Source: Paenirhizobium naphthalenivorans
GTDB lineage: Bacteria; Pseudomonadota; Alphaproteobacteria; Rhizobiales; Rhizobiaceae
Assembly: GCF_007992095.1 (NCBI RefSeq)
Contig: NZ_BJZP01000003.1
Span: 248,001 to 312,000, forward strand
Direction of reading: 5' to 3'
DNA: 64,000 bases
Shown in pieces: positions 1 through 64,000 of this stretch. Each line of letters starts with the position of its first letter. Position 1 is the stretch's first letter. Both the position numbers and the translations under genes were made by a program. The notes under the pieces were generated by a model. That model did not search any database and had not been told where the DNA came from. It saw only the letters and a program-made list of their open reading frames with translations.

Positions 1-56
1 TCCCCGAAAGCGCCGAGCGCATCGAGCAAAGCCGATCTAGTTGATGTCAAAATCTG

Positions 57-77
57 GGCGGGCAGCTGTTGCCCGCC
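57..77 (+). terminator. Hairpin after a possible upstream gene end
   Basis: Perfect 8-bp stem GGCGGGCA/TGCCCGCC with a 5-nt loop, but no clear T-run follows, so an intrinsic terminator is only one possibility. Just upstream, bases 3-44 read as an open frame ending ESAERIEQSRSS-stop, which could be the last codons of a plus-strand gene starting before the window. The fragment is too short to assign. Confidence 0.4.
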
Positions 78-125
78 TCACTTATGTCACCTAATAAACA
101 TGATGATTTTAGTCAACAATACATA

Positions 126-144
126 CATGATTATTTTAATCATG
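126..144. promoter_or_regulatory. AT-rich palindrome near the fhs 3' end
   Basis: Perfect dyad CATGATTA-TTT-TAATCATG lies in an AT-rich patch (about 85-150) within otherwise GC-rich DNA. It could be an operator for an unseen short gene, a weak bidirectional hairpin, or the edge of an old insertion. A 38-codon open frame (ATG 172) runs from here into the end of fhs, but it lacks a ribosome binding site and is not called. Confidence 0.3.
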
Positions 145-249
145 ATTTTGCAATCAGCGCGACGGTGTAAAATGGCAACACAAGGATCGGCAGTCAGGCG
201 GCTCGCGATGCTTGCCGCGCTCGCCGGCCGTGTCGAGGAAATCCCCCGC

Positions 250-1929
250 CTAGAACAGGCCCTCGATATACCCCTGCTCGTTAAGTGAGATCCGCTCGGC
301 GGCCGGCGAGCGCGGCAGGCCGGGCATGGTCATGATCTCGCCGGTGATGGCGACGACAAAGCCCGCGCCGGCCGAAAGCCGCACTTCACGCACATGTACG
401 ACATGGCCCTCCGGCGCGCCGCGCAGCGTCGGATCGGTCGAGAAGGAATATTGCGTCTTGGCCATGCACACCGGCAAATGTCCGTAGCCCTGCGCCTCCC
501 ATTGGGCGAGCTGGTCGCGCACCGCCTTGTCGGCGGTAACTTCCGCGGCATGGTAGATCTTCGAGGCCACAGCCTCGATCTTCTCCATCAGCGGCATGGT
601 ATCCGGGTAAAGCGGCTTGAACGCCGCCTGGCCGGATGCGGCAAGGTCCGCCACCCGGCGCGCCAGTTCCTCGATACCCGCCCCGCCGTCGGCCCAGTGA
701 CGGCAGATGATCGCATCCACCCCCTCCCCCGCCGCATAGTCCTTGACCGCCGCCACTTCCGCATCGGTATCCGAAGTGAAGTGGTTGATTGCCACGACGA
801 CCGGCACGCCAAAGCGGCGGACATTGGCGATATGGCGGCCGAGATTGGCACAGCCTCGCGTCAGCGCCTCGACATTCTCGACGCCGAGGTCTTCCTTGCT
901 CACCCCGCCATTCATCTTCAGCGCCCTGACCGTGGCGACGATCACGGCGGCGGCCGGATTAAGCCCCGCCTTGCGGCACTTGATGTCGAAGAACTTCTCC
1001 GCCCCGAGATCTGCGCCAAAGCCCGCCTCGGTCACGACATAGTCAGCCAGCTTGAGCGCCGTCTTGGTGGCGATCACCGAATTGCAGCCATGGGCGATAT
1101 TGGCGAACGGTCCGCCATGGACGAAGGCCGGATTGTTTTCCAGCGTCTGCACCAGATTGGGCTGCATCGCGTCCTTCAGAAGCACCGTCATCGCCCCATC
1201 GGCCTTGATGTCGCGGGCAAACACCGGACTCTTGTCGCGCCTGTAACCGATGATGATGTCGCCCAGCCGCCGCTCGAGATCGGCAAGATCGGCGGCAAGA
1301 CAAAGGATGGCCATGACCTCGGAGGCCACCGTGATGTCGAAACCGCTTTCGCGTGGATAGCCATTGGCCGGCCCGCCGAGCGAACAGACGATGTCGCGCA
1401 GCGCCCGGTCGTTCATGTCCAGAACGCGTCGCCAGCTGACACGACGGCTGTCGATCCCCTGCTCGTTACCCCAGTGGATGTGGTTATCGATCAGCGCCGA
1501 CAGCAGATTATGCGCCGAGGTGATGGCATGGAAATCGCCGGTGAAGTGCAGGTTGATGTCTTCCATCGGCACGACCTGCGCATAACCGCCGCCAGCCGCT
1601 CCACCCTTGACGCCGAAGCATGGACCGAGCGAGGGCTCGCGGATGCACACCATCGCGTTCTTGCCGATCCGGTTCAGCCCGTCGACGAGCCCGACCGTGG
1701 TGGTCGTCTTGCCCTCACCCGCCGGCGTCGGATTGATCGCCGTCACCAGGATCAGCTTGCCGTCCGGCCGGTCGCCGAGCGAGCGGATGAACTCGGCCGA
1801 GACCTTGGCCTTGTCATGCCCATAGGGCACCAGCTGTTCAGCCGGAATACCGAGCTTGGCACCGATCTCCTGGATCGGCTTCTTCTGCGCCGCCCGGGCG
1901 ATCTCGATGTCGGTCTTGAATTCGCGCAT
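250..1929 (-). CDS. fhs: Formate--tetrahydrofolate ligase
   Basis: Cytoplasmic enzyme that joins formate to tetrahydrofolate at the cost of ATP, giving 10-formyl-THF for purine and formyl-Met synthesis or formate assimilation. The 559 aa product has the usual family length. Visible are the nucleotide loop AGEGKTTTT (about residues 70-78), the family signature [14 protein letters not shown] (about 106-119) and the second signature [12 protein letters not shown]. The frame stays open 18 codons further upstream, but the ATG at 1929 is chosen because GGGGAGAG lies just before it and the family N-terminus starts here. It stands alone on the minus strand, with the putA terminator region behind its promoter. 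Identification is secure. Confidence 0.96.
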
Positions 1930-2143
1930 GTGCAGCACTCTCCCCTTTGCCCCATCCCGGCTCCTCCGGCCGTACCCCGCCAAGGCTAGGACGGAGATCT
2001 TGTGCCAGGACAGTGCCGGATCGCTCTACCGTTTATCGAAGAACGACAAAAAAGGGAATGAAGGGCAGTATGCGGAGTGAGGTGCTCGCTCCGTCTTGTG
2101 GCGCGGACAGGCCCATCGCCGGCCAGTGTCGTCGACCCAAAGC

Positions 2144-2181
2144 AAATGAGGGGGAGACGCACGCGCCTCTCCCCCTCATTT
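2144..2181. terminator. Strong bidirectional hairpin terminator downstream of putA
   Basis: A 17-bp stem with one mismatch (arms beginning AAATGAGGGGGAGA) and a 4-nt ACGC loop. On the minus strand it is followed by TTTGCTTT, which suits termination of putA, whose stop codon is about 30 bp upstream in the transcript. It also insulates the fhs promoter. Confidence 0.75.
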
Positions 2182-2212
2182 CTTGAGCGAAACGCCCGGA
2201 CCGTGCGCGCTG

Positions 2213-5200
2213 TCAGCCTTCACCGATCGCCATAAGGCTGGCATTGCCACCGGCGGCGGCAGTGTTGACCGAGATCACCTGCTCCAGCGCGAAACGCATC
2301 AGATAGGCCGGTCCGCCAGCCTTGAAGCCTGTGCCAGACATGCCCGAACCGCCGAACGGCTGGGTGCCGACCACCGCGCCGATCATGTTGCGGTTGATGT
2401 AGACATTGCCGGTGTCGAGCGCTTCGGTGACGGTGCGGATGGTCTGCTCGATGCGGCTGTGGACACCAAGAGTCAGGCCATAGCCGGTCGCATTGATCGA
2501 CTCGATTACCTTGCCGAGGTCCTTCGCTTTCCAGCGCACGACATGCAGGATCGGGCCAAAGACCTCCTTGGTCAGCGCTTCCGGCTTGTCGAGTTCGACG
2601 ATGTGCGGCGCGAAGAAATTGCCGGTGTTGGGCACCGTCCCCGCATAACGGACCTTCTGCCCCTTGCGCATGTCGGCAATATGCCCTTCGAGCATGGCCT
2701 TCTGCTTCTCGTCGATTACCGGACCGACATCGGTCGTCGTCAGCGCCGGATCGCCGAGGTTGAGCTCGCGGGCCGCCCCCTCGATCATCTCCAGCATGCC
2801 GTCGGCGATGTCTTCCTGAAGATAGAGGATACGCAATGCCGAGCAGCGCTGGCCGGCCGAGCGGAAGGCCGACATGACGACGTCATCAGCCACCTGTTCG
2901 GCAAGCGCGGTGGCATCGACGATCATCGCGTTGATACCGCCGGTTTCGGCGATCAGCGGCACGATCGGGCCGGTCTTGGCGGCAAGCGTCCGGTTGATCG
3001 ACTGGGCGGTTCCGGTCGAACCGGTGAAGGCCAGACCACCAAGTGCCGGGTGGGCAGCGATCGCCGCCCCCACTTCGGCGCCGCCGGGAAGCAGCATCAG
3101 AACATCGGCAGGAACACCGGCCTGATGCATCAGCTTGACGGCCTCGAAGGCGATCAGCGGTGTCTGCGGCGCCGGCTTGGCGACCACGGCATTGCCGGCG
3201 ACAAGGGCCGCCGAGACCTGGCCGAGGAAGATCGCCAGAGGAAAGTTCCAAGGCGAAATGCAGGCGAAGACGCCGCGGCCACGCCACAAAAGGCGGTTGC
3301 TCTCGCCGGTCGGGCCAGGCATGGCTTCGGCCTCGCCGAACAGCTTGCGGGCCTGCTGCGCATAATAGCGGCAGAAATCGACCGCCTCGCGGATTTCGGC
3401 GATGCCGTCGTCCAGCGTCTTGCCGGCTTCGGCGGAAAGCAGTGCCAGCAGCCGATCACGGTTTTCTTCCATCAGGTCGGCGGTCTTGTCGAGGCAGGCG
3501 GCGCGCGCCTCGACCGGCATCTTCGACCACCTGGCAAACCCCTTGCGGCCGGCGACAAAGGCACGGTCGACGTCGGCGACGGCGGCATTGCGCACGGTGC
3601 CGACAGCGCGGCTGCGATCAGCTGGCGACAGCACCGGCTGGGTCTCCATTTGGCCGCTGGCACCCGGCACCAGCGGACCGGCCTCGACCTGCGTCGTCTG
3701 GCCGGCGAGCGAGGCGATCAACGCCTGAAGGCTCTGGCGATGGCCGAATTCCAACCCGGAGCTGTTGTGGCGGTCTCCATAGAGCCCGTTCGGCATGGGG
3801 ATCTGGCTGTGCCGCGCACCCTTGCCCTTGTCGATCCCGAGCCGTTCGAGCGGGCGCTCCAGCAGGCTGGAGATCGGCACGTTCTTGTCGCCGGCCACGG
3901 CGACGAAGGACGAGTTGGCGCCATTTTCCAGCAGACGCCGCACGAGATAGGCAAGCAGGTCGCGATAACCGCCGACCGGCGCGTAGATGCGGCAGGCGAT
4001 ACGTTCGTTTCCGGAAAGCAGGTTATTGTACAGCGCCTCACCCATGCCGTGCAGCCGCTGGAATTCGAAACCGCTGCGGTCGGAGCCGGCCAGCTCGAGG
4101 ATCATCGACACGGTCAGCGCATTGTGTGTTGCAAATTGCGGGAAGATGCGCGCCCGCTTGGACAGAAGCTGCGCCGCACAGGCGAGATAAGACAGATCGG
4201 TCGCCGGTTTACGGGTCCAGACAGGATAGTCGTCAAGGCCGCGCTCCTGGGCACGCTTGACCTCGGTATCCCAGTAGGCGCCCTTGACGAGACGCACCAT
4301 CATGCGGCGTCCGTTCCGCTGGCACAGATCGTCGATATAGTCGATCACCTGCGGCGCACGCTTCTGGTAGGCCTGGATGGCGAGACCGAACCCGTCCCAA
4401 CCGGCAAGCGACGGATCGGAGAACACGGCGCCGATCACGTCGAGCGACAGCTCGAGACGATCGGCCTCCTCGGCATCGACGGTGAAGTTCAACTGATGCG
4501 CCTTGGCCATCTGCGCCAGCTTCAAGAGATCGGGCACCAGTTCGCGCATCACCCGTTCATGATGAGTGGCGAGATAGCGCGGATGCAGCGCCGAAAGCTT
4601 GACCGAAATGCCCATGCGGTCCGGCAGCTGGCTGCCCTTGCCGTGCTTGGTCATGAAGGCGCCGATCGACTCGATCGAGTCGGCGTAGGACTTGAAGTAG
4701 CGCTTGGCGTCGTCGGCGGTGCGCGCGCCTTCGCCCAGCATGTCGAAGGAGTGGCGATAGCCCTTTTCCTCACTCTTGGCCGCCCTGCCGAGCGCGTCCT
4801 TCATCGTCTCGCCGAGGACGAAATGGTGTCCGAGGAAGCGCATCGCTTGCTTGGTGGCGGAGCGCACGGTCGGCAGCCCCATGCGCTTGACCAGTCCACG
4901 AATGACACCTTCCGGCGTCTCTCCCGGACGGATGACACGGGCAGACAAGCCCAGCGCCCAGGCGGAGGCGGAGACGAACCAGCTGTCGCCATGCGCCTCA
5001 TGCTCGCTCCAGCCGCCCTCTTTCAGCTTGTCCTCGATCAGGCGGTCCTGGGTCAGCGCATCAGGCACGCGCAGCAGCGCCTCGGCCAGCACCATCAACG
5101 CCAGTCCTTCCCGCGTCGACAGACCGTATTCGCGCAGGAAATCCTCGACACCTCCGATGGAGCCGGAATTGTCACGGATCGCCTCGATAAAGCGCGTGGC

Positions 5201-5332
5201 GCGCTGGTCGATCGATACATTCTGCTGCGCGTTCAGCGACAGGCGGGTCGCGAGGGTCCGAATCAACTGATCGTCATCACCGGCGAAAGGCGCGGAAAAC
5301 TGCGGGAAATCGAGCATGGCACTCTTGATCAT
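2213..5332 (-). CDS. putA: Bifunctional proline dehydrogenase / L-glutamate-gamma-semialdehyde dehydrogenase PutA
   Basis: Oxidises proline to glutamate in two steps: an FAD proline dehydrogenase that passes electrons to the membrane quinone pool, then an NAD-dependent P5C dehydrogenase. The 1039 aa product has the PRODH motif RLVKGAYWD near residue 347-355 and the aldehyde dehydrogenase catalytic Glu in AETGG (about 796) and Cys in AGQRCS (about 830). It lacks the N-terminal ribbon-helix-helix DNA-binding part of the enterobacterial enzyme, so regulation must come from outside, fitting the divergent putR. GTG at 5338 is also in frame, but ATG 5332 is preferred: GGAGG sits 5 nt before it. Confidence 0.97.
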   Translation of the reverse strand: MIKSAMLDFPQFSAPFAGDDDQLIRTLATRLSLNAQQNVSIDQRATRFIEAIRDNSGSIGGVEDFLREYGLSTREGLALMVLAEALLRVPDALTQDRLIEDKLKEGGWSEHEAHGDSWFVSASAWALGLSARVIRPGETPEGVIRGLVKRMGLPTVRSATKQAMRFLGHHFVLGETMKDALGRAAKSEEKGYRHSFDMLGEGARTADDAKRYFKSYADSIESIGAFMTKHGKGSQLPDRMGISVKLSALHPRYLATHHERVMRELVPDLLKLAQMAKAHQLNFTVDAEEADRLELSLDVIGAVFSDPSLAGWDGFGLAIQAYQKRAPQVIDYIDDLCQRNGRRMMVRLVKGAYWDTEVKRAQERGLDDYPVWTRKPATDLSYLACAAQLLSKRARIFPQFATHNALTVSMILELAGSDRSGFEFQRLHGMGEALYNNLLSGNERIACRIYAPVGGYRDLLAYLVRRLLENGANSSFVAVAGDKNVPISSLLERPLERLGIDKGKGARHSQIPMPNGLYGDRHNSSGLEFGHRQSLQALIASLAGQTTQVEAGPLVPGASGQMETQPVLSPADRSRAVGTVRNAAVADVDRAFVAGRKGFARWSKMPVEARAACLDKTADLMEENRDRLLALLSAEAGKTLDDGIAEIREAVDFCRYYAQQARKLFGEAEAMPGPTGESNRLLWRGRGVFACISPWNFPLAIFLGQVSAALVAGNAVVAKPAPQTPLIAFEAVKLMHQAGVPADVLMLLPGGAEVGAAIAAHPALGGLAFTGSTGTAQSINRTLAAKTGPIVPLIAETGGINAMIVDATALAEQVADDVVMSAFRSAGQRCSALRILYLQEDIADGMLEMIEGAARELNLGDPALTTTDVGPVIDEKQKAMLEGHIADMRKGQKVRYAGTVPNTGNFFAPHIVELDKPEALTKEVFGPILHVVRWKAKDLGKVIESINATGYGLTLGVHSRIEQTIRTVTEALDTGNVYINRNMIGAVVGTQPFGGSGMSGTGFKAGGPAYLMRFALEQVISVNTAAAGGNASLMAIGEG

Positions 5333-5363
5333 TGTCACCTCCGTGTTATCGACAACGTATCGA

Positions 5364-5416
5364 GTGATTGCTGATTTTAATCACTGATTTTTTTGATATA
5401 GTCAGAAAAAATGACT
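5364..5416. promoter_or_regulatory. putA-putR control region with two AT-rich dyads
   Basis: The 110-bp divergent spacer is strikingly AT-rich. It contains GTGATT-N9-AATCAC (5364-5384) and AGTCA-N7-TGACT (5400-5416), imperfect dyads of the type bound by Lrp/AsnC regulators. PutR is known in related bacteria to activate putA in response to proline; that these dyads are its sites is inference. Confidence 0.5.
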
Positions 5417-5442
5417 AGAAAAATTCCAGAGAGTAGCGACAA

Positions 5443-5904
5443 ATGAAGGAAATTGACAGGCTCGACCGGAAGATCCTCCGGACCCTGCAGAAGGAAGGCC
5501 GACTGACCAATATCGAACTCGCAGAGCGCGTTAGCCTGTCGCCGACGGCCACCGCCGAACGAGTCCGCCGCCTGACGCGTGACGGCTTCATCACCGGCTA
5601 TATGGCCATCCTGTCACCCGAGAAGCTTGGCCGCAATCTCCTTGTCTTCATCGAGGTCAAGCTCGACCGCACCACGCCGGATGTTTTCGACGCCTTCGCA
5701 TCCGCCGTCAAGCGCTCGGACGACGTGATGGAATGCCACATGGTGGCGGGTGGCTTCGACTATCTGGTCAAAGCGCGGGTCGCCGGCATGGAAGCCTACC
5801 GCCAATTCCTTTCCGAGGTTATCCTGCCACTGCCGGGCGTTCGGGAAACCCATACTTATGCCGTCATGGAGGAAGTCAAAACCGGTTCGGCACTGCCGGT
5901 CTGA
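5443..5904 (+). CDS. putR: Lrp/AsnC family regulator of proline catabolism
   Basis: A 153 aa transcription factor with an N-terminal helix-turn-helix (about residues 5-60, starting IDRLDRKILRTLQKEGR) and a C-terminal ligand-binding RAM domain (about 70-145). It is divergent from putA across a 110-bp spacer, the standard arrangement of PutR, which activates putA when proline is present. GAGAG lies upstream of the ATG. The family call is certain; the PutR role follows from position. Confidence 0.92.
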   Translation: MKEIDRLDRKILRTLQKEGRLTNIELAERVSLSPTATAERVRRLTRDGFITGYMAILSPEKLGRNLLVFIEVKLDRTTPDVFDAFASAVKRSDDVMECHMVAGGFDYLVKARVAGMEAYRQFLSEVILPLPGVRETHTYAVMEEVKTGSALPV

Positions 5905-6070
5905 CTTTCGAACAGACGACAACCGCACGTTCCATTTACCACGCACTCACCTTTTTACCTTTCGGCGTGGACTTTCTCGCATTGGCCACTAAAAAAGTGG
6001 TGGCTTTTCAGAACAACTGATATATTTGTAAAACATAACATACTTTCTCTCCTCAAGTTTGAACCCACAA

Positions 6071-6793
6071 ATGATAATCGCGGAACGTCAATCGCAACTG
6101 AGCGGTGAAATAGCGACTAGCCAGACGCGCACTCAGTTTATGGCCATCATGGCGCGTGTCATCTGCGAGTTCGGCCTTGACCACCTGACGATCATGCAGG
6201 CGCCGGGACCGAACGACATGGCGATCGCGCCGCTTGTGCTGGAAAGTACCCTGCCTGGACAATTCGCCCGCGAGTTCGACAAGAACCATTTCCTGCGCTA
6301 TTGCCCGATCCTGCCTAAGTTCAACAATTCGGTTCTGCCGCAAAGCTGGTCGCTCGATGGCGAAGGCCCCTCGCCAAACTTCGACTGCCCGGAAAAAATG
6401 TACGAACTGATGCAGCGCTACGGTCTGCTGATGGGACTGATCTTCCCGGTAACCTCGATCGACGCGAGCCGTTATTTCCTGCGTTATGATGGCAAACGCT
6501 CGCCGTTGCATCAGGCCGAGTTGAATGAGCTGGGCATGATTTCGCTCCACGCCTTCGATGTGTTCGACCGCATGCGCAGGGCTGAAACGACGGCACCGAA
6601 CCTGCTTTCGGCCCGCGAACTGGAAGTGCTGCGCTGGACGGCACAAGGCAAGACATCGATCGAGATCGGGCAGATCCTGTCCCTCTCCGATCACACGATC
6701 AACGCCTATATGACCAATGCGATTAAAAAGCTCGATTGTGTGAACAGGACCCAGTTGGTAGCCAAGGCAATCAGGCTCAAGTTGATCAACTGA
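6071..6793 (+). CDS. LuxR family transcriptional regulator with autoinducer-type sensor domain
   Basis: A 240 aa protein. The N-terminal part (about residues 15-155) resembles an autoinducer-binding fold and the C-terminal part (about 172-235) is a LuxR helix-turn-helix, starting LSARELEVLRWTAQGK and containing the recognition helix region SDHTINAYMTNAIKKL. No synthase gene (luxI) is intact nearby, so it is a LuxR solo in this window. The start is uncertain: TTG 6059 is in frame 12 bp upstream, and neither site has a good Shine-Dalgarno. Some rhizobial proteins of this type control motility or exopolysaccharide genes; the target here is unknown. Confidence 0.85.
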   Translation: MIIAERQSQLSGEIATSQTRTQFMAIMARVICEFGLDHLTIMQAPGPNDMAIAPLVLESTLPGQFAREFDKNHFLRYCPILPKFNNSVLPQSWSLDGEGPSPNFDCPEKMYELMQRYGLLMGLIFPVTSIDASRYFLRYDGKRSPLHQAELNELGMISLHAFDVFDRMRRAETTAPNLLSARELEVLRWTAQGKTSIEIGQILSLSDHTINAYMTNAIKKLDCVNRTQLVAKAIRLKLIN

Positions 6794-6852
6794 TTCCTGG
6801 CAAACAGCCGCTCAGGACCCGCAATCAGGGAAAGAGATGCCGTATCCCGGCG

Positions 6853-7130
6853 CCTTGATCGACTCTCCCGCAGGGCGTTGCGGGGCCGCGCCTTGGCCGG
6901 CAGACAGAACACCAGTTCCCGGAACCGGCACAGGTTTTCCGCCTCCACAGCGTCTGGCGGAGCGATCTCGACACCGGCCCGGATCTGGCGACGCTGGCGA
7001 CGCCCGGTGTCTTTCGCATCTTCGATACGCAGACGACCGACAAGCCAATGAGCCTGGACGGACCTGCGGCCGTCGACAGACCGGTACGTCGTGCGAAATC
7101 ATCGGCGTCACCCGCGAGTTCTTCGAGCCC
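6853..7130 (+). pseudogene. Possible degraded reading frame in a 419-bp gene-poor stretch
   Basis: Between the LuxR gene and the next stop codon (6794-7212) no intact gene is convincing. Two stretches nevertheless read like protein with rhizobial codon use: from about 6920 a frame giving VFRLHSVWRSDLDTGPD and then PGVFRIFDTQTTDKP, and from about 7095 another frame giving EIIGVTREFFEPLRKR. They are in different frames, have no start with a ribosome binding site, and are not similar to a family I can name. A frameshifted relic is the simplest reading. The minus strand is also partly open here, so chance is possible. Confidence 0.25.
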
Positions 7131-7137
7131 TTGCGCA

Positions 7138-7166
7138 AGCGTCATTCCCGGACGAGGAATGACGCT
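7138..7166. repeat. Perfect 11-bp inverted repeat (hairpin element)
   Basis: AGCGTCATTCC and GGAATGACGCT flank a 7-nt loop. No T-run follows on either strand, so it is not a standard intrinsic terminator for the DUF2333 gene that ends at 7213. The arm resembles the CGTCATxCC ends of small dispersed palindromic repeats in alphaproteobacteria; only one copy is visible in this window. Confidence 0.5.
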
Positions 7167-7212
7167 CCTGCGGACGCGCCGGCCCGCAGAACACGGGGCC
7201 GGCCTTGGATGC

Positions 7213-8322
7213 TCAGCGGTCGAGCACGGAGCGCAGTTCGACCATGTTGGAGCGCACCCTGAGAATGTAGAAGCCCATAGTCGCCAGATGCGTCGGCATG
7301 ATCCAGCCGTCCTCGGCTCCGTTGGAGATGATCGCCGGCTGAATTCTGAGCGCCGCCTGCAACTGCTTATCCATCTCGGTCCAGATGGCGGTCAGGTTGC
7401 GTTCGCGGATGACATCGACGAAATCGGCCCTTGCCGCTTCCAGCACCGCATATTGCGCGTAGAGCTGGCCATAGGCGAACCAGAAGCGGTCATCGGCACG
7501 CGTATCGAACCAGCCGGCATTATACTCTTCCGAACGGCGGCGCAGAATGTCAGACGTATTGCCCAGGTCGCTCGCCATGCGGTCGAGGAGTTGCACGAGA
7601 TTGTCGGCACGCGCGTCGAACACCGAGCCGCAGGTTTCCAGCGACGCGTTGAACCGGCGCCAGCTGTCGACGGCCGACCGGTAGTACTTCGGGGTCGGCG
7701 TCTTGAAGCCGAGCGGATCGGTGCCGAAATACCAGGTCCCCTCGTCGAACTGGATATTGCCGCGCGCATCCTGCAGATCATTGTTCATGCCGGACGTGCC
7801 GCGCACGCGGCCGAGATTGTCGGCAAGCTCGATCGCCAAGCGCCGCGCGACCTGGTTAACGCCCCGTTGGAACGAAGCCTTATTGTCGAAGAACGGGGTA
7901 TGGTCCCAGTCCACGCCGAACAGTCCCAGCTTGTATATCAGCGACGAGGAGATCCAGACGTTCTGGTTGACATTCATATCGGTGAGATCGGCGACCACGG
8001 TGACGATCGCCGAATTCTGGCAGGTGCCCGGCTTGTCGGCATTCTCCTGTCCGGCAGCAACCTGACGGGTCGAGAATTTATAGGCCTGCACGAATTCCGG
8101 ATCGAAACCGTACCAGACCTGGGTGCGCCAGACGAACTGCCCGTAGAAACCGATCACCACCAGAACGAACAGCAGGACCGGGATCTTGATCAGCCAGTTG
8201 CGCCGCTGATACCAGCTGTGCGCGGCTAGAAATGGCCAGAAAATGGCCGCCACCACCAGACCGATGCCGCGTCCGACGGCAGCGAAGACGCGCTGGAAGA
8301 ACGCGATGATCGGATCAAGCAT
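7213..8322 (-). CDS. DUF2333 family membrane protein
   Basis: A 369 aa protein of the DUF2333 family, function unknown. The N-terminus has hydrophobic stretches at about residues 15-35 (IGLVVAAIFWPFLAA) and 45-65 (IKIPVLLFVLVVIGFYGQF). The rest is a soluble domain, probably periplasmic, containing WYGFDPEF and WISSSLIYKLGLFGVDW. Its ATG overlaps the stop of the upstream 432 aa gene by 8 nt, so it is translationally coupled as the last gene of the six-gene cluster. It probably anchors or reports across the inner membrane for that system; this is inference from topology and context. Confidence 0.88.
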   Translation of the reverse strand: MLDPIIAFFQRVFAAVGRGIGLVVAAIFWPFLAAHSWYQRRNWLIKIPVLLFVLVVIGFYGQFVWRTQVWYGFDPEFVQAYKFSTRQVAAGQENADKPGTCQNSAIVTVVADLTDMNVNQNVWISSSLIYKLGLFGVDWDHTPFFDNKASFQRGVNQVARRLAIELADNLGRVRGTSGMNNDLQDARGNIQFDEGTWYFGTDPLGFKTPTPKYYRSAVDSWRRFNASLETCGSVFDARADNLVQLLDRMASDLGNTSDILRRRSEEYNAGWFDTRADDRFWFAYGQLYAQYAVLEAARADFVDVIRERNLTAIWTEMDKQLQAALRIQPAIISNGAEDGWIMPTHLATMGFYILRVRSNMVELRSVLDR

Positions 8323-9613
8323 TGTCGTCTTCTCCTATGCCGTAGAGGCGTTTGCGGAATCCCGCCTTGTCTTGCAGATAGGTCCGCGACAGGCGGGATG
8401 CAACATATTCCCGAAAGCCATCGCTAAACCCTTCGTAGGCTTCATAAAAGCCCTGCTTGTCAAAAATGAAACGCGACACGAAGTCCATGGGCGTCATCTG
8501 CGCGATCAGTCGGTTGGTGAGCCACTGGTCGCGATGGTCGGGCCGCGCCCTGATCAGCAGGAAACGCCGGGCCGGCTCGACCTCCTCGATGCGAATGCTG
8601 CCGGAGACGCCGATCGCCCGGATCATCTCCTGCAGGAACGGGTAGGTCCCCTCGCCCGCAACACGATCAGCATTGCGGTGGATGAAAGTCTGCAACCACA
8701 CCGGCTCCACCTTGGAGAAGTCCATGGTCGGATCGCTCGCATAGGCGAGCGCAACGACCGCCATTTCGGCACGATGGGCGTAGAGCCCCGAGCCCTCCAC
8801 CCAGCTGGCGCGAGGAAGCTCGACCCGTCCGGTCTTGGTCAGAAAATCGAAGATCTGTGCCGGGTCCTTGATCGAGATATAGCTGACCTGCCACGGCCGC
8901 GAGCGGCGGAAGCCAGGCGCGGACGGATCGCAGATCACCGTGGTGATCTTGTCGTCGACGAACACATAGGTGCCGCCGAAGTGATTGGCCCAGAAAGCAT
9001 CGTGGCGGAACACCAGCTTGTCCGGCACCAGCACGTTCTGGCGGATGTCGCCAGTCAGGGTGGCCAGCTCCACCATGCGATTGAGCAGCGCGTCGTCACG
9101 CCAGGCATCGGGCTCGCTCTGCAACCGGTCGGACAGCCGGCGAAGCTCCGCGGCCTTGCCCAGCAGATCCTCGGCCGAGAGCACCTTGAACTGCACGGCA
9201 TTGATCGACAGCAGGTCCTCGAGGCTTTCGACCGTTGCCACCGAATCCTCGATCTCTCCGTAAAGCGCATCCTTGATGGTTACGGCATTGATCGCCCGCG
9301 CATTCGCGGTGAAGAACTCGTGCATCAGGCCGGCGGTATTGGAGAAACTCGTATGCACCACCGGCAGGCTCTCCTGCTCCGGCGTCAGGATGATGAAACG
9401 CCGGTTCACCCGGTTCGGATCGAGATAGTCCTTGTCGCCCAATTCGGCGGCGACCTGCGGTGAAAAGCCGGTCATATCGATGTCGAATTCGGAGAGCGCC
9501 GTCGGCCTCAGTCCGAACCCGGCCAGCGCCTTGTTGTAGCGCGCGATCAGATGCGGCTCGGTGACGGCGAGCAGCCGGCCATAGATCAGTTCGGCTTCAA
9601 GAAGACGGTTCAT
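8315..9613 (-). CDS. Conserved protein of unknown function (432 aa), likely DUF6638-type
   Basis: I recall this family only as an uncharacterised domain travelling with AAA ATPase and DUF2333 genes, so the DUF number is tentative. No membrane segment, signal peptide or catalytic motif is evident. The sequence is a mixed alpha/beta soluble protein with recognisable blocks ELIYGRLLAVTEPHLIARYN near the start, WANHFGGTYVFVDDK, and FRKRLYGIGEDD at the C-terminus. The start ATG 9613 overlaps the ATPase stop as ATGA and the stop overlaps the DUF2333 start, so it is produced in step with both. It could be an adaptor or substrate of the ATPase. Confidence 0.8.
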   Translation of the reverse strand: MNRLLEAELIYGRLLAVTEPHLIARYNKALAGFGLRPTALSEFDIDMTGFSPQVAAELGDKDYLDPNRVNRRFIILTPEQESLPVVHTSFSNTAGLMHEFFTANARAINAVTIKDALYGEIEDSVATVESLEDLLSINAVQFKVLSAEDLLGKAAELRRLSDRLQSEPDAWRDDALLNRMVELATLTGDIRQNVLVPDKLVFRHDAFWANHFGGTYVFVDDKITTVICDPSAPGFRRSRPWQVSYISIKDPAQIFDFLTKTGRVELPRASWVEGSGLYAHRAEMAVVALAYASDPTMDFSKVEPVWLQTFIHRNADRVAGEGTYPFLQEMIRAIGVSGSIRIEEVEPARRFLLIRARPDHRDQWLTNRLIAQMTPMDFVSRFIFDKQGFYEAYEGFSDGFREYVASRLSRTYLQDKAGFRKRLYGIGEDDNA

Positions 9614-11532
9614 GCCTGCCACCTGCCCTCCCGCTTCATCGCCTCGATCTCGCCGATCGCCCGCTCGCGCTGTCTCTCGCGCCGGATGATCTCGGTGACA
9701 GCCGCCTCGTCCGACTTGTCGGCATAGCGGAATTCGCTGTCGGCATAACGGTTGATCTCCTGCAGGATCATCTCCATCGTGACCGGCCCGCGCAGCTCGG
9801 CGATCATCGCCTTCTTCTCGTCGTAGCCCTTGTGCATGAAGGCCTCGGGTGTGACAAACCAGTCGTCGGGCAGTTCGACGTCCATCGCCCGCATCTTCAC
9901 CGCATCGGTGATGTTCTTGATCGCCCGGCCGGTGAAGCGCGGCTCGGCCAGCTTGATCTCGTGCAGATAGGCGCCGACGTCGGCGAGCGTCTCGATCTTG
10001 CCGCGCGCCCTCTCGAACCGCTCCCAAACCGCGACCAATCCGTCCTCCTCAGGGCGGCCGTGCTTTTCATAGGAGGTCGAGACCGCGCGCTTGATCTGCT
10101 GATTGGCAAACAGCTGATGCTGACCGAGCGGGATCGAATGGTTCTTGCCGATCAACAGCGCAAAGATGTCGATATAGTCCTCTTCCGTCTGCGGCCCGTC
10201 GATCAGCCAGCGCCCGCCGGCGCGCTGCCTCAGCGCGTCATCGACATTCTCCGGATAGTTGGAGAACATGCCGAAGGTGCAATTGCCGCGCACCACGGTG
10301 GACGCCCCGGCGAAAGCCTCCATCAGCACCGCCGTCACCTCGTGCTGGCCGGCCGACGCCCGGTCGTCCGACCGCTTCGCCGCCACCTGATCGACGTCGT
10401 CGATCGTGCCGAAGCCGATCACCCGCGGATTGACGACATTGTCGACGAAGGCCTTGGCGTTCTGCCCCGACTTGCCCTGATAGGACGAGATCTGGTCGAC
10501 ACCGAAATTCTCGTAGTGAAAGGCATACCCGGCGATCTGGCAGTAGTCGTTGAGCAGGCCGGCGATCATCTGGATCAGGATGGTCTTGCCGGTGCCCGGC
10601 ATACCGTCGCCGATGAAGGTGAACATGAAGCCGCCGAGCTCGACGAAAGGGTTCATCTGCCGGTCGAAGTCGTAGGCCATCAGCATCTTGGCGAGCTTCA
10701 TCGCCTGGAACTTGGCGATGTGATTGCCGATGATCTCTTCCGGTTTCTTGAAGGTCATCGACAGCGGCTTACGCCTTGCGCCGGGCGCCACATCGAAACC
10801 GTCGAGGGTGAAATCATCCTGATCGATGCGGATATGGGTGTTCTCGAACGATGAAAGCCCGGTGAACCGCGCCTTGCGGGTCAAAAGCCCGTCGATCGCC
10901 GCGCGGGCAAAGGCGCGCGTCCGCTGGCTGAGCGTCGCGTCGTCGGCAGCGCCTTTCAGCGCCGCATCGAGGCCCGCCACCATGCTCTTCAACGCATCCT
11001 GCGGCGTATCGAACAGAAAGTCCGGCTCGGGCGTATCGTTAACCGGCTCACCCTCTCCCGCAAGCGTCGAGAGGAGATAGGCGGCCAGCGAAAAAGCGGC
11101 GACATAGGCCGAGGTCGACAGAAGCGTCTTGAAGCGGCTCGCCTCCTCGCCCTGCAGGGGAGCCGCGACATTGCGGGCCTGCAATTGCTCGAGGTCGGTC
11201 TGCCGGCCGAACACCTCGCCCACCGCCAGCGCCACCTGGATGCCGCGCCGCACCCGGTAAAGCACCGTGTGCTGGGTCGGTGTCAGCAGCGGATCGCCGC
11301 TACCCGAAGACTGGATGGTCCGGGCCAGCTCCACCTCGCGGGTGCGCCGCACGCCGCCGGTCGAAACCGTCGGAACGAAGCGCCGCCCGGTGCCGGCAAG
11401 CGTCGTGCCGGCCGTCCCCTCGCCGGGATCGAGCGCCACGAACCGCGTCACCAGCGCCTGCGCCACCGCCAGATGCCGGGCGATCTCGTCCTCGCGAAGG
11501 GTGGTCAGCCCAGCATTCAATCCGTTACCCAT
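9610..11532 (-). CDS. AAA family ATPase of the SPFH-linked cluster
   Basis: A 640 aa ATPase. The N-terminal 260 residues are family-specific, with one hydrophobic segment (about 142-158, YVAAFSLAAYLLSTLAG) that could touch or cross the membrane. The AAA core follows, with Walker A GDGMPGTGKT (about 308-317), a Walker B-like IGFGTIDDVD (about 372-381) and a likely arginine finger in ALRQRAG. The shape is that of a remodelling ATPase rather than a transporter or protease (no HExxH motif). GAGGTC precedes the ATG. It is 3 bp after the 390 aa gene and overlaps the next gene by ATGA. Confidence 0.88.
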   Translation of the reverse strand: MGNGLNAGLTTLREDEIARHLAVAQALVTRFVALDPGEGTAGTTLAGTGRRFVPTVSTGGVRRTREVELARTIQSSGSGDPLLTPTQHTVLYRVRRGIQVALAVGEVFGRQTDLEQLQARNVAAPLQGEEASRFKTLLSTSAYVAAFSLAAYLLSTLAGEGEPVNDTPEPDFLFDTPQDALKSMVAGLDAALKGAADDATLSQRTRAFARAAIDGLLTRKARFTGLSSFENTHIRIDQDDFTLDGFDVAPGARRKPLSMTFKKPEEIIGNHIAKFQAMKLAKMLMAYDFDRQMNPFVELGGFMFTFIGDGMPGTGKTILIQMIAGLLNDYCQIAGYAFHYENFGVDQISSYQGKSGQNAKAFVDNVVNPRVIGFGTIDDVDQVAAKRSDDRASAGQHEVTAVLMEAFAGASTVVRGNCTFGMFSNYPENVDDALRQRAGGRWLIDGPQTEEDYIDIFALLIGKNHSIPLGQHQLFANQQIKRAVSTSYEKHGRPEEDGLVAVWERFERARGKIETLADVGAYLHEIKLAEPRFTGRAIKNITDAVKMRAMDVELPDDWFVTPEAFMHKGYDEKKAMIAELRGPVTMEMILQEINRYADSEFRYADKSDEAAVTEIIRRERQRERAIGEIEAMKREGRWQA

Positions 11533-11535
11533 GCG

Positions 11536-12708
11536 CTAGACCTCGCTGACGACATTATTGCCGGAAATGACGTGGACCTTGTAGTCGCCGAAGATCGCAT
11601 TGGCCTCGCCCGAGGCATAGAGCGCCTGATAGGCGTCATGCGGCACCAGCGCATGCTTCTCATAAGCCGAAACGCCCATGCGCGCGGCCTCGAGATCATT
11701 GGTATCAATGTGGAATTCCTGGCTCGCCGGGGTCGAAGAAAAGAAACCCTTCTGCGCCGGGCGCTCGGTCTTGGAAAACACCTCCTGCATGGTCCAGGTC
11801 AAGAGCCAGGCATTCTCGCTCTTGCGCACCCGCGACAGGATCTCGTTGATCCGCGCATTGTTCTCGGTGATGCCGGCCGAATAGAACGGCCCGAGCACGA
11901 TCCGTCGGAGCTGTTTTGGATGCAGGGTCGGAAAATCCTTGTCCATATTGGTGGCGATCGTCGCCGGTGTGAGTGCATAGGCGCCATTCTTGCCGGCAAA
12001 ATCGTCGAACTGGGCGGCGAGCTGCGGATTGAGCAAGCCTCCGACCGGCAGAGGAATATCGACATCCGGATTGAGCCTGCCGTCCTTGCCGACCAGAAGG
12101 CCGCGCACATTGTCGGAGGAATCCTCAATGCCGGCGATATAGATCATCGGCAACGTATTCGTCCCGTCGAAGACCGCCCAGGTCACGACATAATGCGGCC
12201 GCCCGGACTTTTCGCTCACCGTGACATGCACCGTCTCCGGCAGGACATAGGGCGAGAAGATGTCGCCCTTGCCGATCTGCTCGAGGTAGATCCGCTCAGC
12301 CATTTGCGACTGAAGGGCGGAAGGGAACGCCTTGTGCCGCAAGATGAAGTCGACCATTTCCGAGCGCATCGCCTTGGCGTCGGGCAGGTTGGCGAGCCGC
12401 TTTTCGGCGCTCAGCCGATCGTTCTCCAGCTCCAATACGTTCTGATAGACCGGAAAGCCGCTCTCGGCACGGGAGATGCGGAAATGCTCGGTGAAGCCGA
12501 TGCGGTTTTCCCAGCAGGCGAACGAGTTTTTCAGCCGCGCCAGATAGGGCAGCAGCAACGGACCAGCGAAACCGCTGCCCGGCAACGCCAGATCGGGGTT
12601 GGATAGATAGGTCTCCATCCCGCCGAGCGCGGCGCGGATGGAGTTGAAATACTGTGCAACGGGGGCGCCGTTCTGCTCAAGCATCGCCTGGGTTCTTCCA
12701 ATCTTCAT
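11536..12708 (-). CDS. Conserved hypothetical protein (390 aa) of the SPFH/AAA cluster
   Basis: I do not recognise the family. The protein looks soluble, without signal peptide or membrane segments. The first 130 residues are probably helical (IRAALGGMETYL, LELENDRLSAEKRL), followed by a beta-rich middle (VHVTVSEKSGRPHYVVTWAVF) and a C-terminal block with FGDYKVHVISGNNVVSEV. It lies 21 bp downstream of the SPFH gene and 3 bp upstream of the ATPase gene, which implies one mRNA and probably one complex. The Shine-Dalgarno is weak: GAGGG lies rather far upstream of ATG 12708. Confidence 0.8.
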   Translation of the reverse strand: MKIGRTQAMLEQNGAPVAQYFNSIRAALGGMETYLSNPDLALPGSGFAGPLLLPYLARLKNSFACWENRIGFTEHFRISRAESGFPVYQNVLELENDRLSAEKRLANLPDAKAMRSEMVDFILRHKAFPSALQSQMAERIYLEQIGKGDIFSPYVLPETVHVTVSEKSGRPHYVVTWAVFDGTNTLPMIYIAGIEDSSDNVRGLLVGKDGRLNPDVDIPLPVGGLLNPQLAAQFDDFAGKNGAYALTPATIATNMDKDFPTLHPKQLRRIVLGPFYSAGITENNARINEILSRVRKSENAWLLTWTMQEVFSKTERPAQKGFFSSTPASQEFHIDTNDLEAARMGVSAYEKHALVPHDAYQALYASGEANAIFGDYKVHVISGNNVVSEV

Positions 12709-12729
12709 CGTCGGTGCATCGCCGCACCC

Positions 12730-13635
12730 TCACTTCATACCGATGAAAGGCACGGCCGCTCCGGGGATCATCGTCGTCGGCAACTGGCCATTCCAGCGTT
12801 CCGCCGCCGTCAACTCGATCAGCGAGGGATTGTCGCGCAAGGCGGCGCCCTTGGCCCGGATGGCATCGGCTTCAGCTTCACCGGCAAGCCGTGTCGCTGT
12901 CGCCTGAGCTTCGGCCTGGGCGCGCACGGCGTCTGCCTGAGCATTGGCCTGGGTAACGGTGATCTCGGCCTGCACTTTCTCACGCTCGGCGTTCTGGCGC
13001 AGCTTCTGCACCTCGACTTCGGCCAGCATGCGGTTCTCGATCGACTGCTCGTAGACATCGGAAAAATCGATATTCTCGATCTGCACGCTGTCGATCAGCA
13101 CCGGCCCCTTGACGGCATCACGGATGGCCGCCTCGGTCTCGGCATTGAGTCGTCCGCGCTCCTGAATCGCCGTCACTGCATTGAACCGACCGAAGACATT
13201 CTTCGCCTGCTCGAACACGCGACGGTCGATCAGTCGCTCGACCAACCCCGCCTCGCTGCCGTAATTGGCATAGATGCGCTCGACCTCACCGGCCGGCAAG
13301 CGGTAGTTGACGGAAAGCTTGATCACCGCGGCCTGCTGGTCGCGCGAATAGGCCATGACATCGGCATAGATCTGCGCCCGGCTCTGCACGCTGATCTTCA
13401 CCACGCGGTCAAGGAAGGGAATCTTGAAACCCAAGCCGGGCTCCGCGGTGCCGACGATGGCTCCCGTTCTCAGGATGACGCCGCGTTCACCCTCGTCGAT
13501 CGTGTAGAAGGATTTAAGTCCGACGACGAAGGCGAAGAAAGCAAGCGCCGAATAAAGCGCGACCTTGCCGAGCCGCCCGGCTGCACCCATAGTACCCTCG
13601 CCGCCGGTTGCGGCACCCGAAAGAAATTTGGCCAT
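12730..13635 (-). CDS. SPFH / prohibitin family membrane scaffold protein
   Basis: A 301 aa protein with one N-terminal membrane anchor (about residues 25-45, VALYSALAFFAFVVGL), a band-7/SPFH domain (about 48-205, with GERGVILRTG and the prohibitin-like LIDRRVFEQAKNVFGRFNAV), and an Ala/Glu-rich coiled coil (about 210-270). Prohibitins form large ring or cage assemblies on the membrane, classically around AAA proteases. Here the AAA partner encoded two genes on has no protease domain. GGGGGA lies before the ATG. The family is secure; the partnership is inferred from the operon. Confidence 0.93.
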   Translation of the reverse strand: MAKFLSGAATGGEGTMGAAGRLGKVALYSALAFFAFVVGLKSFYTIDEGERGVILRTGAIVGTAEPGLGFKIPFLDRVVKISVQSRAQIYADVMAYSRDQQAAVIKLSVNYRLPAGEVERIYANYGSEAGLVERLIDRRVFEQAKNVFGRFNAVTAIQERGRLNAETEAAIRDAVKGPVLIDSVQIENIDFSDVYEQSIENRMLAEVEVQKLRQNAEREKVQAEITVTQANAQADAVRAQAEAQATATRLAGEAEADAIRAKGAALRDNPSLIELTAAERWNGQLPTTMIPGAAVPFIGMK

Positions 13636-13758
13636 ACAGTCCCCCGATAGAATTCGATGAAACGCTTGGGATCGGCAGAAGCAACGTGCGTTTCGCGAGG
13701 CGTGCCGGACGACGCCAGAAAGGTCGCCGTCCCGGCATCAAGTGCCCGAACGGACGCG

Positions 13759-14847
13759 TCACGACTTCACGTAATTGGCCGAATTATGCTTGTCGAGCAC
13801 CGTCTGGAAACGCCGGGCAAAGGCCTCGTCTGCAAGCTTCTTGCGGCGCTGGATGTCCTGGGTGGACAGCATGTTCTTCTCGTGCAGCTCCAGCAGATCG
13901 CCGATGTGGCGCTGCGCGGCGGCGCCGACGCCGGCCATGGTTTCCTCGGCAGCGGTATCGACCTGACTACCAAGCGTGTTGATCCTGTGCGCCACCTCCT
14001 GTTGGGCGGCCGTCTTCAGCGAGTCTTCCAGCGCCTTGTAGAGCACGATGCGCTGCTCGGTATCGATCGTCAGCTTGTTGATCAGCGTGTTCTGCGCGGC
14101 GATCTGGTTGTTGAGACTGTCGACGAAGGTCTGGAACATCGAGGTATAGCGTTCCAGCGTCTGGCTTTCGGCCAGAAGTTCCTGCTCCTTGGCCTGCGCC
14201 TGGTTGTATTCGGTTGCCAGCTTCGAGCGTTCGCCCTCGAGTTGGGTGCGGGCCGACTGATCGGTCGACGCGGCGATCCCGTTCTCGATGTCGAGCAGCA
14301 TCGGATTGAGCTCTTCAATGCGCTTCTGCGTCGTTTCCAGCGTCGCGATCGTCATTTTGCGCCGCTCGATCACCTGGATCAGGCTCGCCTCGGAGCTGCT
14401 GTAGCGCTGGTCCAGCACGGTGCGCTGGTCCTTGAGAATGCCGACGATGCTGTCGGACTTGGCCAGCAATTCCTGCAGATTGCCAGCAAGCGACATATTG
14501 CGCACCCGATCGGTGCGCATGCGCTGCGCCTTCTGTTTGGAGAAAATGCCGATGAATTTCTCGTAGCCGGTATAGCTCTTCATGCTCTCGAACTCGGCGC
14601 CGAACACATTGGTCGCATCCTCGAGCCCGATGATCAGATCGGCGATATTCGCCTCCATCACCTTCTGTTGCTTGATGACGTCCTCGATGCGGGCGTTCTC
14701 GATGTCGAAATTGACGTCGCCGAGCTTCGTGTCAGCCTTAGCGAACTGGTCGAGCACGACGCTAGACTGCTCCATCTTGCCCCTGACCTCGCTGACGATG
14801 GTACGGGTCTTTTCGATTTCGCTGTCGAAGGACTGAAGCGAGGCCAT
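13759..14847 (-). CDS. Coiled-coil protein, possibly TelA-like, first gene of the SPFH/AAA cluster
   Basis: A 362 aa, almost entirely helical, Gln/Glu/Lys-rich protein with no membrane segment. The pattern of long amphipathic helices, a short turn at GIFSKQKAQRM and a C-terminal run of alternating Gln/Asn/Leu helices ending in AFARRFQTVLDKHN recalls the toxic-anion-resistance TelA/KlaA proteins, but this is only a distant visual resemblance. The frame is open to 14898; ATG 14847 is chosen because GGGAGACG precedes it. It is 123 bp before the SPFH gene, the largest gap in the cluster, so a second promoter there is possible. Confidence 0.78.
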   Translation of the reverse strand: MASLQSFDSEIEKTRTIVSEVRGKMEQSSVVLDQFAKADTKLGDVNFDIENARIEDVIKQQKVMEANIADLIIGLEDATNVFGAEFESMKSYTGYEKFIGIFSKQKAQRMRTDRVRNMSLAGNLQELLAKSDSIVGILKDQRTVLDQRYSSSEASLIQVIERRKMTIATLETTQKRIEELNPMLLDIENGIAASTDQSARTQLEGERSKLATEYNQAQAKEQELLAESQTLERYTSMFQTFVDSLNNQIAAQNTLINKLTIDTEQRIVLYKALEDSLKTAAQQEVAHRINTLGSQVDTAAEETMAGVGAAAQRHIGDLLELHEKNMLSTQDIQRRKKLADEAFARRFQTVLDKHNSANYVKS

Positions 14848-15006
14848 GCGGTCGTCTCCCTGAACTGTCGCCGGATACCCATCCGGCCCAAACGGCATAT
14901 CACCGCAACCTTATAACAAATCAATGATATTAGAACCGCCGCAGCGACCGCCGGACAGAAAATTACGGATCTGATATGGAGGTTGGCACACCGCCCGCAA
15001 GAGCCG

Positions 15007-15050
15007 AAAAATAAAAACGGGCAGCGGCGATGTTTCGCGCCACTGCCCGT
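15007..15050 (-). terminator. Intrinsic terminator of the cytochrome c gene
   Basis: Stem ACGGGCAG/CTGCCCGT extended by GGCG/CGCC across one mismatch (15017-15050). On the minus strand it is followed by TTTTTATTTTT. A textbook Rho-independent terminator about 30 bp after the cytochrome c stop. Confidence 0.9.
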
Positions 15051-15078
15051 CAAGAAATGCGCCAGCTGGCCGCACCCG

Positions 15079-15462
15079 TTATTGGGCGGACGTGCTCTTC
15101 AGATAGGCGATGACGTTTGCGATGTCTTCAGGCTTCTTGAGGCCGGCAAATGCCATGATGGTGCCCTTGACCAGATCCTTCGGCTTGGGAAGGTATTCGG
15201 TCAGAAGCTCCTCGGTCCACACCTTGCCGTGCTCGCCGAATTCCTTCATTGCCTTGGAATACTTGAAGCCCTCCACGGTTGCGACCGGACGTCCCACAAC
15301 GCCCATCAGGCTCGGGCCAACCTTGTTCTTGGCTTCCGTGGCCGTGTGGCAGGCCTGGCATTGCTTGAACACCTTGGCGCCGGCGACGGCATCCCCTTCA
15401 GCAAAGGCTGCGCCCGCGGGAATGGTCAGCGAGGCAGCCAGGATCAGACAGCGAAGTTTCAT
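15079..15462 (-). CDS. Periplasmic class I cytochrome c
   Basis: A 127 aa electron carrier. It has a cleavable signal peptide (MKLRCLILAASLTIPAGAAFA), the covalent haem site CQACH shortly after it, and the axial methionine in GTIMAFAGL. The size and the helix ending IANVIAYLKSTSAQ match the short soluble cytochromes c-552/c2 that shuttle electrons between the bc1 complex and oxidases. ATG 15462 is preceded by GGGAGAG; the upstream in-frame codons lack a signal peptide. It is a single-gene unit between the SPFH cluster and choX. Confidence 0.93.
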   Translation of the reverse strand: MKLRCLILAASLTIPAGAAFAEGDAVAGAKVFKQCQACHTATEAKNKVGPSLMGVVGRPVATVEGFKYSKAMKEFGEHGKVWTEELLTEYLPKPKDLVKGTIMAFAGLKKPEDIANVIAYLKSTSAQ

Positions 15463-15753
15463 GAACTCTCCCTTTGGAATCCGTATCGCGCCGCGCGAAT
15501 GCGACGCGTTGGCGAATAGAATAGATGAACTGTGGACCATTTTCCACAGGACGCAATGCCGCGGTATTGACAGCGATCATGCGACGCCAAGGATTTCATA
15601 ACCTTGGCCGGGTCAAGCGCGACTAAAGAATCGACGGGAACAGGTCCATACCGCGTCGCAAACAGGGAGGGGTTTGAGGCGCAAATGCGCCCGCGCTTGC
15701 TTTTGTGATGTATAGAATGTTGACTTGGGAACATCAAAAAACGGGAGTCCAAC

Positions 15754-16710
15754 ATGTCCAAGCTCGCATTCCACCGCCTGGCCGTCGCGACCGCGACCGC
15801 CGTCATCGCCTTCGGTTTCACCCAGGCAAAGGCCGCTGAAGCACAAAGCTGTTCCACCGTCCGCTTCTCCGACGTCGGCTGGACCGACATCACCTCGACG
15901 ACCGCAACTGCATCGGTCATCCTCAAGGCACTCGGTTACGAAACCTCGGTCACCGTCCTGTCGCTGCCGGTGACCTACACCTCGATGAAAAACAAGGACA
16001 TCGATGTCTTCCTCGGCAACTGGATGCCGAGCCAGAGCAATGACATCAAGCCCTATCTCGACGACAAGTCGGTCGAATCCTTCGGCCCGAACCTCGAAGG
16101 CGCGAAGTACACGCTGGCGACCAACGCCAAGGGCGCCGAGCTCGGCATCAAGGATTTCGCCGACATCGCCAAGCACAAGGATGAGCTGGAAGGCAAGATC
16201 TACGGCATCGAGCCGGGCAATGACGGCAACCGTCTGGTGCTCGAAATGATCGAAAAGAACGAATTCGGTCTTGAAGGCTTCGAAGTGGTCGAATCCTCCG
16301 AACAGGGCATGCTCGCGCAGGTCGCCCGCTCGGAAAGCGACGGTGCGCCGGTGGTCTTCCTCGGCTGGGCTCCGCACCCGATGAACTCCACCTTCAAGCT
16401 GACTTACCTGACGGGCGGCGATGACGTCTTCGGCCCGAACTTCGGCGGCGCGTCGGTCTACACCAACATCCGCGCCGGCTACACCACCGAATGCCCGAAC
16501 GTCGGCAAATTCATCACCAACCTCAAGTTCTCGCTCGACATGGAAAATCAGGTCATGGGCGGCATTCTCAATGACGGCAAGGACCCGGAGGTCGCGGCGA
16601 CCGATTGGCTGAAGGCCAACGGCGCGGCCATCGAGCCCTGGCTCGCCGGCGTCACCACCAAGGATGGCGGCGACGGCTTGGCGTCCGTTAAGAGCGCCCT
16701 CGGCCTCTAA
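15754..16710 (+). CDS. choX: Choline ABC transporter substrate-binding protein
   Basis: A 318 aa periplasmic binding protein of the OpuAC/ProX family with a signal peptide (about residues 1-27, cleaved after AKA). Aromatic cage residues in GWTDITST, GNWMPSQ and FLGWAPHPMN are those that bind the choline ammonium group in ChoX. GGGAG lies before the ATG. It heads choX-choW-choV and is separated from choW by a hairpin that should keep the binding protein in excess. Choline taken up here would feed glycine betaine synthesis or catabolism; bet genes are not in this window. Confidence 0.95.
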   Translation: MSKLAFHRLAVATATAVIAFGFTQAKAAEAQSCSTVRFSDVGWTDITSTTATASVILKALGYETSVTVLSLPVTYTSMKNKDIDVFLGNWMPSQSNDIKPYLDDKSVESFGPNLEGAKYTLATNAKGAELGIKDFADIAKHKDELEGKIYGIEPGNDGNRLVLEMIEKNEFGLEGFEVVESSEQGMLAQVARSESDGAPVVFLGWAPHPMNSTFKLTYLTGGDDVFGPNFGGASVYTNIRAGYTTECPNVGKFITNLKFSLDMENQVMGGILNDGKDPEVAATDWLKANGAAIEPWLAGVTTKDGGDGLASVKSALGL

Positions 16711-16725
16711 CGACAAATGATCAAG

Positions 16726-16753
16726 GGAGCGGCGAAAGCCGCTCCTTCTTTCT
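16726..16753 (+). terminator. Intra-operon attenuator between choX and choW
   Basis: Perfect stem GGAGCGGC/GCCGCTCC with a GAAA tetraloop followed by TTCTTTCT, 15 bp after the choX stop. Its place inside the operon and the incomplete T-run fit partial termination or 3'-end protection of choX mRNA, a common device for high binding-protein to permease ratios. Confidence 0.75.
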
Positions 16754-16790
16754 CGGGAGTATGACAAGGCCGCGAAGGCACAGGGGAACT

Positions 16791-17666
16791 ATGGACTGGC
16801 TGACGGATTACAAGATCCCAATCGGGGTGGGCGCCAAGCAAGTGGTCGACTTGCTGACGACACATCTGAAACTCTTTTTCGACTTCATCGCAATGATCCT
16901 GAGCGCCTCGATCAATGCGATGCTGTTCGTGCTCCAGGCCCCCTATCTCAAGGGAACGGCCCTGGCGGATTTCTATCCACTGATCATGATCCTGATCTTT
17001 ACCGCGATCGCCTGGCTGATGCGGCGCTCCATCGGGATCGCTGTTTTCACCCTCATCGGCCTTCTGGTCATCTACAACCAGGGCTACTGGAAAGAGACCA
17101 TGGAGACCCTGGCGCTGGTGCTGGCGGCGACTGGCGTGTCGATGGTGGTCGGCGTGCCGATCGGCATCGCAGCTGCCCGGCGTCCCTGGCTCTATTCGGT
17201 GATTCGCCCCATTCTCGACCTGATGCAGACGATCCCAACCTTCGTCTACCTGATCCCGGCGCTGATCCTGTTCGGGCTCGGCATGGTTCCGGGGCTGATT
17301 GCGACTGTCATCTTCGCCATTCCCGCCCCGATCCGGCTTACCCGCCTCGGCATCATCTCCACGCCGCCCTCGCTGGTCGAAGCAGCTCAGGCCTTCGGCG
17401 CCACGCCCTCCCAGGTGCTGCGCAAGGTCGAACTGCCCTTCGCCATGCCACAGATCATGGCAGGCTTGACCCAGACGATCATGCTGTCGCTGTCGATGGT
17501 GGTGATTGCCGCGCTCGTCGGCGCCAGCGGTCTCGGTGTACCGGTCGTGCGCGCGCTGAACACCGTCAACATCGCCAAGGGCTTTGAATCGGGTCTTTGC
17601 ATCGTCATCCTCGCGATCATCCTCGATCGCATCTTCCGGCCATCCGACGAAGGAGACGCCGCATGA
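16791..17666 (+). CDS. choW: Choline ABC transporter permease
   Basis: A 291 aa inner-membrane protein of the ProW/OpuAB type with about six to seven hydrophobic segments after a short cytoplasmic start (MDWLTDYKIPIG). The EAA loop that docks on the ATPase is seen as EAAQAFGATPSQVLRKVELP. ATG 16791, preceded by AGGGGAA, is chosen over the in-frame upstream ATG 16761. Its stop overlaps the choV start as ATGA. Confidence 0.95.
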   Translation: MDWLTDYKIPIGVGAKQVVDLLTTHLKLFFDFIAMILSASINAMLFVLQAPYLKGTALADFYPLIMILIFTAIAWLMRRSIGIAVFTLIGLLVIYNQGYWKETMETLALVLAATGVSMVVGVPIGIAAARRPWLYSVIRPILDLMQTIPTFVYLIPALILFGLGMVPGLIATVIFAIPAPIRLTRLGIISTPPSLVEAAQAFGATPSQVLRKVELPFAMPQIMAGLTQTIMLSLSMVVIAALVGASGLGVPVVRALNTVNIAKGFESGLCIVILAIILDRIFRPSDEGDAA

Positions 17667-18709
17667 CCGCTGTCCAGTTCGACAATGTCTCGATCATCTT
17701 CGGCAACAATCCCAAACGCGCGCTGGAGATGGCGGACGCGGGTAGAAGCCGTGACGAAATCGGTGAGGAAACCGGCCTGGTGCTCGGCGTCGCCAATGCC
17801 TCGCTGAGTGTCAAGGAAGGCGAGATCCTGGTCCTGATGGGGCTTTCGGGCTCGGGAAAATCGACCCTTCTGCGCGCCGTCAACGGGCTTGCCCCGGTGG
17901 TGCGCGGCGATGTCCAGGTTTTCAATGACGGCAAAACGACCAATCCCTACACCTGTTCCCCCAAGGGGCTGCGCGATCTGCGCATGCACACGGTCTCAAT
18001 GGTATTTCAGCAATTCGGCCTTTTGCCTTGGCGCACCGTTGCGGAGAACGTCGGCTTCGGGCTGGAGCTTGCAGGCACAGGCGAGGCCGAGCGCCAGCGT
18101 GCGGTCGCTGAACAACTGGATCTGGTCAACCTGACCCAATGGGCCGACCGCAAGGTCAACGAGCTCTCGGGCGGCATGCAGCAGCGTGTCGGCCTCGCCC
18201 GCGCCTTTGCCACCGGCGCCCCGATCCTGCTCATGGACGAGCCGTTCTCGGCGCTGGATCCGCTGATCCGGACGCGGCTGCAAGACGAACTCCTCGAATT
18301 CCAGCGTCGGCTGAAGAAGACCATCCTGTTCGTCAGCCACGATCTTGATGAAGCCTTCCGAATCGGCAACCGAATCGCCATCATGGAAGGTGGACGAATC
18401 ATCCAGTGCGGCACGCCGCAGGAAATCGTACGCAATCCGGCCGACCAATATGTCGCCGACTTTGTCCAGAACATGAATCCGATCAGCATGCTGACGGCCC
18501 GCGATGTGATGCGCACCGGAGCTGGAACGACTGGCGACCAAGGCACTGTCGCCGGTACGGCACGACCGGAAACGCCGCTGGTCGAGATCATCGACGCGCT
18601 CGCCCGACACCCTGGGGCGGTCGGCGTGGTTGACAATGGGTCAATCATCGGGACGATCTCGGCCCAGGATATCGTCACCGGCCTCACCCTTCACCGCCGC
18701 AAGGATTGA
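17663..18709 (+). CDS. choV: Choline ABC transporter ATP-binding protein
   Basis: A 348 aa ATPase of the ProV/OpuAA type. Walker A GLSGSGKST, Q-loop VFQQFGLLPW, signature LSGGMQQR, Walker B ILLMDEP and the switch histidine in LFVSHD are all present. The C-terminal region (about residues 275-345), with VVDNGSIIGTISAQDI, resembles a reduced CBS-type regulatory tail. It is translationally coupled to choW by the ATGA overlap; the true start is ATG 17663, not the codon 66 bp upstream inside choW. Confidence 0.95.
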   Translation: MTAVQFDNVSIIFGNNPKRALEMADAGRSRDEIGEETGLVLGVANASLSVKEGEILVLMGLSGSGKSTLLRAVNGLAPVVRGDVQVFNDGKTTNPYTCSPKGLRDLRMHTVSMVFQQFGLLPWRTVAENVGFGLELAGTGEAERQRAVAEQLDLVNLTQWADRKVNELSGGMQQRVGLARAFATGAPILLMDEPFSALDPLIRTRLQDELLEFQRRLKKTILFVSHDLDEAFRIGNRIAIMEGGRIIQCGTPQEIVRNPADQYVADFVQNMNPISMLTARDVMRTGAGTTGDQGTVAGTARPETPLVEIIDALARHPGAVGVVDNGSIIGTISAQDIVTGLTLHRRKD

Positions 18710-18753
18710 AGCGTGCGTTCTGTCCGGCGACGTCGGACGGAACGGAGACCATC

Positions 18754-19503
18754 ATGAACGACAAACCCTCGGTCATTCGCGAAACGGACGACGAGGCGCG
18801 CGGCCTCGCACGCCGTCTCTTGCGATCGGCCCGTTTCGTGGCGCTGGCTGTGATCGATCCCCAGACGCACTTCCCCTCGGTCAGCCGAGTTCTCATCGGC
18901 ACGGACACCGACGGGGTTCCGGTAATCCTTGTGTCGCAGCTTTCGGCACATACCAGGGCGCTCGATGCGGATAACCGGGTGTCGCTCCTTGCCGGCGAAC
19001 CCGGCAAGGGTGACCCGCTCGCCCATCCCCGCCTCACTCTGCAATGTGTCGCCGAGCCTGTCGAGCGCGATGGCGCTGCCCATGACCGGCTGCGAACCCG
19101 CTTCATCGACCGCCACCCGAAAGCGAAGCTCTACATCGACTTTCCCGATTTCCGCTTTTTCCGCCTCGTACCAAAGAGCGCAAGCCTCAACGGCGGCTTC
19201 GGCCGGGCCTATCTCCTGCCTGGAGAGGACTTCTTGATCCCCTCCGAACCCAGTGGGGAGGTTTCGGGAAACGAAGCAGCCCTGCTGCAAGATCTGGCAA
19301 GCGCCAGGCCGGAGCTTGCCGCGCAATTGGCCACCGGGCCTTGCGGCAAGAAACCGGGAAAGTGGCTTCTTTGCGGCCTGGACCGGGCAGGAATTGATAT
19401 AATTTCGGGCGATTTACTGGTTAGATACGATTTCAGGCATCTTATAGAATCAAAGGCAGACCTTTATTCTTTAATTTCTAATATAGAATACCGGATACCT
19501 TAA
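18754..19503 (+). CDS. HugZ-like pyridoxamine-5'-phosphate-oxidase-fold haem protein
   Basis: A 249 aa protein with an N-terminal split-barrel flavin/haem fold (about residues 10-150, starting ARGLARRLLRSARFVALAV) and a C-terminal DUF2470-like domain (about 165-245). This is the layout of HugZ/HutZ haem-degrading proteins. It could release iron from haem or simply bind it; no haem uptake genes are adjacent. The last 40 codons are clearly AT-rich compared with the body (from about 19385), running into the NolR control region. ATG 18754 follows CGGAGACC. Confidence 0.82.
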   Translation: MNDKPSVIRETDDEARGLARRLLRSARFVALAVIDPQTHFPSVSRVLIGTDTDGVPVILVSQLSAHTRALDADNRVSLLAGEPGKGDPLAHPRLTLQCVAEPVERDGAAHDRLRTRFIDRHPKAKLYIDFPDFRFFRLVPKSASLNGGFGRAYLLPGEDFLIPSEPSGEVSGNEAALLQDLASARPELAAQLATGPCGKKPGKWLLCGLDRAGIDIISGDLLVRYDFRHLIESKADLYSLISNIEYRIP

Positions 19504-19504
19504 A

Positions 19505-19555
19505 TTTAGGAATATACAATCTTGTAGGCGTTGGTAGTGTTTAGATACAGCCTAT
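19505..19555 (+). promoter_or_regulatory. Two NolR-type operator matches upstream of nolR
   Basis: The published NolR consensus (A/T)TTAG-N9-A(T/A) is matched at 19505-19520 (TTTAG-N9-AT) and again 35 bp downstream at 19540-19555 (TTTAG-N9-AT). Both precede the nolR start at 19615. NolR is autoregulated in S. meliloti, so these are likely its own operators. The match is seen directly; binding is inferred. Confidence 0.6.
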
Positions 19556-19614
19556 TTGATGGATTGCAGACCGTCGCCTTCCCCCCGAGGCCCGGCAAAA
19601 CGAAAGTTGACCTG

Positions 19615-19932
19615 ATGAAAACCAAGGCATTGTCCGAACAGTCCATTCCCGCCGCCAGCCTTCTTTCGGCCATGGCAAACCCCAAGCGCCTGATGATCCT
19701 CTGCAGCCTCGTCCAGGGCGAAGTTCCGGTCGGCGTGCTCGCCAACCAGGTCGGCCTGAGTCAGTCTGCCCTTTCGCAGCACCTGTCGAAATTGCGCGCC
19801 CAGAAGCTGGTCAAGACCCGCCGTGACGCGCAGACGATCTATTATTCCAGCAACGCTGAGGCCGTCATCAAGATCCTTGGCACGCTGGAAGACATCTACT
19901 GCTCGAACAACGCCAGCAAGACGGCCGCCTGA
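19615..19932 (+). CDS. nolR: ArsR-type regulator of the NolR family
   Basis: A 105 aa winged-helix repressor. The core SAMANPKRLMILCSL, then VGLSQSALSQHLSKLRAQ (recognition helix) and TRRDAQTIYYSS, is the NolR pattern of rhizobia. NolR represses nod genes and tunes growth and quorum-sensing genes in Sinorhizobium and Rhizobium. No metal-binding Cys pair typical of ArsR/SmtB sensors is present. An in-frame start lies 84 bp upstream at 19531, but the ATG at 19615 fits the family length. Two operator-like sites precede it. Confidence 0.88.
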   Translation: MKTKALSEQSIPAASLLSAMANPKRLMILCSLVQGEVPVGVLANQVGLSQSALSQHLSKLRAQKLVKTRRDAQTIYYSSNAEAVIKILGTLEDIYCSNNASKTAA

Positions 19933-20030
19933 CGACTCGCCGTCTACGGCATAGAGAAGGCAATCAGCGTCTTCTCGCCGTCCGGCCACATGATAATTTT
20001 CGATATTTCATGACCTAATCACAAATTCCG

Positions 20031-20060
20031 GACCGGCCGATCTACGATCCGCCGGTCTTT
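20031..20060 (+). terminator. Weak hairpin downstream of nolR
   Basis: Stem GACCGGC/GCCGGTC with a 13-nt loop followed by TTTGTGT, about 100 bp after the nolR stop. Long loop and poor T-run make it a weak terminator candidate. Confidence 0.4.
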
Positions 20061-20285
20061 GTGTCTCACGCATTCGCAGGCACCGACCCGCCACCTTAGA
20101 CAGCCGGACCGGTACCTGCCAGCGCTTGCCGCCGGTCTGTCGAAAGACGCCCGAACTGCCCTCCGGAACGCCCCCGACGAAACCTATAGTTGACTATCGA
20201 GCTTGCGTTGAGCTTGAGGCGACGCGTTGAGCCTGTCCGCGCTGGGGGTGCGCAGCCGCTCTACCGGTTTCCCAAACATAACCGG

Positions 20286-20325
20286 AACCGGCACGATCCA
20301 TGATGTTTCGTGATGCCGGTTGACG
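20286..20325 (+). promoter_or_regulatory. Inverted repeat overlapping a -35-like element before the aminotransferase gene
   Basis: Perfect 8-bp arms AACCGGCA and TGCCGGTT are 20 bp apart, and the right arm runs into TTGACG (20320-20325), a good -35 sequence, with TTAATT 15 bp further on as a poor -10. This looks like an operator that could shut the promoter. The rest of the 499-bp gap 19933-20431 holds the weak nolR terminator and no convincing gene; a tandem GCGTTGAGCYTG occurs near 20205-20235. Confidence 0.4.
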
Positions 20326-20431
20326 ACTTTGGGTGCCCTGTTAATTTGACCGGGTTTTATCACATCTGCGGCGTCTTCGCCGCCAACCGGGAAATGGTCT
20401 CCCGCAACGAAAATGGCCATGGAGAAATTGG

Positions 20432-21760
20432 ATGTCCAACCGCCTGAACACCACGCCTAACGATATGCGCGCCTTCTGGATGCCGTTTACGGCCAATCGC
20501 CAGTTCAAGAAGGAGCCGCGTCTTTTCGTCGGCGCCAAGGATATGTATTACACGACCCATGACGGCCGCCAGGTGCTTGACGGCACGGCTGGTCTCTGGT
20601 GCGTGAACGCTGGCCACTGCCGCCCGAAGATCACCGAGGCGATCTGTGAACAGGCTGGCGAACTCGATTATGCGCCGGCCTTCCAGCTCGGTCATCCCAA
20701 GGCCTTCGAGCTTGCCAACCGCTTGGTCGACATCGCGCCGGAAGGCATGAACCATGTGTTCTACACCAACTCCGGTTCGGAATCGGTCGACACCGCGCTG
20801 AAGATCGCGCTCGCCTACCAGCGCGTGAAGGGTGAAGGCTCCCGTTTCCGTCTGATCGGCCGTGAGCGCGGCTATCACGGCATCAACTTCGGCGGCATGT
20901 CGGTTGGCGGCATCGTCTCCAACCGCAAAATGTTCGGCACGCTGCTGACCGGCGTCGACCACATGCCGCACACTCACCTGCCGGGCAAGAACGCCTTCAC
21001 CAAGGGCCAGCCGGAATACGGCGTGGAGCTTGCCGACGAGCTGGAACGCATCGTCGCCCTGCACGATGCCTCGACCATCGCCGCCGTCATCGTCGAACCG
21101 GTTTCGGGCTCGACCGGCGTGCTGATCCCGCCGAAGGGCTACCTCCAGCGCCTGCGCGAGATCTGCACCAAGCACGGCATCCTGCTGATCTTCGACGAAG
21201 TCATCACCGGCTTCGGCCGCCTCGGCACTCCGTTCGCCACGCAGTACTTCGACGTCATGCCGGACATCATCACCACCGCCAAGGGCCTGACCAACGGCGT
21301 TATCCCGATGGGTGCGGTCTTTGTCACCTCCGAGATCCATGACGCATTCATGACCGGTCCGGAGCACATGATCGAGTTCATGCACGGCTACACCTATTCC
21401 GGCAACCCGATCGCCTCGGCTGCCGGTCTCGGCACGCTTGACACCTACAAGGAAGAAGGCCTGCTCACCCGTGCGGCCGAGCTTGCGCCCTACTGGGAAG
21501 AGAAGCTGCACTCGCTCGCCGACTGCCCGCATGTCATCGACATCCGCAACATCGGCCTGATCGGCGCCATCGAGCTTGCCCCGATCGCCGGCGAACCGAC
21601 CAAGCGTGCCTTCAACGCCTTCCTCAAGGCCTATGAAAGTGGCCTGCTGATCCGCACCACCGGCGACATCATCGCGCTTTCGCCGCCGCTGATCATCACC
21701 AAGGCCGAGATCGACGAACTGTTCGACAAGCTGCGCAAGGTACTGATGAGCAATATCTAA
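20432..21760 (+). CDS. Omega-amino acid--pyruvate aminotransferase (beta-alanine/aromatic amine class III)
   Basis: A 442 aa PLP enzyme of class III (omega) transaminases. The PLP lysine lies in TTAKGLTNG, the aspartate that contacts the pyridine nitrogen in IFDEVITGFGR, and the phosphate site in NSGSESVDTALK. The N-terminal region with FTANRQF and GLWCVNAGH is typical of the beta-alanine:pyruvate branch. The likely reaction is transfer of an omega-amino group to pyruvate, giving alanine; the exact amine cannot be read from the sequence. GGAGAAATTGG precedes the ATG, and it is a single-gene unit with its own terminator. Confidence 0.92.
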   Translation: MSNRLNTTPNDMRAFWMPFTANRQFKKEPRLFVGAKDMYYTTHDGRQVLDGTAGLWCVNAGHCRPKITEAICEQAGELDYAPAFQLGHPKAFELANRLVDIAPEGMNHVFYTNSGSESVDTALKIALAYQRVKGEGSRFRLIGRERGYHGINFGGMSVGGIVSNRKMFGTLLTGVDHMPHTHLPGKNAFTKGQPEYGVELADELERIVALHDASTIAAVIVEPVSGSTGVLIPPKGYLQRLREICTKHGILLIFDEVITGFGRLGTPFATQYFDVMPDIITTAKGLTNGVIPMGAVFVTSEIHDAFMTGPEHMIEFMHGYTYSGNPIASAAGLGTLDTYKEEGLLTRAAELAPYWEEKLHSLADCPHVIDIRNIGLIGAIELAPIAGEPTKRAFNAFLKAYESGLLIRTTGDIIALSPPLIITKAEIDELFDKLRKVLMSNI

Positions 21761-21820
21761 GACCTTCGTCCGGCGGCGCGCTTACACCGCAAGGGCCTCG
21801 AAGGATCAGGCACCCAGGGA

Positions 21821-21847
21821 AAGCGGCCGGAAACGGCCGCTTTTCAT
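21821..21847 (+). terminator. Intrinsic terminator of the aminotransferase gene
   Basis: Perfect 9-bp stem AAGCGGCCG/CGGCCGCTT with GAAA tetraloop, followed by TTCATT, 60 bp after the stop codon. Confidence 0.8.
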
Positions 21848-22039
21848 TAGGACGGCTGCCCTTGCGCCGTTTCCCCATCCGGCTTATCCTCAAGAAAATT
21901 GAGGGCATGAGCCAATGCCCCTGCGCCGACCACTGGCAGGGCATTGACCGAGGCGCCTTACAAAGCCTGACGCGTCGCCGGCCATAGCCCTAAGGCGCCG
22001 GTGTTTGGTTCGCCCATTAACGCACGTCAGGAGACGTCC

Positions 22040-22411
22040 ATGGTCGACCCGGTCAAACGCATCTCGCGCACCGATCCCTCGGCGCCAACCCAGATCGACA
22101 GCAGCCTTTCGATCAGCTCCGAGCCCGATAACGCCTGGATTGCAGCCCGGCAGTCGAAAATTACCGAAGGTCTGCTGGCCCTTGAAAAGGCCGCCCGAGA
22201 CGAAATCGCCTCCCGCAGCCAGCCAGAGGAAGACAGCAAAGCCGTGCGCGAGCGCGAGTCACGCGCCCGGCACTTGGGTGAGCCTTATGGTGAGGCGGAA
22301 GAAGCTGAGAAACCGCCGGAGCATCCGGAGTTTTCCGGCGAAAGCGACCGGATCGGCACCCAGAACTTCGACGACGACACGCCCTTTGGGACCCGCGTCG
22401 TGATTCTCTGA
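22040..22411 (+). CDS. Small acidic hypothetical protein
   Basis: A 123 aa, strongly charged, low-complexity protein without signal peptide or hydrophobic core. It is rich in Glu, Ser and Arg (for example ERESRARHLGEPYGEAEEAEKPPE) and ends FGTRVVIL. AGGAG sits 7 nt before ATG 22040, the main support that it is expressed. I do not recognise a family; likely a disordered cytoplasmic protein. It stands alone between the aminotransferase and the converging cbpM gene. Confidence 0.62.
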   Translation: MVDPVKRISRTDPSAPTQIDSSLSISSEPDNAWIAARQSKITEGLLALEKAARDEIASRSQPEEDSKAVRERESRARHLGEPYGEAEEAEKPPEHPEFSGESDRIGTQNFDDDTPFGTRVVIL

Positions 22412-22576
22412 TCGAAAACGAGAGCTGTTGCCCATAGCCGACTGCCGCCGGGTAGGGCCCGCGGATAAGCATTCGGCATCAGGAGAGAAACAGATCACAG
22501 TGCCGCCAAGGTAAACCGGAACGGGACGCCGCTCCGTTCAGATGCGAAACCACCCATCCGTCCTCAAGCCTTCTCG

Positions 22577-22906
22577 TCAATCTTGCCGCTCGGGGTCAAT
22601 GGCCGAGAGAATTGCCGCCTGCACGTCCTCGCCCTGTGCCGCCACAGCGGCCGTCAGCGTCAACAGTTGCTGACGCGTTTGGTAAAGCTGATCAACGAGA
22701 GACAATACAACCGGCAGGGCCTCCGCATCGATCTCCAGTTCATAATGCAGGCTGCAGATCATCCTGATCCGGGCGCATTCCATGTCAGAGAAGAGCAGCG
22801 CTCCGGCCTCCTCCTGCGGGGAAACCAGAGCCTCTTCGATCCAGGCGTCGAGGTCGCTGCGCTGAAGTGCTTCGATCTGCTCGACAATTTCGTCAACGCG
22901 CATCAT
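22577..22906 (-). CDS. cbpM: CbpM-like chaperone modulator
   Basis: A 109 aa, MerR-helix-like protein of the CbpM/GlnR type (DMECARIRMICSLHYELEID is the characteristic core). In E. coli CbpM binds the J-domain of CbpA and blocks its co-chaperone activity. Its start overlaps the stop of the cbpA-like gene by ATGA, so co-regulator and target are co-translated. ATG 22906 and 22903 are adjacent; either may be used. Confidence 0.85.
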   Translation of the reverse strand: MMRVDEIVEQIEALQRSDLDAWIEEALVSPQEEAGALLFSDMECARIRMICSLHYELEIDAEALPVVLSLVDQLYQTRQQLLTLTAAVAAQGEDVQAAILSAIDPERQD

Positions 22907-23820
22907 TTCAGCATCTCCTTGCGCGGTTCGTCCGGAGTCTTCGGCTGCCAGGTCTCCAGAAACGCTGCCAGCTCGGGTTCGTTGCCGGAGGGCAGAACGA
23001 CTTTCAGAGTGATCAACTGGTGCCCGCGCTGGCCGGTCTTACGGTTGCGAACGCCCTTGTCGCGCAGTCGAAGCGTCTGGCCAGTATTTGCGCCCTTCGG
23101 GATTGTCATTGCGACCGGACCACTGATTGTCGGCACATTGATCCGCGCGCCCAGCACGGCCTCCTTCAGCGTGACAGGCACCTCCACATGGATATTATCG
23201 TCCTTGCGGTGGAAGAACGGGTGCGGCTCGACATGCAGTTCGACAAAGGCATCCCCTGCCGGTCCACCGCCAAAACCGGGCATTCCCTGCCCCTTCAGCC
23301 GCAGCGTTTGCCGGTCGTCAGCCCCTTCGGGAATCGTAACCTGGAGCGTCTTGCCCTCAGGCAATGTAATGGTCTTCACGGCCCCATTGACTGCGTCGAT
23401 AAAACCGATGGGCAGCACATAGTTCACATCCTGCCCGCGCGCCCGGAATGTGCTATGGGATCGTTTCGCCCCGCCGCCAAAAGCGCGCGAGAGAAAATCC
23501 TCCAGATCCTCATTGCTGGCAAAGCCATCCTGCGCCGCGTGGGCGGAATGGGTCGGCCCATCAGCAAAATCACGGTAATACCGCTGCTGCGGCTTTTCCG
23601 CTCCGCTGGCATCGATCTCACCCGCATCGAAACGCCGGCGCTTGTCCTTATCCTTCAGCAGATCGTGTGCCGCGGAGATAGCCTTGAACTTCTCTTCGGC
23701 CTTTTTGTCTCCCGGATGCAAGTCGGGGTGGAATTTGCGTGCCAGCTTCTTGAACGCATCCTTGATTTCCTTATCGCTCGCGGAACGAGCGACGCCAAGG
23801 GTCTCATAAGGGTCTGCCAT
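22903..23820 (-). CDS. cbpA: CbpA-like DnaJ family co-chaperone
   Basis: A 305 aa co-chaperone of DnaK. It has an N-terminal J-domain (about residues 3-68) with the essential HPD in KFHPDLHPGDKKAEEKF, a linker, and DnaJ C-terminal substrate domains (about 110-295). The cysteine zinc-finger of DnaJ is absent, as expected for CbpA/DnaJ class B. ATG 23820 gives the canonical MADPYETLGV start; six further codons upstream are open but unlikely. It forms an operon with cbpM. Confidence 0.92.
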   Translation of the reverse strand: MADPYETLGVARSASDKEIKDAFKKLARKFHPDLHPGDKKAEEKFKAISAAHDLLKDKDKRRRFDAGEIDASGAEKPQQRYYRDFADGPTHSAHAAQDGFASNEDLEDFLSRAFGGGAKRSHSTFRARGQDVNYVLPIGFIDAVNGAVKTITLPEGKTLQVTIPEGADDRQTLRLKGQGMPGFGGGPAGDAFVELHVEPHPFFHRKDDNIHVEVPVTLKEAVLGARINVPTISGPVAMTIPKGANTGQTLRLRDKGVRNRKTGQRGHQLITLKVVLPSGNEPELAAFLETWQPKTPDEPRKEMLK

Positions 23821-24213
23821 GCTTTGATCCCATCTCACACACGTCTTGAACGGCCATATGCCTCGTCAGGGGCAGCGAGCCAGATAGGCCCGCGCGTATC
23901 CCATACAACAAAACGTAGTCAGCGTGATCGCCGGACGCAATGGGGCAGGCACTATTTCCGCCCCGGACAAAAAAGCCCGCGCCGAGAAGTCATCCCTCCT
24001 CTCACAGCCAAGCCACGATCACCCCATAGCGCCATAGGAGAGGCTGGCTGGCGCATCAGTTGGCCGAACCCGTTAGTGCCCCGCGCCAGCGCATATCCCC
24101 ATCGCTGCACCCCTGAAATCCGGAGGATCAAGGAACGGGAATGCATTTTCCCTCGCCGGCAAGGACGCGAATCCTCTATTGTGCGCCGCACCACCCCAGA
24201 GGAAGCCAGATCC
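23821..24213. other. 393-bp divergent intergenic region, no gene seen
   Basis: Lies between the divergent cbpA and aldose epimerase genes and must carry both promoters. No open frame with a ribosome binding site, no tRNA and no obvious operator was found. A run of A bases at 23970-23976 followed by GCCCGCGC is the only local oddity. An open frame from the right-hand gene extends leftward through this region but lacks coding character. Confidence 0.5.
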
Positions 24214-25092
24214 ATGCCGGACATCACCCCCATCACCAATGACCGGATTTCCGTGAAGGTGTCCTCGCTTGGTGCTGAAATGCAGTCCCTGACGGATAGC
24301 CGAGGTCAGGGCTTTCTCTGGAATGGCGATGCCGCCTGGTGGTCCGGCCGTTCGCCGATCCTGTTTCCCATCGTCGGCAAAACCCCGGACGACGTGCTGG
24401 AGATTTCCGGCAAGTCCTTCCCTATGAAGCAGCACGGCTTTGCCCGGCGCAGCGAATTCTCTCTGGTGGAAGCCACCCGAACCGCCTGTCGCCACCGTCT
24501 TGTCGCAAGTGACGAAACACGGGCGATCTACCCCTACGAGTTCCAGCTGGATGTGGAACACCGGCTGCACGAGAGCACGCTGACCATCACCGCCACCGTG
24601 ACCAACCGTGGCGATACGCCCATGCTCTATGGCATCGGTTTCCATCCGGCCTTCCTCTGGCCGCTGCCGGGTGGTGAAGGCAGGCCGCACACAATTATCC
24701 TCGACAATGGCGGCGTCCCGTCGCTTCTTCGTCTGGCGGACGGCCTTGTCTGTCCGGATCAGCGGCCATCACCCTTCGCCACAGGCCGCCTTATGCTCGC
24801 TCCGGACCTGTTCGAGGACGACGCGATGATCTTTCCGGAAGGCGCCGGCACCGGGCTGACCTATGCGGCAGAAGGCGGTCCTTCGCTGCATTTCACCTTT
24901 GAGAACCTGCCCAACATCGCCCTTTGGCAGAAGCCCGGCGCGCCCTTCGTCTGCATCGAGCCCTGGCACGGCATGGCCGCCCGTGTCGGCGGCACCGCCG
25001 AATTGGCCGAACGACCGTTCACTGTCACCCTCGCCAGCGGGGAGAACGCCCGCTACGGCTTTTCGGTGGAGCTGCCGGACCAAAGGCCGTGA
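24214..25092 (+). CDS. Aldose 1-epimerase family protein
   Basis: A 292 aa galactose-mutarotase-like protein with the beta-sandwich landmarks [20 protein letters not shown] near the N-terminus, the catalytic-type His in [18 protein letters not shown] in the middle and ICIEPWHG-like [10 protein letters not shown] near the end. It resembles the LacX branch, whose exact sugar is uncertain. The frame is open far upstream, through the intergenic region and beyond; ATG 24214, after AGAGGAAG, fits the family start. The gap to ade is 64 bp, so they may be co-transcribed. Confidence 0.88.
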
Positions 25093-25156
25093 TGCCGATT
25101 CCCTTGTCGGCGCCAAACCGCTAAGCTTCCTCAATGACGGAACCGGAGTAGACTAC

Positions 25157-26851
25157 ATGAGCACCTTGGAAAACCGCATCGACCAGGGCACCGGCCGCAT
25201 CCGCGCTGACCTCGTCCTGAAGAACGGCCGTTTCTTCGATCTCGTTACCGGCGAACTCATCGCCTCTGACGTCGCCATCTGCGGCGACACCATCGTCGGC
25301 ACCGGCGAGGCCTACGAGGGTCACGAGGAGATCGACATATCCGGCCGGATCATCGTTCCGGGCTTCATCGACACCCACCTGCACATCGAAAGCTCGCTGG
25401 TCACGCCGCATGAGTTCGACCGCTGCGTGTTGCCCTACGGTGTGACAACGGCGATCTGCGATCCGCACGAGATCGCCAACGTGCTCGGCACCGAGGGCAT
25501 CGAGTTCTTCCTTGATAGTTCCGAACAGACGATCATGGACATCCGTGTCCAGCTCTCGTCCTGCGTACCCGCCACCCATCTGGAGACCTCCGGCGCCGAT
25601 CTCCCGATCGAGCGGCTTTTGCCCTTTCGCCATCATCCCAAGGTGATCGGCCTTGCCGAATTCATGAATTTCCCCGGCGTGATCCACAAGGATCCGATCT
25701 GCATGGCCAAGCTCGAGCCCTTCCAGGGCGGCCATATCGACGGTCACGCCCCGCTGCTCTCCGGCCGCGACCTGAACGGCTATCTCTCGGCCGGCATCCG
25801 CACCGAGCACGAATGCACCAATGTGCCGGAGGCGCTGGAGAAGATCCGCAAGGGTATGCATATTCTGGTGCGCGAGGGCTCCGTGTCGAAGGATCTTCAT
25901 GCCCTGATGCCGATCCTCACCGAGCGGTTGTCACCTTTCCTCGCGCTCTGCACTGACGACCGCAATCCGCTCGACATCGCCGAGGAAGGTCATCTCGACT
26001 ACATGATCCGCACGGCGATCGCCCATGGCGTGGAACCGATCGCCGTCTATCGGGCGGCCTCCATTTCGGCGGCGCGCGCCTTCGGCCTTCGCGATCGCGG
26101 CCTCGTCGCCCCCGGCTGGCGGGCCGATCTGGTGGTGGTCGACAGCTTGGAGAACTGCAAGGCGGAAATGGTCTTTGCTGCCGGCCGCCGCGTCACCGAT
26201 GCTCTGTTTTCCACCCGCAAGCCAGTCGCCCCGGTCGGCCTCGACAGCGTCAAGGCGCGGATCGTCAAGGCCGCCGACTTCGGTGTGCCGGTCACAACCG
26301 GCGAAACCCCGGTAATCGGGGTCATGCCCGGCAAGATCATCACCGAACACCGCCGCTACCGCCTTCCGACCAATGGCAACCAGACCAGCATCGATCTGGC
26401 AAACGACATCATCAAGGTCGCCGTGATCGAACGCCACGGCAAGAACGGCAACCATGCCAATGGTTTCGTCCAGGGTTTTGGCCTGAAGTCCGGCGCGATC
26501 GCCTCGACCGTCGGCCATGACAGCCACAATATCTGCGTGGTCGGCGTCTCCGAAGACGACATGGCGCTGGCCGCCAACCGGCTTGGCGAGATCAAGGGCG
26601 GCTTCGTCGTGGTCGACAACGGCAAGGTGACCGGCGAGATCGCCCTGCCCGTCGCCGGCCTGATGAGCCTTGAGCCCTATGAGAGCGTGCGCGACACGCT
26701 GCATGAACTGCGCAAGGCGGCCTATGCACTGGGCACGACGCTACAGGAACCCTTCCTGCAGGTCGCCTTCCTGCCACTGCCGGTCATCCCCCACCTGAAG
26801 ATCTCCGACATGGGCATGGTCGACGTCGACAAGTTCTGCCTGATCGGGTGA
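25157..26851 (+). CDS. ade: Adenine deaminase
   Basis: A 564 aa amidohydrolase that turns adenine into hypoxanthine and ammonia using a Mn/Fe centre. Metal-binding landmarks are DTHLHIESS near residue 72-80, VCDPHE-type [10 protein letters not shown], and [10 protein letters not shown]. The C-terminal adenine deaminase domain ending [17 protein letters not shown] is complete. ATG 25157 is the family start. It provides entry of adenine into the xanthine/urate pathway encoded at 42-58 kb, though the genes are 16 kb apart. Confidence 0.95.
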
Positions 26852-26957
26852 GTGGCCTGTCAACACACTAGTTCAGTGCAAACTCGGCAAACGATTCAAT
26901 TCGGCCCATTATCCACAGGCCCCGTTCTGTCTATCGGGAGGAAAACGGGTCACAGAC

Positions 26958-26986
26958 TTTGACGGACTGGAGGACCGAGAGAATAT
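26958..26986 (+). promoter_or_regulatory. Possible promoter of the DUF4160/DUF2442 pair
   Basis: TTGACG (26958-26963), 17-bp spacer, AATATC (26981-26986). The spacing is right and it lies 80 bp before the DUF4160 start, but the -10 box is poor. Confidence 0.35.
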
Positions 26987-27066
26987 CGGTCCAGATTTCA
27001 TCCCATCGCACTGAACAGCCTGCAAGACACCTCAAAATTGAGCCGGTCACCAATGGGAGCAGAACT

Positions 27067-27312
27067 ATGCCGGTCGTCTTTTGCTGCAACGGATATCGAT
27101 TTTTCTTCTACTCGAACGAAGGTTCACCCCGCGAACCGTTGCATGTTCATGTTCGCCGTGGCGGGGAGATCGCCAAGATTTGGCTGGAGCCGCAGGTCGC
27201 CCTCGCTGAGAGCTATGGGTTCAAGAGTCGGGAACTCTCTGATATCGTCACCTTGGCGCAGGAGCATCGCTCCGAAATCGAAAGGGCATGGCATGAGCAT
27301 TTCGGCGACTGA
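27067..27312 (+). CDS. DUF4160 domain protein
   Basis: An 81 aa protein covering the whole DUF4160 family: FFFYSNEGSPREPLHVHVRRGG, with the conserved EPLHVHV motif, then AKIWLEP and LAQEHRSEIERAWHEHF. The family is nearly always followed by a DUF2442 gene, as here, with a 20-bp overlap. Such pairs have been proposed computationally as toxin-antitoxin modules, but the biochemistry is unknown to me. ATG 27067 is chosen by family fit; the frame is open further upstream. Confidence 0.85.
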   Translation: MPVVFCCNGYRFFFYSNEGSPREPLHVHVRRGGEIAKIWLEPQVALAESYGFKSRELSDIVTLAQEHRSEIERAWHEHFGD

Positions 27313-27544
27313 GGTGCGGTTCGATGATTCGACCATGTGGGTCTCCCTCACCGATGGTCGTGTTCTCGGGGTGCCTTTGGCCTGGTTTCCCAGACTTCTG
27401 GCTGCTGCCCCCTCCGACCTGCAAAGATATGAATTGAGCCCGACCGGCATTCATTGGGAAGGTTTGGATGAAGACATCTCGATCGCGGGACTGTTGGCTG
27501 GTCGTGGTGACCAGACGCGACCGGTGTCCATGGCAGCGGAATAG
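27293..27544 (+). CDS. DUF2442 domain protein
   Basis: An 83 aa protein with the DUF2442 core VRFDDSTMWVSLTDGRVLGVPLAWFPRL and the ending RYELSPTGIHWEGLDEDISIAGLL. It starts inside the DUF4160 gene (20-bp overlap, different frame), so the two are translationally coupled. It would be the partner, possibly antitoxin-like, of DUF4160. An in-frame upstream start near 27038 would place most of the product inside DUF4160 and is rejected. Confidence 0.85.
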   Translation: MSISATEVRFDDSTMWVSLTDGRVLGVPLAWFPRLLAAAPSDLQRYELSPTGIHWEGLDEDISIAGLLAGRGDQTRPVSMAAE

Positions 27545-27559
27545 ACCGATGCCTCTCGC

Positions 27560-28342
27560 ATGACAAAGGATCGGGAAGTATCAGCCCCCCTCCGCAAGCG
27601 CCTCGCCCGCCTCTATTTCGGCGAGACCATCGCAGCAATCCGCTTCCAGCTGACGCTGGCGCTGATCGACATCGCCATCATCACCTTCTTCCTCCTCGGT
27701 CCCTATATGCGCGAGCGGCCGGGCTATCTGATCGTCGATTACCTGATCGCGATTTGGATCGCCGCCGAACTGCTGATGCAGATGGTAATCTCGCCCAACG
27801 TGCGCCGCTGGCTGCTGCGGCCGATGACCTGGGTCGATCTGCTGGTGCTCGGCACCCTGCTGTTTCCCCAGCTTCTGTTCAGCTTCGCCTTCCTGCGCGC
27901 GCTGCGGATCTGGGCGATCGCCCAGCGGCCGATCTTCACGATTATGCTGCGCCGTTTCGGCTGGGGTCACATGACCGATGTTGCGACCGCCGTCGTCAAC
28001 TTCATCGTCTTCCTCTTCACCGTGACCGGCTTCGTCTACACCTTCTTCTTCTACCGGGTGGATGGCGGTGAGGGCTTTGTCGATGCCTTCTATTTCACGG
28101 TCGCGACCGTCACCACCACCGGGTTCGGCGACATCACCCTGCCCGGCACTTTCGGCAAGCTGACCTCGATCGTCACCATGATCATCGGCATCTCGCTCTT
28201 CGTCCGGCTCGCCCAGGCGATCGTGCGTCCCTACAAGGTCAGCTTCCCCTGCCCGAAATGCGGATTGCAACGCCACGATGCCGACGCCGTGCACTGCAAG
28301 GCCTGCGGCCACATTCTCAACATTCCCGACGAGGGGCTTTGA
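27560..28342 (+). CDS. Voltage-gated-type potassium channel with C-terminal zinc ribbon
   Basis: A 260 aa membrane protein. Hydrophobic segments lie near residues 27-48, 58-80, 90-120, 140-165 and 195-215. The pore helix and filter read FTVATVTTTGFGD, a potassium-selective TTGFGD variant. The putative sensor region has only a few Arg (RALRIWAIAQR). After the last helix there is a zinc-ribbon-like tail, CPKCG...HCKACG (about residues 230-252), unusual for a bacterial channel and possibly a metal- or redox-sensitive gate. It lies 15 bp after DUF2442 and may share its transcript. Confidence 0.88.
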   Translation: MTKDREVSAPLRKRLARLYFGETIAAIRFQLTLALIDIAIITFFLLGPYMRERPGYLIVDYLIAIWIAAELLMQMVISPNVRRWLLRPMTWVDLLVLGTLLFPQLLFSFAFLRALRIWAIAQRPIFTIMLRRFGWGHMTDVATAVVNFIVFLFTVTGFVYTFFFYRVDGGEGFVDAFYFTVATVTTTGFGDITLPGTFGKLTSIVTMIIGISLFVRLAQAIVRPYKVSFPCPKCGLQRHDADAVHCKACGHILNIPDEGL

Positions 28343-28354
28343 GATGGCACGTCC

Positions 28355-28801
28355 CTAAGCAACCGGCTTACGGAAGTATACGACCCGCTTGGTCTCCGCA
28401 AAGCCAAGCGCCTGGTGCATCGCGTGCGAGACCCGGTTGTCGATCTCCGCGTCGGACGCCATCTCGCGGAGGTCTTTCCCCTTAGCCCAATCCTCAAAGG
28501 CCGCAATCAGTGCCCGCGCGACCCCTTGCTTGCGAAAAGCGGGCGCAACATAGATTCCTTCGAGAAACGCGACCGGAGATCCTTCGCAGCCATTCACATG
28601 GTCGAAGCGCACGGCAGCCTCGATGAATCCCATCAAGGCGCCGGCCTGGTCGACAGCGACGAACGCGGTAAACGTGTCGGACCTGGCCAAAGCGTCATCG
28701 ATTTCCGCGGCATGACCTTCCACGGACTCCTGCGGCCAAAGCTGCTGCCGGAGATCAATCCAGGCCGCGCGATGCGCAGCAGTGGCGGGTCTGACGTCCA
28801 T
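28355..28801 (-). CDS. GNAT acetyltransferase of the AAC(6') type
   Basis: A 148 aa acetyl-CoA-dependent N-acetyltransferase. The sequence follows the chromosomal aminoglycoside 6'-N-acetyltransferase pattern: RFDHVNGCEGSPVAFLEGIYV, the acetyl-CoA loop RKQGVARAL, EMASDAEIDNRVSHAMHQALGF and the ending RVVYFRKP. Whether it modifies aminoglycosides or another amine cannot be told from sequence. ATG 28801 follows GGAGGGAG; an in-frame ATG six codons upstream has no ribosome binding site. It lies 18 bp downstream of the alpha-glucosidase gene and is probably in its operon. Confidence 0.85.
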   Translation of the reverse strand: MDVRPATAAHRAAWIDLRQQLWPQESVEGHAAEIDDALARSDTFTAFVAVDQAGALMGFIEAAVRFDHVNGCEGSPVAFLEGIYVAPAFRKQGVARALIAAFEDWAKGKDLREMASDAEIDNRVSHAMHQALGFAETKRVVYFRKPVA

Positions 28802-28819
28802 CGACACTCCCTCCTCCAT

Positions 28820-30484
28820 TCAGATCCGTGCGCAGAAACCGTCCTGGGCCTCGACCAGAACCACGCCGTCGATCAGGCTGCCGGAAAGACCGGGCATGCC
28901 GACCAGTTCCCTGATCTCTATGTGGGATGGCAGTCTCACCGCCTGCGGACCACCCCGCAGGTTGAAGATGAACAGCAGACGGTCGTCGCCTTTCGCGCGG
29001 GTGAAAGCGAGTACGTCCTCGTCGAGGTCGAGGAATTGCATGTCGCCGTCGGTGAGCGCCGGGTGAGCCTTTCGGAAGGCGAGCGTATGGCGATAGTGCT
29101 CCAGCACCGAGCCACCCTTGCCCTCTTGCGTATCGACCGCCAGCGCCCGATGCTCGGCCGGCACCGGCAGCCAGCTCTTTTTCGCCGTGGTGAAGCCGGC
29201 ATGATCCTCAGCGGAGGCCCACGGCATCGGTGTGCGGCAACCGTCGCGCCCCTTGAAGCTCGGCCAGAAGCGGATGCCGTAGGGGTCGGTCAGATCCTCG
29301 AACGCAAGCTCCGCCTCCGGCAACCCCAGTTCCTCGCCCTGATAGAGGCAGATCGAACCGCGCAAGCTCGCAAGCACGCTGACGGCGAGCTTCGCCACCG
29401 CCTCGCGCTCCTCGGCATTCTCGATGAACCGGCTGACGTGCCGATTGACGTCGTGGTTGGAAAAAGCCCAGCACACCCAACCATCGGCCACGGAATTATG
29501 GAAGGCCTCGCAGCAATGACGGATGTGGTTTGGCGTGAAGTCCGGACCGAGCAGGTCGAAAGTATAGCACATGTGCAGCTTGTCGCCGCCGGCGGTATAG
29601 GCGGCGACCGTCTTCAGCGAACGCGCGCCATCACCCACCTCGCCGACCGAAGTGCGCCCGTCATATTGGTCGAGCAGCGCGCGAAACCGCTTGAGGAACG
29701 CCACATTCTCCGGCTGGGTCTTGTCATAGAGGTGGCTCTGCATGCCGTAAGGGTTGACGTCCGGCGCATCGAGCCCGGCGTCCTCGCTGTCAGGAGCATG
29801 GGGCGGATTGTCCCGCAATTCCTTGTCGTGGAAATAATAGTTCACGGTATCGAGGCGGAAGCCATCGACGCCCCGGTCGAGCCAGAACTTGGCCGCCGAC
29901 AGCAGGGCCTCCTGGACCTCGTGATTGTGGAAATCGAGGTCCGGCTGCGAGGCGAGGAAATTGTGCATGTAATATTGCTTGCGCACTCCGTCCCATTCCC
30001 AGGCGGGACCGCCGAACACCGAAAGCCAATTGTTCGGCGCCGTGCCGTCCGGTTTGGGGGCAGCCCAGACAAACCAGTCTGCCTTCGGATTGTCGCGACT
30101 CGTCCGACTTTCCTTGAACCAAGGATGCTGGTCGGACGTATGCGACAGCACCAGGTCGATGATGATCTTGAGGCCAAGCCGATGCGCTTGCGCCATCATC
30201 GCGTCGAAGTCGGCAAGCGTCCCGAACATCGGATCGACGTTGCAATAGTCGGAGACATCATAGCCCATGTCGGCCATCGGCGAGGTGAAAAAGGGCGAAA
30301 GCCAGATCGCGTCGACTCCAAGCGCCGCGATATAGGGCAGTCTTTGGGTAACCCCCTTGAGGTCGCCGATCCCGTCGCCATCCGTGTCCTGGAACGAACG
30401 CGGATAGACCTGGTAGATCACCGCGCCGCGCCACCAGTCGGCATTGCTCTCGTGGGGCTCGGCCCTGGCTTGGCTCTTCGTCAT
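28820..30484 (-). CDS. aglA: Alpha-glucosidase, glycoside hydrolase family 13
   Basis: A 554 aa retaining alpha-glucosidase of the type that cleaves sucrose, maltose or trehalulose in rhizobia. The GH13 regions are all present: DLVLSHTSDQHPWF (region I), catalytic nucleophile in DGFRLDTVNYYF (II), acid/base Glu in TSVGEVGDG (III) and the stabilising Asp in FSNHDVNR (IV). No signal peptide, so it is cytoplasmic and needs an uptake system not seen here. The gene name follows the rhizobial family; substrate range is uncertain. Confidence 0.92.
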   Translation of the reverse strand: MTKSQARAEPHESNADWWRGAVIYQVYPRSFQDTDGDGIGDLKGVTQRLPYIAALGVDAIWLSPFFTSPMADMGYDVSDYCNVDPMFGTLADFDAMMAQAHRLGLKIIIDLVLSHTSDQHPWFKESRTSRDNPKADWFVWAAPKPDGTAPNNWLSVFGGPAWEWDGVRKQYYMHNFLASQPDLDFHNHEVQEALLSAAKFWLDRGVDGFRLDTVNYYFHDKELRDNPPHAPDSEDAGLDAPDVNPYGMQSHLYDKTQPENVAFLKRFRALLDQYDGRTSVGEVGDGARSLKTVAAYTAGGDKLHMCYTFDLLGPDFTPNHIRHCCEAFHNSVADGWVCWAFSNHDVNRHVSRFIENAEEREAVAKLAVSVLASLRGSICLYQGEELGLPEAELAFEDLTDPYGIRFWPSFKGRDGCRTPMPWASAEDHAGFTTAKKSWLPVPAEHRALAVDTQEGKGGSVLEHYRHTLAFRKAHPALTDGDMQFLDLDEDVLAFTRAKGDDRLLFIFNLRGGPQAVRLPSHIEIRELVGMPGLSGSLIDGVVLVEAQDGFCARI

Positions 30485-30625
30485 GCGCGCTCCTGTCGGG
30501 ATGGTGAGACGGTGGGTATGTCAGCGAATATAAGCGACCGCGCGCCGATGGCGAGTGCCGAAATCGCAGGAGCGGCTGCCAAATTCGGCAAAGCTCGGAC
30601 AGGCGGGATGGCGCCCGTCAGGCCT

Positions 30626-30643
30626 CTGACATGCGGCTGTAAC
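30626..30643 (+). promoter_or_regulatory. Pho-box-like site upstream of the glycosyltransferase gene
   Basis: CTGACAT-GCGG-CTGTAAC matches the PhoB box (two CTGTCAT halves with a 4-nt spacer) at 6 of 7 and 5 of 7 positions. It lies about 165 bp before the glycosyltransferase ATG within a 305-bp divergent gap (30485-30789) that otherwise shows no gene. Related rhizobial glycosyltransferases make phosphorus-free glycolipids under phosphate limitation, which makes the site plausible. Confidence 0.5.
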
Positions 30644-30789
30644 ATTGCCCGACCATAAGGGTCGTCAAAGACGAGGGCACCTTGAGTCCCGAGGCCCCTT
30701 CCCGCACATGCGGACGTCGGACGGGGACGCGATGCGGACGACCGGCCCATGCGCCGCCGGCCCGCCACCGAGAGAACAGCGATCACGCC

Positions 30790-31857
30790 ATGCCCAAGAT
30801 CATGATCGTCACCGATGCCTGGCACCCGCAGGTGAACGGCGTCGTCCGCTCGATCGAGACGACCAATCGCGAGTTGGCCGCCATGGGGTACGACGTGGCA
30901 ATGATCACGCCGAAGCCCTTTCGCAGCATCCCCATGCCCACCTATCCGGAAATCAGGCTGTCGCTCGCCCGCTACGGCCAGATCGCCCGCATGATCGAGG
31001 CGGAGAAGCCGGACTTCATGCACATTGCCACCGAGGGGCCGCTGGGCCTGATGGCGCGCCGCTGGTGCCTCAGGCATGACATGGCCTTTTCCACCAGCTA
31101 CCACACCCGCTTCCCGGAATATGTGCGCACCCGCATCCCCGTGCCGCTCGGCTGGCTTTATGCCTATGTCCGCTGGTTCCACAATCGCGGCGGCGCCTGC
31201 ATGGTCGCGACGGAAAGCCTGAGACGGGAACTGGCGGCAAAGGGCATCGCCAATCTCTGTCTGTGGAGCCGCGGCATAGACCTCAAGCTGTTCCACCCGA
31301 GGCCGCGGAGCGCAGTGCCGTTCGGCCTGGCCCGCCCCATTTTCATGACCATCGGCCGGGTCGCGGTGGAGAAGAACCTGCCCGCCTTCCTCGATCTCGA
31401 CTTGCCGGGCTCCAAGGTCGTCGTCGGTGACGGCCCGGCGCGCGCCGAACTGGAGGCGCAATATCCCCACGTACATTTCACCGGCGTCAAGTTCGGTGAA
31501 CAACTGGCTGCGGCCTACGCCGAGGCAGATGTCTTCGTCTTCCCCTCCAAGACGGACACGTTCGGCAACACGATCCTGGAGGCGCTCGCCTCCGGTGTCC
31601 CGGTTGCGGCCTATCCCGTCACAGGCCCGGCCGACATCATTCCGGCTGGCAGTGGGGCCGGCGCCCTTGATGACGACCTGCTTACCGCATGCCTCGCCGC
31701 GCTTGAACGGTCACGCACGGAGGCCCGCCATCTCGCCGAGGGGTTCACCTGGCAGGCGGCGACGAAACAGTTTCTCGACAATGTCATTGAAGCAAAGACC
31801 CAGGCAAGAAGAAGGCGCCTGTCGCGCCGTCAGCCGAACCAGCCGGCTGATGCCTGA
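30790..31857 (+). CDS. GT4 family glycosyltransferase, possibly glycolipid synthesis
   Basis: A 355 aa retaining glycosyltransferase with GT-B fold. The N-terminal acceptor domain starts MIVTDAWHPQVNGVVRSIETT, a motif of the diacylglycerol/sulfoquinovosyl branch. The C-terminal donor-binding E-x7-E region reads FPSKTDTFGNTILEALASGVPV. Membrane anchoring would be by basic helices; the tail ends in an Arg-rich stretch ARRRRLSRRQ. Together with the upstream Pho-box-like site, a role in phosphate-replacement glycolipids (as for Agrobacterium Agt) is a reasonable hypothesis, but the acceptor is unproven. Confidence 0.85.
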   Translation: MPKIMIVTDAWHPQVNGVVRSIETTNRELAAMGYDVAMITPKPFRSIPMPTYPEIRLSLARYGQIARMIEAEKPDFMHIATEGPLGLMARRWCLRHDMAFSTSYHTRFPEYVRTRIPVPLGWLYAYVRWFHNRGGACMVATESLRRELAAKGIANLCLWSRGIDLKLFHPRPRSAVPFGLARPIFMTIGRVAVEKNLPAFLDLDLPGSKVVVGDGPARAELEAQYPHVHFTGVKFGEQLAAAYAEADVFVFPSKTDTFGNTILEALASGVPVAAYPVTGPADIIPAGSGAGALDDDLLTACLAALERSRTEARHLAEGFTWQAATKQFLDNVIEAKTQARRRRLSRRQPNQPADA

Positions 31858-31864
31858 GCAAAAG

Positions 31865-31888
31865 GAAGAAGCGCCTCAGCGCTTCTTC
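31865..31888. terminator. Bidirectional terminator at the glycosyltransferase/der junction
   Basis: Perfect 10-bp stem GAAGAAGCGC/GCGCTTCTTC with a 4-nt loop. The stem includes the last codons and stop of der. On the minus strand it is followed by CTTTTGCT, on the plus strand by TTGCGG. It serves both converging genes with almost no spacer. Confidence 0.7.
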
Positions 31889-33303
31889 TTGCGGTTCTCG
31901 AACGGGTTTTCGCCCGCCTTGAAATGGATGCGGATCGGCACCCCCGGCATGTCGAAATCGGCGCGCAGGCCATTGGTCAGATAGCGCACATAGCTCTCCG
32001 GCAAGGCATCGGCACGGGTGCAGGAAATCATGAAGGCGGGCGGACGGGCCTTCACCTGCGTCATGTACTTGAGCTTGATGCGGCGGCCCGAAACGGCCGG
32101 TGGCGGATGCTGGACCTGCGTGTGCTCGAGCCAGCGGTTGAGCTTGGCGGTCGAGATGCGCTTGTTCCACACCCGGTCCGTCTCGATGATCGACTGCATC
32201 AGCTTGTCGAGCCCGTAACCGGTCTGGCCGGACATCGGCACCGCACGGATGCCGCGCGCCTGCGGCAACAGCCGTTCGGTCTTCTCGCGCAGTTCCGCGA
32301 GCACCGCCTGCGGATCCTCGACCAGATCCCACTTGTTGAAGGCGAGCACGGCGGCACGACCTTCGCGCAGCACGAGGTCGACGATCTGCAGGTCCTGCTT
32401 CTCGAACGGAATGGTCGCGTCGAAGACGATGACCACCGTTTCGGCGAAGCGGATGGCGCGCAACGCGTCGGCGACCGAGAGCTTCTCCAGCTTCTCCTGC
32501 ACGCGCGCCTTGCGCCGCATGCCGGCAGTGTCGAACATCTTGATGGTCCGCCCACGCCAGTCCCATTCGACCGAGATGCTGTCGCGGGTGATGCCGGCCT
32601 CCGGGCCGGTCAGCAGCCTGTCCTCGCCGAGAAAGCGGTTGATCAGTGTGGACTTGCCGGCATTCGGCCGGCCGACGATCGCCACGCGCAGCGGCTTGGT
32701 CTCGTCATACTCGGGCTCGATCTCATCGCCGGCCTCATCACCGACTTCCGCCGCCGTGACCCTGACATCGGTCTCCGCTTCATCGACCTCTTCCGGGAAC
32801 GCGACCTCTTCACCGATCGCCGCGACAATGGCGTCTCGCAGGTCGATCATGCCCTGACCGTGTTCGGCCGAGATCGGCACGGGCTCTCCGAGCCCAAGCG
32901 TGAAGGCGTCGTAGAAACCGCCTTCAGACCCCTTGGCCTCCGACTTGTTGGCCACCAGCACGACCGGCTTGCCGCTGCGGCGCAGAAGCTCGCCGAAGGT
33001 CTTGTCGAGCGGCGTCAGGCCGGCCTTGGCATCGACCACGAAGAGGGTCAGATCCGCCTCGTCGATCGCCGCCTCGGTCTGGGCGCGCATACGGCCCTCA
33101 AGCGTGTCCGGGCCGGTCTCTTCGAGGCCGGCCGTGTCGATGATGGTGAAGCGCAGGTCGATCAGCTTGGCGTCGCCGGGGCGACGGTCGCGGGTGACGC
33201 CCGGTGTATCGTCGACGAGCGCCAGCTTCTTGCCAACCAGACGGTTGAACAAGGTCGACTTGCCGACATTCGGACGCCCGACGATGGCGACGGTAAAACT
33301 CAT
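31876..33303 (-). CDS. der: Ribosome biogenesis GTPase Der (EngA)
   Basis: A 475 aa double GTPase needed for assembly of the 50S ribosomal subunit. Two tandem G domains are seen: the first with [21 protein letters not shown] and NKSE, the second (about residue 210 onward) with [17 protein letters not shown] and NKWD. An acidic linker (about 170-205, EVDEAETDV...DEIEPEYDE) separates them, and the C-terminal KH-like domain ends ENRKKKR. The yfgM-like gene ends 38 bp upstream, an arrangement conserved in many proteobacteria. Confidence 0.97.
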
Positions 33304-33341
33304 GACTGATCACGTCCTTCCGGCGTTTCCGCCTTGTCGAC

Positions 33342-34013
33342 TTACGGCGCCTTGCCGGAAGCCTTGATATTGTCGAGCATCATCTGCGCCCGGCTGGCGA
33401 CATTACGCGGCGCTTCGGCATCCTCGACGATCAGGGTGAACCACTCGCGCGCCTTGGCCATGTCACCGGCCTTGTAGGCGGAAAGGCCGAGCGCCTCGCG
33501 GGCCGAATGGCGCAACGCGTCGCGCGGCGTCGCCATCGCCTCGACCTCGGCGGAGACCTGTTCATAGGTGCCGGAGTCGATCAGCAGCCAAGCCGCCCGC
33601 ATGCGAGCGACGTCGCGGATCACCACCGGAACCGAGGTGTCCTTGCCGATTGCCGAGAAAGCCTCGATCGCGGCGGCCGGGTCTCCCTTTTCCGCCTCGA
33701 CGGTCGCCGAGCGCATCCGCGCCAGCACCGCATAGGCGCCGTAGCCATCCTTTTCGAGGGCGGCGAGCGCGGCCTTGGCCTCATCGCCCTTGCCCTCGTT
33801 GGCAAGCGTCAGCGCGGCGAGGAACTTGTCGCCGGCATTCGAAGACTGGCTCTCGTGCCAGTATTCATAGCCGCGATAGCCCGCGGTCCCGACAACGATC
33901 AAAACGGCGAGAGCGATGACGAAACGGCCATAGCTTTTCCAGGCATTGCGGAACTGGTCGGAGCGCAGCTCCTCATTGACTTCGCGGATAAAGCTGTCGT
34001 TGTTGTCAACCAT
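33342..34013 (-). CDS. YfgM-like tetratricopeptide membrane protein (SecYEG ancillary type)
   Basis: A 223 aa protein with a short cytoplasmic start (VNEELRSDQFRNAWKSYG), one membrane helix (about residues 30-50, FVIALAVLIVVGTAGYRG) and a periplasmic TPR-like helical domain. This is the layout of YfgM, which links the SecYEG translocon to periplasmic chaperones. Its position directly before der matches yfgM/yfgL-der order in other proteobacteria, although the BamB gene is missing here. ATG 34013 is used. Confidence 0.87.
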   Translation of the reverse strand: MVDNNDSFIREVNEELRSDQFRNAWKSYGRFVIALAVLIVVGTAGYRGYEYWHESQSSNAGDKFLAALTLANEGKGDEAKAALAALEKDGYGAYAVLARMRSATVEAEKGDPAAAIEAFSAIGKDTSVPVVIRDVARMRAAWLLIDSGTYEQVSAEVEAMATPRDALRHSAREALGLSAYKAGDMAKAREWFTLIVEDAEAPRNVASRAQMMLDNIKASGKAP

Positions 34014-34132
34014 GAATGCTTCCGGACCGGCCGGCCTTTCGATGCAATGTTATGCGTGAGCGGCCTTCTAACCGATTTTTCCGCAGTTGTAAGCGGAAAA
34101 CGGCGAGAAGGCCCGTTGGCAGGCGCGACAGT

Positions 34133-34717
34133 TCACATGGGAAGAGGAAGCGGCGCAACGCCGATCAAAAGCAAATGCAGCTTCCAGATGAACAATCCCC
34201 AGACGACGATGCCGCCGACCACCGCCGCCACATCATAAATTCCCGAGACAAACGGGCGCAGCGTAATCTCGCCGGCGCGCTGGCGGCGCTTCAGCGAAAT
34301 GCGCACAATCACACCCCAGGCAAGAAAGGAGCCGAACAGCAGCACCGAGGCGAGATCGCCATTGGAGAGAAGATGCGCGAGCGCCCAGATCTTCACCGAC
34401 AGCACCATCGGATGCTTGGTCTTCGTGGCGATATGGCCGGCCGGCAGAAGGCCAGCGATCAGACAGATCATGGCGAACAGCATCAGTGTCAGCGTCAGGT
34501 GCGTCATGCCCTTGGGCGGGAACCACAGGTCGACCACCGGCGCCTGTTGCCAGCCGTAGACCAGAACGACGAGCGAGATGACACTTGCCACACCGTGGAT
34601 GGCCTTCCAGCCACCATCACCGAACCTCTCCACCATCGCCGTGCGGAACCCCGGGGCGACGACGCGGACCATGTGCGTGCCGATGAAAAGTATGATCCCA
34701 AGGATCAGGACTGTCAT
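34133..34717 (-). CDS. NnrU family membrane protein
   Basis: A 194 aa integral membrane protein with about five to six helices (first MTVLILGIILFIGTHMVRV). The conserved KTKHPMVLSVKIWALAHLLSNGD segment is the NnrU/isoprenylcysteine-methyltransferase-like signature. NnrU was first linked to nitric oxide reduction in Rhodobacter, and a relative (15-cis-zeta-carotene isomerase) acts on carotenoids. No nitrogen-oxide genes are nearby, so the role here is unknown. Confidence 0.88.
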   Translation of the reverse strand: MTVLILGIILFIGTHMVRVVAPGFRTAMVERFGDGGWKAIHGVASVISLVVLVYGWQQAPVVDLWFPPKGMTHLTLTLMLFAMICLIAGLLPAGHIATKTKHPMVLSVKIWALAHLLSNGDLASVLLFGSFLAWGVIVRISLKRRQRAGEITLRPFVSGIYDVAAVVGGIVVWGLFIWKLHLLLIGVAPLPLPM

Positions 34718-34845
34718 GGTGGAACCTCAATCAGTGAATTGCCTTTGATTGGCATAAAGGTCGGCGCGCGGAAATTCCAGCCCGTTCAAAGCTTCGCCGC
34801 ATTTGCCTGACAGAAAACCACCCTTGATCCTTGTCAGGTTTTTCG

Positions 34846-35844
34846 ATGTCGCGTCCGTATTGTGTCTCTTCCCTTCTCATCCTGCTTCTCGCACAGCCGG
34901 CGTTGGCCGATCCGCGGGAGACCCCGACGGTACCCAGGCCGAAGCAGCTGTTGCTGATTTCCTTCGATGGGGCCCATGACAATGCCTTGTGGGTGAAGAG
35001 CCGCGACATCGCGCGTCGCGCCAACGCGCATTTCACCTATTTTCTCTCCTGCACGATGCTGATCCCGCGCGCCGAGGCCAAGGGCTACAAGGGGCCTGGC
35101 ATGAAGGCCGGCAAGTCCAATATCGGCTTTGCCCCGAGCGCCGAGAATGTGGCGATCCGGCTCGACCATATCTGGAACGCCCGCCAGGAGGGGCACGAGA
35201 TCGCCAGCCATGCCTGCGGCCATTTCGACGGAAAGGACTGGACCAAAGCGGACTGGCTGTCCGAGTTCCAAACGTTCCGCGAAGTCGTCGCCAACGCGTG
35301 GAAGGCAAACGGCCTTGCCGACAGGGAGCCGCGAGGCTGGGCGGCTTTCGCCAGGGCCAGCATCCGCGGCTTCCGCGCGCCCTATCTCTCGGCGCCCGAC
35401 AGTCTGGTGGCAGCGGAAAGGGAGTTCGGCTTCACCTACGACGCAAGCCTCGTCACCAAGGGAGCGATGCCACCCGACGAGAATGGTTCGCTCGTGCGCT
35501 TTGGCCTGCCGCTGATCCCCGAAGGGCCGAAGAACCGCAACATCATCGGCATGGACTATAATCTTTTCATCCGCCACTCGGCCGGTATGGACAATCCCTC
35601 GCAATCGCGGGAATTCGAGGAGCGTAGCTACGCGGCCTTCAAGGCCGCCTTCGACAAGGAGTACGAGGGTGATCGGATCCCGCTGCAATTCGGCTTTCAT
35701 TTCGTCGAGATGAATGGCGGCGCCTACTGGCGGGCAATGGAACGGCTGGTAACCGATGTCTGCCACCGTGCCGACGTCGCCTGCGTCAGCTATTCCGAGG
35801 CGATCGATCTTCTGGCGAAGCAGGCGGAAAAGCCGCACTCCTGA
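34846..35844 (+). CDS. Secreted polysaccharide deacetylase-like protein
   Basis: A 332 aa protein with a signal peptide (MSRPYCVSSLLILLLAQPALA) and a polysaccharide-deacetylase/chitooligosaccharide-deacetylase fold. The first strand has LISFDGAHDN, where the usual catalytic-metal motif TFDDG is altered, and EIASHACGHFDGKDW supplies the metal-binding His pair (HxxxH). RAPYL gives the second conserved motif. It is likely exported to the periplasm to act on cell-envelope sugar or be a non-catalytic relative. ATG 34846 is preferred over TTG 34831 because it starts the signal peptide. Confidence 0.78.
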   Translation: MSRPYCVSSLLILLLAQPALADPRETPTVPRPKQLLLISFDGAHDNALWVKSRDIARRANAHFTYFLSCTMLIPRAEAKGYKGPGMKAGKSNIGFAPSAENVAIRLDHIWNARQEGHEIASHACGHFDGKDWTKADWLSEFQTFREVVANAWKANGLADREPRGWAAFARASIRGFRAPYLSAPDSLVAAEREFGFTYDASLVTKGAMPPDENGSLVRFGLPLIPEGPKNRNIIGMDYNLFIRHSAGMDNPSQSREFEERSYAAFKAAFDKEYEGDRIPLQFGFHFVEMNGGAYWRAMERLVTDVCHRADVACVSYSEAIDLLAKQAEKPHS

Positions 35845-36158
35845 TCTTTGCCGTGGGGAAATTTTTCCCGGAACTGAAATTTTCACGCAATCCAATCAAG
35901 CACATGGCCGACCGCGAACGCTGCGATTGTCCCCGTCCGCGCGGCCCGATCTATCCTGACCGGGTCATCGGACGGGACACCGGGTCGCGAACCGGCTTCC
36001 TCCATCCTCTTCGAGGCTCGGCGCCGATGACGGTCGTGACGGGACGGTGAGCGGCATTTTGACGATCCCCGCGAGCCGAAAGGCGCCCCAAACGACCGGG
36101 GCAGGCGGAAAGCCTGATACCTTTACCCAGTTTCAACCCCGCCTGCCCTCCTCCCGAA

Positions 36159-36189
36159 AGCAAAACCGCGCCGGACGTCCCCGGCGCGG
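36159..36189 (-). terminator. Intrinsic terminator downstream of bacA
   Basis: Stem CCGCGCCGG/CCGGCGCGG (36166-36189) with a 6-nt loop, followed on the minus strand by TTTTGCTTT. It lies in the 372-bp gap 35845-36216 between the converging deacetylase and bacA genes, in which I see no further gene. Confidence 0.82.
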
Positions 36190-36216
36190 CCAAAGTTGCT
36201 GCGGTCTTCGGCAGGC

Positions 36217-37482
36217 TTATTTCCTGCCAACCACGTCACCGTTGTCAGCCAGATATTCCTGATCGATACCCGGCAGCGGTTCGTTGTCGATTGCGGCCTC
36301 GAAGGCGCGCAAGCGCTTTTGAATCGACAGCAACTCGACGATCGTCGGCCAAACGTTGACCAGATACTGGAACGAGTTCGACACCTGACCGAAGGCCGTT
36401 AGAATCTGCTGGAAGATACCATAAGTGATCTTCACGGCCACGATGGTCGGAACGAGGAAGAAATACAGGAACAATCCATCGGCCTGCCCGTAGAAGGAAC
36501 GAGCCAGATTGAAATAGGTGTAGTGGAAATACAGCCGAAAATAGTTGCGTCGGACATTAATGAACAGTTCGGCGATGGTCAGCGGCTGAGCGCGGTCGGC
36601 GTGGTCCTCGCCATAGACCAGTTCTTTACGGTAGGCGGCTTCGACGCGCTGATTGCGGAATTCCAGCCCCGGAAGCTTGATGCCGACGAGCGCCAAAAGC
36701 GCCGTTCCGAACACCGACCAGACCAGCGCCAACCAGAACAGGCTGTGCGGAATGCTGCCGATGATCGGTAGTTCGGTGACATAACCTGATAGCATGAACA
36801 GGATCGGCAGGAAGGCCACGAGGTTCATCACCGCGTTGATCAGACTGACGCCGAGTCCCTCGAAGGTGGAGGCAAACCGCATCGTATCTTCCTGGACACG
36901 CTGCGAGGCGCCTTCGATATGACGCACCTTCGGCCACATCGACATGTAGTAATTGTTCATCGCCGTGCGCCAGCGAAAGACGTAATGACTGACGAAGAAG
37001 CGCACGACCACGAAGACGGCAACATTCAGGAAAGCGATGCTCCAGAAGGTGATCATCAGACTGTAGAAGTCCCAAGTCGTGACCCCCGGCTTGCCCTGAA
37101 GGGCATTCTGCAAGAGGTCGCCGAAGGGACGGCGCCAGTTGTTGAGGAGCACAGAGACCTGAACGTCAAAATACGTGGTGAAAATAATGAAGTAGGAGCC
37201 CCATATGGCCCAGTGCCGCCATGGGTGGTCCTTGGCGTAGAACTCCCAGAACAACCCGAAGGCCAACGCCCACACGCCGGTGTAGAGATAGAACCACAGA
37301 TAGTCGGGCGTAACGAAAAAGCTCAGGTTGATGATCGGCTCGGCGTCTTCCGGCAACGGCGGCAATCCGATGGCAGTCCCCATCTGTGCACCGAACAGAT
37401 ACCAGACAAGGATCGACAGGAGCGTCCAGATTGCGAAGGATGAAAAGAACAGTTTCGGCTTGGGAAAGAAGGATTGGAACAC
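36217..37482 (-). CDS. bacA: BacA/SbmA peptide antibiotic transporter
   Basis: A roughly 421 aa inner-membrane protein of the SbmA/BacA family that imports proline-rich and NCR peptides by proton motive force. In S. meliloti and Brucella it is needed for chronic infection and affects lipid A very-long-chain fatty acids. The family N-terminus [12 protein letters not shown], then [35 protein letters not shown] and [26 protein letters not shown] are all present, with about seven helices. The family start corresponds to GTG 37482. The frame continues upstream to ATG 37578/TTG 37581 with 32 extra residues, and no start has a good ribosome binding site. Confidence 0.93.
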
Positions 37483-37648
37483 GGAGTGGTCTGCTTTCTC
37501 GGCGTGGGACAAGAGGGCCTTCAAGAAACCGCTCTTTGGCGCGAAACTAGGGCAGAAAAAAGTGGCCAGCAATGCCATCAACCGATTGTGACGGATTTGG
37601 CCTGCGCCAATTCACAGTTTCACGCCAACGTGTGGCTTTGCCGTCAAA

Positions 37649-38818
37649 TCAGGGCAGACGGCGCTGGACCGGCAGGATCAGCCCGGCCGACACCAGAAGC
37701 ACGGCCGCCGCCACAAGGCTCGGCGCGGAAAAGCTCCCGGTGCGTTCGGCCAGCCAGCCGGCGCAAAGCGGTCCGACGATCTGGCCGATGCCGAAGGCGG
37801 CGGTCATGAAGGCGAGCGCGCGGCGTGGACTTTGCGGCGAAAGCGCACGTCCCAGCCTCAGGCCATACGCGGTGATGATCATGAAGGTCGCGCCAAGCAG
37901 CGCCCCGCCGACCAGCGGCGCTGCCGGCGACGGCAGGGCGACGGAGGCGAGCACGCCCGCCGCCTCGACCAGCAGTCCTGCGAGATAGGCGCCGCCGAGA
38001 CCCTTGCGGTGCATCACCGGTCGCCAGAGAAACAACGAGGCCGCCGCCGTGCAGCCGGTGACGAACCAGGTGAGGAACTCTACCATCGGGCCTGCGTTGG
38101 CCATGCGTGCCATGGTGACGATGAAGGTCGCCGTCACCACATAGCCGAAGCCGAACAGGCCGTAGGAGAGCATCGTCAGGATGACGGCGGGGCTCCAGAC
38201 GATCGGCGGTTCGTGGGGCACGTCCGCGGCGTGAACGGGCGCTCGGGGCAAAAAACGGGCGACGAAGAGGAAGACGGCAAAGGTCACGCCCGCCCCCGCC
38301 AGCCAGTCCGCCCGCCAGCCGAAACCGGCAAGCCCGACAAGCATGATCATCAGCGACGATGCGGCTATGCCGAAACCCACGCCGGCAAAATGGGCCGACT
38401 GCACGGCCTCGTTTCCGGCGCGCGCAGCATGGCCAAGCACGATCGAGGTGATGAAGATCATGGCGAAAGCGCTGGCGATACCGGACAGGAAGCGCAGCAC
38501 GACGAAGGCTGCGACCGAATCGGTCAACCCCATTCCGGCCATAAGCAGCGCGGTGAACAACAGCGAGGCAAGGCCGAGCCAACGGTCCCGCCCGTTCGCC
38601 CAGCCGTAGGCTCCCACCACCGCGCCGGCGAGATAGCCGGTGAAATTGGCCGCGGCGATCACCCCAGCCTCGGTCGAGGACAGCCCGAGATCGGCGATCA
38701 TCCCCGGCAGGATCGGCGTAAAGGAAAAACGCCCGAACCCCATGGCCGCCGCCATGGAGAGCGCGCCGGCTGTGGCGGTGGCAAGGAGGTGGGCGCGATC
38801 GGTGCGGGCTATTGTCAT
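37649..38818 (-). CDS. YbfB/YjiJ family MFS transporter
   Basis: A 389 aa major-facilitator protein with 12 predicted helices. The first helix contains the family mark AMGFGRFSFTPILPGMIADLGLS, and the loop after helix 2 has YGWANGRDRW. Substrate unknown; the family is often near metabolite or drug-efflux genes. ATG 38818 is used; further upstream codons lack coding character. It is alone on the minus strand, 67 bp upstream (in its own direction downstream) of the bacA 5' region, so read-through into bacA is conceivable. Confidence 0.88.
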   Translation of the reverse strand: MTIARTDRAHLLATATAGALSMAAAMGFGRFSFTPILPGMIADLGLSSTEAGVIAAANFTGYLAGAVVGAYGWANGRDRWLGLASLLFTALLMAGMGLTDSVAAFVVLRFLSGIASAFAMIFITSIVLGHAARAGNEAVQSAHFAGVGFGIAASSLMIMLVGLAGFGWRADWLAGAGVTFAVFLFVARFLPRAPVHAADVPHEPPIVWSPAVILTMLSYGLFGFGYVVTATFIVTMARMANAGPMVEFLTWFVTGCTAAASLFLWRPVMHRKGLGGAYLAGLLVEAAGVLASVALPSPAAPLVGGALLGATFMIITAYGLRLGRALSPQSPRRALAFMTAAFGIGQIVGPLCAGWLAERTGSFSAPSLVAAAVLLVSAGLILPVQRRLP

Positions 38819-38998
38819 GGTTGCGTTTATTGCACCGCGGGAGGACGCCCACAAACCACAAATACTGATCGTGGATGTAATCGGCTGAGATGGATTGCGC
38901 TGTTTCGCGCGACAATCTGCGCCGCTGGCTCACAAACCCTGGCTTGCCCCGGTCGCAAAAATCGCTAGTGGAGGGGAAACGACTTCAAGGAGTGCCCC

Positions 38999-39229
38999 AT
39001 GAGCGATCTTACACTGAGCCAGGCCATCGACAACATCTACACCTCGATCAACAACGACAACGAGGAGATCGACCTCCACATCGCGGCGCTGAAGGCGGCC
39101 ATGGCCCGCGAGGGCGTCAAGGAGGCGGTTTTCGAGCCCGCAAGGCTCGCCCAGTCCAATCGCCAGGGCCGCAAGATCATGCAGTCCTACTTCAAGAAAA
39201 AGGGCGTGGCCGTCGCGTTCTCGGCCTGA
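38999..39229 (+). CDS. Small conserved hypothetical protein
   Basis: A 76 aa protein with no membrane segment. The first half is helical and acidic (LSQAIDNIYTSINNDNEEIDLHIAALKAAM), the second half basic (SNRQGRKIMQSYFKKKG). AAGGAG precedes the ATG at ideal spacing, so it is very probably translated. The size and sequence look like a rhizobial orphan family; I cannot name a function. It is flanked by converging map and divergent MFS genes. Confidence 0.72.
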   Translation: MSDLTLSQAIDNIYTSINNDNEEIDLHIAALKAAMAREGVKEAVFEPARLAQSNRQGRKIMQSYFKKKGVAVAFSA

Positions 39230-39270
39230 GATCAGGCGGCCGCCCCGCGAGCCGCATTGGCCTTACGCCC

Positions 39271-40020
39271 TCAGTCGACGAGCGTCAGGATGATCGGGCC
39301 GTTCTTCGTGACGACGATGGTGTGCTCGAACTGTACGGTCGGCGCCTTAGGTTCGCTGTAGAGCGTCCACGGGTCGTCGCCGTCTTCGGCCCATAGGCCA
39401 CCGAGCGACAGGAAGGGTTCGATGGTGAAGACCAGCCCCTCCTCCATGATCCGCGTCTCATCCGGATCCGGCCAGGTGGACAGTTCCTTTGGCTCCTCGT
39501 GCAGCGAATGGCCGATGCCGTGGCTGGCGAGGTTCTGGATCAGCGTATAGCGGTTCTTGCGGGCGAAAGTGCCGATCGCATTGCCGATGGCGGCCATCGG
39601 GTGACCGGTGCGCACCTGGCCGAGACCGACCCACATCGCCCGTTTGCCGTCGCGGCAGAGCTTCTCGATCTTCGGCTTGACCGGCGGCACGATGAAGGAC
39701 GAGCCGGTATCGCCGAACAGGCCGTTCTTGACGCCCGACACGTCGATGTTGACGAGATCGCCGGCCTGGATCTTGCGATCGCCGGGAATGCCATGCGCCA
39801 CTTCCTCGTTGACGCTGATGCAGGTCGCGCCCGGAAACTCGTAGCAGAATTCCGGCGCCGACTGCGCTCCGGCATCCTCCAGCACCTTGCGGCCGATCAC
39901 ATCGAGTTCGCGGGTGGTGATGCCCGGTTCCAGCGCCGCCCCCATGATCTTCACCGCGTTTCCGCAGATCCGGCCGATTTCCTTCAGCCCGTTGAGGTCG
40001 TCTTCGCTGGAAACAATCAT
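39271..40020 (-). CDS. map: Type I methionine aminopeptidase
   Basis: A 249 aa metalloenzyme that removes N-terminal Met from new proteins. The five metal ligands are seen: Asp in LVNIDVSG and GDTGSSF, His in ASHGIGHSLHE, Glu in FTIEPFLSL and the last Glu in QFEHTIVV. The ATG at 40020 is followed by the standard short type I N-terminus without a zinc-finger extension. Essential housekeeping gene; the neighbours are unrelated. Confidence 0.96.
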   Translation of the reverse strand: MIVSSEDDLNGLKEIGRICGNAVKIMGAALEPGITTRELDVIGRKVLEDAGAQSAPEFCYEFPGATCISVNEEVAHGIPGDRKIQAGDLVNIDVSGVKNGLFGDTGSSFIVPPVKPKIEKLCRDGKRAMWVGLGQVRTGHPMAAIGNAIGTFARKNRYTLIQNLASHGIGHSLHEEPKELSTWPDPDETRIMEEGLVFTIEPFLSLGGLWAEDGDDPWTLYSEPKAPTVQFEHTIVVTKNGPIILTLVD

Positions 40021-40073
40021 CGCTCGTCTTCCGGGCTTTCGCCCGCTCTTTGCTGTTTTGGGATGGCCGGTGC

Positions 40074-41126
40074 TTACGCCCCCGCTTCCGACGGGGTCAA
40101 CGCCTTTCTGACCAGCGGCGCGACTTTTGTGCCGTAGAGTTCGATGCCACGCATGATGTCGCGGTGCGGCATCGGACCGATCGCCATCTGCAGCATGAAG
40201 CGGTCATTGCCGAAGATCTTGTGGTTGGCGACGATCTTTTCCGCGACCGTCTCCGGGTCGCCGACGAAGAGCGCTCCTTGTGGCCCGCGCGCGGCGTCGA
40301 ACTGGCCACGATTGGTCGGTCCCCAGCCGCGCTCGCGGCCGATCCTGTTCATCACGACGGCCTGCGGTTCGTAGAAGGTGTCGGCCGCCGCCTCGGTCGT
40401 GTCGGCGATGAAGCCATGCACGTTGATCGAGGTCTTGAGCGTCTTTGCATCCACCCCCGCCTTGGCAGCACTCTGGCGATAAAGATCAAACAGCGGGGCA
40501 AAGCGACGCGGCTCTCCGCCAATGATGGCAAGCGCCAGCGGTAGGCCGAGATAGCCGGCGCGCGCCGCCGACTGCGGCGTGCCGCCGATGGCGATCCACA
40601 GCGGCAGCGGATCCTGCAGCGGCCTCGGATAAACGCCGCGCCCGGCGATGGGTTTGCGCGTCTGGCCCTCCCAGGTCACCACCTCGTTATCGCGGATTTC
40701 CATCAGCAATTGCAGCTTCTCGGCAAACAGCAGGTCGTAATCATCGAGTTCGTAGCCGAACAGCGGAAAGCTCTCGATGAACGACCCTCGCCCGGCCATG
40801 ATCTCGACCCGGCCGTTCGACAGCAGATCGACGGTGGCGAACTGCTGGAAGACGCGCACCGGATCGTCGGAGGAAAGCACGGTGACCGCGCTCGACAGCC
40901 GGATGTTCTTCGTCTTGACCGCAACTGCCGCGAGAATGGTCGAGGGCGACGAGGCCATGTAGTCGGGCCGGTGATGCTCGCCGAGACCGAAGACATCGAG
41001 CCCCACCTCGTCGGCGAGCTGGATTTCCTCCAGCAAGTCATCGAGGCGGCGCTTGGCCTCGACGCCCTTGTTGGCCGCGTTCGGATCGACATCCGCGAAA
41101 GTGTAAAGGCCGAGTTCCATCTGCAT
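40074..41126 (-). CDS. LLM class flavin-dependent oxidoreductase
   Basis: A 350 aa luciferase-like flavin monooxygenase/reductase TIM barrel. It begins [14 protein letters not shown], has [10 protein letters not shown] and [38 protein letters not shown], the FMN-binding pattern of the family. It probably uses FMNH2 or F420-like flavin to oxidise an unknown organic compound. ATG 41126 lies after AAGGAGACGA, which decides the start; a long open frame continues further upstream but is not coding. No reductase gene is adjacent. Confidence 0.88.
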
Positions 41127-41364
41127 TCGTCTCCTTGCTTGGACTGAACAGATAGCGCCGCGGGCGGCCGTGGCAAATCCCGCCGGCGGAGACGCAGTGT
41201 TCGACGCGCCACCATTGAAGCCATGGCCAAAGCAACGCGCACGGCCGGGAATAAGCTGGAGACGGAAATAAAAACGCAATTGCCAGCCCGCGCGATTCGG
41301 GCATAACCTTTCCTGTCCATTGCGGCGCAACAGAACGCCGACGCCTTTCGGGAGAGAATTTGAG

Positions 41365-42138
41365 ATGAAGAGAACAGTCGTTGTCACCGGATCGACCAGC
41401 GGCATCGGCCTGGCCATTGCCCGGGCATTCGCCGCCCATGGCGATAACGTCGTTATCAACGGCTTTGGCGACGCCAGCGACATCGAGGCGATCCGCCAGA
41501 GCCTGGAAGTGGCAGGCGCACGCGCGATCTATCATGGCGCCGACATGTCGAAACCCGCCGAGATCGACGACCTGATGGCGACAGCGGCCCATGAGTTCGG
41601 CATGGTCGACGTACTGGTCAACAATGCCGGCATCCAGCATGTCTCGCCGGTCGAGGATTTTCCGCCGGAGAAGTGGGACCAGATCATCGCCATCAATCTG
41701 TCCAGCTCCTTCCATACCATTCGCGCCGCCGTTCCCGCGATGAAGGAAAAGAAGGCCGGCCGCATCATCAATGTCGCTTCGGCCCACGGCCTGATCGCCT
41801 CACCCTTCAAGTCGGCCTATGTCGCCGCCAAGCACGGCATCATGGGCCTGACCAAGAGCGTGGCGCTGGAACTGGCCGAATTCGGCGTGACGGCGAATGC
41901 CATCTGCCCCGGCTACGTGCTGACTCCGCTGGTCGAGAAGCAGATCCCTGACACGGCCAGGACACGTGGGATTTCGGAAGCGGAAGTGAAATCCGACGTC
42001 ATGCTGAAGTTCCAGCCCACCAAGGAATTCGTCGCCGTCGAGGATGTGGCGGCCGTCGCGATCTTTCTCGCCAGCGATGCGGCCCGGCAGATCACCGGCA
42101 CGCATATCTCGATAGACGGCGGCTGGACCGCGCAATAA
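41365..42138 (+). CDS. bdhA: 3-hydroxybutyrate dehydrogenase
   Basis: A 257 aa short-chain dehydrogenase converting 3-hydroxybutyrate to acetoacetate with NAD, for use of poly-hydroxybutyrate. Rossmann motif TGSTSGIG (about residues 8-15), [14 protein letters not shown], and the catalytic Ser/Tyr/Lys with YVAAKHG are present. The substrate-lid region [18 protein letters not shown] is that of bacterial BdhA. GGGAGAG precedes ATG 41365. It is 32 bp before xdhA, reproducing the bdhA-xdhA-xdhB operon of S. meliloti. Confidence 0.95.
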
Positions 42139-42170
42139 CATCGGCCGACGAGCCAAAGAGAAGACCGTTC

Positions 42171-43640
42171 ATGACCGATTGTATCCGTTTCATCCTGAAC
42201 GGCGAGGATGTCGCCGTATCCAGCTTCGAGCCGACGCAGACGCTGCTCGACTTCCTCAGGCTGAAACGCCGGCTGACCGGCACCAAGGAAGGCTGCGCCG
42301 AGGGCGACTGTGGGGCCTGTACCGTGCTCATCGGACGGCTCGACAACGGTCGCCTCACCTATGAGACGGTCAATGCCTGCATCCGCTTCGTCGGCTCGCT
42401 CAATGCCACTCATGTGGTGACCGTCGAGCATCTCGCCGCCGACAACGGCGATCTGCATCCAGTGCAGCAGGCCATGGTCGACTGTCACGGCTCACAGTGC
42501 GGCTTTTGCACCCCCGGTTTCGTCATGTCGCTCTACGGCCTGTGGCTTTCCAACGACAATCCGTCGCGGGCCGAGATCGAACGGGCGCTCCAGGGCAATC
42601 TCTGTCGCTGCACCGGTTATGAGCCTATCGTCAAGGCCGCGGAACAGGTCTCGCGCACCCGGCCAAGCGCGCTCTTCGACCCGCTGGAGCGTGACCGCGC
42701 CAACATCATGGCGCGCCTGTGGAACCTGCATGGCAGCGACACCATCACCATCGTCAAGGATGACCGCCGCCTGATCGTTCCAGGCTCGGTATCCGCCCTT
42801 GCCGATCTTCTGGCGGAAGAACCGCAGGCCACCATCGTTGCCGGCGCGACCGATGTCGGGCTCTGGGTCACCAAGCAGATGCGACCGCTGAACCCGGTTG
42901 TCTTCATCAATCACCTGAGCGACCTGCAAGCGCTCACCGTGGACGCCAAGGGCATAACCCTTGGAGCCGGCGTGAGCTACAGCAAGGCTTATGAGACCAT
43001 CCGCGCGGAAATCCCCGCCTTTGGCCGGCTGATCGAACGCATCGGCGGCCAGCAGGTGCGCAACATGGGAACGGTCGGCGGCAATATCGCCAACGGCTCG
43101 CCGATCGGCGACACGCCGCCCGCGCTGATCGCGCTTGGCGCTTCGGTCAGACTGCGCTCGTCTTCCGGGAGCAGGGAACTCCCGCTTGAGGATTTCTTCA
43201 TCGCCTACGGCAAGCAGGACAGGAAGGCCGGCGAGTTCGTCGAATCTGTCCACGTACCCCGCCCCGAGACAGGCAGCCACTATGCCGTCTACAAGATCTC
43301 GAAACGCCGCGACGAGGATATTTCGGCACTCTGCGGCGCCTTCCACCTGACGCTCGGCGAAGACGGCAAGGTGAGCTATATCCGTATCGCCTTCGGCGGC
43401 ATGGCCGCGACCCCGAAACGGGCCCGCGCGGTGGAAGCGGCTCTCTACGCCAAGCCCTGGACAGAGGCGACCATGCTCGCCGCCCGCGACGCCTTCGACG
43501 AAGACTACCAGCCGCTCTCCGATTGGCGCGCAACAGCCGAATATCGCCAGCTGACCGCGAAGAACCTGCTGACCCGTTTCTTCCTTGAAACAACGGGTCA
43601 GCCGCAGGAGCTGAAGCGCTTTGCCCTGGAGGAGGCGTGA
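42171..43640 (+). CDS. xdhA: Xanthine dehydrogenase small (FeS/FAD) subunit
   Basis: A 489 aa subunit that moves electrons from the molybdenum site to NAD. Two [2Fe-2S] clusters are read from CAEGDCGACTV (plant-ferredoxin type) and QCGFCTPGF...CRCTGYEP (helical type). The FAD domain follows (about residues 200-370, with TIVAGATDVGLWVTK and GGNIANGSPIGD). With XdhB it oxidises hypoxanthine to xanthine and xanthine to urate. The stop is 1 bp before the xdhB start, so the two are co-translated. Confidence 0.96.
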   Translation: MTDCIRFILNGEDVAVSSFEPTQTLLDFLRLKRRLTGTKEGCAEGDCGACTVLIGRLDNGRLTYETVNACIRFVGSLNATHVVTVEHLAADNGDLHPVQQAMVDCHGSQCGFCTPGFVMSLYGLWLSNDNPSRAEIERALQGNLCRCTGYEPIVKAAEQVSRTRPSALFDPLERDRANIMARLWNLHGSDTITIVKDDRRLIVPGSVSALADLLAEEPQATIVAGATDVGLWVTKQMRPLNPVVFINHLSDLQALTVDAKGITLGAGVSYSKAYETIRAEIPAFGRLIERIGGQQVRNMGTVGGNIANGSPIGDTPPALIALGASVRLRSSSGSRELPLEDFFIAYGKQDRKAGEFVESVHVPRPETGSHYAVYKISKRRDEDISALCGAFHLTLGEDGKVSYIRIAFGGMAATPKRARAVEAALYAKPWTEATMLAARDAFDEDYQPLSDWRATAEYRQLTAKNLLTRFFLETTGQPQELKRFALEEA

Positions 43641-43641
43641 C

Positions 43642-45978
43642 ATGGATAAGGCGAGTTACGAGACCTACAAATACATCAACGGCCCAATGCACCAGTCGCT
43701 CCGCCATGATTCAGCGCACAAGCATGTCAGCGGAAGTGCCGAATATATCGACGATATTCCCGAACCCGCAGGACTGCTGCACGGAGCGCTCGGCATGTCC
43801 GACCGGGCCCATGCCGAAATCCTTGCGGTCGATCTGTCCGAGGTGAAGGCCTATCCCGGCGTCGTCGCGGTGCTGACGGCCAAGGATGTGACGGGCGTCA
43901 ACGATGTCTCGTCCGGCGGTCGCCACGACGAGCCGCTACTGGCCGAGGGCAAGGTCGAATTCCACGGCCAGCCGGTCTTTGCCGTGATCGCCGAAACGCG
44001 CGATGCCGCTCGCCGGGCCGCGCGCCTTGCCAAAATCGACTACCAGGACCTGCCCTTCTGGACCGATGTTGATGCTGCGCTGGAAAACGACGCGCCATTG
44101 GTCACGCCCGGCATGGTGCTGAAACGCGGCGAACCGGAGGCCGAACTCGATAAGGCCGAGCATCGCCTGAAAGGCACGATGCAGATCGGTGGCCAGGAGC
44201 ACTTCTATCTGGAAAGCCACATCGCGCTCGCCATCCCCGGCGAAGACGACGAGGTCGCCGTCTGGTCCTCCACCCAGCACCCATCCGAGATCCAGCATAT
44301 CATCGGCCACGTGCTCGACATCCCGAGCCACGCCATTACCGTCAACGTGCGGCGCATGGGCGGCGGCTTCGGTGGCAAGGAGACCCAGGGCAACCAGTTT
44401 GCCGCCTTGGCGGCGCTGGCCGCCAAGAAACTCAACCGCGCCGTCAAATTCCGCCCCGACCGCGACGAGGACATGGCGCTGACCGGCAAGCGCCACGACT
44501 TCCGCATGGACTTCGACGTCGCCTTCGACGGCGACGGCCGTATCCACGCGATGATCGCCAATTTCGCCGCGCGTTGCGGCTATTCCGCCGACCTTTCCGG
44601 CCCGGTCACCGACCGCACCCTCTTCCATGCAGATTCGAGCTATTTCTATCCGCATGTGAAGCTGACCTCGCAGCCGCTCAAAACCCATACGGTCTCCAAC
44701 ACCGCGTTCCGCGGCTTTGGCGGCCCGCAGGGCATGCTGGGTGGCGAGCGCGTCATCGAGGAGATCGCCTACGCGCTCGGCCGCGACCCGCTCGAGATCC
44801 GCAAGGCGAATTTCTATGGCGACATCGGCTCCGGCCGCAATGTCACGCCCTACCACCAGACGGTCGAGGACAACATCATCGCCCGCGTGGTCGAGGAACT
44901 GGAGACCTCCAGCGACTATCAGGCGCGGCGTCAGGCGATCATCGACTTCAACCGGACCAGCCCGGTCATCAGGAAGGGTATCGCGCTCACCCCGGTGAAG
45001 TTCGGCATTTCCTTCACCATGACCGCCTTCAACCAGGCCGGCGCGCTCGTCCATGTCTATCAGGACGGCTCGATCCACCTGAACCACGGTGGCACCGAAA
45101 TGGGCCAGGGCCTTTATACCAAGGTCGCCCAGGTTATCGCCGAGTGCTTCCAGGTCGATGTCGAGCGCGTCAAGATCACCGCGACGACCACCGGCAAGGT
45201 GCCGAACACCTCGGCGACGGCCGCCTCCTCCGGCACCGACCTGAACGGCATGGCCGCCTATGACGCCGCCCGCCAGATCAAGGAACGCTTGGTTGCCTTT
45301 GCGGTGGAGAAGTTCGAGGTCACCCCGGACGAGGTCGAGTTCCTGCCCAACCGCGTGCGCGTCGGCAAGCAAGAGATCCCCTTCCCGGAATTCGTCAACA
45401 AGGCCTATTTCGCCCGCGTCCAGCTCTCGGCCGCCGGCTTCTACAAGACGCCGAAGATTCACTGGGACCGAGCCGCCGGCCGCGGCACGCCATTCTACTA
45501 CTTCGCCTATGGCGCGGCCTGCACGGAAGTGTCGATCGACACGCTGACCGGCGAATACCTGATGGACCGCACCGACATCCTGCACGATGTCGGCAAGTCG
45601 CTCAATCCGGCGATCGACATCGGCCAGATCGAGGGCGGCTTCGTCCAGGGCATGGGCTGGCTGACGACGGAAGAACTTTGGTGGGACGGCAAGGGCCGAC
45701 TTCGCACCCATGCGCCGTCGACCTACAAGATCCCGCTCGCCTCCGACCGGCCAAAAGTCTTCAACACGCGGCTGGCCGAGTGGTCCGAGAATGCCGAGCC
45801 GACCATAGGCCGTTCCAAGGCCGTCGGCGAGCCGCCCTTCATGCTGGCGATCTCGGTGCTTGAAGCGCTCTCCATGGCTGTCGCCTCGGTCGCCGACTAC
45901 AAGCACTGCCCGCGCCTCGACGCCCCCGCGACGCCCGAGCGCGTGTTGATGGCGGTCGAGCGGCTGAAGGCGATGTAG
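43642..45978 (+). CDS. xdhB: Xanthine dehydrogenase large (molybdenum) subunit
   Basis: A 778 aa subunit carrying the molybdopterin cofactor and purine site. The molybdenum-domain marks RRMGGGFGGKETQ, the active-site glutamate region AVGEPPFMLAISVLEAL near the C-terminus and RGFGGPQGM are present. The N-terminus HVSGSAEYIDDIPEP is typical. Start ATG 43642 is 1 bp after xdhA. Cofactor sulfuration would be by XdhC, encoded after the palindromic insert. Confidence 0.96.
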   Translation: MDKASYETYKYINGPMHQSLRHDSAHKHVSGSAEYIDDIPEPAGLLHGALGMSDRAHAEILAVDLSEVKAYPGVVAVLTAKDVTGVNDVSSGGRHDEPLLAEGKVEFHGQPVFAVIAETRDAARRAARLAKIDYQDLPFWTDVDAALENDAPLVTPGMVLKRGEPEAELDKAEHRLKGTMQIGGQEHFYLESHIALAIPGEDDEVAVWSSTQHPSEIQHIIGHVLDIPSHAITVNVRRMGGGFGGKETQGNQFAALAALAAKKLNRAVKFRPDRDEDMALTGKRHDFRMDFDVAFDGDGRIHAMIANFAARCGYSADLSGPVTDRTLFHADSSYFYPHVKLTSQPLKTHTVSNTAFRGFGGPQGMLGGERVIEEIAYALGRDPLEIRKANFYGDIGSGRNVTPYHQTVEDNIIARVVEELETSSDYQARRQAIIDFNRTSPVIRKGIALTPVKFGISFTMTAFNQAGALVHVYQDGSIHLNHGGTEMGQGLYTKVAQVIAECFQVDVERVKITATTTGKVPNTSATAASSGTDLNGMAAYDAARQIKERLVAFAVEKFEVTPDEVEFLPNRVRVGKQEIPFPEFVNKAYFARVQLSAAGFYKTPKIHWDRAAGRGTPFYYFAYGAACTEVSIDTLTGEYLMDRTDILHDVGKSLNPAIDIGQIEGGFVQGMGWLTTEELWWDGKGRLRTHAPSTYKIPLASDRPKVFNTRLAEWSENAEPTIGRSKAVGEPPFMLAISVLEALSMAVASVADYKHCPRLDAPATPERVLMAVERLKAM

Positions 45979-45992
45979 GGTGCCGGAAGAAG

Positions 45993-46181
45993 CCCCCCTC
46001 CGGCCTGTCGGCCATCTCCCCCACAAGGGGGGAGAAGACAAGTGGGGAGGTCTTGCCCTCCTCACACTCCGCAAATATTGCAGTTCCACATTTCCGGCAC
46101 GCCTGCGTAACCTGAGGGTAGAAACGGTACCATGCGGTTTCTCCCTGCTTGTGGAAGAGATGGCCGACAGGCCAGAGGGGG
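45993..46181. repeat. RIME/RPE-like palindromic element between xdhB and xdhC
   Basis: Two 41-bp imperfect inverted repeats bound a 189-bp element: 45994-46034 and 46141-46181 match at 36 of 41 positions when one is inverted. Each arm contains its own smaller palindromes (GGCC-TGTC-GGCC and CTCCCC-N6-GGGGAG). The design is that of rhizobial intergenic mosaic elements. The right end supplies AGAGGGGG, which serves as the ribosome binding site of xdhC. The internal 106 bp (46035-46140) has no gene. Confidence 0.75.
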
Positions 46182-46188
46182 AATTACG

Positions 46189-46986
46189 ATGATCCCACTC
46201 TCCCTCCCCGCCTTCCTAGCCACCCATCCCGAGCTCGTTCTGGTCGACCTCATCGAAGCCAAAGGCTCCACCCCGCGCGAGGCCGGCGCCTTCATGCTGG
46301 TCGCGACCAATGCGCTGTTCGGCACGATCGGCGGCGGTCAGTTGGAATTCCTGGCGATCGACCATGCCCGAACCATGCTGGCGGGAGGCGAACGCGCCAC
46401 ATCGCTCGACGTGCCACTCGGCCCCGAGATCGGCCAGTGCTGTGGCGGCCGCACCCTGCTTTCCTTCAGCAAGCTGGACGACGCAGGCAGGCGGGCGTTG
46501 ATCGACCGGCAGGCGAAAATGGAAAGCGACTATCCCGACGTCTTCGTCTTCGGTGCCGGCCATGTCGGCCTGGCGCTCGCTGCTGCCCTTCGTCCTCTGC
46601 CGCTCAACGCCACGCTGATCGAGACGCGAGAAACGCAGGATGGTGCGATACCGGAGGGCATGACGCTTCGTCACGTCGCCATGCCGGAGGCGGAGGTTGC
46701 GTCCATCCGGCCGGGCGGGGCAGCCGTTATCCTGACCCACGACCATGCCCTCGATTTCCTGATAGCGCGTGAAGCGCTTGCCCGCCCCGAGCTCGCCTAT
46801 GTCGGCATGATCGGTTCAGCCACCAAGCGCGCCACCTTCACCCGCTGGCTGCGGCGCGAAGGCGGCGATCAGACCTTACTCGACAAACTCACCTTGCCGA
46901 TCGGCGGCAGCGCGTTGCGCGACAAGCGCCCGCCGGTGATCGCCGCACTGGTGGCAGCCGAACTGCTGGCCGTGCTGCTTGGCTGA
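46189..46986 (+). CDS. xdhC: Xanthine dehydrogenase accessory protein XdhC
   Basis: A 265 aa protein that binds and helps sulfurate the molybdenum cofactor before insertion in XdhB. Motifs: EAKGSTPREAGAFMLV, IGGGQLEF and GQCCGGR (a Cys pair for Moco binding) in the N-terminal domain, and a Rossmann part VFGAGHVGLALA followed by GMIGSATKRATF. ATG 46189 after AGAGGGGG is chosen; 19 more codons upstream are open but derive from the repeat. It is the last gene of the bdhA-xdhABC unit. Confidence 0.94.
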   Translation: MIPLSLPAFLATHPELVLVDLIEAKGSTPREAGAFMLVATNALFGTIGGGQLEFLAIDHARTMLAGGERATSLDVPLGPEIGQCCGGRTLLSFSKLDDAGRRALIDRQAKMESDYPDVFVFGAGHVGLALAAALRPLPLNATLIETRETQDGAIPEGMTLRHVAMPEAEVASIRPGGAAVILTHDHALDFLIAREALARPELAYVGMIGSATKRATFTRWLRREGGDQTLLDKLTLPIGGSALRDKRPPVIAALVAAELLAVLLG

Positions 46987-47090
46987 TGGACGGTCGAGAC
47001 GAACGACGCGCCACCTGAATCATCGCATGAAGGCCCGGAATCAACGCTTGAGTTCGCCGGCGTATCACCTTGATAAGATTCATCATTCCT

Positions 47091-47321
47091 TCAAAGCGGC
47101 CCGGAGCGTATCCAGTCGCGATGACGCCTGTGATCAGACCAATAGGCGTCGGTACGGCTGCGTGAGGGGCGACCGTCGAGGAGGCCGAGGTCCTTTTTCA
47201 TGCTGTCTGGAAGCGTATCCGACCACGTCTCGCCGCGCGCCAAGAGGCGCGTGAAAAATCGTTTGATGCCGCCAAAAGAAAGGCCCGGCACAAGCCACAG
47301 ATTCTTGATCGCGGACACCAT
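47091..47321 (-). CDS. Small DUF1127-like hypothetical protein
   Basis: A 76 aa basic protein with an N-terminal hydrophobic start (MVSAIKNLWLVPGLSFGG), then FFTRLLARGETWSDTLPDSMKKDLGLLDGRPSR, which resembles a diverged DUF1127/YjiS motif (the usual R-x-L-x-x-L-x-D...DIGL pattern). GGAGACGCGAC before the ATG supports translation. It is divergent from the LysR gene with about 110 bp between them. Function unknown; DUF1127 proteins in Agrobacterium affect small-RNA and phosphate responses, but the similarity here is partial. Confidence 0.65.
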   Translation of the reverse strand: MVSAIKNLWLVPGLSFGGIKRFFTRLLARGETWSDTLPDSMKKDLGLLDGRPSRSRTDAYWSDHRRHRDWIRSGPL

Positions 47322-47432
47322 GTCGCGTCTCCATCGCCCAATTTCATTTGATCTTTGATGCGCTCAGAATGCCCGGCATTGCGTGGCATATCCAATTCAA
47401 TTACGGTGACCATAGATAAAGAGAGCTTATCC

Positions 47433-48350
47433 ATGAAACTGTCGAAACAGTTCCCGCTCAATGCCCTGCGCGTCTTCGAGGCGGTCGGCCGGTTGGGAAG
47501 CTTCACCAAGGCTGGCGAGGAGCTGGGCATGACTCAGACGGCGGTGAGCTACCAGATCAAGCTGCTGGAAGAGAATATCGGCGAACTCCTCTTCCTGCGC
47601 CGCCCGCGCCAGATAGCGTTGACGCCGATTGGCGAACGCATGCTGCCCAAGGTGACGGAAGCCTTCGCCACCCTGCGCGAAGTGATCGACACCGCGCGTC
47701 AGAATGCCGACGAGATCCTTGAGATCCACTCCACACCGACATTTGCCTCCCACTGGCTTGCCCGGCATCTCGGCGCCTTTCAGCTCGCCCATCAGAACAT
47801 CGCGGTCCGGCTGCTGCGTGGCTCCAGGCTCACCGACTTCAGCCGCGAGACCGCGGATCTCGCGATCCGGATCAGCCAGGCCCCCTGGCCCGGCCTCACA
47901 TGCCACCCGATCCTGCGGCTGAGCTATTCGCCGATGCTGAGCCCCAAGCTGGCGGAGAGCATCGGCGGCGTGAAGAAGCCGGTCGACTTGCTGAAGCTGC
48001 CCTGGATTACCGACGACGACGGACGTTGGACACGCTGGTTCACGCAGGCGGGCCTCGATGCCGCAGACCACACCGCGCGCACGTTCGACGCGGGCGGCGC
48101 GCTCGATCTTGAAGCCGGAGCGGCGATGGCCGGTCATGGCGTCGCCATGCTGAGCCCCTTCTACCTTCAGGACGAACTGGCGTCCGGGCGGCTCATACAG
48201 CCGTTTGAACTCAGCTGGCTGGACGACAGCACCTACTGGCTGGTCTATCCCGAAAACCGGCGCAATCTGCCCAAGGTCCGCAAGTTCCGCGAATGGCTGG
48301 AAGCCACCCTGGCACCGGAGCGTGACGCGATAGCGCTCGCCGCGCGATAA
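47433..48350 (+). CDS. LysR family transcriptional regulator, GcvA-like
   Basis: A 305 aa regulator with an N-terminal winged helix (LNALRVFEAVGRLGSFTKAGEELGMTQTAVSYQIKLLEE) and a C-terminal effector-binding domain. The sequence is of the GcvA subgroup. It sits between xdhC and the puuD-guaD operon, all transcribed in one direction, and is a natural candidate to sense a purine catabolite and control one or both. An open frame begins 78 bp earlier; ATG 47433 gives the usual LysR start. Confidence 0.92.
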   Translation: MKLSKQFPLNALRVFEAVGRLGSFTKAGEELGMTQTAVSYQIKLLEENIGELLFLRRPRQIALTPIGERMLPKVTEAFATLREVIDTARQNADEILEIHSTPTFASHWLARHLGAFQLAHQNIAVRLLRGSRLTDFSRETADLAIRISQAPWPGLTCHPILRLSYSPMLSPKLAESIGGVKKPVDLLKLPWITDDDGRWTRWFTQAGLDAADHTARTFDAGGALDLEAGAAMAGHGVAMLSPFYLQDELASGRLIQPFELSWLDDSTYWLVYPENRRNLPKVRKFREWLEATLAPERDAIALAAR

Positions 48351-48470
48351 CGCCGGGTAGGCAAGAGGCAAAGAATTTCTCTGGATAGGCCCACGATCCG
48401 ACATGTGGGGCTTTCCTTGACGGCGATTATTTTTCAAACTGTTTCGCCGGAGGAAGAAAAGGATTTTCTG

Positions 48471-49706
48471 ATGTACGAATATGCCATTGCCTGGGAATGG
48501 CTCTCCTTCGCGGTCCGCTGGCTGCATGTGATCACGGCAATCGCCTGGATCGGTTCATCCTTCTACTTCATCGCCCTCGATCTCGGGCTGGTGAAGCGCG
48601 ACCATCTGCCGGTCGGCGCCTACGGCGAGGAGTGGCAGGTCCACGGCGGCGGCTTCTACCACATCCAGAAATATCTAGTGGCGCCGGCCTCGATGCCCGA
48701 GCATCTGACGTGGTTCAAGTGGGAGAGCTATGTCACCTGGCTTTCGGGCTTTGCCATGCTGGCCGTCGTCTATTACGGCGGGGCCGATCTGTTCCTGATC
48801 GACCGGCATGTGCTCGACCTGACCCAATGGCAGGCGATCGCCCTTTCGATCGCCTCGCTCGCGGTCGGCTGGGTGATCTATGACCAGTTATGCAAGTCGC
48901 CGCTCGGCAAGAATATCTGGGTGCTGATGGGCGTGCTCTACGTGGCGCTGATCGCCATGGCCTGGGGCTATACGCAGGTTTTCACCGGCCGCGCCGCCTT
49001 CCTGCATCTCGGCGCCTTCACGGCCACTATCATGTCGGCCAACGTCTTCCTGATCATCATTCCGAACCAGAAAATCGTCGTCGCCGACCTGATCGCCGGC
49101 CGCACGCCGGATCCGAAATATGGCGTGATCGCCAAGCAGCGCTCGTTGCACAACAACTACCTGACGCTGCCAGTCATCTTCTTCATGCTCTCCAACCACT
49201 ATCCGCTGGCCTTCGGCACCGCCTACAACTGGGTGATCGCCGCACTGGTCTTCCTGATGGGCGTCACCATCCGCCACTGGTTCAACACCACCCACGCCCG
49301 CAAGGGCCGCCCGACCTGGACTTGGCTCGCCACGGCGCTGATCTTCATCGCCATCATGTGGCTGTCGACCGTGCAGAGGGCACCGGTCGAGGAGGAGGTT
49401 TCGGTCGCTCCGGTCAATCTCCGCTTCGTCGAGAATGCCCACTATGAAGCTGCCCGCGACGTCGTCTTGTCGCGCTGTTCGATGTGCCATGCGGCCGAGC
49501 CGGTCTGGGAAGGCGTTGTGCGGCCGCCAAAGACCGTGAAGCTCGAGACAGACGCGGAAATCGCCGCCCATGCCCGCGAGATCTATCTCCAGGCCGGCCG
49601 CAGCCATGCCATGCCGCCCGGTAACATCACCGAGGTCTCAACCGAGGAACGCGCCCTGCTGGTCGCCTGGTTCGAAAGCGCTGTTTCGGGAAACAAGCAG
49701 CCATGA
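48471..49706 (+). CDS. puuD: Membrane urate hydroxylase PuuD with C-terminal cytochrome c domain
   Basis: A 411 aa integral membrane enzyme that turns urate into 5-hydroxyisourate. The urate-hydroxylase domain (about residues 1-305) has about eight helices and conserved His/Trp motifs such as RWLHVITAIAWIG and RSLHNNYLTLPVIFFMLSNHYP. A cytochrome c domain follows, with CSMCH (about 342-346) and an axial Met in HAMPPGNITEV, so electrons pass to the respiratory chain rather than to O2 as hydrogen peroxide. GGAGGAAG precedes ATG 48471. Its stop overlaps the guaD ATG (ATGA). Confidence 0.94.
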   Translation: MYEYAIAWEWLSFAVRWLHVITAIAWIGSSFYFIALDLGLVKRDHLPVGAYGEEWQVHGGGFYHIQKYLVAPASMPEHLTWFKWESYVTWLSGFAMLAVVYYGGADLFLIDRHVLDLTQWQAIALSIASLAVGWVIYDQLCKSPLGKNIWVLMGVLYVALIAMAWGYTQVFTGRAAFLHLGAFTATIMSANVFLIIIPNQKIVVADLIAGRTPDPKYGVIAKQRSLHNNYLTLPVIFFMLSNHYPLAFGTAYNWVIAALVFLMGVTIRHWFNTTHARKGRPTWTWLATALIFIAIMWLSTVQRAPVEEEVSVAPVNLRFVENAHYEAARDVVLSRCSMCHAAEPVWEGVVRPPKTVKLETDAEIAAHAREIYLQAGRSHAMPPGNITEVSTEERALLVAWFESAVSGNKQP

Positions 49707-51010
49707 GCGCGACCCTCTTTCGCGCACGGCTGTTGAGCTTCACTCGCGCCCCGGAGCATATCGACGACAGCGGCAGCTACCGCTACGAGAGCGACGGCGC
49801 CCTGCTGGTCGATGACGGCAAGATCCTCGCCATGGGCGATTATGCGACGGTGAGCACGTCAGTTCCCGAAGACACCGTGGTGATCGACCGCCGCCCGCAC
49901 CTGATCCTGCCCGGACTGATCGACACCCATGTGCATTTCCCGCAAATGCAGGTGATCGCGTCCTATGCCGCCAACCTGCTTGAATGGCTGAACACCTATA
50001 CTTTCCCGGAGGAATGCCGTTTCGTCGAGCAGGCCCATGCCGACCGCATCGCCAAGGCCTTCTTCGACGAGTTCTTCCGCAACGGCACGACGACGGCGGT
50101 CGCCTATTGCTCGGTACACAAGGCCTCGGCCGACGCTTTCTTCGCCGAAAGCCTCAGGCGCGGCAGCCTGATGATCGGCGGCAAGGTGATGATGGACCGC
50201 AACGCGCCGCAGGGCCTCCTGGACACCCCGGAGACCGGCTATGACGAAACCCGTCAGGTCATCGCCGACTGGCATGGCAAGGGCCGCAACCACGTCGCCA
50301 TCACGCCACGCTTCGCCATCACCTCGACACCGGAGCAAATGGAACGCGTTCAGGCGCTGGCGCAAGAGTTTCCCGACCTGCACATACAGACGCACCTGTC
50401 GGAGAACCACGACGAGATCCGCTACACCTGCGAACTCTACCCGGATGCGGTCGATTACACCGACATCTACGCGCATTACGGCCTGCTTGGTCGGAAAAGC
50501 CTTTTCGGCCACGCGATCCATCTCTCCGACCGGGAGGCCGACGCGATGAGCGAGGCCGGTGCCGTCGCGGTGCATTGCCCGACCTCCAACCTCTTCCTCG
50601 GTTCCGGTCTCTTCCCGCTGCGCAAATACCAGCGCCGCGACAAGAAGCTTCGGATCGCGGTGGCGACCGATATCGGCGGCGGCTCCAGCTATTCCATGTT
50701 CAAGACGCTGGACGAAGCCTACAAGATACAGCAGTTGCTCGGCGAACGGCTCAACCCACTGGAGAGCTTTCACATGATGACGCTCGGCAATGCCGAGGCG
50801 CTTTCGCTTTCGGATCGGATCGGCACGCTTGAACCCGGCACCGATGCCGACTTCGTCGTTCTGAACGCCGCGGCAACCCCGGCCATGGCCCTGCGAATGG
50901 AGACCATCCGCTCCCTTGCGGAGGAACTGTTTCTGCTGCAAACATTGGGCGACGACCGGTCGGTCGTGGAAACCTATGTCGCCGGGCGGAGCATGAAGCC
51001 TACCGCGTGA
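49703..51010 (+). CDS. guaD: Guanine deaminase
   Basis: A 435 aa zinc amidohydrolase converting guanine to xanthine and ammonia. Zinc ligands are seen in IDTHVHFPQ, QTHLSENHDE, FGHAIHLSD and the Asp of VATDIGGGSSYSMF; the deaminase core CPTSNLFLGSGLFPL is typical of GuaD. It is translationally coupled to puuD upstream and overlaps the channel gene downstream by GTGA. With xdhABC and puuD it carries guanine to hydroxyisourate. Confidence 0.95.
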   Translation: MSATLFRARLLSFTRAPEHIDDSGSYRYESDGALLVDDGKILAMGDYATVSTSVPEDTVVIDRRPHLILPGLIDTHVHFPQMQVIASYAANLLEWLNTYTFPEECRFVEQAHADRIAKAFFDEFFRNGTTTAVAYCSVHKASADAFFAESLRRGSLMIGGKVMMDRNAPQGLLDTPETGYDETRQVIADWHGKGRNHVAITPRFAITSTPEQMERVQALAQEFPDLHIQTHLSENHDEIRYTCELYPDAVDYTDIYAHYGLLGRKSLFGHAIHLSDREADAMSEAGAVAVHCPTSNLFLGSGLFPLRKYQRRDKKLRIAVATDIGGGSSYSMFKTLDEAYKIQQLLGERLNPLESFHMMTLGNAEALSLSDRIGTLEPGTDADFVVLNAAATPAMALRMETIRSLAEELFLLQTLGDDRSVVETYVAGRSMKPTA

Positions 51011-51480
51011 CAGCATTACGGCCCGGAACCGAACTCATTTTGCTGCAACTCTTCGCCAATATTGTCCTCGGAGTCTTGATGATTTCGATGACCGTCATCA
51101 TCCACACGTTCGGCCTTATCGGCGTGACGCGCGCCATGGGCTGGGTGACCGATCGCATCCGCCTTGCCGGGCATCGCAGCCATCTGCTGGCGATGAACAC
51201 CGTGGTGATCGGCGTCTTCGCCGTTCTGACGGCGGAAGTCTGGCTCTGGGCGCTCTGCTATCGGTTGCTGGGCTTCATCACCGACTTTCCGACGGCACTC
51301 TATTTCGCCACCATCACCTTCTCGACGGTCGGCTATGGCGACGTCGTTCCCGCGGTTGAATGGCGCATGCTGGCGGCCCTTGAGGGGGTGAACGGCTTCG
51401 TGCTGATCGGCTGGTCGACCGCCTACCTGGTCGCCGCCGGCATGCGTGTCGGCCCCTTCCGTTCTGGCGAGCATTTCTGA
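51007..51480 (+). CDS. Two-helix potassium-type ion channel in the purine operon
   Basis: A 157 aa protein with helices near residues 10-38, 60-85 and 120-140 and a pore with the potassium filter TFSTVGYGDVVP. It lacks a voltage sensor and a cytoplasmic regulatory domain. The GTG start overlaps the guaD stop, so it is translated with the purine enzymes although no transport of purines by such channels is known. The best guess is charge or pH balance during urate oxidation; this is inference. Confidence 0.85.
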   Translation: MTALRPGTELILLQLFANIVLGVLMISMTVIIHTFGLIGVTRAMGWVTDRIRLAGHRSHLLAMNTVVIGVFAVLTAEVWLWALCYRLLGFITDFPTALYFATITFSTVGYGDVVPAVEWRMLAALEGVNGFVLIGWSTAYLVAAGMRVGPFRSGEHF

Positions 51481-51518
51481 TGACACTCTGTCGTTAATTT
51501 CCAAAGAGGTAAATTCCC

Positions 51519-52670
51519 GTGTCCCCCATTCTTGAGATCGCCGACCTGAAGGCGCTGGCGAAGCGTCGCGTACCGAAGCTGTTCTTCGACTATGCCGACA
51601 GCGGCGCCTATACGGAGAGTACCTACCGCGCCAACGAAAGCGATTTCTCGAAGATCAAACTGCGCCAACGGGTGCTGGTCGACATGAGCGGCCGCTCGCT
51701 CGAAACGACGATGATCGGTGAAAAGGTCAAGATGCCTGTCGCGCTTGCCCCGACCGGTCTCACCGGCATGCAGCATGCCGATGGCGAAATGCTGGCGGCG
51801 AAGGCGGCGGAAGAGTTCGGCGTTCCCTTCACCCTCTCGACCATGAGCATCTGCTCGATCGAGGACGTCGCCTCGGTGACCACCAAGCCCTTCTGGTTCC
51901 AACTCTACGTCATGCGCGACCGCGATTTCGTGCTGAACCTGATCGAGCGAGCCAAGGCGGCGAAGTGCTCGGCGCTGGTGCTGACCGCCGACCTGCAGAT
52001 TCTTGGCCAGCGCCACAAGGATCTGCGCAACGGGCTGTCGGCCCCGCCCAGACTGACGCCGAAGCACCTCTACCAGATGGCGACGCGCCCGCGCTGGTGC
52101 TGGAACATGCTCCAGACCAACCGCCGCACCTTCCGCAATATCCACGGCCACGCCAAGAGCGTCACCGACCTCGCCTCGCTCAACGCCTGGACGACCGAGC
52201 AGTTCGACCCGCAGCTGTCGTGGAAAGACGTCGAGTGGATCAAGGAGCGCTGGGGCGGCAAGCTGATCATCAAGGGCATTCTCGACGTGGAGGACGCGAA
52301 GATGGCGGCGAAGACCGGGGCGGATGCGATCGTCGTCTCCAACCACGGCGGCCGCCAGCTCGACGGCGCCCATTCCTCGATCGCCATGCTGCCGCGGATC
52401 GTCGATGCTGTCGGCAACAAGATCGAAGTGCACCTCGACGGCGGCATCCGCTCCGGTCAGGACGTGCTGAAGGCCGTGGCGCTCGGCGCCAAGGGCACCT
52501 TCATCGGCCGGCCCTTCCTCTACGGCCTCGGCGCCATGGGCAAGCCGGGCGTCACCAAGGCGCTGGAGATCATCGCCAAGGAGATGGACACCACCATGGC
52601 ACTGTGCGGCAAGCGCGGCATCGCCGAGATCGACGGTGGCATCATCGCGGAAAACCCGTTCAAGGTCTGA
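51519..52670 (+). CDS. lldD: FMN-dependent alpha-hydroxy acid dehydrogenase (LldD type)
   Basis: A 383 aa TIM-barrel FMN enzyme. The N-terminus RVPKLFFDYADSGAYTESTYRAN, FMN/active-site motifs YVMRDRDF, LTADLQILGQRHKD, SNHGGRQLDGA (catalytic His and Arg) and HLDGGIRSGQDVLKA are present. The closest named member is L-lactate dehydrogenase LldD. GTG start at 51519 follows AAAGAGGT. It comes 38 bp after the channel gene, in the purine operon direction. Because the pathway ends in ureidoglycolate/glyoxylate, an alternative 2-hydroxy acid substrate such as glycolate is possible. Confidence 0.9.
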   Translation: MSPILEIADLKALAKRRVPKLFFDYADSGAYTESTYRANESDFSKIKLRQRVLVDMSGRSLETTMIGEKVKMPVALAPTGLTGMQHADGEMLAAKAAEEFGVPFTLSTMSICSIEDVASVTTKPFWFQLYVMRDRDFVLNLIERAKAAKCSALVLTADLQILGQRHKDLRNGLSAPPRLTPKHLYQMATRPRWCWNMLQTNRRTFRNIHGHAKSVTDLASLNAWTTEQFDPQLSWKDVEWIKERWGGKLIIKGILDVEDAKMAAKTGADAIVVSNHGGRQLDGAHSSIAMLPRIVDAVGNKIEVHLDGGIRSGQDVLKAVALGAKGTFIGRPFLYGLGAMGKPGVTKALEIIAKEMDTTMALCGKRGIAEIDGGIIAENPFKV

Positions 52671-52712
52671 ACGCCAAAGAGAGGGAGGCGCCGCCAGCGT
52701 GCCTCCTGCCTC

Positions 52713-53453
52713 TCAAACGATCCAGCCTGTCGAAAGCGCGCTGATCCAGTCGGTCATGCCATACGCCTTCGCCATATCGGCGGCGGCGAGATTGTCATAG
52801 CGCACCTGCCGGAAACTGGGCTGCCAGCCACGGCCGGTCTTTTCCAGGACGGCATAGGCGGCGAATGGCGTGCCGGCCTGGGCCTTGTGATAAAATGGCT
52901 TGTCATAATCGAAACCGGGACAGCCGACGCTACCCGGATTGACGATCAGCCGGCCGTCGGAAAGCTGCACCGAACGGGCGATATGGCTGTGGCCGCACAG
53001 GATGAGCGGCTGGTCTATGCCCTCGGCCCGCGCTTCGATCTCCGAGAGCGGCTTGAGATGAAAGATGCCCTGCTCGTTCAGCGTCTCCATCCAATAGGTG
53101 TTATCGTCCTGCGGCGTCGCGTGGCAGAGATAGACCTCATCGCGGAAAACCGTGCTGAACGGCAGCGTGCGGATCCAGTCGAGCTGCTCTTCGGAGAGTT
53201 GCTCGAAGGACGGCCGCTCCCAGTCTCCCATCGCCTCGAACGGCCGGTCGATCAGCGCCCGATCATGGTTGCCGCACACGGTCACTGCATCGAGCGGCAT
53301 CAACAGTTCCGCCGTCCTTGCCGCATCCAGCGGACCGGAAAAGCAATCACCGAGATTGACGATGTCGGAAATGCCCAGCCCACGGATGTCCTCAAGCACC
53401 GCCTCAAGCGCCAGATGGTTGCCGTGCACGTCGGCGATGGCGGCAAAGATCAT
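52713..53453 (-). CDS. YfcE/calcineurin-like metallophosphoesterase
   Basis: A 246 aa metal-dependent phosphoesterase. The five family motifs are clear: DVHGN, LGDCFSGP, CGNHD, CHATP and GHSHIAR, followed by NPGSVGCPGFDYDKP, typical of the DapE-like MPP_superfamily acting on nucleotides or phosphodiesters. ATG 53453 overlaps the uraH stop by one base (TGATG), so it is the last gene of allA-uraH-MPE. Its place suggests it handles a purine-related phosphate ester. Confidence 0.86.
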   Translation of the reverse strand: MIFAAIADVHGNHLALEAVLEDIRGLGISDIVNLGDCFSGPLDAARTAELLMPLDAVTVCGNHDRALIDRPFEAMGDWERPSFEQLSEEQLDWIRTLPFSTVFRDEVYLCHATPQDDNTYWMETLNEQGIFHLKPLSEIEARAEGIDQPLILCGHSHIARSVQLSDGRLIVNPGSVGCPGFDYDKPFYHKAQAGTPFAAYAVLEKTGRGWQPSFRQVRYDNLAAADMAKAYGMTDWISALSTGWIV

Positions 53454-53809
53454 CAACTGCCCCGATAGGTCGAATAGCCGTAGGGCGAAAGCAGAAGCGG
53501 CACGTGATAATGCGCTGTCGTGTCGGAAATGCCGAAGCGGATCGGGATCACGTCGAGGAAGGGCGGGTCGGTGAGGGAGACTCCCTTGGTCTTGAGGTAG
53601 TCGCCGGCATGGAAGAGAAGCTCGTATTGCCCCACCTGAAAATCGGCCCCCACAAGGAGCGGCCCACCATCGACCCGACCGTCGGAATTGGTGAAGACTG
53701 TGGTGATCAACTCGGCTTCTTCGCCGTTCATCCGCATCAGTTGAATCTTCAGCCCATCGGCGGGCTTACCGAGCGCGGTGTCGAGGACATGGGTGGTGAG
53801 ACCGGTCAT
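53453..53809 (-). CDS. uraH: 5-hydroxyisourate hydrolase
   Basis: A 118 aa transthyretin-related enzyme that opens 5-hydroxyisourate to OHCU. It has the active-site His in [15 protein letters not shown], Arg in VIPIRFG, His in [12 protein letters not shown] [11 protein letters not shown], and the C-terminal signature YRGS. No signal peptide, so it is cytoplasmic. It overlaps allA by 4 bp and the phosphoesterase by 1 bp. Confidence 0.95.
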
Positions 53810-54306
53810 AGATGGGGCTCCAGAATGCGGTAAGGCGTTGGGAAGAAGTGTTCTTCGAGATTGTTGCCCGGCCCGTCACGATCGACAACCAGAAAATCAG
53901 ATGGATCACCGATTGCCATTAACGGATGGTGCCAGACATTGCGGTGGTAGTTCACCCCCTGGTCGGGCCGTGCGAGGAAGACCCTCGGCTCGCCGGGCCG
54001 GCCGCCCTCGTCCTCGGAGACGGCGACAAGGAAGGACCGGCCCGACAGGGGCGAAAAGCTCTGGCTGCCGAGCGGATGACGCTCCATCATGCCGATCTCG
54101 TAAGGAAAGCGACGGGGCTGGCCACGAAATATGCTGGCGATCACCCGCGCGCCCTCGCCCACCGCCTCGGGGGCAAAGAGCGCGTGAAACCGCTCGGTCG
54201 TACCACCGTTGATCAGGCGCATGGTGGATGGCATCGCCTCGATCACTTCGCCGAAGGGCAAGAAGGCAGCGGCGGTGAGAGGCTGTACGGCAAGAGGCTG
54301 GTTCAA
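53806..54306 (-). CDS. allA: Ureidoglycolate lyase
   Basis: A 166 aa cupin enzyme that splits ureidoglycolate into glyoxylate and urea, the last step of allantoin use. Conserved marks: [34 protein letters not shown] and [16 protein letters not shown]. It starts the allA-uraH-metallophosphoesterase transcript, 247 bp from glnII on the same strand, after the glnII terminator. Confidence 0.93.
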
Positions 54307-54501
54307 ATATCATTCCCCCTGGGGATGAGGCGGTTCGCATTCACAGGTGACGCGCCGCGAAAAATACCCTCGTTTCGCCCGGTCTCGGAAATCCCGATGC
54401 CAGGAAAGCCTGTCGGCTTCAGGATCTACATAGCCGAGCGACGTGTACGAGGAAAGCGTCCCGCGCGGGACTTGACGGAACGAAGGCCGGATCAAACGCA
54501 A

Positions 54502-54527
54502 ACGACGCCGGCTTTCGCCGGCGTCGT
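54502..54527 (-). terminator. Intrinsic terminator of glnII
   Basis: Perfect 11-bp stem ACGACGCCGGC/GCCGGCGTCGT with a 4-nt loop, followed on the minus strand by TTTGCGTTTG, 26 bp after the glnII stop. It separates glnII from allA. Confidence 0.82.
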
Positions 54528-54553
54528 CCGAATGCCTTGGGAGATCGAAACGA

Positions 54554-55594
54554 TCAGGCGGCGCTACGGCCGAAATCGGCGGTCGCGACTTCCGAGATCG
54601 TCTTGAGAACCTGCGAAGCGATCTGGTAGGGGCAGCCCTGCGAGTTCGGACGACGGTCTTCAAGGTAGCCCTTGTAGCCGTTGTTGACGAAGGAATGCGG
54701 AACGCGGATCGAGGCGCCGCGGTCGGCGATACCGTAGGAGAACTTGTTCCACGGTGCCGTCTCGTGCTTGCCGGTCAGGCGCATGTGATTGTCCGGACCG
54801 TAAACGTCGATGTGCTCTTTCCAGTTCTTGGCGAAAGCGGCCATCAGGGCTTCGAAATATTCCTTGCCACCGACTTCGCGCATGTACTTGGTCGAGAAGT
54901 TGCAGTGCATGCCCGAACCGTTCCAGTCGGTGTCGCCGAGCGGCTTGCAATGGAACTCGATGTCGATGCCATAGCCTTCGCAAAGGCGAAGCAGCAGGTA
55001 ACGGGCGATCCACATCTGGTCGGCTGCGCTCTTGGAGCCCTTGCCGAAGACCTGGAATTCCCACTGGCCCTTGGCCACTTCGGCATTGATGCCTTCATGG
55101 TTGATGCCGGCTTCGAGGCAGAGGTCGAGATGTTCCTCGACGATCTGACGCGCAACGTCGCCGACGTTCTTGTAGCCGACGCCAGTGTAATACGGGCCCT
55201 GCGGCGCAGGGAAGCCATGCTCCGGGAAGCCGAGCGGGCGGCCATCCTGGTAGAAGAAGTACTCCTGCTCGAAACCGAACCAGGCACCCTCGTCGTCGAG
55301 GATCGTGGCGCGGGCGTTCGACGGATGCGGCGTGACGCCATCCGGCATCATGACTTCGCACATGACCAGTGCACCGTTGAGGCGGGCCGGGTCGGGATAG
55401 ACGGCGACCGGCTTGAGCACGCAATCGGAGTTGCTACCTTCGGCCTGCATCGTCGAGGAACCGTCGAAACCCCAGAGCGGGAGCTGTTCCAGCGTCGGGA
55501 AGGTATCGAATTCCTTGATCTGCGTCTTGCCGCGAAGGTTCGGAACCGGCGTATAGCCGTCGAGCCAGATATACTCGAGCTTGTACTTGGTCAT
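54554..55594 (-). CDS. glnII: Glutamine synthetase II (eukaryote-type)
   Basis: A 346 aa glutamine synthetase of the short eukaryotic/GSII class that joins ammonia to glutamate. The N-terminus KYKLEYIWLDGY, WGFDGSST, GFEQEYFFY (metal site), GDTDWNGSGMHCNFSTKYMR and RGASIRVPHSF are conserved; there is no adenylylation tyrosine, so it escapes GlnE control. In rhizobia it is made under nitrogen limitation by NtrC and sigma-54, matching the site at 55683-55698. Start ATG 55594; 14 upstream codons are open but without a ribosome binding site. Confidence 0.96.
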   Translation of the reverse strand: MTKYKLEYIWLDGYTPVPNLRGKTQIKEFDTFPTLEQLPLWGFDGSSTMQAEGSNSDCVLKPVAVYPDPARLNGALVMCEVMMPDGVTPHPSNARATILDDEGAWFGFEQEYFFYQDGRPLGFPEHGFPAPQGPYYTGVGYKNVGDVARQIVEEHLDLCLEAGINHEGINAEVAKGQWEFQVFGKGSKSAADQMWIARYLLLRLCEGYGIDIEFHCKPLGDTDWNGSGMHCNFSTKYMREVGGKEYFEALMAAFAKNWKEHIDVYGPDNHMRLTGKHETAPWNKFSYGIADRGASIRVPHSFVNNGYKGYLEDRRPNSQGCPYQIASQVLKTISEVATADFGRSAA

Positions 55595-55682
55595 TCTTGG
55601 TCTCTCTTCAGTCAAGCGCTCGCCCAAAGAGCGCAACAGAGGGCTGATTCTCCGGCATCCCGGCGAGTCGACATCTTAACAG

Positions 55683-55698
55683 GCATGAATCATGCCAA
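55683..55698 (-). promoter_or_regulatory. Sigma-54-type promoter of glnII
   Basis: On the minus strand TTGGCATGATTCATGC has the invariant GG and GC exactly 10 bp apart, as in TTGGCACG-N4-TTGCW, with 2 mismatches. It lies about 90 bp before the glnII ATG, giving an estimated start of transcription near 55671. This supports NtrC/RpoN control. Confidence 0.72.
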
Positions 55699-55912
55699 CT
55701 TGATCGAATTGCGTCCCATTCGATTCGAAATCCATCACACCTCCCCAAAAAGAGGGCTGAATCGCATCATTTCCTGAAGAGACTTCCCCGCTTCTCCAGA
55801 GTTCTGACGCGATTTTTGCGAGATTTTTTGCCGCTGCGAACAACAGGTCACAACTGGTCACTTCGCAGCCAACCAAGAAAAAAGCACGAAACAGCCTATT
55901 TTATAGGCATTT

Positions 55913-55929
55913 TGCACTTTTCCTGTGCG
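55913..55929. promoter_or_regulatory. NtrC-binding-like dyad between glnII and gstI
   Basis: TGCAC-N7-GTGCG, the NtrC consensus layout (TGCAC-N7-GTGCA) with one mismatch. It lies about 240 bp upstream of the glnII sigma-54 site, a normal enhancer distance, and also covers the -35 position of a TATAGT -10-like box (55947-55952) for gstI. The same site could thus activate glnII and repress gstI. A second palindrome GCCTA-N5-TAGGC lies at 55894-55908. The 400-bp spacer holds no other gene. Confidence 0.55.
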
Positions 55930-55994
55930 AACCTCTTAAGATCTGGTATAGTTCTCTCCCGGCTATCCGCCGATGAACAAAAAGAGGCAGTAGC

Positions 55995-56168
55995 ATGACG
56001 ACGAACATGGTTCGGGAATCGGCGAAGATCTTAGAGTTCCCGGTTCGAAATATTCAAAAGTTGAGAGAGATGCAGCAGCGCGAGCGTCCTGTCATCATCG
56101 AGAGCGGTTGCGGCAGCTGGTATCACCAAGAGGCCATCCGCGAGGCGGAAGAGGCGCCCAAGCAGTAA
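55995..56168 (+). CDS. gstI: GstI-like glutamine synthetase translational inhibitor (DUF2735)
   Basis: A 57 aa protein divergent from glnII. It begins MTTNMVRESAKILEFPVR and ends with the family core CGSWYHQEAIREAEEAP, the DUF2735/GstI pattern. In Rhizobium leguminosarum GstI, from the same location, blocks glnII mRNA translation when nitrogen is sufficient. GAGGCAGTAGC precedes the ATG. The gene is easily missed because of its size. The terminator stem includes its last codons. Confidence 0.85.
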   Translation: MTTNMVRESAKILEFPVRNIQKLREMQQRERPVIIESGCGSWYHQEAIREAEEAPKQ

Positions 56169-56188
56169 GCGCCTCCGCCGGTTTTTTT
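56144..56188 (+). terminator. Intrinsic terminator of gstI
   Basis: Stem GGCGG...AGGCGC pairing with GCGCCTCCGCC (3-nt bulge), followed by GGTTTTTTT (T-run 56182-56188). It begins inside the gstI coding end and stops short of the converging alc stop at 56194. Confidence 0.75.
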
Positions 56189-56193
56189 CAGCC

Positions 56194-57216
56194 TCAGGCC
56201 TTGATGCCGTAGAGGCGCAACCGCATGACGCCCCCGTCCGGATGCATGGCGAAGCGTACGTGCGTCACCGGGCCGACATCGGCGATGACCGGACCTGAGA
56301 ACTCGTGCTTACGGTCCATCTCCAGCTTCTGACGCTCAAGGATCGGCTTCCAGCTTTCCGAGGCGGCAATATCGGCCTCGCTGAACGTGTCCCCGGCATC
56401 CGGCAGATAAGCGCCGAGCAGTTCGCAGGTGTCGGGATAGTTCCCCTTGAAGAAGTGCGTATCGACGATGACGCGCTTGATCAGCCCCGGATGACCGAGG
56501 CGGATGATCGCCCAGTCGTGTCCAGGGCCGCGCCGGCGCTTGGTCTCCCAGCCGTCGCCCATGTTGAGGCCGCGCCCCGGACCAAGCATCTTGTCGGGAT
56601 GGCCAAAATGCGCATCCGACCAGGCCAGCGCCTTGGCACCGTGAAAAATATAGGCCAGATCGACTTCCTGTTCCTCGCCGACCTTCGACCAGTCGAAATA
56701 GGCCGCCCCATAAACGCGCAGCCGCGCGATCCCGCCATCGGGATAGATGTGCAGCCGAAGGTGGGTCCAGACCTTTTCGCGATCAGCATTCTCGAAGAAA
56801 TGCTGGGCACCCGGTCCGAGCGGGGACTTGGGCAGGATCTCGGTCCATTCCGTCGCTTCGGTCGGATCGCCCTCGGCAACGAAAGCCGCCTCGATCAGGC
56901 AATATGGCGGGTAGTTGCCGGTGAAGAAGCGGGTGTCGACGTCGAAACCGAAGATCCGGCCCGGCATGGCAAGGCGGATCACCGACCAATCATGGCCGGC
57001 CACTCGTTTGCGCCGGCTTTCCCAGCCGTCCATGTACTTGCCGTTGTCGTCGTAGAGATCAGGATCGAAACTCGCCGGCTCATCGTTCAGCATGCGCGAC
57101 AGCGGGGCGAAGAACTCGTCGGTCGCGAAAAGCCCCTTGGCGCCGAGCCGGGCGGAAGCGAGGTTGACGGCGCCCGCGGCGAATTCGGGCAGGACCACGG
57201 TGGATGTTTCAAGCAT
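56194..57216 (-). CDS. alc: Allantoicase
   Basis: A 340 aa enzyme that hydrolyses allantoate to ureidoglycolate and urea. It is made of two homologous beta-sandwich repeats, each with MGDGWETKRRR-like and GHDW(S/A)(V/I)IRL motifs (for example YMDGWESRRKRVAGHDWSVIRL and GDGWETKRRRGPGHDWAIIRL), the allantoicase hallmark. ATG 57216 is 1 bp after the uraD stop, in operon with puuE and uraD. The open frame continues upstream into uraD but is not used. Confidence 0.95.
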   Translation of the reverse strand: MLETSTVVLPEFAAGAVNLASARLGAKGLFATDEFFAPLSRMLNDEPASFDPDLYDDNGKYMDGWESRRKRVAGHDWSVIRLAMPGRIFGFDVDTRFFTGNYPPYCLIEAAFVAEGDPTEATEWTEILPKSPLGPGAQHFFENADREKVWTHLRLHIYPDGGIARLRVYGAAYFDWSKVGEEQEVDLAYIFHGAKALAWSDAHFGHPDKMLGPGRGLNMGDGWETKRRRGPGHDWAIIRLGHPGLIKRVIVDTHFFKGNYPDTCELLGAYLPDAGDTFSEADIAASESWKPILERQKLEMDRKHEFSGPVIADVGPVTHVRFAMHPDGGVMRLRLYGIKA

Positions 57217-57217
57217 A

Positions 57218-57718
57218 TCAGCGGTTCTCCGGTAGAAGGCTCTCGAGGCGAAGCCGGGCAATCTTCTCGACCTGCACACAAGCGGTCTCGAACTCGGTCT
57301 CACGACTGTTGTCGATCCGTCGCTCGAAAGCGGCAAGGATATCGTCTTTGGTCAGACCCTTCACCGCGATGATGAAGGGAAAACCGAATTTTTCGGTGTA
57401 GGCGGTATTGAGCCCGGTGAAACGCGCATGCTCTTCGGCCGAAAGCCGATCGAGGCCCGCGCCGGCCTGTTCGTTACGGCTATCCTCGGTCAGCTGACCG
57501 GCGATCGCCAGCTTGCCGGCGAGGTCCGGGTGGGCGCGCAACACGCCGAGACGTTCGTCGGCGGAAGCGGCCCTGAATTTTTCCGTCAGCGCCGCATGAA
57601 CGCCGGACGCCGACAGCGGCTCTACGATTCGTCCGGCGTCATAGGCCCGCTCGGCGATGAAGGGCGAGTGTTCGAACACGCCGCCGAAGCGGGAAACAAA
57701 GTCTTCGCGCGTCATCAT
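57218..57718 (-). CDS. uraD: OHCU decarboxylase
   Basis: A 166 aa all-helical enzyme that decarboxylates OHCU to S-allantoin. Conserved: FVSRFGGVFEHSPFIAERAY, LRAHPDLAGKLA (catalytic His), LTEDSRNEQAGAGL and NTAYTEKFGFPFIIAVKG. The puuE stop and the ATG pair 57718/57715 are interlocked (TGAGATGATG), so translation is coupled; ATG 57718 or 57715 could be used. Gap to alc is 1 bp. Confidence 0.95.
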   Translation of the reverse strand: MMTREDFVSRFGGVFEHSPFIAERAYDAGRIVEPLSASGVHAALTEKFRAASADERLGVLRAHPDLAGKLAIAGQLTEDSRNEQAGAGLDRLSAEEHARFTGLNTAYTEKFGFPFIIAVKGLTKDDILAAFERRIDNSRETEFETACVQVEKIARLRLESLLPENR

Positions 57719-57719
57719 C

Positions 57720-58643
57720 TCAAACCGCATCCGGCTTGTGATGCTTGTACCAATGCTCGGCGATCTCGATGCGTTTCGGAATCCATACCTTCTCGTGGCT
57801 CGCCACATAATCGAGGAAACGCGCCAATGCGGCGGCCCGGCCCGGTCGTCCGACGAGGCGGCAGTGCAGACCGACCGACATCATCTTCGGGCTGCCGGCC
57901 TTGCCCTCCTCGTAGAGCACATCGAACGTGTCCTTGAGATAGGTGAAGAACTGGTCGCCGGAGTTGAAGCCTTGCGGCGTGGCAAAGCGCATGTCGTTGG
58001 CTTCAAGCGTGTACGGGATGATGAGGAACGGCTTGGCGTCCGGACCCTTGACCCAATAGGGCAGATCGTCGGCGTAACTGTCGGAGGAATAGAGGAAGCC
58101 GCCCTCCTCCATCACCAGCTTCAGCGTATTGCCGGACGGCTTGCCCTGGTACATGCCGAGCGGATGCGAGCCGGTCAGCTCCTTGTGCAACCGCACGGCC
58201 TCAAGGATATGCTTACGCTCCTCCTCCTCGGAAAAATCCTTGTACTCGAGCCAGCGATAGCCGTGGCTGGCGATCTCCCAGCCGGCCTCTTGCATCGCCG
58301 CGACCGCTTCCGGGTTTCGCGCCATGGCGAGCGTCACACCATAGACGGTGACCGGCATCTGGCGCGCGGTGAACATTCGCCACAGCCGCCAGAAGCCGGC
58401 GCGCGAGCCGTATTCGTAGATCGACTCGATATTGAGATTGCGCTGAGCCGGCCACGGCTGCGCGCCGACGATCTCGGACAACAGGCATTCGGAGGCCGGG
58501 TCGCTGTCGAGGATCGAGCTCTCGCCGCCCTCTTCATAATTGACGACGAACTGCACGGCGATACGGGAATCGCCTGGCCATTTCGGATCTGGAACATTGC
58601 GACCATAGCCGACGAGGTCGCGTGGATAGCTATTGTTGTGCAT
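57720..58643 (-). CDS. puuE: Allantoinase PuuE
   Basis: A 307 aa polysaccharide-deacetylase-fold, metal-independent allantoinase (PuuE type), opening S-allantoin to allantoate. The sequence has RDLVGYGRNVPDPKWPG, VNYEEGGE, IASHGYRWLEYKDFSEEEE and LPYWVKGPD, as in PuuE. ATG 58643 is preceded by CAGGGTG. First gene of puuE-uraD-alc on the minus strand. Confidence 0.94.
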   Translation of the reverse strand: MHNNSYPRDLVGYGRNVPDPKWPGDSRIAVQFVVNYEEGGESSILDSDPASECLLSEIVGAQPWPAQRNLNIESIYEYGSRAGFWRLWRMFTARQMPVTVYGVTLAMARNPEAVAAMQEAGWEIASHGYRWLEYKDFSEEEERKHILEAVRLHKELTGSHPLGMYQGKPSGNTLKLVMEEGGFLYSSDSYADDLPYWVKGPDAKPFLIIPYTLEANDMRFATPQGFNSGDQFFTYLKDTFDVLYEEGKAGSPKMMSVGLHCRLVGRPGRAAALARFLDYVASHEKVWIPKRIEIAEHWYKHHKPDAV

Positions 58644-58754
58644 CAAATCACCCTGAAAACGGACGCCAGACGGTAAGCAGACCAGCGGCCGATGTCGAGA
58701 TGCAAACACGCGTCTGCAACTTTACCTGTTGGCGGTGGCCACCTCAAAACGCCC

Positions 58755-59462
58755 TCAAGCGCTCCTCCGGGCGGCGACACGGCCCATAGGGTGCAGCGAA
58801 TGGACCACGAATGGAGCGCCCGGCTCCTTCTCGACGAACAGCGCGAGATTGGCGATCTCGATCGGCTCGCAGAGCAGAGGAGCGAAATACCCGCTGAGAG
58901 CCGTTTCCAGCCGGCCGAAATCCCGCGACAGAAGCGGCGCGGTCAGTGTCATGTGGAAACGAAACTCATCCATCACATAAGGATGACCCCAGCGATGCAG
59001 GTTGGAGAATTGCGCCGCCGACAACCCGTCCGGATTGCGCCGTTCAATTTCCGCCTCACTGAGCGGCGCACGATAGCCGTCGAAATGCTGCACGATCTTG
59101 GCCGCGACGAAATCGAGCCCGGCGCAAGGCGCCTCCGGCACGAGACCGAAGAAATTTCCGATTCGGCCGACAACCAGCCGTGGAAGCACCAGCGGCTCAA
59201 GCGTCCCGGCAAAGCGCATCAACTCCCGCAGCAGACCGGCCTCGGTGCAGTCCCCGTTGAGGTGAAACGGCGCCTTGAGCGTCGCATGGAAACCATAACG
59301 GCGCGGCAGTGCGGTGTGGAAAGCGATCTCCTGGACTCCGAGACCGCGCACGGCCGGATGCTCAACCGATTCGCCGGAAAACACGCTGCGCCCAAGCCAA
59401 CTCGCCGCAGCAAGCGTCAGCGGATCGCTGAAGGACGGCGTAAAGTGAATAGCATAGCGCAT
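58755..59462 (-). CDS. DUF1045 protein, 2H-phosphoesterase-like
   Basis: A 235 aa protein of the DUF1045 family, often near phosphonate genes. Two H-x-T motifs, in GFHATLKAPF and FRFHMTLTAP, show the 2H-phosphoesterase fold (LigT-like), so a cyclic phosphodiester or cyclic nucleotide is the probable substrate type. ATG 59462 starts MRYAIHFTP. No phosphonate genes are visible here. It is upstream of the puuE operon on the same strand with 111 bp between. Confidence 0.85.
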   Translation of the reverse strand: MRYAIHFTPSFSDPLTLAAASWLGRSVFSGESVEHPAVRGLGVQEIAFHTALPRRYGFHATLKAPFHLNGDCTEAGLLRELMRFAGTLEPLVLPRLVVGRIGNFFGLVPEAPCAGLDFVAAKIVQHFDGYRAPLSEAEIERRNPDGLSAAQFSNLHRWGHPYVMDEFRFHMTLTAPLLSRDFGRLETALSGYFAPLLCEPIEIANLALFVEKEPGAPFVVHSLHPMGRVAARRSA

Positions 59463-59564
59463 GCGGCACCTCGCTTCGAGGGGCGTCCATTTTAGCAATG
59501 GACGTTATATCGCAGCAGTTAGGTGATTTGCGTGACAATATGACGAAGGGAAACGGGGAAAATC

Positions 59565-60743
59565 TCACGCCTTGCGTGTAGCGACATCGATATGGCTCCG
59601 CAGGTGGAACCCCTCAGGCATTGCTATGGACCGCCCCTCCACGGCCGCGAGGGCCTCGTCGGCCAGACGGTGCGCCATGCCGAAACTGACCTTGAAGCCG
59701 CCGGTGAGCGCGATGACACGCGAATTGTCCGGATGCGGCCCGACCATCGGATCCCGGTCGATCGCCTTCGGCCGCAACCCCGCCCAGCGCTCAACAACTT
59801 CGGCCGAACGCAGAGCCGGCGCCAGCGCGCGAGCCCGTTCGACCAGATCCTCGACCTGCTGATCCGTCGAGAAAGGCTCCGCGAACTGACCCTCGCTGGT
59901 GCTGCCGATGGCGGTAAACCCGTCCTCATGTGGCACGACATAGAGGCCGTCGAGATAGAGAAGCGGCAGGTCGGCGTCAATGTCGGCTTTCAGAAGGGCC
60001 GCCTGCCCCTTGACCGGCTGTCCGAGCGGACACGGCAAGGCGGGACCGAGCGCTTCGAGCAAGGGGAAGGACTTGTAGCCCGCCGCGACGATGCAATGGC
60101 CGAAGGCGATACTGCCACCATCTACCAGCCGCGCCGTCCGCCCCTCGATCGACTCGACGCCACGGCCTTCGACAATTCGCACATGGCGAGAGCGGCGCAG
60201 ACGCGCGACCAGCATCCCGGTCAGGCCTCGTGGGGAAATCCGTGCGGCAAATGTGTCGCGCACCAGTCCGGCGCCACAGGAACTGGCGACTGGCCAGGCG
60301 GGACCGAACGGTGAGGTATCGAGCGTTTCCCATAGAAAGGACCGCCCCCCGGCCCGCCAGTTGACCAGGGCCTCGCGCTCGTGCCGCTCGGCGATGGTCC
60401 GCAGATGCGGCTTGGGCAGAGGAATGAGCCGGCCGCAGCGACGATAACCGGCAGACAGCTCCGTCTCCGCCTCAAGTGCGCGCACCTCGTCTTCGAGCAT
60501 CAAGAGAGAATCGAATTGATATTGTTTCTTGTCACTCCACTTGTCAGGCATGTGCGGCATCAGCGCGCCGAGCAGCCCCCCGCTTGCCCCCGACGCGAGC
60601 GCTCCCTCGTCGAGGATGAGTGTATCGATGCCAAGGCGGTCGGCCTTCAGCGCCGCCCACAGGCCCATGATGCCGCCGCCGGCGATCAATAGGGCAACGC
60701 GCGATTGACCGGCAAGCCCGCTCGCATTATCCGCTATGGCCAT
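59565..60743 (-). CDS. FAD-dependent oxidoreductase (DAO fold), candidate MnmC1 partner
   Basis: A 392 aa amine-oxidase-like FAD protein. Dinucleotide site LLIAGGGIMGLWAALKADRLG (about residues 18-38), then ASGASGGLLGALMPHM and GLRPKAIDRDPMVGPHP, with the FAD-binding GGFKVSFGMA at the end. The resemblance of the SGASGGLLGAL segment to MnmC C-terminal domains and the head-to-head mnmD gene suggest it removes carboxymethyl from the tRNA cmnm5U34 modification, but a D-amino-acid/glycine oxidase is possible. GAGGTGG precedes ATG 60743, which overlaps the mnmD start region. Confidence 0.8.
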   Translation of the reverse strand: MAIADNASGLAGQSRVALLIAGGGIMGLWAALKADRLGIDTLILDEGALASGASGGLLGALMPHMPDKWSDKKQYQFDSLLMLEDEVRALEAETELSAGYRRCGRLIPLPKPHLRTIAERHEREALVNWRAGGRSFLWETLDTSPFGPAWPVASSCGAGLVRDTFAARISPRGLTGMLVARLRRSRHVRIVEGRGVESIEGRTARLVDGGSIAFGHCIVAAGYKSFPLLEALGPALPCPLGQPVKGQAALLKADIDADLPLLYLDGLYVVPHEDGFTAIGSTSEGQFAEPFSTDQQVEDLVERARALAPALRSAEVVERWAGLRPKAIDRDPMVGPHPDNSRVIALTGGFKVSFGMAHRLADEALAAVEGRSIAMPEGFHLRSHIDVATRKA

Positions 60744-61488
60744 GGCCCATTCCACCTCAACATCCCCGACCTCGGCCGGCGCCCAGGAACTCACCTGGCG
60801 CGACGGCGATATGCCTTATTCGACCGCCTTTGACGATCATTTTTATTGTCAGACCGACGGCCGGCTCGAATGCGACCACGTTTTTCTCGCCGGCAACGGA
60901 CTACCGGAGCGCTGGCTGCGCCCCGGCATCTTCCGCATCGGCGAACTGGGCTTCGGCACCGGCCTCAACGCCTGCGAGACCTGGCGACAATGGAAGGCCA
61001 CGCGAACCGCGGGCGCAAACCTGCATTTCGTCTCCTTCGAGCTCTTTCCCATGCAAGCGGAGGAACTTTCACGGGCGCTGTCACGCTGGCCGCAGATCGA
61101 TGCCGAGCGGAAGACACTCGTCGCGCGCTGGCCTGAGCATCCCGAAGGAACGGTCGATATAGAACTCGACCAACAGACGCGGCTGACCGTCCTGTGCGGC
61201 GACGCGCTCGCAAGCCTTTGCGCCAGCCCGCTTATCTTCGACGCCTGGTATCTCGACGGCTTCGCGCCCGCCCGCAATGCGGCCATGTGGTCGGCGGAAT
61301 TGATGCAGCAGGTGTTCGACCACACAGCACCGGGTGGCAGTTTCGCCACCTATGCAGCAGCCGGTTTCGTCCGTCGCAACCTGACTGCGGCTGGCTACAC
61401 CGTGGAGAGGCGCAAGGGTTTCGCGGGAAAACGGGAAATGCTCTGCGGCATCAAGCCCGCGTCAGATATCGCAGCCGAAGAACACTGA
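60736..61488 (+). CDS. mnmD: tRNA (5-methylaminomethyl-2-thiouridine)(34)-methyltransferase MnmD
   Basis: A 250 aa SAM-dependent methyltransferase equal to the N-terminal half of E. coli MnmC. It has LTWRDGDMPYSTAFDDHFYC, the SAM loop GELGFGTGLNACETW and the family motif DAWYLDGFAPARNAAMWSAELM. It methylates nm5s2U34 of tRNAs. It is a free-standing protein, not fused to the oxidase. ATG 60736 and 60742 are both possible and neither has a ribosome binding site; translation may be leaderless or poorly initiated. Its end overlaps the histidine kinase 3' end by 27 bp. Confidence 0.92.
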   Translation: MAMAHSTSTSPTSAGAQELTWRDGDMPYSTAFDDHFYCQTDGRLECDHVFLAGNGLPERWLRPGIFRIGELGFGTGLNACETWRQWKATRTAGANLHFVSFELFPMQAEELSRALSRWPQIDAERKTLVARWPEHPEGTVDIELDQQTRLTVLCGDALASLCASPLIFDAWYLDGFAPARNAAMWSAELMQQVFDHTAPGGSFATYAAAGFVRRNLTAAGYTVERRKGFAGKREMLCGIKPASDIAAEEH

Positions 61489-64000
61489 ACCGTCGCGCAG
61501 GGAACGGCCCAGCCAGCGCTCGATCTTTTCCTCAAGCTGCTCGGGGCTGACCGGCTTCGACAGATAATCATCCATGCCGGCGGCCAGGCAGGCCTCCCGG
61601 TCGCTGTCGAGCGCGTGGGCGGTCACCCCGATGATCGGTACATGCCGCCCCTCGCCCTCAGCCTTCTCCGCCTCGCGAATGGTGCGCGCCGCCTGGTGGC
61701 CGTTGAGAATGGGCATCGAGATGTCCATGATGATAAGTCTGGGCTGGAGCGCACGCCAGGCCTCCACCGCCTCCCGGCCGTTCTCAACGATGTGCTGGGT
61801 CAGGTTGGTCGATTGCAGAATCTGGCGGAAGACGATCTGATTGACTTCATTGTCCTCAGCGATCAGCACGTCACAACCACTCGAGGCAGATGTGGGGCGC
61901 ACCGGCGGTGCAGCCAACGCGCTGCCTGACGTTGCCGGAACAGCACGAGTGGAGGGTTGTTCCGGGTGGCTGTTCGCCGAGACGACACGCAAGGGCTTGC
62001 CAATCGCACCACGCGGCCACCCCAGCCGCACGGCCCGCACCACCTCGACAATGGTGCTGCGCAAAAGATTGGCGCGCGCCGGCTTCATCAGATGCGCCTG
62101 GACGTTCAGCTTCTCGAAGATCCGTTCGTCGCCAACCATGTCCATCGACGTGAGGAAAATCATGGCGATCGCCTCGAACCGATGATCGGCACGAATCATC
62201 CGTGCCACGTCGATCCCGTTCATCACCGGCATCTGGTAGTCGATGATCAGCGCATCGATGGAGACCCCGAGGCGATGGGCCTCGTCAAGTACGGCCATGG
62301 CCTCGTGACCGCTGTCGACGGCGACGCCGTCGAAACCCCAGAGCGCCAGTTGTTCGGTCAGTATCCGGCGATTGATGTCGTTGTCATCGATCACCAGAAT
62401 GCGCGCGCCTTCGACATTCACCGGCAATGGTTGCGGCTTCTGTCGCTCGTTAGCCACGGCAAAAGGCATCCGCACGGTAAAGACCGACCCTTCGCCGACC
62501 CGACTGTCGACGTCTATGTGACCACCGAACAAGTTTACCAGGCCGGCGGTAATGGCAAGACCGAGTCCGGTGCCTTCATGCCGCCGCGTCGAGGACGTGT
62601 CGACCTGGGAGAATTTGTCGAAGATCGAGATGCGTTTGTCATCGGGAATGCCGATGCCGGTATCCTCGACCCGCATCGTCAGCATTACCTGTGGCCCGTC
62701 CAAGGGCGTGCCTGACAATTCGACCAGAACGTGCCCCTTCTCGGTGAACTTGATGGCATTGCCGAGCAGATTGGTAACGATCTGGCGGAAACGGCCGGGA
62801 TCACCCGACACCATGTGCCGCACGGAGGCATCGGCGCGGACGATCAGCTCGATGTCTTTGTCAGCCGCCGAGGTCGACAGCAGCGTCGCCACGTCCTCGA
62901 TCGCCTCCACTGGATCGAACGACACGTTACGAAGCTTGAGCTGTCCTGCATCGATCTTCGAGAAGTCGAGGATGTCGTTGATGATGGTCAAGAGCGCGTT
63001 GCCGGACTTGACGATGATGTCGACGAAGGTCTTCTGGCGCGTATCGAGCGCGGATTTCGCCAGCAATTCGGCCATGCCCAGCACACCGTTCATCGGGGTG
63101 CGGATCTCGTGGCTCATGTTGGCGAGGAATTCTGACTTGGCCTGGTCAGCCGCTTCGCTCCTGGCCAGAAGAACGGTCAGTTCCTCCTGGCGGCGCTTGA
63201 GATCGGTAACATCAGTGCACACGACCATCCAGTGTCCGTGGCCACTGGCGGTCGCTTCCATCTGGACCCAGGTCTGCTCGTTGCAGAGGAAGGTTGCCGA
63301 GAAACCGGTCATGGAATGGACCTTTTCCTGCCAATCCTCAAGCACCGTCATCGGGTCGGCGCCGAAATCGCCGCGTTTGGCGCAATAGGCGAAGCAGGCA
63401 TGCCAGCTCTGTCCGGGCGCGAGCATTGCCTGTGGCACCGCGAGCATGCGGGCGAGCGACTCGTTGCTCTGGACGATGACGCCATCCTCGATCACCACGA
63501 GGCCCTGCGACATCACGCGGGTCGCGTCCTGCATGAACTGGCCGATGCGTTCAAGCTGCTCGCGCGCCTCGCTGATTTCCCGCTCCTGACGGCGCAGCTC
63601 GGTGAAGTCGGAATAGGTGATGAGGAATTTGTGATCGACGAGCGACGTCGTGGTGATCAGCACCTGCTTTCCGTCAGGGTAGACGAGCTCACGCTGCATC
63701 GTGCCTTCGAGCGCGCGCAGTTCGGTGATCCGTTCGTCAAGCCCGACGTCAAAATCTTTGCCACCTTCCCACACCCAACCACGGTCGTGATTCGTCCTGG
63801 CGTAATCCCCGAAAGTGGCCCCCTCGAGCGACCGTTCCACCGGCCACTCCCAGATCTCGCGGGTCTTGGGATTGGCGAATTCGATGACCAGATCCTCATT
63901 GAGGATGATGACGCCGACGGGCATGACGCGCAGGATGTTCTCAAGATCGGCATAGAGCTTCTGGGCTTGCGTCTGCGCCTCCATCAGCTCGCGTTCACGC
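61462..64000 (-). CDS. Hybrid sensor histidine kinase with two receiver domains (5' end outside window)
   Basis: At least 840 aa, still open at the window edge (REREL before Met 63984). Order from the visible N-terminus: PAS (about residues 10-130), PAS (about 150-270), HisKA with the phospho-acceptor in [12 protein letters not shown], HATPase with N-box [12 protein letters not shown] and G-box EGTGLGLAI, receiver 1 (Asp in [12 protein letters not shown]), linker, receiver 2 (Asp in [13 protein letters not shown]). No membrane segment is visible, so any sensor helices would be upstream of the window. A complex phosphorelay kinase, output unknown; no Hpt domain follows. Confidence 0.92.

Follow-up and report, generated by a model that had tools for sequence, protein, structure and literature searches.

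A conserved four-gene AAA ATPase and coiled-coil protein set with lineage-specific membrane neighbours

The conserved unit of a six-gene cluster in the window, the whole 64,000-nucleotide stretch of DNA analysed here, is a set of four core genes encoding a coiled-coil protein (CC), a 390 aa protein (P390), an AAA ATPase and a DUF6638 protein, and not an SPFH system. The grouping of the four core genes was far from chance while the grouping of the SPFH gene with them was not. We put the probability at roughly 50% that these four proteins make up a single AAA machine, probably at the envelope, in which CC is remodelled by way of residues 276-315. The initial annotation had proposed a multi-gene system without established function; conservation proved strong and neither a description nor a function was found, and our best reading is that the AAA machine is undescribed.

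The core genes in the window and in relatives

All six ORFs of the cluster (7213..14847) were open, at the annotated positions and on the minus strand, in agreement with the co-directional genes first annotated (Table 1). The tight spacing noted at that time was also confirmed, with a 3 bp gap between P390 and AAA, an ATGA overlap between AAA and DUF6638 and an 8 nt overlap between DUF6638 and DUF2333. In relatives the median P390-AAA gap was likewise 3 bp and the median DUF6638-DUF2333 overlap 8 bp.

Table 1. Positions of the cluster genes and their features in the window
Feature	Positions	Strand	Basis or remark
CC, coiled-coil protein, 362 aa, core gene 1	13759..14847	-	conserved start at 14847
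CC residues 276-315 (SLKTAxQQxVAHxIN...), proposed AAA-linked docking/remodelling segment	13903..14022	-	19 columns at least 95% conserved
SPFH/Band_7 protein, 301 aa, one hydrophobic span, optional accessory	12730..13635	-	Band_7 match
P390, 390 aa, soluble, core gene 2	11536..12708	-	no Pfam family above cut-off
AAA ATPase, 640 aa, core gene 3	9610..11532	-	PF00004 match
AAA Walker A, GDGMPGTGKT	10582..10611	-	GDGxPGTGKT in 97/97
AAA Walker B, GFGTIDDVDQ	10387..10416	-	DD pattern in 95/97; register from alignment to 5ubv
AAA sensor-1 Asn and likely arginine fingers, GMFSNYPENVDDALRQRAGGR	10210..10272	-	motif comparison
DUF6638 protein, 432 aa, core gene 4, start 9613	8315..9613	-	PF20343 match
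AAA/DUF6638 junction, insertion hotspot in relatives, empty in window	9610..9613	-	locus gaps
DUF2333 membrane protein, Rhizobiaceae partner of core	7213..8322	-	PF10095 match
DUF2333 hydrophobic segments, residues 12-30 and 43-61	8140..8289	-	hydropathy

P390, AAA and DUF6638 were found in the identical 20 of 299 sampled Pseudomonadota genomes, and CC was present in those 20 plus 4 more. The order CC-P390-AAA-DUF6638 was kept in 17/17 loci of the first set, a count that includes L031, whose P390 was detected in the P390 genome search. The same order followed by DUF2333 was seen in 78/80 further loci, contig ends cutting the remaining two within or after AAA, and DUF2333 closed the set in all 78 uncut loci. 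The whole set was present in S. meliloti. Vibrio records carried the same four core genes (38% identity for CC and 42% for AAA), and the core was plasmid-borne in Vibrio and in R. leguminosarum. A neighbourhood restricted to one genus is ruled out by this linkage, which spans Rhizobiaceae, Rhodobacterales-type genomes and Vibrio. The co-occurrence of six genes that had been envisaged held for the four-gene core and failed for SPFH and DUF2333, neither of which is universal. Relatives of CC were confirmed in at least 555 genome stretches, in which one locus may count twice, and they amount to 5,550 protein clusters; among the matches listed, the best-scoring were from Rhizobiaceae and Rhodobacterales.

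Described relatives were detected for none of three of the four core families. The 432 aa protein, previously listed as unknown, belongs to Pfam family DUF6638 (PF20343, E 6e-79, above cut-off), which has no assigned function. The predicted structures of P390 (pLDDT 90.6) and DUF6638 (pLDDT 87.9) both gave no Foldseek match at E<=0.001. Hydropathy indicated no membrane span in CC, P390, AAA or DUF6638, one in SPFH, two in DUF2333, and spans in two proteins of relatives, DUF1523 and an 88-aa protein.

Membrane partners, flanking genes and inserts

The SPFH protein matched Band_7 (PF01145, E 7e-28) and had a single hydrophobic window, consistent with its annotation as a single-span prohibitin-like protein. 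It was present in 5/96 distinct loci that were scattered on the AAA tree without clustering and required 5 changes, a number equal to that under label shuffling. The SPFH gene is thus an optional, occasional extra. The model first proposed places a central SPFH cage in the membrane as organiser of the AAA enzyme and the remaining proteins, and the SPFH gene does lie within the window operon, with the same position between CC and P390 in L043, L081, L083 and L092. However, its absence from 91/96 distinct loci and its tree distribution make this model very improbable, and as a general system the SPFH cage is largely refuted. The joint encoding of SPFH and AAA in those five loci resembles HflKC-FtsH and other SPFH-AAA-protease systems. 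Unlike in HflKC-FtsH, the SPFH gene is optional and the 640-aa AAA protein gave no protease or peptidase (M41) domain match in Pfam, which excluded this identity and upheld the proposal of a system built on an AAA enzyme lacking a protease.

A membrane protein adjoined the core in most loci seen, and its identity was lineage-specific. DUF2333 (PF10095, E 6e-20, above cut-off), which has the two hydrophobic windows expected of the annotated two-helix protein, accompanied the core in Rhizobiaceae. In the other 11/20 core genomes its place was taken by DUF1523, often accompanied by the 88-aa two-span protein, and DUF2333 was not found in these 11 genomes. DUF2333 was present in 68/299 genomes, only 9 of which had the core, and neither DUF2333 nor DUF1523 lay next to the plasmid-borne core in Vibrio or in R. 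leguminosarum. The link between core and envelope is indirect because DUF2333 is common without the core and these plasmid cores lack both proteins.

In the window, in S. meliloti and in 76/80 loci the cluster is flanked by an ABC transporter of the choline/glycine-betaine type, as would be seen if its role were a housekeeping one, accessory to the adjacent genes for choline uptake in osmotic stress. We regard this as the least probable explanation, as 10/11 non-Rhizobiaceae loci matched none of the tested flanking genes and the remaining one matched only a permease, the Vibrio flank differed too, and loss of the three middle genes leaves the transporter in place.

The AAA/DUF6638 junction was more variable than in the window, whose overlap is not typical: the gap was 30 bp or less in only 29/77 relatives and exceeded 300 bp in 40/78 loci. 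The inserts, in the loci read, were toxin-antitoxin-like, DUF559 and other small genes, with a ParE-like ORF in 14 and a DUF559-like ORF in at least 7 distinct loci and an IS plus an endonuclease gene in S. meliloti. This collection of toxin-antitoxin, nuclease and other small modules could suggest a defence or conflict system, as could the plasmid-borne cores and weak PADLOC matches of AAA to TRIP13 (E 7e-4) and IetA (E 0.003), both parts of defence systems. We consider this improbable. The two AAA matches in PADLOC reflect generic scoring of an AAA domain, PADLOC matched no system to the set, the only other protein with a defence-family match was SPFH (REase_II, E 0.03), and the AAA gene was found in no phage record. 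Furthermore, retention of the transporter flank in 76/80 loci and in all 4 loci without the middle genes suggests a single, vertically inherited site and not a shifting defence island.

The AAA ATPase and CC residues 276-315

The AAA protein matched PF00004 (E 1e-10, above cut-off), and Walker A, Walker B, sensor 1 and a likely arginine finger were found in at least 95 of 97 sequences, placing it in the AAA family. In most AAA proteins Walker B reads DE; here a DD pattern was seen in 95 of the 97, with two sequences unmatched by the pattern. The N-terminal region gave no family match and no MIT match in a Pfam scan at E<=1, and a possible membrane segment that had been noted was not borne out (maximum Kyte-Doolittle 19-residue mean 1.51). 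Besides the two PADLOC matches, a weak match to an i-AAA ATPase domain was seen (E 1e-4). The weak TRIP13 match, the sensor-1 Asn, the likely arginine fingers and an F[TS]GR motif where sensor 2 is expected resemble TRIP13/Pch2-type classical AAA proteins, which differ from this protein in Walker B and in its own N-terminal region. No HORMA match was found in a Pfam scan of the six proteins.

In an alignment of CC from 17 loci, mean column identity was 62%. The window protein had no Pfam family above cut-off, and at E<=1 the 25 Pfam families listed, of 27 matched by the 17 members, did not include PspA, TelA or Snf7. Four Rhizobiaceae genomes (G043, G107, G253 and G265), in which P390, AAA and DUF6638 were not found, encode a diverged CC beside DUF2333. 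Their CC had only 28-33% identity while the adjoining DUF2333 still had 64-66%; in 72 loci with the full set the values were 80-96% and 55-92%. The four AAA-less CC proteins kept 0-1 of the 19 conserved residues of segment 276-315 compared with 34-45 of 101 elsewhere, while two distant CC proteins with an AAA partner, one from Vibrio, kept 17/19 and 19/19. The segment is conserved alongside P390, AAA and DUF6638 and has disappeared from CC in the four genomes where these three genes were not found; its limits were drawn after seeing where profile matches of the AAA-less CC proteins ended. Against remodelling through this segment, its loss could be a single deletion in a decaying gene, and the four genomes are all Rhizobiaceae and so are not independent.

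In ESCRT-III, too, part of the coiled-coil protein goes with the presence of the ATPase. Encoding of a coiled-coil protein with a classical AAA ATPase, as in ESCRT-III/Vps4, is also described for bacterial PspA-AAA associations, whose operons can include Band-7, in the available part of that account (PMC11237479), a part in which P390 and DUF6638 are not named. The AAA N-terminus, matching no MIT family, differs from Vps4. Membership of CC in the ESCRT-III/PspA superfamily was rejected at the level of detectable sequence homology, as distinct from fold, since HHalign against 5 PspA proteins gave a probability of 0.2% (99.9% for the control with the diverged CC) and no Pfam match was shown. A phage-shock (PSP) locus was also rejected: in a search of up to about 10 kb on each side of 96 distinct loci, PspA lay near the core in only one (L030, beyond a divergent TetR gene), which also counts against our preferred reading. 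The TelA family (toxic anion resistance) comprises soluble proteins of similar size with long helices, features that CC shares. CC was nevertheless rejected as a TelA, with an HHalign probability of 1.5% against 7 sequences that cohere as one family, L157 weakly, and with no TelA among the Pfam matches shown.

A proposed machine and its meaning

In the reading we favour, AAA would form a ring and act on CC, probably on the inner side of the cytoplasmic membrane, with residues 276-315 as the grip by which CC is remodelled. P390 and DUF6638 may be adaptors or regulators, and the membrane proteins may tie the machine to the envelope, where a periplasmic domain could sense or be serviced. Turnover would possibly be slow or switch-like because Walker B is DD and not DE; set against this reading, DD may mean weak hydrolysis, and CC has no obvious membrane-binding helix and no detectable PspA or TelA homology. 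As first suggested, the set may remodel membranes.

MoxR and CbbX proteins are AAA-type assembly chaperones or activases. Some doubtful but real chance goes to an AAA of this kind serving one complex, with P390 and DUF6638 as the client or as client-loading proteins and CC as a scaffold, not a substrate. We also tentatively suggest an ESCRT-like machine made from unrelated parts, in which a slow, DD-type AAA ring would hold a membrane-polymerising CC at its SLKTAxQQxVAHxIN stretch, with P390 and DUF6638 as two new-fold adaptors and DUF2333 or DUF1523 as exchangeable periplasmic sensors; where the motor was lost the grip segment would have been lost, leaving the filament protein and the sensor.

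CC relatives are numerous, and S. meliloti has the full set. If the favoured reading is true, AAA and CC would be a new pair of ATPase and substrate whose candidate docking segment is already mapped, accompanied by two protein families of no known fold or role and by natural loss variants, so that the role of such bacterial AAA/coiled-coil machines would become testable in genetically tractable hosts.

A co-inherited four-gene unit

Four queries, DUF6638 and the profiles of the AAA ATPase, the 390-aa protein (P390) and the coiled-coil protein (CC), were searched against a single set of 299 Pseudomonadota genomes; few candidates were scored per genome, so distant copies may escape. DUF6638, AAA and P390 were each detected in 20/299 genomes and the three genome lists were identical. 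The CC profile recovered the same 20 genomes plus G043, G107, G253 and, weakly, G265. The 20 core genomes fall under four family labels (nine in the window's family, nine in f16, one each in f8 and f41) and are not 20 independent cases. The order CC-P390-AAA-DUF6638 was seen in the window and in 16 loci from the 19 other core genomes, counting the P390 of locus L031. A CC scan of genome contigs confirmed at least 555 stretches, in which a single locus may be counted twice. The 80 best loci come, by title, almost exclusively from Rhizobiaceae: 74 read CC-P390-AAA-DUF6638-DUF2333, four had an SPFH gene between CC and P390 in an otherwise identical order, and in two the contig ended within or after AAA. 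L109, among these 80, duplicates L033, so the 97 core loci fetched represent 96 distinct loci. The four core genes were also adjacent in megaplasmid records of Vibrio parahaemolyticus and V. vulnificus (two of the four records read), with all four proteins matching the core profiles in the one record compared (E <=1.4e-79), and were together on a Rhizobium leguminosarum plasmid. CC-P390-AAA-DUF6638 is a real AAA system with lineage-specific membrane partners, and its co-inheritance as a unit is nearly certain. No published description of this gene cluster was found in the literature searched.

The Vibrio megaplasmids (L221, L222) are 0.88-0.93 Mb and their core adjoins an mfd gene; a single-sequence protein search with Vibrio P390 returned three homologue clusters only. 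The gene after the R. leguminosarum core resembles an rpoD sigma factor. Record CP090106.1 (L223), titled S. meliloti pSymB, is 3.7 Mb, the size of the main chromosome, and may be mislabelled.

All six minus-strand open reading frames were present in the window as originally described, with matching overlaps and gaps. A Pfam scan assigned DUF2333, DUF6638, AAA and Band_7, with no family above its cut-off for CC or P390, and none of the six proteins had an NCBIfam match above cut-off. A membrane segment proposed for the AAA protein was unsupported by hydropathy. For the overall system the suggestion of an SPFH-centred arrangement was wrong, as SPFH was present in only 5/96 distinct loci (the window, 4/80 CC-scan loci and 0/16 first-set loci). 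Its distribution on the AAA tree (82 rows) needed five changes, not fewer than with shuffled labels. Because SPFH occupies the identical junction in all five loci, repeated loss and repeated gain are both possible. SPFH is optional to the system. PMC2636767 divides SPFH proteins into twelve subfamilies, three of which have conserved operons. PspA with AAA and Band-7 partners has been described and ESCRT-like roles proposed (PMC11237479); the part of that paper available names no DUF6638-type operon.

Coordinates of features in the window and in related loci
Feature	Sequence	Position	Strand	Remark
Six-gene cluster	window	7213-14847	minus	
LuxR-type regulator	window	6059-6793		Autoind_bind + GerE (Pfam); adjoins DUF2333
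AAA/DUF6638 junction	window	9610-9613		closed in window; insertion hotspot in relatives
CC residues 276-315	window	13903-14022	minus	
pspA	L030 (genome G262)	7402-8115		adjacent to core operon, beyond divergent TetR gene
Diverged core	L224 (R. leguminosarum plasmid)	5506-11182		

Membrane partners and loss of the middle genes

DUF2333 was the last gene of Rhizobiaceae core loci, and DUF1523 was last in the other 11 (11/11 by clustering; PF07509 E 7e-62 to 7e-68 in the three proteins tested), accompanied in 8/11 by an 88-aa two-span protein. No DUF2333 match at E<=0.001 was found in the 11 DUF1523-type core genomes, and neither gene was seen beside the Vibrio core or the R. leguminosarum plasmid core. 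DUF2333 was found in 68/299 genomes, with the core present in 9 of these 68; outside the core its neighbours varied and included trpS. In f30 gammaproteobacteria with DUF2333, pspA lay on the same strand about 2 kb away or closer in 5/7 (L214-L217, L175), a hint of an envelope role for DUF2333.

In G043, G107, G253 and G265 a diverged CC directly adjoined DUF2333, and P390, AAA and DUF6638 were found nowhere in genome-wide searches that scored few candidates per genome. The flanks were those of the window, all within the stretch, in 4/4: LuxR (48-55% identical), retained beside the reduced locus in all four, three transporter genes (72-81%) and formate-tetrahydrofolate ligase (82-84%). Thymidine kinase adjoined CC, as in S. 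meliloti. With window-type flanks and the three genes absent, this is therefore the same site with its middle genes gone. Compared to the window, CC of these loci was 28-33% identical and DUF2333 64-66%, against 80-96% for CC and 55-92% for DUF2333 across 72 loci that have the full set. Loss of the other three genes was thus accompanied by a change in CC, not in DUF2333. Another R. leguminosarum record (H21) has a CC at 31% identity, resembling the shortened form. The window-type LuxR gene occurred in 20 of the 80 best CC-scan loci.

Insertions between AAA and DUF6638

The AAA/DUF6638 junction exceeded 300 bp in 40/78 loci (for example L042, L043, L045, L047, L049, L050, L051 and L059). Contents identified for part of the inserts were a ParE-like toxin ORF cluster in 14 loci, with an HTH partner in those read (L042, the sole one Pfam-tested, gave ParE_toxin 6e-8 and HTH_3 3e-11), DUF559-like reading frames in at least seven distinct loci (L033 and L049 being those tested against Pfam), DUF3825 in L024, and an endonuclease gene and ISRm16 in S. 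meliloti. We read this junction as an insertion-tolerant site whose inserts are not machine parts. In L114 and L115 another kind of insert, roughly 260 aa long, lies between P390 and AAA; its HPFNDGNGR motif resembles that of a Fic protein.

The CC segment and the AAA ATPase

CC conservation was scored as columns at least 95% conserved over 121 sequences, including 30 database proteins with neighbours unseen. Residues 276-315 held 19 of the 120 such columns and the remainder 101. The four AAA-less CC kept 0-1/19 in this segment vs 34-45/101 elsewhere (two-sided Fisher, p 0.0007-0.0015), a test on related proteins, with segment limits set once their profile matches had been seen to stop at 274. 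Under these limits, by then fixed, two distant CC with AAA present kept the segment: 17/19 vs 62/101 in Vibrio (p 0.018) and 19/19 vs 77/101 on the R. leguminosarum plasmid (p 0.013). As judged from sequence conservation, the segment is constrained where P390, AAA and DUF6638 are present and not otherwise, and its binder could be any of the three. This pattern is the strongest clue to mechanism.

Walker A (GDGxPGTGKT) was present in 97/97 AAA sequences, and Walker B was DD in 95/97; a sensor-1 Asn and likely Arg-finger residues were also present. The nearest solved sequences were classical AAA domains (E 1e-4 and weaker). The D2 ring of NSF, which has slow turnover, likewise carries DD; for the present Walker B this is a lead only. 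The best mechanism would have the AAA ATPase acting on CC, with a link to the envelope, a reading to which we give about even odds.
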